Translations under genes and position numbers: made by a program
Part shown: positions 1 through 21,123 of the stretch, in pieces
Layout of the letters: each line of letters begins with the position of its first letter
How positions within the stretch are numbered: the first letter of the stretch is position 1
From: a virus
Length of the DNA stretch: 21,123 nucleotides
Virus record (IMG/VR): IMGVR_UViG_3300032046_000252
Coordinates: 1-21,123 of that record
Strand: one strand, 5' to 3'
Notes under the pieces: generated by a model
The model's database searches: none
What the model was told of the DNA's origin: nothing
What the model saw: only the letters and a program-made list of their open reading frames with translations

Positions 1-15
1 CGAGAAGTAAGTAGT

Positions 16-1332
16 ATGCCGTACATACCAGAGAATATAATAGTGGCATGGCCAGGGACTACGGTAGGACCATTCGGATGGTCTCGTGAGACCGCTCTGG
101 ACTCTAAGTACATCAAGGGATGGACGAACACTGTCGATCCAGGGACTTCTGGCGGAGCACTGACGCACAAGCACGCGACCGTTTCACACAGTCACACGGT
201 CAATCACACACACACGATTCCAGATAGTGGTACGGCTTCGACGAATAGTAATCGAGACATCAATACCACAAATCCTCTGCAGACGCACACGCACTTGAGC
301 AACGGCTCGACGGACAATCCTGAGGCGTCGTATGACTTGGCAGCCGCGACTCCCGACACATCGACGGACAATAATGAGCCAGCGTGTTTTGATGTCATAT
401 ACCTAAAGTCTGGTGGTGCGGCTTTCGGGATACCGGATGGAGCAATCTGTCTATGGACATACTCTACTACAGCAGTCCCGAGCGGTTGGCAGCTATGCAA
501 CGGTAGTGGTGGTGCTGTAGATTGCAGGAGTAGGTTCTTACGTGGAGCAGTTACTGCCGGAGACGGCGGAGGAACCGGAGGCAATGACGCTCACGTTCAT
601 ACTGTGGTGAATCACGATCATGGTGGGACAAGAAGTCACGTACACCCTACGATGGCATCTTCGACTACCGCCGCAGGGTTCAATACGGCAGGCAGCATCA
701 GTGGTACTACGGCCTTCGTGGCGACCTCGTCCCACACACACACGCTGACATTCGGATCGACCTCTCCTGTGGTCAGCAACCAGAGTGCGGCGGACGATCT
801 GTCGTCAGAGGCGAACATACCTCCGTATACGACGGTAGGTTTTATCCAGAATGTGTCTGGCTCAGTGAGCACGCCGGACCGGATCATTTGTCTATGGATC
901 GGCACGCTGGCGACGATCCCGACGAATTGGTACAAGTGCGATGGCACAAACGGCACGATGGACCTCCGCGATATGTACCCACGATGCTGTGCGACTCTCG
1001 CAGGTATCGGAGGAACAGGTGGGACCCTAACGCACACACACACGGCAGAAGGTCATACGCATCCAGTTGCAGCACATACGCATACGGTGACCGCAGGGGT
1101 CGGCGCGAATGCGAGCAGGACCGCAGGTGCCGTAGTCACTGCTGCGAGCAGTCACGTCCATACGTTCGCAGCGACTGGCTCCAGTAGTTTCACGAGCGGA
1201 TCGACAACGCCAACGGTCAGTAATTATACAGTTACGCAACCTCCGTACTATCAGGTTTGCTTCGTGGAGTATCATGAGCCAGCCAGTGGTAATCGACGAC
1301 GTCGTATTTTGATCTGTGGAGGTTCTCGATAA
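16..1332 (+). CDS. Tail fiber/collar-type protein with three HxH modules
   Basis: This is probably a trimeric receptor-binding or short fiber protein. Three successive modules can be seen. Two have the tail-collar signature, a Leu-Trp strand followed by P-x-GW-x-x-C-[ND]-G: residues about 144-164 (VPSGWQLCNG) and 291-311 (IPTNWYKCDG). The first is a divergent version near residues 8-36 (AWPG, FGW). Each is followed by a Gly-rich turn and HxH pairs at residues 51, 58, 64, 91; 193, 200, 208, 240; and 340, 347, 354, 380. In T4 gp12 and gp37, HxH motifs of trimers bind a metal ion on the axis; the same role here is inferred. The C-terminus has an Arg run (residues 427-430). ATG at 16 has a weak GAGAAG at 2-7. 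The frame is open to base 1, so the gene might begin upstream of the window. It overlaps the next gene by 1 nt (TAATG). Confidence 0.75.
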   Translation: MPYIPENIIVAWPGTTVGPFGWSRETALDSKYIKGWTNTVDPGTSGGALTHKHATVSHSHTVNHTHTIPDSGTASTNSNRDINTTNPLQTHTHLSNGSTDNPEASYDLAAATPDTSTDNNEPACFDVIYLKSGGAAFGIPDGAICLWTYSTTAVPSGWQLCNGSGGAVDCRSRFLRGAVTAGDGGGTGGNDAHVHTVVNHDHGGTRSHVHPTMASSTTAAGFNTAGSISGTTAFVATSSHTHTLTFGSTSPVVSNQSAADDLSSEANIPPYTTVGFIQNVSGSVSTPDRIICLWIGTLATIPTNWYKCDGTNGTMDLRDMYPRCCATLAGIGGTGGTLTHTHTAEGHTHPVAAHTHTVTAGVGANASRTAGAVVTAASSHVHTFAATGSSSFTSGSTTPTVSNYTVTQPPYYQVCFVEYHEPASGNRRRRILICGGSR

Positions 1333-3242
1333 TGCTAGCTAAACAGTCAACTGCTCGCACCTTCTTGCTCGGTCCGATCCTCGACTCTGCTGGAGCCGCG
1401 AAGACCGACGAGGTCGTCGCCTCCATCAAGGTCACGAAGAACGGAACTGTTGGAGCCGTGGATGCTCAGGACACGCTGACCCATAATCATACTGGACACT
1501 ATGTATTCGTCTCGGATGGAGGCGACTTCGACACGCTGGGAGAAGTCATATTCTCGTTGAACAGCGGGACGAATGCAATGGCTCCAGTCGTATTCCAAGT
1601 AGTCACTGCGAACGTGTACGATTCGTTCTGTTCAACTGACCTATTGGATGTGAGTCTGACGCAGTTGCTTGGTACGGCCTTATCGGAGAGTGCAGGGACT
1701 GGGAAACTCGCAGGAGCACTTGTCAAACTACTGAACGTCGCCACTCCGACAGGAACAGTGAATTCGCTTCCAGATGCTGTGGCTGGTGCAGCCAATGGAC
1801 TACTTGTCAGTGGAGCGAATGCGGGAACTACAACATTAGGTGCATTGGCGGTCACAGGAACTACGACGCTGAGCGGAGTAGTCTCCGCACCTGCAGCAAA
1901 CTCTATCGCAGGGACTTTAGCAACAGTAACGAATCTCACCAATGCTCCGACAAATGGCGATCTCACAGCCACTATGAAGACGTCGGTCAACACTGAAGCA
2001 GACACGGCTCTGTCGGATATCAAGCTCGACCATCTGATCGCTGTAGCTGAGTCGGGTGATGTGGTGAACTCCTCGATCATTGCCAAGATAGCAAGCAAGT
2101 CGGCGACACCCGCTTTCTCATCGTACAATAACACCACTGATTCAATGGAAGCTCAAGCTGATGTCTTGATCGACATTCATGGTACTGATCTTCCGGCTGT
2201 AAAGACAGACACTGCAGCAATCAAACTGAAGACCGATCTCATTCCTGCAATTCCTGCATCGCAAGGAGATGTGACTGCGGTCGGTACCGTAGTAAGTAAT
2301 ATACATGATACCGATCTTCCGGCTGTAAAGACAGACACTGCAGCAATCAAACTGAAGACCGATCTCATTCCTGCAATTCCTGCATCGCAAGGAGATGTGA
2401 CGTCTGTCGGATCGCTTGTTACGACCGTGGACGGAGTAGTAGACGCTATCAAGCTGAAGACAGATCTCATTCCAGCCATTCCTGCGTCGCGAGGAGACGT
2501 CACGACAGTAGGCGATCTTGTTACTGCTGTCGGAAGTCTTGTCACTACTGTCGATGGTGTAGTCGACACAATCAAGGTTACGGCTGACAAGCTAGATACA
2601 GCACTGGTACTGGACGGTGCTGTCTACAAGTACACTGCAAATGCATTAGAAGACGCTCCATCTGGAGGATTGACTCAGCAGCAAGTACGTGATGCAATGA
2701 GACTTGACTCGACATTGCATACTGTACCTCCAGACGGGTCAATTGACCATAAACTCGATACGATACCTGCTGATACCATCGCACTTATGGAGACATTACC
2801 TGTGCCTACCATTGTGATAGATCCAACAGTTAGTGTGACTACACTACAAGATGAGACTACGCATGTCTCTGTCGAACAATTAGCAGGTCGACCGAACGTT
2901 ATCTTCAATGTCAAAGTTCGTGACTCTGAGGGTGTTCTGACCGATTACGACCTTTCAGGAAAGGTGGTCAAGCTCGTGATCTACTCAGAAGATCGCGAGA
3001 CAAGTGAGAAGACTTGCTTGCTGCAAGATCAATCAGATGAGGTGGGCTCAGACCTGACAGTCGGTAGTCATAGTATCGAACTCTCACTTGTAGATGTACC
3101 TGCTGTGACTGCAAATGCTGGAAACTACAAGTGGACCCTCTGGGAGATCAACGCGGTGACGGGTGATCTGTCTCTCGGCACAGGAGACTGGTTCGTGAAT
3201 GAGAACTATAAAGGATCGGGTCTCGTAGGAGAAGAAGGATGA
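1332..3242 (+). CDS. Tail fiber/baseplate-upper-like protein with stalk repeats
   Basis: A 636-aa virion protein, probably a fiber or baseplate appendage. The N-terminal part (residues 1-110) is a beta-rich domain ending in VYDSF, a layout I associate with phage appendage proteins of unknown function. The middle is low-complexity, Ala/Thr/Gly-rich (about 110-280). Residues 286-430 carry a stalk of repeats built on a DLPAVKTDTAAIKLKTDLIP unit: two are identical at DNA level and one is degenerate. The Asp/Val/Ile spacing suggests a trimeric coiled coil. The C-terminus (about 505-630), with YDLSGKVVKLVIYSEDRET and YKWTLWEI, resembles the BppU N-terminal fold (PF10651) of lactococcal phage baseplates. 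The ATG overlaps the previous stop by 1 nt and has GGAGG at 1318-1322. The tail-protein assignment is firm in kind, not in exact role. Confidence 0.65.
   Translation: MLAKQSTARTFLLGPILDSAGAAKTDEVVASIKVTKNGTVGAVDAQDTLTHNHTGHYVFVSDGGDFDTLGEVIFSLNSGTNAMAPVVFQVVTANVYDSFCSTDLLDVSLTQLLGTALSESAGTGKLAGALVKLLNVATPTGTVNSLPDAVAGAANGLLVSGANAGTTTLGALAVTGTTTLSGVVSAPAANSIAGTLATVTNLTNAPTNGDLTATMKTSVNTEADTALSDIKLDHLIAVAESGDVVNSSIIAKIASKSATPAFSSYNNTTDSMEAQADVLIDIHGTDLPAVKTDTAAIKLKTDLIPAIPASQGDVTAVGTVVSNIHDTDLPAVKTDTAAIKLKTDLIPAIPASQGDVTSVGSLVTTVDGVVDAIKLKTDLIPAIPASRGDVTTVGDLVTAVGSLVTTVDGVVDTIKVTADKLDTALVLDGAVYKYTANALEDAPSGGLTQQQVRDAMRLDSTLHTVPPDGSIDHKLDTIPADTIALMETLPVPTIVIDPTVSVTTLQDETTHVSVEQLAGRPNVIFNVKVRDSEGVLTDYDLSGKVVKLVIYSEDRETSEKTCLLQDQSDEVGSDLTVGSHSIELSLVDVPAVTANAGNYKWTLWEINAVTGDLSLGTGDWFVNENYKGSGLVGEEG
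2187..2275 (+). repeat. 89-bp perfect direct repeat, copy 1
   Basis: Bases 2187-2275 are identical to 2313-2401, offset 126 nt (42 codons), inside the fiber stalk. A frame-preserving unequal duplication explains this. The lack of any synonymous difference argues that it is recent or maintained by recombination. Confidence 0.95.
2313..2401 (+). repeat. 89-bp perfect direct repeat, copy 2
   Basis: Second exact copy of the 2187-2275 unit. The 37 bases between the copies encode a variable linker (AVGTVVSNIHDT type). Confidence 0.95.
2445..2503 (+). repeat. Degenerate third copy of the stalk repeat
   Basis: 59 nt that align without gaps to the last 59 nt of the 89-bp repeat, with scattered mostly third-position changes. 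It encodes AIKLKTDLIPAIPASRGDVT, with Arg in place of Gln. An older duplication of the same unit. Confidence 0.85.
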
Positions 3243-4549
3243 GTAAAAGTGGGACCATGACACCCGGATTTGGGGATATGGTCACCGATGCCAAAGGTCG
3301 GTTGACTAAGTACTGGCCACTGCATTCTGGTCAATGGGATCTCATCCAATCACCCGCTAGATTCCTACTGGCTTCTGCCGGAACCGGTGGAGGTAAGACT
3401 TCATTCGGACCTGTATGGATCTTGAACGAGACCCGTAAGATCCTAGCATCCAACAGGGATCTGAAGAAGAACCCGATCAAAGGTTTGATTGTCGCTCCGA
3501 CCTACCAAGTACTACAGCGAGCTACACTCCCAGAACTTGTGAAGGCTTTTGCAGATACAGAGTTGGAAGGTGTAATAACCAAGCCGAGTGCGACTGTCTA
3601 TGTGCTGCCAGCGAATATGGGTGAGATATGGTGCCTGTCTGCTGAACGACCGCAAGGTCTCGAAGGTGGTCAGTTCGATTGGGCTTGGATTGATGAAGGG
3701 GGTCAAATACGCTATGATTCTTGGATTGCAATTCAAGGTCGTCTAGGTCTCCGCAAAGGTCGTGCTCTCATAACCACGACACCGTATGCTCGCAATTGGT
3801 TGTACAGTAAGTTCTACATGCTAGCGCGCGCTGGAGATCCTGATTACTTCGTTAAGTCGTGGAGAAGTTGCGACAACCCAGCGTATCCACTATCAGAGTT
3901 CGAACGTGCCCAGAAGACAATGTCAGCTCAGAGATTCGCAATGCGATATTGTGGTGAATTTCAGAAAATGGCTGGCTTGGTCTATCCGAATTTGGATCGA
4001 TGTCTAGACAACTTTGCAAAGGTTCCTGGGAAAGGTAAACATGTCGGTGGAGTGGACTGGGGTTGGGCACCTGATCCGTTCGTAGCCTTAGCTGGCACGT
4101 GGGTCATGGAAGGCGAATTCTTTGGTCATATATTCCTCTGGTATCTAAGGTACAAACGTCACTGTCGGATATCCGAGCATGCAAGAGTCATGCCTCGCAA
4201 TGTGCAGTGGTTCACCGATCAGAGCAATCCTGAGGGTATCTCAGAACTTAGGGCTGCCGATCACGCTGCACAACCTAATAAGATCACGAACGTGGCCTTG
4301 GGTATCGATTCAGTGATCGAAAGAATTATGTCAGGTACCTTGCATATTCACCCGAGTCTGGTCTCATTAATGAGAGAGGGTGAAGAGTACAGGTGGCCAG
4401 AAGAAGAAGATGAACTCATCGGAGCACAGCCTATAGGAACGCACCACGCTTTGGATGCCTTGCGTTATCTTCTAGCTAACATTGATCGTCGTCGTATGAT
4501 GGAAGCTTGGAAATACGATGATCAAGATGAAGAGAAGGAGGCTGCCTAA
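3239..4549 (+). CDS. terL: Terminase large subunit
   Basis: The ATP-driven DNA packaging motor and nuclease that docks on the portal. In the 436-aa product the Walker A is GTGGGKT (48-54), the Walker B is FDWAWIDE (146-153), and the coupling motif is ITTTPYARNW (178-187). The C-terminal RNase H-like nuclease is marked by GGVDWGW (Asp273), WFTDQSNPE (Asp327) and HHALDALRY (Asp406), the expected three acidic residues. The length is normal. The ATG overlaps the previous stop by 4 nt (ATGA) and is preceded by AGGAG at 3227-3231. No small terminase subunit is seen next to it; the upstream neighbours are fiber genes, which is unusual. The identification is very secure. Confidence 0.95.
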   Translation: MSKSGTMTPGFGDMVTDAKGRLTKYWPLHSGQWDLIQSPARFLLASAGTGGGKTSFGPVWILNETRKILASNRDLKKNPIKGLIVAPTYQVLQRATLPELVKAFADTELEGVITKPSATVYVLPANMGEIWCLSAERPQGLEGGQFDWAWIDEGGQIRYDSWIAIQGRLGLRKGRALITTTPYARNWLYSKFYMLARAGDPDYFVKSWRSCDNPAYPLSEFERAQKTMSAQRFAMRYCGEFQKMAGLVYPNLDRCLDNFAKVPGKGKHVGGVDWGWAPDPFVALAGTWVMEGEFFGHIFLWYLRYKRHCRISEHARVMPRNVQWFTDQSNPEGISELRAADHAAQPNKITNVALGIDSVIERIMSGTLHIHPSLVSLMREGEEYRWPEEEDELIGAQPIGTHHALDALRYLLANIDRRRMMEAWKYDDQDEEKEAA

Positions 4550-4773
4550 TGCCGGATCTCTATAGCTGGGATGAAATGGAGCAGGATACCCTACTAGAAA
4601 AAGGGGGTGGTGGCTTTCCAATGCCAGAAATCCCGCATGACATCGTCAGACCAGATTATGAACTGATCGATGAACGTAATACGGATCCGGAAATGCAAGT
4701 AAGGTATGGAGAACCATTCACCGAGCAACCTCGAGATGAAGATCCTTCATTCGATGAAGTGGAGATACTGTAG
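4549..4773 (+). CDS. Small acidic protein of unknown function
   Basis: A 74-aa strongly acidic, Pro/Glu/Asp-rich product (for example EQPRDEDPSFDEVEIL at the end) with no membrane segment and no motif I recognise. It is probably real. It starts with ATG in a TAATG overlap with the terminase stop and has a near-perfect AAGGAGG (4535-4541) 7 nt upstream. It ends in a TAGTG overlap with the portal gene. Its place between terminase and portal could suggest a packaging accessory or a disordered structural peptide, but the sequence shows no function. Confidence 0.75.
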   Translation: MPDLYSWDEMEQDTLLEKGGGGFPMPEIPHDIVRPDYELIDERNTDPEMQVRYGEPFTEQPRDEDPSFDEVEIL

Positions 4774-7196
4774 TGATCAATTTTCTCAGAAAGTTACTCA
4801 CCATCGATCGATCACCTGGGTTCTTAGGATCAACAGGTAACATCCAAACTTCTGGAGGTATGATCTCAGAATGGGTGGATTGGTTCAAAAGTCGGCGGAA
4901 TCTCACATCCCAGGAATTGTTGGACTTTTGTGTCGGTGTAGCTTACACGTGCGCTAAGTTGAACTCCAGTGCGGTCGCAATGGTCAACCTACATGTGTAC
5001 GCTGTCGTCGATGACAAACAACTCAGTCTCAAAGGTAACTGGGATTTTCAGAACATACCGGTGAAGCAGTTCGCCTTCATGAAGAAGCATCGTCTGATCC
5101 CAAGAAATAAAGGATACTCGCAAGTCCGTGAAGTGACCGACCATCCTTTCATGGAACTGATAGAGAAAGCCAATCCCTACTTCGATCAATTCCTTCTTCG
5201 TGAACTTACTAACATGTATCTCGAGATCGTGGGAAAGGCTTACTGGTGGATTGAGAAGGATGACATGGACCGACCGAGCACGATTTGGATTCTTCCACCA
5301 CAAAATGTAGAGATCGTAACCGGTGAGAACGAATTGATAGACCACTTCGTGTACACAACCTCAATCGGTAGTAATAAAGTGCTCACTACCGATGAGGTCA
5401 TTTTCTTGAGGACTCCGAGTCTGAAGAATCCTTACCTGGATGGTCTAGGGGTCGCCAAGGCAATGCACGATGTATTGCAATCGGTGAATACCGATATCGC
5501 CTTGAATGAGGCGATGATGAAGAACCGGAATAGACCGGATCTGTGGGTGTCACCTAAAGAACCGATTGGACCCTCCGAAGCTAAACGCTTGAAGGCACGC
5601 ATACAACAACTCTTCAGTCGAAAGAATACTGGTGGGACAGTTGTATCTGAGACCGCGTTGGAAATCAAGAATGTCGGACATACACCAGCTGACATGGAGT
5701 CATTGGCTCGGCTGAAAGTCAATGCGGATCTGGTCAGAAATTCTTTCGATGTGCCACTCGCCTTGTTGAGTGAGAACACTAACCTGTCGAACCTGAAGGC
5801 GAGCATGGCTCAGCATGGTCGGTATGCCGTCTTGCCACGGACTATAAGATTCGTCGAAGCCTTGAACTCACAACTGATGCCATTGTACGACGATAGCGGT
5901 CGATTGTTCATTGGCTTCGAGAATCCAGTCCCAGAGGATGAACGGGAGAAAAGTTGGATCCGTTCCAACGACATACAGGCGATGGTAATGACACCCGACG
6001 AAGCTAGAGACGATATGGGCATGCCTCCTCTGCCGGATGAGGCGGGTGCCCAGATATTCGTGCCCACCAACACTGACCAGTGGCTCTCCAGGGACAAGAG
6101 ACCCGAACCGGTCGCGGTTCCGGGACCTAAGCCGCCTGGAGCAACCGCCCCCCCGCCCCCCGCCAGCCGAAAACCTCCCGCTAAGGGGTCGTTAGGCCCA
6201 CCTAACGACCAACCAATCCGGGTCGTTGACCTTGTCGTCGCTTGCTTTACGGGTGTCATCACTCGACCGAGAGCCGTTGAACTGCTGACTGAAAGGGGTC
6301 TATCTTCTGGAGAAGCATGGGAGGCCATCGAGCCACTGTCCATTGAGAAACTTCTGATACCTCAAGACGAATGGGTCAAGGATCCGAAGTGGTTCAGAAA
6401 CTATGAAGGTAAGATACACTCCAGAGAATTGCCGAGCGGTCGTCGTATCGCGAAGCATCTGGTCACACTGTTCAATCGACAAAGAAAAGAAGTCCTGGAT
6501 ACTCACAAGTCTTGGAGTAAAGGAACTTATGACACGGTCGATCTTTCGAGTTGGGACCAAGAGTTTAGGGATGCTCTTGTGCCAGTTGTGGCGTTGGAGT
6601 ACGAGGAAGAACTCAAAAAAACCTTCATTCGGCTTGGCATATCGGACAGTGCCATTGCCGATTCTTTCAATGTCCTCAACCCTAAGATTAAGGAAGCGAT
6701 CGACAAGCAGACCATTGAGTTCTCAGCTTCAACGAATGCTACTACATCCAGACAAATCAACGAGGCGATTGTCGAATTGAAGCAAGCTCTGCTAGAGAGT
6801 TTGACGACAACTGAACTGGCTCCGATCAGTCTGGCCAGGCGGATCAATCAGATCTTCGAATTCGCGACCAGTGAGCGGTCCCGTATGATCGCTTTGACCG
6901 AAGCTTCGAGAGCCATACATGCTGCTCAACGACTTGCAGCTGTCGAGAGTGGAGTGGTGAAAGGCTTCATGTGGCTGTGCGCCTCCGATGCTTGTCCGAT
7001 GTGCAATGACATAGCAGCGCAGACTAATAAAGGTATCGGTCTGGATGGAGATTTCGGAATGGCGACGGATTACGAAGCGGGACCGAAGAATCCAAGGGCT
7101 GCTTATGCGAAGATCACCCACCCTCCAGCGCATCCGCATTGTCGATGTACGATGATTGAACTGTTGGATACGAATGTGACTTTACCTAAGGAGTGA
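4773..7196 (+). CDS. Portal protein fused to a MuF-type minor head domain
   Basis: An 807-aa two-part protein. Residues 1-435 are a HK97-like portal (YWWI near 158, the phage_portal core WILPPQNVEIV at 172-182, FLRTPSLKNPYLDGLG at 211-226, SNLKASM near 339-345) that forms the dodecameric DNA channel. Residues 440-483 are a Pro-rich linker (ATAPPPPASRKPPAKGS). The C-terminal part (about 545-805) is a helical region ending in a MuF-like domain: SERSRMIALTEASRA, then CASDACPMCND, then THPPAHPHCRC, a Cys/His set typical of Mu gpF minor head proteins. GTG start with GGAGA at 4761-4765, overlapping the previous stop by 1 nt. Portal and MuF are normally separate neighbouring genes; here one uninterrupted frame joins them. 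The linker DNA contains hairpins and C runs (see 6102-6210). Confidence 0.9.
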   Translation: MINFLRKLLTIDRSPGFLGSTGNIQTSGGMISEWVDWFKSRRNLTSQELLDFCVGVAYTCAKLNSSAVAMVNLHVYAVVDDKQLSLKGNWDFQNIPVKQFAFMKKHRLIPRNKGYSQVREVTDHPFMELIEKANPYFDQFLLRELTNMYLEIVGKAYWWIEKDDMDRPSTIWILPPQNVEIVTGENELIDHFVYTTSIGSNKVLTTDEVIFLRTPSLKNPYLDGLGVAKAMHDVLQSVNTDIALNEAMMKNRNRPDLWVSPKEPIGPSEAKRLKARIQQLFSRKNTGGTVVSETALEIKNVGHTPADMESLARLKVNADLVRNSFDVPLALLSENTNLSNLKASMAQHGRYAVLPRTIRFVEALNSQLMPLYDDSGRLFIGFENPVPEDEREKSWIRSNDIQAMVMTPDEARDDMGMPPLPDEAGAQIFVPTNTDQWLSRDKRPEPVAVPGPKPPGATAPPPPASRKPPAKGSLGPPNDQPIRVVDLVVACFTGVITRPRAVELLTERGLSSGEAWEAIEPLSIEKLLIPQDEWVKDPKWFRNYEGKIHSRELPSGRRIAKHLVTLFNRQRKEVLDTHKSWSKGTYDTVDLSSWDQEFRDALVPVVALEYEEELKKTFIRLGISDSAIADSFNVLNPKIKEAIDKQTIEFSASTNATTSRQINEAIVELKQALLESLTTTELAPISLARRINQIFEFATSERSRMIALTEASRAIHAAQRLAAVESGVVKGFMWLCASDACPMCNDIAAQTNKGIGLDGDFGMATDYEAGPKNPRAAYAKITHPPAHPHCRCTMIELLDTNVTLPKE
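6102..6124 (+). repeat. Imperfect inverted repeat in portal linker
   Basis: CCCGAACCG pairs with the GC-rich right arm CGGTTC-C-GGG around the loop GTCG, with one bulged C at 6121. It lies at the left edge of the Pro-rich linker DNA and may be one end of an inserted palindromic element. Confidence 0.5.
6187..6210 (+). repeat. Perfect 10-bp inverted repeat (CGTTAGG type) inside portal gene
   Basis: GGTCGTTAGG, loop CCCA, CCTAACGACC: a perfect 10-bp stem in coding DNA, in frame. The CGTTAGG/CCTAACG words recur in the palindromes at 21014-21056. C-runs at 6148-6161 lie just upstream. Confidence 0.85.
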
Positions 7197-7198
7197 TC

Positions 7199-8134
7199 AT
7201 GCCGAAGCATTTGAGCATCAAAGAATCCTACGGAGATTCGCTTGGTCCGCTCGGCTTTCCATTGCCATCCGAAACTGCGAAGGCAATTGAGAAGCTGATG
7301 AAGACAGTGTCTGCTGAGATCAAGAAGTTATTCCATACAGAGGTCGATGGAGAGATCGTCGAAGGCTATTGTCGACGTTTCCATGTGACCAAGAGTCCTG
7401 AATTTACACCTGGTGAACGTGCTGAGATCAGTTTCGTCTCAACCAGAGCGATCGATCGTGACTCTGAAGTCATCATGCCGAATGGACTAGATTGGAAGCA
7501 TTTCAGAAAGAATCCAATCGTTCCTTTCTCGCATAACTACAGAGAACTTCCAGTCGGACGTTCACTTTGGGTCGTACGTGCTAAAGACGATGACCGAACT
7601 AAGGACGGCTGGAAGGCCAAGACCGAATACTTCACGAAACCCAAGGACTGGTCTGGTCCTTGGCTACCGGATGCCATCTGGCACATCATGACAGAAGGTA
7701 AAATGCCTCTGGGTAAGAGCATCGGTTTTGTGCCCATGGAAGGTCACAGTCCAAAACCTCAGGATCTGAAAGATGATCCGATGATGGCAGATGTCCATTT
7801 CATTATCACCAAGGCTTTGGTACTGGAATACTCAGCCACTCCATTACCTTCCAACCAGACCGCTCTACCGACAGCGATTGCAGCAGCTGCAAAGGCTGGT
7901 TGCGGTATCCCAGAGACCGTCTTGAAATCAATGGGGGTCGTGATCCCTGAGTCGATGTATGGCACGGACGATGAAGGCACTACGGATGTACTACCTCCAG
8001 AAGTTGTGAAGCCTTCAAGAGATTATGAGACGGTCAAGGCAGAAGCGAGATGCGCAATGGTCAAACGAATTAACGGATTGCCAGTCGAGAACGTTCTCGA
8101 GGGTGCGGTCCGTAGGATGAAAGGAAAACTGTAG
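7199..8134 (+). CDS. HK97-family prohead maturation protease
   Basis: A serine protease (family S78/U35) that cleaves capsid and scaffold segments inside the prohead. In the 311-aa product the catalytic candidates are His112 in PFSHNY and Ser174 in PLGKSIGF, with the usual spacing and the conserved GxxxPVGR-like turn just after the His (ELPVGRS). FVSTRAIDRDSEVIMPNGLDW (residues 79-99) is the typical N-terminal family block. A GTG at 7193 would also open the frame, but it lies inside the AAGGAG ribosome binding site (7188-7193), so ATG 7199 is preferred. Placed between the portal and capsid genes as expected. Confidence 0.88.
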   Translation: MPKHLSIKESYGDSLGPLGFPLPSETAKAIEKLMKTVSAEIKKLFHTEVDGEIVEGYCRRFHVTKSPEFTPGERAEISFVSTRAIDRDSEVIMPNGLDWKHFRKNPIVPFSHNYRELPVGRSLWVVRAKDDDRTKDGWKAKTEYFTKPKDWSGPWLPDAIWHIMTEGKMPLGKSIGFVPMEGHSPKPQDLKDDPMMADVHFIITKALVLEYSATPLPSNQTALPTAIAAAAKAGCGIPETVLKSMGVVIPESMYGTDDEGTTDVLPPEVVKPSRDYETVKAEARCAMVKRINGLPVENVLEGAVRRMKGKL

Positions 8135-8222
8135 ATCTGGAGACTCGAAGCTGGAACCGTTATAGTCTACGGTAGGCAAATGCGGGTCAGGATTGAAGAA
8201 AGTAAACTTAGGAGATAGTCCG

Positions 8223-9641
8223 ATGAAGAAGTGGTATTTGATTCTGAAGGCATTCGGCGAGTACAAGCCTGGAACAGATGAGAAACCTTCCAAGGCAGAA
8301 CTCGAACTCAATGATGAAACCAAAGGTCTCCTCCAGGGAGGTTTCATCAAAGAGTGCACTTTGAGTCCCGAGGAGGAAGCGATGCAGGGAGTCGTGGATG
8401 CATTCGCGATCAAGCTTGAGGCCACTGCCGACGCGATCGTGCGGAAGGCTTTGGAGAGAGCCACGAAGGGTCTGGCCGGCATTGGGAAAGGTACCTTGTT
8501 TGTTGGCACGGATCGGGAACTTGAGCACCCGAATGAAGGTTACGACAGTCTGGGTGACTTCGCTCGAGACATGCATCGCACCCACAATGGTGCAGAACTT
8601 TCGAAGTGTCCGCGACTTGTCGCTTACAAGGATGTGCGAGAGCGCAAAGTGAAAGCTGTCTCTGGACAGAGTGAAAGTATCACTGAAGATGGTGGGTTGC
8701 TGTTGCCCACCGAAATCTCTTCGATCATCCTGAAGAAGGCTTGGGATGAGTCAGATCTTCTGAAGCGTGTCCAGAGGTATGCGGTTGCAGGAAATGCCTT
8801 GGATTTCAGAACGGTTGTAGATGACAGCCGTGCAACTGGTTCGCGGCATGGTGGCGTGCGTTCCTACTGGATGGATGAAGCCGAACAGCATGCGATCAGC
8901 AAAGCGAAGTGGCAGACGCTCAGCTTGAAGCTTCACAAGCTCGGTTCGTACGTCGCGGTCACCGATGAACTCATGGAGGATGCTGGTATCGCTCTGGATA
9001 CCTTCCTCGCGGACTTGGTTGCGAGCGAGATGAACTTTGTCATCTCTGATTCCTTTGTCAATGGCAATGGTTCGGCGAAGCCTTTGGGTATTCTGAATGC
9101 TCCCTGCTTCTATGCAGTCGCCAAAGAAACCAGTCAGGTTGCATCTACGATCGTTGCCGAGAACATCGACAAGGTTTGGCTGGCGATGCCGGTGAAGAAT
9201 CGCATGGACGCGATCTGGATGATCAATGCGGAGTGCGAACCTGCCCTGCAACAGTTGGCCTACAAGGTACCGATCAAGAACGTTGCGTTGTCTGAGAACG
9301 TGGGCGGAGGTATCATTCCGTTGTACGTTCCCCCAGGTGGTCTGTCTGGTAGTCCCTACGGCACTCTGAAAGGTCGTCCGGTTATCCCCTATGAGCACAA
9401 TCCGGGTTTGGGAACCGTCGGCGATGTCATTTTCGCCAGCTGGAAGGAGTACCTCTGCATCGTCAAGGGTGGGATCAAGTCGGCCGCTTCGATCCACTTG
9501 CGGTTCGATTACGGTGAAACGACGTTCCGCTTCACGTTCAGAGTGGACGGTCAGCCGTGGTGGAGAACGACAGGCACGCCGTTTAAGACCACGACCAGCC
9601 GAGTCGTGAGTCCGTTCGTGGGTATCGCAACTCGCAGTTAG
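8223..9641 (+). CDS. Major capsid protein, HK97 fold
   Basis: The main shell protein, 472 aa. Residues 1-145 are mostly helical and charged (KALERATKGLAGIGK), fitting an N-terminal scaffold (delta) domain removed by the upstream protease. The folded part begins at ITEDGGLLLPTEISS (about 142-156), the typical HK97-capsid entry. Further hallmarks are KLHKLGSYVAVTDELMED, FVNGNGSAKPLGIL, GRPVIPYE and a late VGDVIFASWKEY strand. I chose ATG 8223 because TTAGGAG (8208-8214) lies 8 nt upstream; a TTG at 8193 would also open the frame but would put the ribosome binding site inside the gene. An 88-nt gap precedes it, in which I see only a weak 5-bp hairpin (8156-8173) and no convincing promoter. Confidence 0.92.
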   Translation: MKKWYLILKAFGEYKPGTDEKPSKAELELNDETKGLLQGGFIKECTLSPEEEAMQGVVDAFAIKLEATADAIVRKALERATKGLAGIGKGTLFVGTDRELEHPNEGYDSLGDFARDMHRTHNGAELSKCPRLVAYKDVRERKVKAVSGQSESITEDGGLLLPTEISSIILKKAWDESDLLKRVQRYAVAGNALDFRTVVDDSRATGSRHGGVRSYWMDEAEQHAISKAKWQTLSLKLHKLGSYVAVTDELMEDAGIALDTFLADLVASEMNFVISDSFVNGNGSAKPLGILNAPCFYAVAKETSQVASTIVAENIDKVWLAMPVKNRMDAIWMINAECEPALQQLAYKVPIKNVALSENVGGGIIPLYVPPGGLSGSPYGTLKGRPVIPYEHNPGLGTVGDVIFASWKEYLCIVKGGIKSAASIHLRFDYGETTFRFTFRVDGQPWWRTTGTPFKTTTSRVVSPFVGIATRS

Positions 9642-9705
9642 TCGAGTAGCGAGTACCGGTGACTGGTGTACGAAATTTGAGAACTGAAACCTTTGGAGTT
9701 TCGTG

Positions 9706-10227
9706 ATGTTTGAAGGAAAAATGATAAATTGTGTCGATCGCAGTGCGATCATTGGAGCTAAACTCGGAGCAGCGACTTCAGTCGCTCCACTGCAGACTGC
9801 CGGCGTAGACATGGTCACGGCAAACAAGTTTCAAAAGTTCATGGCCACGTTTCTCTTGTTGGACATGGCTGCTGAGACGATCAACTGTCAGATTTGTCTG
9901 GCATCGGATGCTGCTGCGACGGGTCTCAAGGCGATCTCGTCGGTCACACTGGCTGCCTCTGCTTCAGCCAACGACAACAAGCAAGTGCGTATCGAAATCG
10001 ATGCGGCACTTCTGAAGGATGAGACCACCCTCTGCTTCCTCAGTGCCAGAGTCATAACTGGCAGTACGGTTGGCGGTACGGTCGCGATCATTCTGGAAGG
10101 ATTCGATGAACGCAATGGTCCGATCAAGACGGCAAATGCGTTGATCCCAGCTGAGATGGATCGTGGGGATGACGTCGCTTCAGTCATCTTGTTGAAGCGG
10201 ATTCAGTCGAACGTCATCCTGACCTAA
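9706..10227 (+). CDS. Putative capsid decoration or head protein
   Basis: A 173-aa protein directly after the capsid gene. It is rich in Ala, Val and Thr, with predicted beta strands (VRIEIDAALL, TLCFLSARVITGS, GTVAIILEGFDERNG) and no catalytic motif or signal. Position and composition suggest a capsid decoration or stabilising protein; I do not recognise a specific family. TTGGAG at 9693-9698 favours ATG 9706 over GTG 9703. A small hairpin (GAAAC at 9686-9690 with GTTTC at 9698-9702) would hold most of this ribosome binding site in its loop. The 64-nt gap before the gene shows nothing else. Confidence 0.55.
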   Translation: MFEGKMINCVDRSAIIGAKLGAATSVAPLQTAGVDMVTANKFQKFMATFLLLDMAAETINCQICLASDAAATGLKAISSVTLAASASANDNKQVRIEIDAALLKDETTLCFLSARVITGSTVGGTVAIILEGFDERNGPIKTANALIPAEMDRGDDVASVILLKRIQSNVILT

Positions 10228-10243
10228 GCGTGCCTCCTTGAGT

Positions 10244-10285
10244 GGGGTCCAGGCAGGGTAGCATGCATACCTTGTCCTGGACCCC
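10244..10285 (+). promoter_or_regulatory. Strong hairpin between putative decoration and connector genes
   Basis: The arms GGGGTCCAGG (10244-10253) and CCTGGACCCC (10276-10285) pair perfectly. With one bulged base (10275) the stem continues CAGGGTA/TACCTTG through a G-T pair to a 7-nt loop (GCATGCA), about 17 bp in all. No T run follows on either strand, so it is not a classical intrinsic terminator. The next gene's ribosome binding site (GAAAGGG) starts two bases after it. Attenuation, factor-dependent stop, RNA processing or mRNA protection are all possible. Confidence 0.75.
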
Positions 10286-10299
10286 TGAAAGGGTTTGAA

Positions 10300-10893
10300 A
10301 TGTTCGTGACCGAGAACAGAGCCAGACAGAATCGGATCCTTTCTGCAATTGACGGGTCGATACTTCAGACACTTCTTGAAGTTGCTTGTGAAGTTGCAAA
10401 AAGTCTTACACGTCGAGAATTCCTGAGGCAAGCCATCGTTGAGTATAGTAACGGTGACGACAATCGACAGGTGATCCTGGATCAGTATCCAGTTTCCAGT
10501 ATCGATACAATCGAAATCCTAGCTAATGACGGATCGGTTGAGTCGACCTACGACGCCGTAATAAGTCCCACGATTGATGAGTCATTCGTATGGGATCCGA
10601 AAACGGGTATAATCGAATGTCGTGACAGTACTTCTTGCTTTCCGAAAGGAATTCGCAACATCAAGGTGACGTACGCAGCTGGATCTGTTCCTGCTATGGT
10701 GGAAGAAGCTGTAGTGAGGATCGCAGCTCAGCTTTACGTAGAGAACAAAACGAATCCTTTGCTCAAGTCAGAAAAACTCGGTGACTGGTCTGGTGCGTAC
10801 CGTGCAGGTGATTCAGTAAGCGATCTTGCTTATTGGGGTAGCTCAGTTGCTTCCTTACTAGGACCCCACACAGATATGTCGAAAGGGGTATGA
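10300..10893 (+). CDS. Head-tail connector (gp6-like adaptor)
   Basis: A 197-aa protein that probably forms the ring under the portal. The helix-rich start (ILSAIDGSILQTLLEVACEV), the central beta part (YPVSSIDTIEILANDGS, then IKVTYAAGSVPAMVEEAVVR) and a closing helix (IAAQLYVENK) follow the HK97 gp6/SPP1 gp15 adaptor plan; the YPV and VTYxAG patterns are typical. It starts with ATG after GAAAGGG (10287-10293). It is the first of four short overlapping neck genes. The family is likely; the exact role is inferred from order. Confidence 0.72.
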   Translation: MFVTENRARQNRILSAIDGSILQTLLEVACEVAKSLTRREFLRQAIVEYSNGDDNRQVILDQYPVSSIDTIEILANDGSVESTYDAVISPTIDESFVWDPKTGIIECRDSTSCFPKGIRNIKVTYAAGSVPAMVEEAVVRIAAQLYVENKTNPLLKSEKLGDWSGAYRAGDSVSDLAYWGSSVASLLGPHTDMSKGV

Positions 10894-11225
10894 TGTCCGC
10901 TGAAGCTTTGATTGAAGGAAATGGTGTCGCTTGCTTGTTTCAACGTCCCATTCAGCATGTCAGTACGACAGGTTCTCAACACATCCAGGAATGGGAGGAT
11001 GTGTTGGAGTGCTTCGGTTGGCTTCAGCAAGTCGAAGGAAAGAACGAGCACGACAATAAGCAACGTGGAATTCAAGCCACGCATCACCTGTACTGTACGA
11101 CCGACCCCACCATCACGGAAGGTTGCAGGGTACTGGTTGAGGACCAGTACTATGCGATATTGGATGTAATGAACCAATGTGGATTGGACCGCCTGTGGCG
11201 GGTGAGTGTACGACATGGCAGTTAG
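10893..11225 (+). CDS. Head-tail joining/head-closure protein
   Basis: A 110-aa protein in the position of HK97 gp7 or the lambda FII-type joining proteins. It is mostly beta with EGCRVLVEDQYYAILDV followed by LDRLWRVSVRHGS, the pattern of small head-tail joining proteins in which the last strands read ILDVxN...LWRVxV. Two adjacent ATG codons exist (10890, 10893). The GAAAGGGG at 10881-10888 spaces better with 10893, giving a 1-nt TGATG overlap with the connector gene. The similarity is weak at sequence level; order and length support the call. Confidence 0.6.
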   Translation: MSAEALIEGNGVACLFQRPIQHVSTTGSQHIQEWEDVLECFGWLQQVEGKNEHDNKQRGIQATHHLYCTTDPTITEGCRVLVEDQYYAILDVMNQCGLDRLWRVSVRHGS

Positions 11226-11598
11226 GTGGTATGGACCCCGCATCGTGGTGAAGATGAAAGGTAACATCCAGAAGAAACTGGAGATAGCCGGACGTATGAT
11301 TGTGAATACAATCAAGATACGATCTTCAATCGCGGGACCGCATAAATCCAATCCTGGAGCGAGAGCCTCATTGCCTGGAGAGTATCCGCATGTCCGTACG
11401 GGTCGGTTCAGAAGTTGCATTACCACAGTGTTCGATAAGTCCAAGTTCAGACAGTTAGTCGGAAGTCCATTCTCGGTTCGCTATGCTCGATATCTAGAGT
11501 TTGGTACAACCCGAATGAGACCCCGACCATGGTTGTTCAGAACGGTGATTGAATTGCGTAACCGGGTCATAGCGATCCTGAAATCGAAGGTGACTTGA
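11215..11598 (+). CDS. HK97 gp10-like neck/tail completion protein
   Basis: A 127-aa basic protein. The features of the HK97_gp10 family are visible: an N-terminal helix with GRMIVNTIK (about residues 27-35), SLPGEYPHVRTGRFRSCI (the GxxPxxRTGxLRxSI-type core, about 53-70), and YARYLEFGTTRMRPRPWL (the YAxxxEFGTxxMxPRPF-type signature). These are strong matches to the family pattern. It overlaps the previous gene by 11 nt. ATG 11215 follows GGTGAG; a GTG at 11206 is an alternative start. Probably acts at the head-tail interface. Confidence 0.82.
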   Translation: MAVRWYGPRIVVKMKGNIQKKLEIAGRMIVNTIKIRSSIAGPHKSNPGARASLPGEYPHVRTGRFRSCITTVFDKSKFRQLVGSPFSVRYARYLEFGTTRMRPRPWLFRTVIELRNRVIAILKSKVT

Positions 11599-12053
11599 TG
11601 CGTCTAGCTTTCTTCGAAGAATTGATCACCGTGTTGACTAACCAAGCCGACTTTGATGCCCTGGTCGCAGGTGGTCTGTATCACGGTGAAGTTGAACGTG
11701 AAGACCAAGAGTCAGAACCGGTTTCCTTTCCGTATGCCTATTACGAGACAGATGACTGCATAGAAGAAGAGTCTGAGACATCTGGATCGGTAGTCAGACG
11801 GCAAGGTATTGTGTTCCACTTCATCTCGGTCAGTTCAGCTGCTACTCCAGGAGATCAGCAGGGTATGGCTTTCAGTAATTGGATTCAGAAGATCATCACT
11901 TCGTTTCAAGTCAATCGAAGTGGTGTCTTGATTCTGAGTTCTGCGGTGGTCGCAGATCAGATGAAACCAGAAGATAAACGTTCGGATGCTGGATCTATTG
12001 TCTGGCATACGATCGTTGGTTTTGAGTTCTTAGTCGACTATGCACCCGTCTAA
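11598..12053 (+). CDS. Tail terminator-type protein
   Basis: A 151-aa alpha/beta protein in the position of the tail terminator (lambda gpU or DUF3168-like), which caps the tail tube and joins it to the neck. It has an N-terminal helix (AFFEELITVLTNQADF), YAYYETDD, strand IVFHFISVSS, helix FSNWIQKIITSFQ, and a final strand VWHTIVGFEFLVDY, the usual order for the family. ATG 11598 overlaps the previous stop by 1 nt after AAGGTG (11587-11592). A TTG at 11595 is a weaker start. Confidence 0.65.
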   Translation: MRLAFFEELITVLTNQADFDALVAGGLYHGEVEREDQESEPVSFPYAYYETDDCIEEESETSGSVVRRQGIVFHFISVSSAATPGDQQGMAFSNWIQKIITSFQVNRSGVLILSSAVVADQMKPEDKRSDAGSIVWHTIVGFEFLVDYAPV

Positions 12054-12058
12054 GGTGC

Positions 12059-12073
12059 AGGAGAAATGAAATG
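12059..12073 (+). promoter_or_regulatory. Duplicated ribosome-binding cassette, copy 1
   Basis: AGGAGAAATGAAATG, ending in the start codon at 12071-12073. The same 15 bases occur at 13056-13070. The cassette holds an extra ATG at 12066-12068, out of frame and only 2 nt from AGGAG. Confidence 0.8.
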
Positions 12074-12583
12074 GCCTTGACAAGTTTGATCAGTGCGATC
12101 ACTGGAAGTCTAAACTTCACCGGTCGAAAGACGGTTCTTGGAATTTCCGGTTCCTTCGCTGAAGCTCTCAGTAAGTCAATCTCACTCACTCACGGTACAG
12201 GACTTGATAAGAATGATCAAGTCTACTGGACCAAGAGTGCAACAATCGCTCCTTCCGGTACGCTCGTAGTCGACTTGGCTACGTTCACCGATCCGTTTGG
12301 AGATGCCTTGACGATGTCCAAGATCAAGGCGATCTACATCAGCAACGAGTCGGCAGTCGCAATTGTCGACTTCGGTGCTGGTACTGCACCTGTGGTCGTT
12401 CTCAAGGATGCGGCTTCTGACAAGGTTCCCATCCAACCTGGTGGTGTGTTCTTGCTCGCTACAAATGCAGCTGCAGGTGTCGGTGTGATCACTGCAACTA
12501 CCGCTGACAAGATCACTATCACCAATGCGAGTGGCACCGATACCGCGACGGTCACCTTGGTCATTGTCGGTTGTTCCGCGTAA
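12071..12583 (+). CDS. Beta-rich virion protein of unknown role
   Basis: A 170-aa protein with alternating short strands (KIKAIYISNESAVAIVDFG, APVVVLKD, IQPGGVFLLAT, DKITITNASGTDTATVTLVI) that fits a beta-sandwich, ending VIVGCSA. I have seen this general form among unnamed phage structural proteins beside tail genes, but I cannot name a family. A tail tube decoration or an extra tube subunit are possibilities. AGGAG at 12059-12063 lies 7 nt before the ATG. Confidence 0.6.
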   Translation: MALTSLISAITGSLNFTGRKTVLGISGSFAEALSKSISLTHGTGLDKNDQVYWTKSATIAPSGTLVVDLATFTDPFGDALTMSKIKAIYISNESAVAIVDFGAGTAPVVVLKDAASDKVPIQPGGVFLLATNAAAGVGVITATTADKITITNASGTDTATVTLVIVGCSA

Positions 12584-12608
12584 CTGAAAGAAAGGACACA
12601 GTACAGAA

Positions 12609-13004
12609 ATGGCAAAGAAAACTGGAAACTTTGGGTATGTGGAATGTGATGGCTTCACACTTCACGTTACCAAATGGTCCTTCGATCACAAGGCCGAGGT
12701 CGAAGACTCAACCACAACTGAAGATGTCGGATACCAGAATGTCGAGCCGGTTCTCGAGTCTGGAGACGGTGAAGTCTCTTGCATCTTCGACACAACTGCA
12801 GTACCGACTGCAGCTTCACCTGGTCTGAAGGGAGGTAAAACGATTTCGGTGATGAAACTCTACATCGGTCCAGTCGCTGACAATCGTTACATCCAGTGCG
12901 CTGCGTTGGTCAAGAACCTAGCAGTCGAGTCACCCGTCAAGGGTTTGATCAAGTACAACTTTACCTTTACGACTAAGGGAGCAATTACACTTCCTGCTTC
13001 ATAA
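12609..13004 (+). CDS. Probable major tail tube protein
   Basis: A 131-aa protein in the slot of the tail tube subunit, before the chaperone genes and the tape measure. It has WSFDHKAEVEDSTTTEDVG (about 23-41), a typical helix-plus-loop segment of short tube proteins, then strands DGEVSCIFDTTAVP, TISVMKLYIG, YIQCAALVKNL and a closing IKYNFTFTTKGAI strand. The length is short for siphovirus tubes but within the range of small tube folds. AAAGGA is 12 nt before the ATG, a long spacing. A strong hairpin follows the stop codon. The call rests on order and secondary-structure pattern. Confidence 0.65.
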   Translation: MAKKTGNFGYVECDGFTLHVTKWSFDHKAEVEDSTTTEDVGYQNVEPVLESGDGEVSCIFDTTAVPTAASPGLKGGKTISVMKLYIGPVADNRYIQCAALVKNLAVESPVKGLIKYNFTFTTKGAITLPAS

Positions 13005-13011
13005 AGGTGAT

Positions 13012-13043
13012 CCAGGGGTCGGGTCATCTGACCCGACCCTTGG
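13012..13043 (+). promoter_or_regulatory. Strong hairpin after the tail tube gene
   Basis: CCAGGGGTCGGGTC, loop ATCT, GACCCGACCCTTGG: a 14-bp stem with one G-T pair, 8 nt after the stop codon. It is followed by AAACTTTACT, which is not a real U-tract. It probably acts as an attenuator, a partial terminator or an mRNA 3' protector, lowering chaperone and tape-measure synthesis relative to the tube protein. Confidence 0.78.
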
Positions 13044-13055
13044 AAACTTTACTCA

Positions 13056-13070
13056 AGGAGAAATGAAATG
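13056..13070 (+). promoter_or_regulatory. Duplicated ribosome-binding cassette, copy 2
   Basis: Same 15 bases (AGGAGAAATGAAATG) as 12059-12073, directly after the hairpin at 13012-13043 and ending in the start codon of the tail chaperone gene. Confidence 0.8.
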
Positions 13071-13511
13071 TCGTCTGTCATGAAAGGTCCGATACTCTGG
13101 GAGGTTGAGGGCAAGACGTACAAGATCGGTAGGTTGCAGTTAGGAGACTTCGGTCACCTGCAACAATGGCTCAAACTTGCACCTATTCGAGAATTGAAGC
13201 AAGAACTGAAAGAACTCGGAGATGTACTTACTCCAGAAGAACGGCAGGGTCTGATCAATACCTGCAAAGAGCGTCAAAAGGAATTCGCAGATCCTATGAG
13301 TCCTGCTTCTATGGAAGTACTCAGAACTGTCGAAGGGGTCAGATGGCTCACCGGGTTCTTGATCAGAAAATGTCAAGAAATTTCTGAGAGAGAATTGTCT
13401 GAGTTATTCAGCATAGACCGTATAGCAGAACTTCAGGAGAAGTTGTCAGAGGCGATGGTCGGTGATATGGACCCTACGAAGGCAGCGAGAATGCTAGACC
13501 AAACCCCTTGA
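13068..13511 (+). CDS. Tail assembly chaperone, G-like
   Basis: A 147-aa charged helical protein (QEFADP, helices at about 28-50, 54-72, 84-105, 120-145) upstream of the tape measure. This is the position and size of lambda gpG-type chaperones, which bind the tape measure and recruit tail tube subunits. The N-terminal beta segment (WEVEGKTYKIGRLQLGDF) is typical of chaperones whose first part reads like a small tail protein. It ends ACC-CCT-TGA and overlaps the next frame by 4 nt; see the next entry for the frameshift question. Confidence 0.72.
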   Translation: MSSVMKGPILWEVEGKTYKIGRLQLGDFGHLQQWLKLAPIRELKQELKELGDVLTPEERQGLINTCKERQKEFADPMSPASMEVLRTVEGVRWLTGFLIRKCQEISERELSELFSIDRIAELQEKLSEAMVGDMDPTKAARMLDQTP

Positions 13512-13714
13512 CTGATTGGGGTATGATCTACAGATGCCTAGCTGCCCATTACAAATGGACCTTCGAGGACATCGATCTCTTGACCTTGCCTAGACTAGCG
13601 GTTGCTTTGGATTCGATGAAGGAAGACAGTGACGAACTTCCAGGTGTTGAAATGAGTCCAGAAGAAGTCTCGAACATGATCAAGAAATGGAAGACTGAAG
13701 ATGGCTGCATTTAA
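13508..13714 (+). CDS. Second tail chaperone frame, T-like
   Basis: A 68-aa frame in the -1 register relative to the G-like gene, open from 13466. In many siphoviruses such a frame is read only as a G-T fusion after a -1 ribosomal slip. Here the overlap holds no canonical X-XXY-YYZ heptamer; the closest site is A-ACC-CCT just before the TGA. Alternatives are independent starts at TTG 13508 (TTGA overlap) or ATG 13523, but neither has a good ribosome binding site. The product is acidic and helical (EDSDELPGVEMSPEEVSNM) and overlaps the tape measure start by 14 nt. The exact N-terminus is unresolved. Confidence 0.6.
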   Translation: MTDWGMIYRCLAAHYKWTFEDIDLLTLPRLAVALDSMKEDSDELPGVEMSPEEVSNMIKKWKTEDGCI

Positions 13715-15860
13715 ACTTTTAGATCTGTATGCTGACATCACTGCCAAGTTTGATAACTTCAATCGCGATTTGGAGGGAGTACGGACACGTGTCAGGGCTG
13801 CCTCTGATGCTATCGACCGAATGGCGAGTAGAGCTAAATGGGCTTTACTAGGCATGACAGCTTCTGGAACTGGACTCGTCTACATATATGCTAACTTCGA
13901 GCAGAGGATGAAGAATGTTCAAGCGGTATTGCAGACCAGTGCCTCGAATATGGAACTTCTTACGGCTAAAGCTCGGAAGCTTGGTAGTACGACGATGTAC
14001 ACAGCTGCAGATGTCGGTGAAGCAATGGAGGCTTTCGCCAAGCAAGGTTTTGAAACTGCAGATATTCTGATCGCAGTCGATTCTGCTGTGAATCTCGCTG
14101 CATCAGGTACGATCTCAATGGGTGAGGCTGCTGAGTACTCTGCAGGTATCATGCGTAGCATGCAAATTGACAGTAAAGATCTTGCATGGGTCATGGATGT
14201 ATTGACTACGACAGCCGCCTACGCAGCTGGTGGTGTATCGCAGTACGCAGAAGCCTTGAAGAAAGTCGGTCCGGTTGCGAATGATTCTCACCAGAGTCTT
14301 TCGGACATTGCAGCAGTCCTGGGTGTCTTGGGTAATAATATGTATCTGGGTGAGGAAGCTGGTACAGCTTTGCGTAATATCTTATTACGCATGCGTGCTC
14401 CAGTTGAGAATTCCCAGAAAGAACTTAAGAAACTTGGAGTCAGTGTACGCGATGCGAAGACCGGTGCCTTCAGACCGTTTTTAGAAGTACTGGTGGATTT
14501 GAGTGAGGCTCTGAGAGGTGTAGATGAAGAGGAAGGTGACTTCGCATTGCAGACATTAGGTGGAACACGTGCAATTGCGGCTCTCTCAATTGCAATTAAT
14601 GCATCTGGTGGAGATCTCGAAAAATTCAGGGAGCGTCTCGCTAATTGTGCTGGTCAATCTGAGAGAATGGCTAAAATTCAGATGTCTTCTCTGTGGGGTA
14701 AACTGACTAGAGTTAAGACAGCCTTTTATGATCTTGCAATTGAAATTGTAGGTAAGTTGATGCCAGCTTTCGATGCCATCATACCTTTGGTCATTAAGGC
14801 TACTGAGTGGGTAAAAGGAATGTCTGATGCTTCCTTTGAACTCAAAATGAAGCTTCTTGCAATTGTCGCTGGATCAAGTATCTTAACGATTGTCATAAAC
14901 GGCTTGATTTTTGTATTTGCTACTTTGCTTGAACCAGTAGCATTGGTGATCGCTGGTCTCGTCTCTTTGGCTTCCTACTTTATCTATGCTAGCTTGGAGG
15001 GTGATACCTTTACCGAGAAAATGCAGAACATGGGTAAGACTCTGAGTAAATTGTGGACATGGGGAAAATCGAAAGCGATAGAGTACTTCAAAGTCGTACT
15101 CATGGGATACGCTTTCTTGCAAGCTGCAGCTCAGAATTGGAGGCTTGCTTTCAAACTTGCTGCAGCTATAGCGTGGCAAGCTATCGTCAGATTGATCAAT
15201 GGAATCCAATTCTTCTTTACCGATCAGTTACCTAACTTGCTAAAATGGTTCGGTCGTAACTGGGCACAAATATTTACTGACATCGCCAACTTTACTGAAA
15301 CTGTCTTCAGCAATATGGCTGAGAACATTTCCGAGTTCTGCTGGCAGATCATGGCACAACTCGAAAGTGCTTTCACTAGGCCATGGAATTTCAAATGGAA
15401 AGGATTGACCGAAGGTTTCCAATCCACCTTGAGCGAGATGCCAAAGCTGTTGGATCGACCGCTCACGGAGTATGAGAAGAAGTTAGCAGCTTCTATCGGT
15501 CGCATGAAAAGTCAATTCGGTCTAGCAGTTGCAGTTAACTACATGAAGTTATTAGTCGAATTCGGACTACTCAGTAAGAAAATGAAAGAGAAAGTCGAAG
15601 AGGATCTTGATAAAGCAAACAAAGCCGGTGAGAAGAAAAAGAGAAAGAGCAGATACGGTGGGAAACGAGAAGATGTATTTCCTATGGCCTTTCTTGGGAT
15701 TGAGGAAATGGCTGTGAAAATCCAGACAGCTGTAGGTAAGGATTCCACTAACTCGCTTCTGAAGAGGCAAGTGGAACAAGGAGATGAAGGAAATGGCCTT
15801 CTGACTGACATCAATACGAACTTGGCGAAAATGAGTTTCAAACCTGCTGTCGGACCTTAG
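13701..15860 (+). CDS. Tape measure protein
   Basis: A 719-aa protein that fixes tail length and is ejected with DNA. Residues 70-340 form the TP901-type tape-measure core: KARKLGSTTMYTAADVGEAM, FAKQGFETADI, LAASGTISMGEAAEY, SDIAAVLGVLGNNMYLGEEA, LRNILLRMRAP. Residues about 382-432 are strongly hydrophobic (LLAIVAGSSILTIVINGLIF and GLVSLASYFIYAS), a membrane-insertion segment typical for this family. The C-terminus is Lys-rich (GEKKKRKSRYGGKRE). At about 0.15 nm per residue the tail would be roughly 105-110 nm. No peptidase or lysozyme domain is seen. Confidence 0.9.
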   Translation: MAAFKLLDLYADITAKFDNFNRDLEGVRTRVRAASDAIDRMASRAKWALLGMTASGTGLVYIYANFEQRMKNVQAVLQTSASNMELLTAKARKLGSTTMYTAADVGEAMEAFAKQGFETADILIAVDSAVNLAASGTISMGEAAEYSAGIMRSMQIDSKDLAWVMDVLTTTAAYAAGGVSQYAEALKKVGPVANDSHQSLSDIAAVLGVLGNNMYLGEEAGTALRNILLRMRAPVENSQKELKKLGVSVRDAKTGAFRPFLEVLVDLSEALRGVDEEEGDFALQTLGGTRAIAALSIAINASGGDLEKFRERLANCAGQSERMAKIQMSSLWGKLTRVKTAFYDLAIEIVGKLMPAFDAIIPLVIKATEWVKGMSDASFELKMKLLAIVAGSSILTIVINGLIFVFATLLEPVALVIAGLVSLASYFIYASLEGDTFTEKMQNMGKTLSKLWTWGKSKAIEYFKVVLMGYAFLQAAAQNWRLAFKLAAAIAWQAIVRLINGIQFFFTDQLPNLLKWFGRNWAQIFTDIANFTETVFSNMAENISEFCWQIMAQLESAFTRPWNFKWKGLTEGFQSTLSEMPKLLDRPLTEYEKKLAASIGRMKSQFGLAVAVNYMKLLVEFGLLSKKMKEKVEEDLDKANKAGEKKKRKSRYGGKREDVFPMAFLGIEEMAVKIQTAVGKDSTNSLLKRQVEQGDEGNGLLTDINTNLAKMSFKPAVGP

Positions 15861-15869
15861 GAGTTTAGC

Positions 15870-16751
15870 ATGGCTGATGCAATCGGTGATTTCACCTACC
15901 AAGTACTCGCAATGGAAAGTGCTGATATGTCCATCACTTTCGATGCACAAGCTGAAGCTGAGATACACTATAAGGTCGCATGGACTGACAGTATTCCTTT
16001 CATGGCCGCATTGCTCGGATTACCACCTCCACCTTACACAGGCAGTGCGAGAGAGCCTCATGCTCATCCAGAACTTGCACCCTTAAAGTGCTTAGCATGT
16101 AAACGAACAAGACATGGTAAGTTTTCACAGGTCGGTGGATCTAAGTTTCCATCCTGGCCATTTGCACGTATCATTGCGAGTTATGGAGTACCTCAGTACG
16201 ATGTACGTTTGGATCAACCAGCCACTCCAGATATGCCATTCGGAAGTTGGTGTCAAGAGTCACGAGATCATGGGGTCGAATTCCTTGTGGGAGGATCCGG
16301 TAGCTACCTTTGGCAAATGGATATCGATCATGGTATCGAACCCGTAGGTGAGGTCAAAGAACCGATCGGTATACAGATCCCATTTGTTGAGCGTAACTAC
16401 AATATAAAACGATGCCTTTATATAGACTTGAAGGCTATCGACGCATTGACTGGTTACGTCAATACGAACACGTGGGCTCTTGCAGATCCAGGTTGCTTGC
16501 TATTCCTGGGTGTGAGTATTGACCGAACATTGAATGTGTACGGCTCTGGAGTACCATTCGAGGTGACCCTAAAGTTCAAAGAACGTTTCTACCCATGGAA
16601 TTACTTCTACCGTCCAGATACGATCTTCAGGACCGGATCGCCACCTAATGACGAACCGATCTTATGGCAAGAAGTCAATCCTCACCCTTACCCAGATGCG
16701 GATTTTGCTACGGAAGTATTCAACTCTTCATTCTTGGTGCTAGCGCGATGA
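15870..16751 (+). CDS. Tail-tip protein, possibly distal tail (Dit)-like
   Basis: A 293-aa protein straight after the tape measure, where the distal tail protein or its partner is normally encoded. It is rich in Trp, Tyr and Pro, with a CLACKRTRHGKF segment (two Cys, about residue 74-85), GVPQYDVRLDQPATPDMPFG and a late block PWNYFYRPDTIFR. The N-terminal third is strand-rich (MSITFDAQAEAEIHYKVAW). I do not recognise a family signature, so the Dit role is inferred from position and size only. TTAGGAG overlaps the previous stop codon. The 3' end overlaps the next gene by 4 nt (ATGA). Confidence 0.55.
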   Translation: MADAIGDFTYQVLAMESADMSITFDAQAEAEIHYKVAWTDSIPFMAALLGLPPPPYTGSAREPHAHPELAPLKCLACKRTRHGKFSQVGGSKFPSWPFARIIASYGVPQYDVRLDQPATPDMPFGSWCQESRDHGVEFLVGGSGSYLWQMDIDHGIEPVGEVKEPIGIQIPFVERNYNIKRCLYIDLKAIDALTGYVNTNTWALADPGCLLFLGVSIDRTLNVYGSGVPFEVTLKFKERFYPWNYFYRPDTIFRTGSPPNDEPILWQEVNPHPYPDADFATEVFNSSFLVLAR

Positions 16752-19700
16752 TAGAAAACACAAATCTCGGTCTTGTCAAAGAACTCGTCCCTGGTCAACA
16801 ACAGATCTCAGCTTCACAATACAATACTGTATTAAAGTTTGTAAAGAAGTTGAGAACTCAGAATCCTAGTAGTGGATTGTCAGGAGGGACTATCGGCAGT
16901 GAAGGAGTCAGTGTAAGGGGTTCTGTTCCAATTGAAACTTGGATTGGGGTCATCAAAGATACAGGATATCCCATTGACCCAGAAGCTCCCGAGTGGATTG
17001 GAGTACCTCCAGAAGACATACCCGAAGCTGAAGAGGATTTGGAAGGACCTCTCTATTGGGTCTGGAAAGCAAAGCGTACCAATCCTTCATCAGACACATT
17101 GCTTCATCCACCTATCTATGAAGCAATTGAAGAAGAAGATCCCGGACATCAGATCGTAATTGCATTCAACTACAGTGAACTCGATACTGGACTGCACGGG
17201 TTAGCAACTGACGGTACAGTCGTAGTACGTGTCACAGGAATGTGGATACCCAGCGTCCAAGATGGACAAGTTCAAGCTCCATTACGTGTGTATTGGTTCG
17301 AGCGATACAAGGGGTACATGGATGCATTGATTGTCGCAGAAGGTCCGGAAGGTGAAGATGATTTCCTAGACAATAGATATTGGGCAGTCAAAGCAAAATG
17401 CACCAATGAGGATGAGACTGAAGCCGAGACGCTTGAAGCGGTTGAGGAAGCTGTACCGTTCATGATCACCAATCGGCTCGAGGCATTGTCTAAGACGCAC
17501 TACCTGCGTGTCGATCAACCCATCACCGTACTGGGTGAGAGTGATGAAACCGATCCAGCAATACAGCGTTTCTTCACTTGTGCAATGCCTTGGCTCGTAC
17601 TATTCTTCTTAGGTTGTTGTGCGAGTTCATCGGGTTCATTGCTTCTGACTGCGAGTGCGATGGCTTGGCGTGGGAATTATTTCGAACGCTACATTAGCGA
17701 ACCTGCCGATATCGGAGGAACATTCTATGGATTCGCTTGGTACAAAGGACAGCTCTACGGTATTGCGGATACGCTCACCCTAGCGGATTCATCGACTGCG
17801 ATCGTGGTGCGGTATGATTTCGACAGTCGAAAATGGGTATCGGTTGATGGAGTCTACGGTAGTGGCGGTCACAATATCTATTATGGCTTAGCAATTCTAG
17901 TCTGGGATGACAAACTCATCATCGCAGGAGGATACAATGTAGAACCGACCATGACAGTATGGTCGTATGACGGCAATGAAGACGGTGATTGGGAGTTGTT
18001 AGAGTTACCAGAGTCAATGAACGTTTATTGCCTCGCGGAGTATGGTGGTGACCTGTACGCGGGAGGACAAGTTGGATTAGGATCTGATACAGGAATCTAT
18101 CGACTACCACATGGAAGTAGTACATGGGAGGTTCCTGGAGGCGGTCTGTCAGCTGATCCGTATGGAACTTGCATTGTCTACGGTCTCTGTGTGTTCAATG
18201 ATGGGACCAATGAACTTCTAATTATATGCGGACAGTTTGGTACTGGTTCCTGGAGAAATGTCACATCGTTTGATGGAACCGATTTGGCAGCAATTGGAAC
18301 TGGTCTAGAAGCGGCTATGATATATGCGGTATGTCAATTCGAGGACGACGAAGGTATCGGATTGTACGCAGGCGGTCGAAATCTGGCGGTAGGAAATCCT
18401 TTAGCTCGCTGGGATGGATACCTATGGCGACCAGCAGGTGAGACGCTCGCAATACTAAACCCACTGGTATACGAGGCACTGGAAGTCACCTCATTGAAAG
18501 TGTTCAGGCATGAACTACTCGTCGGAGGATGCTTTCATGCCGTAGACATTCCGACTGGACAAGTTGACCTCAACCATATCGCGAGGTACATCTCCGGTAC
18601 TGACAGCTTCACTGGAGTGGTCAAGCTCAACGGTTCCCCATTGGTCATCTACCCTTGGACCAGCGGTCTTTTGATTGGAGGTTCGTTTACCAAAGTCAAC
18701 AATGCAGAAGTACCGCGTCTATTCCAATTGATAGGTAGCACCGTCAATATGATTGGAAATGGTTATCCTTCTGCGGCAGTGCGATGTGCTGATCGCATTG
18801 TGTCAACCGAGCCAGAAATAGGAGGCGACTTCATATGGATTGGGGATGACCCTTGCACATATGCGGCTTACTTACAGCATGGATTCTGGTGGTCGAAAGG
18901 TGGATTCGATGGACCTGTCTACGCAATATATTACGATGCGACTGACGACTACATCCACTACTTCGGATCCTTCAATCAAGGTGGAGGTACCATTTCACCT
19001 TGCTGGGTCATGTTCGATCGTGCTACTCCAGGAACATGGAAGGACATGGTCGACTCCGCTGCCGGTAATCCGGTAATTCGTGCATGTTGTGCAGTCGGTC
19101 GGACACTTTACATTGTCGGAAAGTTCACCGAGTTAAATGGAGTAACATGCAACAACTGTGCGAAGATTGACCTAGACACCTTGGTAGTTTCAGCAATGGG
19201 TTCTGGTTGTCTAGGTGAACTCTATTCGATCACGTATTACGATAGCAAGATCGTGGTCGGTGGGTGGATCACACATGTCAATGGAGTATCGACAGTCCAG
19301 CAGATTGCAGCTTGGAACGAAGCAACTGATACATGGACTATCTATACTTCAATGGCAGGCTTTGCTGGACCTGTGTATGCGTTGGCCACGTGGATGAATG
19401 AAGCAACCGAAACGTTGCTTGCAGGTGTCTATGGGAAACCAGCTGGAATGGTTGCTCGGCATCAGCATCTTCTTCGTGCACTGCCGGCAGGAGGTTCTTG
19501 GAGCACGCTCGCTGTAGAATTGAATGACACGATTAGAGTCATCGCGATGGACACTGACGGTACTCCAATCATCGGAGGCGACTTCGACCAGATGGGGACA
19601 TCGACTGGAACATTTCACAAGTGGGCAATGTGCTTCATAGCGTACAAGAACAGACGCTTCAGGATGCTCGGAGGTGGGGTCGGTCACATGCCGAATACTG

Positions 19701-20845
19701 GACCATTGCAGTTGTCCAGTGGTCGAGTGGTCTCAATAACAGTGCTACCGCGAGACGCTCACTACAAGACCGAAGAGGTGCTGCTTGGTACCATAGGAGG
19801 TGCACCTGGTTCATTCTGCTATTCTCCAGGAATTGGAATGCTGACAATTCGTGGATGGCGTCCGGTCCAAGGCGGACTCTATTGGAGTTTGACTTCTCCT
19901 GTATGGGCATACGGAGCATATGCACTATTACAAGAAGGTACCGCAGGAGGGGTGATGATCGGAGGTAACTTTTCTGGTGGCTACAATGCAGTCATCGCTC
20001 CAGAAGATGCTGATACAGTCGACATGTTGATAGCATCTTCTGGTACGATTAGATACGACGGTCACTACTTCGTCCCGACAGGCGACTTCCCAGGTCGATG
20101 TGTCGGTCTAGCCAAGTATGGTGATGATGTGATCGGTATAGGATTGGATAATGCTCCGAGAGTCCACAACCCGGTAGGACTTTCATGGAGCGTATTATCG
20201 TCCGAGTTTGATGATAGCGGTGAATACCATCACATATGCGAGATGGGGACCAACCTATGGGTCTTTGGAATCTTCAGTATCAATGAAGGAGACGCTTGGC
20301 CGACTGTCGCATATTGGAATGGTGAGCATGTGATCGATGCCAGTCCAACTGATGTAACACGTGTAAATTTCGGATTGGTCGGTGATCTTGGTTTCGGTGA
20401 ATTTCTATATATCGGATGCGACAGTGCGTTAGACAATACAGTCAAAGTACGTTCTGGAGGATTGTGGGGAAATGTCGGTTCTGGTCTGACAGGTGAAGCA
20501 CGCCAACTTGTCATCATTGACTTTGGAGGTGATATTGGAAAGCGACTATTTGCATGCGGAGTACTAGAGGTCGGTGGTATCGATGCAGGTGTCGTGATGT
20601 TCGAAGATGGTGTATGGATCCCGATCATCCGTGAAGGAGGATTCGGACAGATCACCGCTATAATCGGTCCAACCGCATCTTGGCAACCGATCCGACTCAC
20701 AGTGACTGGCGATATAAATTCTGTGTATGATATCGTAAACGCTAGAACTGTCGTATGCTCTGGAGTAGCATTCTACCACCCAAGTCAAGGTGTCACCGCT
20801 GACTTCTGGGGTGGTGTCGCTGGACAGGGTTTCGACTTAGCGTGA
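16748..20845 (+). CDS. Giant propeller-repeat tail protein
   Basis: A 1365-aa protein coupled by ATGA overlap to the tail-tip gene. Residues 1-275 form an N-terminal domain with an internal duplication: YWVWKAKRTN (about 103) and YWAVKAKCTN (about 210) are each followed by an EA(I/V)EE stretch. Residues 280-307 are a hydrophobic, Cys-containing segment (PWLVLFFLGCCASSSGSLLL). From about 313 to the end the protein consists of some 18-20 blade-like repeats of the form L-strand, IGGSF or VGKF, a loop, xxRWDG or IAAWN, W, then VYALA (for example LLIGGSFTKVNN, YIVGKFTELNG, VVGGWITHVNG, IIGGDFDQMGT). This fits two or three beta-propellers. Probably a receptor-binding or central tail-tip protein. 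An ATG at 16664 opens the frame earlier but would overlap 88 nt of the neighbour, so it is rejected. Confidence 0.75.
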   Translation: MIENTNLGLVKELVPGQQQISASQYNTVLKFVKKLRTQNPSSGLSGGTIGSEGVSVRGSVPIETWIGVIKDTGYPIDPEAPEWIGVPPEDIPEAEEDLEGPLYWVWKAKRTNPSSDTLLHPPIYEAIEEEDPGHQIVIAFNYSELDTGLHGLATDGTVVVRVTGMWIPSVQDGQVQAPLRVYWFERYKGYMDALIVAEGPEGEDDFLDNRYWAVKAKCTNEDETEAETLEAVEEAVPFMITNRLEALSKTHYLRVDQPITVLGESDETDPAIQRFFTCAMPWLVLFFLGCCASSSGSLLLTASAMAWRGNYFERYISEPADIGGTFYGFAWYKGQLYGIADTLTLADSSTAIVVRYDFDSRKWVSVDGVYGSGGHNIYYGLAILVWDDKLIIAGGYNVEPTMTVWSYDGNEDGDWELLELPESMNVYCLAEYGGDLYAGGQVGLGSDTGIYRLPHGSSTWEVPGGGLSADPYGTCIVYGLCVFNDGTNELLIICGQFGTGSWRNVTSFDGTDLAAIGTGLEAAMIYAVCQFEDDEGIGLYAGGRNLAVGNPLARWDGYLWRPAGETLAILNPLVYEALEVTSLKVFRHELLVGGCFHAVDIPTGQVDLNHIARYISGTDSFTGVVKLNGSPLVIYPWTSGLLIGGSFTKVNNAEVPRLFQLIGSTVNMIGNGYPSAAVRCADRIVSTEPEIGGDFIWIGDDPCTYAAYLQHGFWWSKGGFDGPVYAIYYDATDDYIHYFGSFNQGGGTISPCWVMFDRATPGTWKDMVDSAAGNPVIRACCAVGRTLYIVGKFTELNGVTCNNCAKIDLDTLVVSAMGSGCLGELYSITYYDSKIVVGGWITHVNGVSTVQQIAAWNEATDTWTIYTSMAGFAGPVYALATWMNEATETLLAGVYGKPAGMVARHQHLLRALPAGGSWSTLAVELNDTIRVIAMDTDGTPIIGGDFDQMGTSTGTFHKWAMCFIAYKNRRFRMLGGGVGHMPNTGPLQLSSGRVVSITVLPRDAHYKTEEVLLGTIGGAPGSFCYSPGIGMLTIRGWRPVQGGLYWSLTSPVWAYGAYALLQEGTAGGVMIGGNFSGGYNAVIAPEDADTVDMLIASSGTIRYDGHYFVPTGDFPGRCVGLAKYGDDVIGIGLDNAPRVHNPVGLSWSVLSSEFDDSGEYHHICEMGTNLWVFGIFSINEGDAWPTVAYWNGEHVIDASPTDVTRVNFGLVGDLGFGEFLYIGCDSALDNTVKVRSGGLWGNVGSGLTGEARQLVIIDFGGDIGKRLFACGVLEVGGIDAGVVMFEDGVWIPIIREGGFGQITAIIGPTASWQPIRLTVTGDINSVYDIVNARTVVCSGVAFYHPSQGVTADFWGGVAGQGFDLA

Positions 20846-20851
20846 AATGCG

Positions 20852-20962
20852 TCAGTCGTTCTCCCACTCCTCCTCATGTATTGATTCTGGTTTCTTCGGT
20901 ATAGACAATACCATAAGGACGATCAATACGAACCACATGATTCCGATATAAAGCAGCGTCAT
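20852..20962 (-). CDS. 36-aa single-pass membrane peptide, opposite strand
   Basis: A short minus-strand frame of 36 codons. Residues 2-21 form one hydrophobic helix (LLYIGIMWFVLIVLMVLSIP), followed by Lys-Lys and a strongly acidic tail (HEEEWEND). The ribosome binding site GAGAGG (minus strand, 20975-20970) lies 7 nt before the ATG at 20962. It converges tail-to-tail on the propeller gene with 6 nt between the stop codons. No function is assigned. Small phage membrane peptides include holins, spanin-like subunits and superinfection factors, but one helix with an acidic tail does not decide. It could start a leftward module beyond the window. Confidence 0.6.
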   Translation of the reverse strand: MTLLYIGIMWFVLIVLMVLSIPKKPESIHEEEWEND

Positions 20963-21013
20963 GTCTCAACCTCTCTTTCGGACCAGCTTGACCGCGATCA
21001 CGCTTATTGACCT

Positions 21014-21056
21014 CGTTAGGGACTCATCGGTTCTAAGGCCCCTAACGCCTCGTTAG
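21014..21056 (+). repeat. Overlapping CGTTAG palindromes
   Basis: CGTTAGGG (21014-21021) pairs with CCCTAACG (21040-21047) around an 18-nt loop. Alternatively CTAACG (21042-21047) pairs with CGTTAG (21051-21056) around CCT. The two pairings compete for the same arm. The words match the stem at 6187-6210. Confidence 0.75.
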
Positions 21057-21065
21057 CGGAGTTCA

Positions 21066-21103
21066 CCCCCGCCCCCCCTCCCCGCCCCCCGCCCCCCGCC
21101 CCC
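21066..21103 (-). other. C-rich run; possible G-quadruplex on minus strand
   Basis: Six runs of 4 to 7 C separated by single bases (G or TCC-like breaks) on the plus strand give GGGGG-type tracts on the minus strand, more than enough for a G-quadruplex by the usual G3+N1-7 rule. It lies upstream of the minus-strand peptide gene. Confidence 0.7.
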
Positions 21104-21123
21104 TTGACCCCACTTTAGGAGTC

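Follow-up and report, generated by a model that had tools for sequence, protein, structure and literature searches.

A three-module HxH collar protein in a virus contig as a probable single-chain counterpart of homotrimeric fibre tips

HxH motifs in phage fibre tips

To our knowledge, phage fibres have nearly always been described as trimers of identical chains. Within such fibres the HxH motif is a well-documented metal-binding feature, as the initial annotation of the DNA studied here had pointed out, and is established in gp37, gp12, gpV and the pyocin fibres. The known site is octahedral and lies on the fibre axis, with both histidines of one HxH motif supplied by each of three chains (T4 gp12, gp37, P2 gpV and R-pyocin fibres). 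In T4 gp37, the collar comprises residues 811-860 and 1016-1026, that is, both ends of the tip (PMC12724248).

The best annotated match to the protein described below is the adjacent pair Pas28 and Pas29 of the Actinoplanes phage phiAsp2 (34-39% identity, 39% to Pas28), which likewise carry three modules of four HxH motifs in the same order and with near-identical spacing. Pas28 and Pas29 are paralogues, and all 12 motifs are kept in both. They are far longer (1291 and 936 aa) owing to extra N- and C-terminal domains, whereas the protein studied here is a stand-alone three-module unit. For Pas29, the annotators of the phiAsp2 record note HXHY motifs and a possible role as receptor recognising protein; the record mentions neither three modules nor a pseudo-trimer. 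Outside phiAsp2, the whole architecture was found in none of 50,697 phage records, even with distant relatives as queries.

A collar gene at the edge of the contig

The window, meaning the whole stretch of DNA analysed (21,123 nucleotides, IMG/VR record IMGVR_UViG_3300032046_000252), is a 21-kb virus record in which profile matches identify terminase, portal, capsid and tape-measure genes; no near DNA match to it was found among phage records. The collar gene sits at its left edge and encodes 438 aa. The reading frame continues open for 5 codons 5' of the ATG, up to the contig edge, and the ATG at position 16 is likely the real start because stand-alone relatives have Met at the equivalent position in the alignment. 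The phrog_5795 "tail protein" profile matches residues 3-425 (E 6.9e-27), spanning all three modules, while Pfam Collar (PF07484) gives one match confined to residues 142-164 that falls below threshold (20.8 bits, cut-off 24). The features are as follows, the HxH levels being assigned by motif scan plus alignment.

16..1332, + strand: three-module HxH collar protein, predicted tail-tip or receptor-binding type, 438 aa (ORF list, phrog_5795, 39% identity to phiAsp2 Pas28)
34..423, + strand: module 1 (residues 7-136), with collar strand, four HxH, tip and closing collar strand (alignment, module tree, AF2 strands E8-12 and E124-132)
166..174, + strand: HxH level 1, module 1, HKH51-53
187..195, + strand: HxH level 2, module 1, HSH58-60
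205..213, + strand: HxH level 3, module 1, HTH64-66
286..294, + strand: HxH level 4, module 1, HTH91-93
424..867, + strand: module 2 (residues 137-284) (alignment, module tree, AF2 strands E144-147 and E271-279)
592..600, + strand: HxH level 1, module 2, HVH193-195
613..621, + strand: HxH level 2, module 2, HDH200-202
637..645, + strand: HxH level 3, module 2, HVH208-210
733..741, + strand: HxH level 4, module 2, HTH240-242
868..1278, + strand: module 3 (residues 285-421), matching collar fibres 6ov6, 9nxk and 1ocy (fold searches, AF2 strands E291-294 and E411-419)
1033..1041, + strand: HxH level 1, module 3, HTH340-342
1054..1062, + strand: HxH level 2, module 3, HTH347-349
1075..1083, + strand: HxH level 3, module 3, HTH354-356
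1153..1161, + strand: HxH level 4, module 3, HVH380-382

The motif scan confirms the twelve HxH motifs, four in each of three modules, that the initial annotation had reported, and places their first residues at 51, 58, 64, 91 / 193, 200, 208, 240 / 340, 347, 354, 380. Chance would give a mean of 1.36 motifs and a maximum of 7 (20,000 composition shuffles of the protein), 24 of its 25 His sit inside HxH motifs, and the other main ORFs of the window contain at most one motif each. Thr, Ser, Gly and His are abundant in the composition of the protein. The spacings by module are 7,6,27 / 7,8,32 / 7,7,26, so that the distance from the third to the fourth motif, first given as 27-32 residues, is in fact 26-32. 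The GW/CDG-type collar signature attributed to every module is present in module 2 (GWQLCNG) and module 3 (NWYKCDG), while module 1 has GW without CDG (GWSRETALD).

Elsewhere in the window, the next gene (1332-3242, 636 aa) is without a family match and contains a 110-nt direct repeat at 2175-2512, with two copies 95% identical, a third at 65%, and spacings of 126 and 102. Downstream of the tape measure gene, a 1393-aa protein (16664-20845) gives weak kelch/Rax2-like beta-propeller matches.

Constancy and descent of the modules

A search of viral contigs with the window protein alone gave no match, and alignment-based searches recovered many relatives. Patterns and queries were seeded from three-module proteins, largely from module-1 motifs, and may therefore enrich for three-module forms; under this sampling, 81 distinct relatives were aligned, and a count of HxH groups over all ORFs gave 92 complete ORFs with exactly three. 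Nearly all lower counts come from ORFs truncated by contig ends. In the two relatives with apparently higher counts (L014 and L028), three contiguous modules are still present and the extra HxH lie outside them; L028 (2808-7301) encodes a 1498-aa protein with three N-terminal modules and a further HxH cluster ~900 residues later, near the C-terminus. Single-module proteins (L122, L123 and L127) are separate, more distant collar proteins. One of them, the fibre protein of Prochlorococcus phage P-SSM2 (L122, 1936-3729), carries one collar module with six HxH, the ordinary single-module form, preceded by long collagen-like stretches of Gly-Pro repeats. The three-module unit itself occurs in several gene neighbourhoods, either stand-alone (about 430-480 aa) or embedded in proteins of 600-1800 aa.

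Most HxH His are invariant or nearly so across the 81-protein alignment, over a 25-50% identity range, and the motifs are by far its most conserved feature. Free loss of the motifs among relatives, which would have spoken against the metal-site idea of the initial annotation, is not what the alignment contains: all twelve are kept in 60 of the 81 distinct relatives and 9-11 in the remainder. In a tree of individual modules, first, second and third modules cluster by position, with 3 label changes against a minimum of 2 and none of 200 shuffles as low, which indicates that the triplication is old.

The search of genome contigs returned a single protein (L054, from 4491 onward), exceeding 2,000 aa and encoded on contig DDBW01000002.1, a Candidatus Dojkabacteria MAG. 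Its three short modules carry two HxH apiece, with the second motif of module 1 degenerate, and such a pattern implies that the number of levels changed in step across the three modules. No relatives of this protein were found among phages or viral contigs. Because it lies on a bacterial MAG contig, the three-module plan may occur also outside recognised phages.

Predicted structure of the chain

The AF2 monomer of the 438-aa chain (pLDDT 82.3, pTM 0.75) packs the modules compactly, a result to be read with the caveat that homotrimer-derived signals could make three homologous repeats pack together. In all three modules the collars are predicted with pLDDT 91-98 and the needle tips with low values (50-65). 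Each module starts and ends in collar strands, and the inter-module linkers are about 11 residues long. A Foldseek search against predicted viral structures matched the BFVD model of Pas29 (TM 0.75, rmsd 4.7 over 447 columns, 32% identity), the value for the Pas28 model being 0.58; the AF2 and Pas29 models agree, so two predictions from different alignments arrange the three modules alike.

When module 3 is modelled alone (pTM 0.52), strand 321-324 and the short bridges of the HxH stretch are lost, leaving 31 rather than 44 strand residues, and for this reason the strands of the HxH stretch appear, in the models, to pair with other modules in the whole chain. An alignment to 8on5_E, which has one collar domain, covers 74 residues at 2.9 A over a model range of 1..421, of which the row gives the first and last aligned residues only. 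This match hints that the first and last modules of the model close on each other, a ring being completed where the N-terminal strand of module 1 meets the end of module 3.

No PDB entry matched the complete model at E<=0.001 in a search in which homotrimer chains are listed singly and cannot reveal a pseudo-trimer; a further search returned only single-module matches and one short row. Module 3 by itself aligns with solved collar fibres, including 6ov6 (Z 5.6, 129 aligned, 6.6 A; Foldseek E 1.9e-4), T4 gp12 (1ocy, Z 4.8, 75 aligned, 4.1 A) and 8on5 (Z 4.8, 63 aligned, 3.0 A). At these modest Z scores, the link to T4 tail-fibre tips and their HxH metal sites suggested in the initial annotation finds support.

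Variation at the putative metal sites

In all 81 proteins, at least 4 of the six ligand positions of every level are His or Cys. In every member of one clade, level 2 reads HxP / HxH / CxP in modules 1 / 2 / 3. If the axis is shared, this level would plausibly be left with one Cys beside three His, a zinc-like tetrahedral set. The joint level-2 loss in modules 1 and 3, probably one event, is suggestive of a shared site, with which it fits well. Motif loss as a test of a shared axis is by itself not decisive, as a second clade shows single-ligand losses on two different levels: module 2 reads NxH at level 1 and module 3 reads [TAQ]xH at level 4, the first His being lost in each. Any metal bound by the 438-aa protein itself would probably be iron, as gp37 and the pyocin fibres suggest by analogy.

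A probable single-chain pseudo-trimer and its alternatives

The 438-aa protein is most likely a single-chain pseudo-trimer with four putative metal sites, in which we infer the threefold arrangement and the axis-facing His. It would correspond to the homotrimeric collar-plus-HxH tip of T4 gp37/gp12 with its three subunits fused into one chain and diverged. Each module would run from the collar along one arm down through HxH levels 1-3 to a variable tip, and back through level 4 to the collar, and the three modules would close round one pseudo-threefold axis. The three HxH motifs of any one level, each from a different module, would then form one six-His site, so that four putative metal sites per chain, probably occupied by iron, would lock the shaft and hold up three non-identical tips, presumably for receptor binding.

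The count follows from the known sites: since a site takes up three HxH motifs, one per chain, a single chain with twelve can complete four sites when its modules ring one axis, and twelve sites would arise only if three chains assembled in register. The latter arrangement, a homotrimer in which each of the serial modules builds its own trimeric HxH needle, underlies the earlier prediction of a stack of as many as twelve metal sites. It finds support in the conservation of all twelve motifs and in the solved HxH fibres of the surveyed literature, which are all homotrimers. However, every complete relative found has exactly three modules, although single-module proteins exist (L122 and L127), and the module lineages are position-specific; both facts favour the single-chain pseudo-trimer, as do the joint change in level count in L054, the strands lost along the HxH stretch when module 3 stands alone, and the AF2 monomer, which packs the modules and agrees with the independent Pas29 model. 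Topology points the same way: with both module ends in the collar and 11-residue linkers, the next module should lie beside the previous one and not beyond it, and the linkers are too short for three needles to line up end to end. The serial homotrimer is therefore unlikely and is rejected as the most likely reading on the grounds of constant module number, short linkers, compact monomer model and position-specific lineages. Evidence from module number, tree, level number, model and linkers all favours four sites, and the twelve-site needle is probably wrong.

Two further possibilities concern the histidines. They might be structural, engaged in hydrogen bonds and packing within a single-chain pseudo-trimer whose sites would be largely or wholly empty of metal in virus particles. 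This reading is quite unlikely, given that HxH is by far the best-conserved feature, that it binds iron or zinc in solved cases, and that even the HxP/HxH/CxP substitution leaves a plausible four-ligand set. A His-rich low-complexity repeat lacking a defined fold or site would suit the abundance of Thr, Ser, Gly and His, but is contradicted by the fixed spacing, the His invariant across 25-50% identity and the confident collars, which make it extremely improbable.

Beyond the individual protein, a fibre-tip family has probably fused and diverged three subunits into one chain. With the symmetry broken, each tip would be free to diverge from the others, and the ligands of a metal site could change to a mixed set, of which the three-His-one-Cys clade would be an example. 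If true, these proteins offer a natural example of an obligate homotrimer turned fused and asymmetric, in which every metal site and every tip can mutate separately, as well as a compact scaffold, monomeric and with some four metal sites in a stack, that lends itself to direct expression and measurement. The pseudo-trimer reading would also correct a threefold overcount of metal sites derived from per-chain HxH counts, which bears on estimates of phage-carried iron.

Comparison with known systems

The window protein shares with Pas28/Pas29-type proteins (phrog_5795) a profile match over all modules and exactly three modules with HxH levels in register. With the T4 gp37 tip and gp12 receptor-binding domain it has in common the HxH motifs of the shaft, a predicted collar at either end of the tip and, presumably, axial HxH metal sites, and it may work like these tips. 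T4 gp37/gp12 has one module per chain in three identical chains, whereas here three diverged modules occupy one chain and there are probably no three separate chains. The literature accessible to the search yielded no comparable fibre tip made of a single chain or with pseudo-threefold symmetry; as far as this search shows, a single-chain three-module metal-threaded tip would be an undescribed fibre-tip design.

Partial parallels exist in other phages. The tail fibre of Alteromonas phage R22Y likewise contains several HxH motifs predicted to bind iron, but with six motifs per chain in a predicted homotrimer (PMC11705849). In mycobacteriophage Mysterious, gp35, gp36 and gp37 form a trimeric baseplate element from three different polypeptides, though these are products of separate genes, and histidine, metal and collar are unmentioned (PMC13252515). 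In the DSLV2 virophage, three neighbouring genes encode different collar (PF07484) proteins that combine in a 1:1:1 heterotrimer resembling gp37; neither histidine nor iron occurs as a word in the main text of that paper, and HxH sites are not discussed (PMC12724248). DSLV2 represents the nearest unfused analogue of the window protein, with three genes there corresponding to one fused chain here (PMC12724248).
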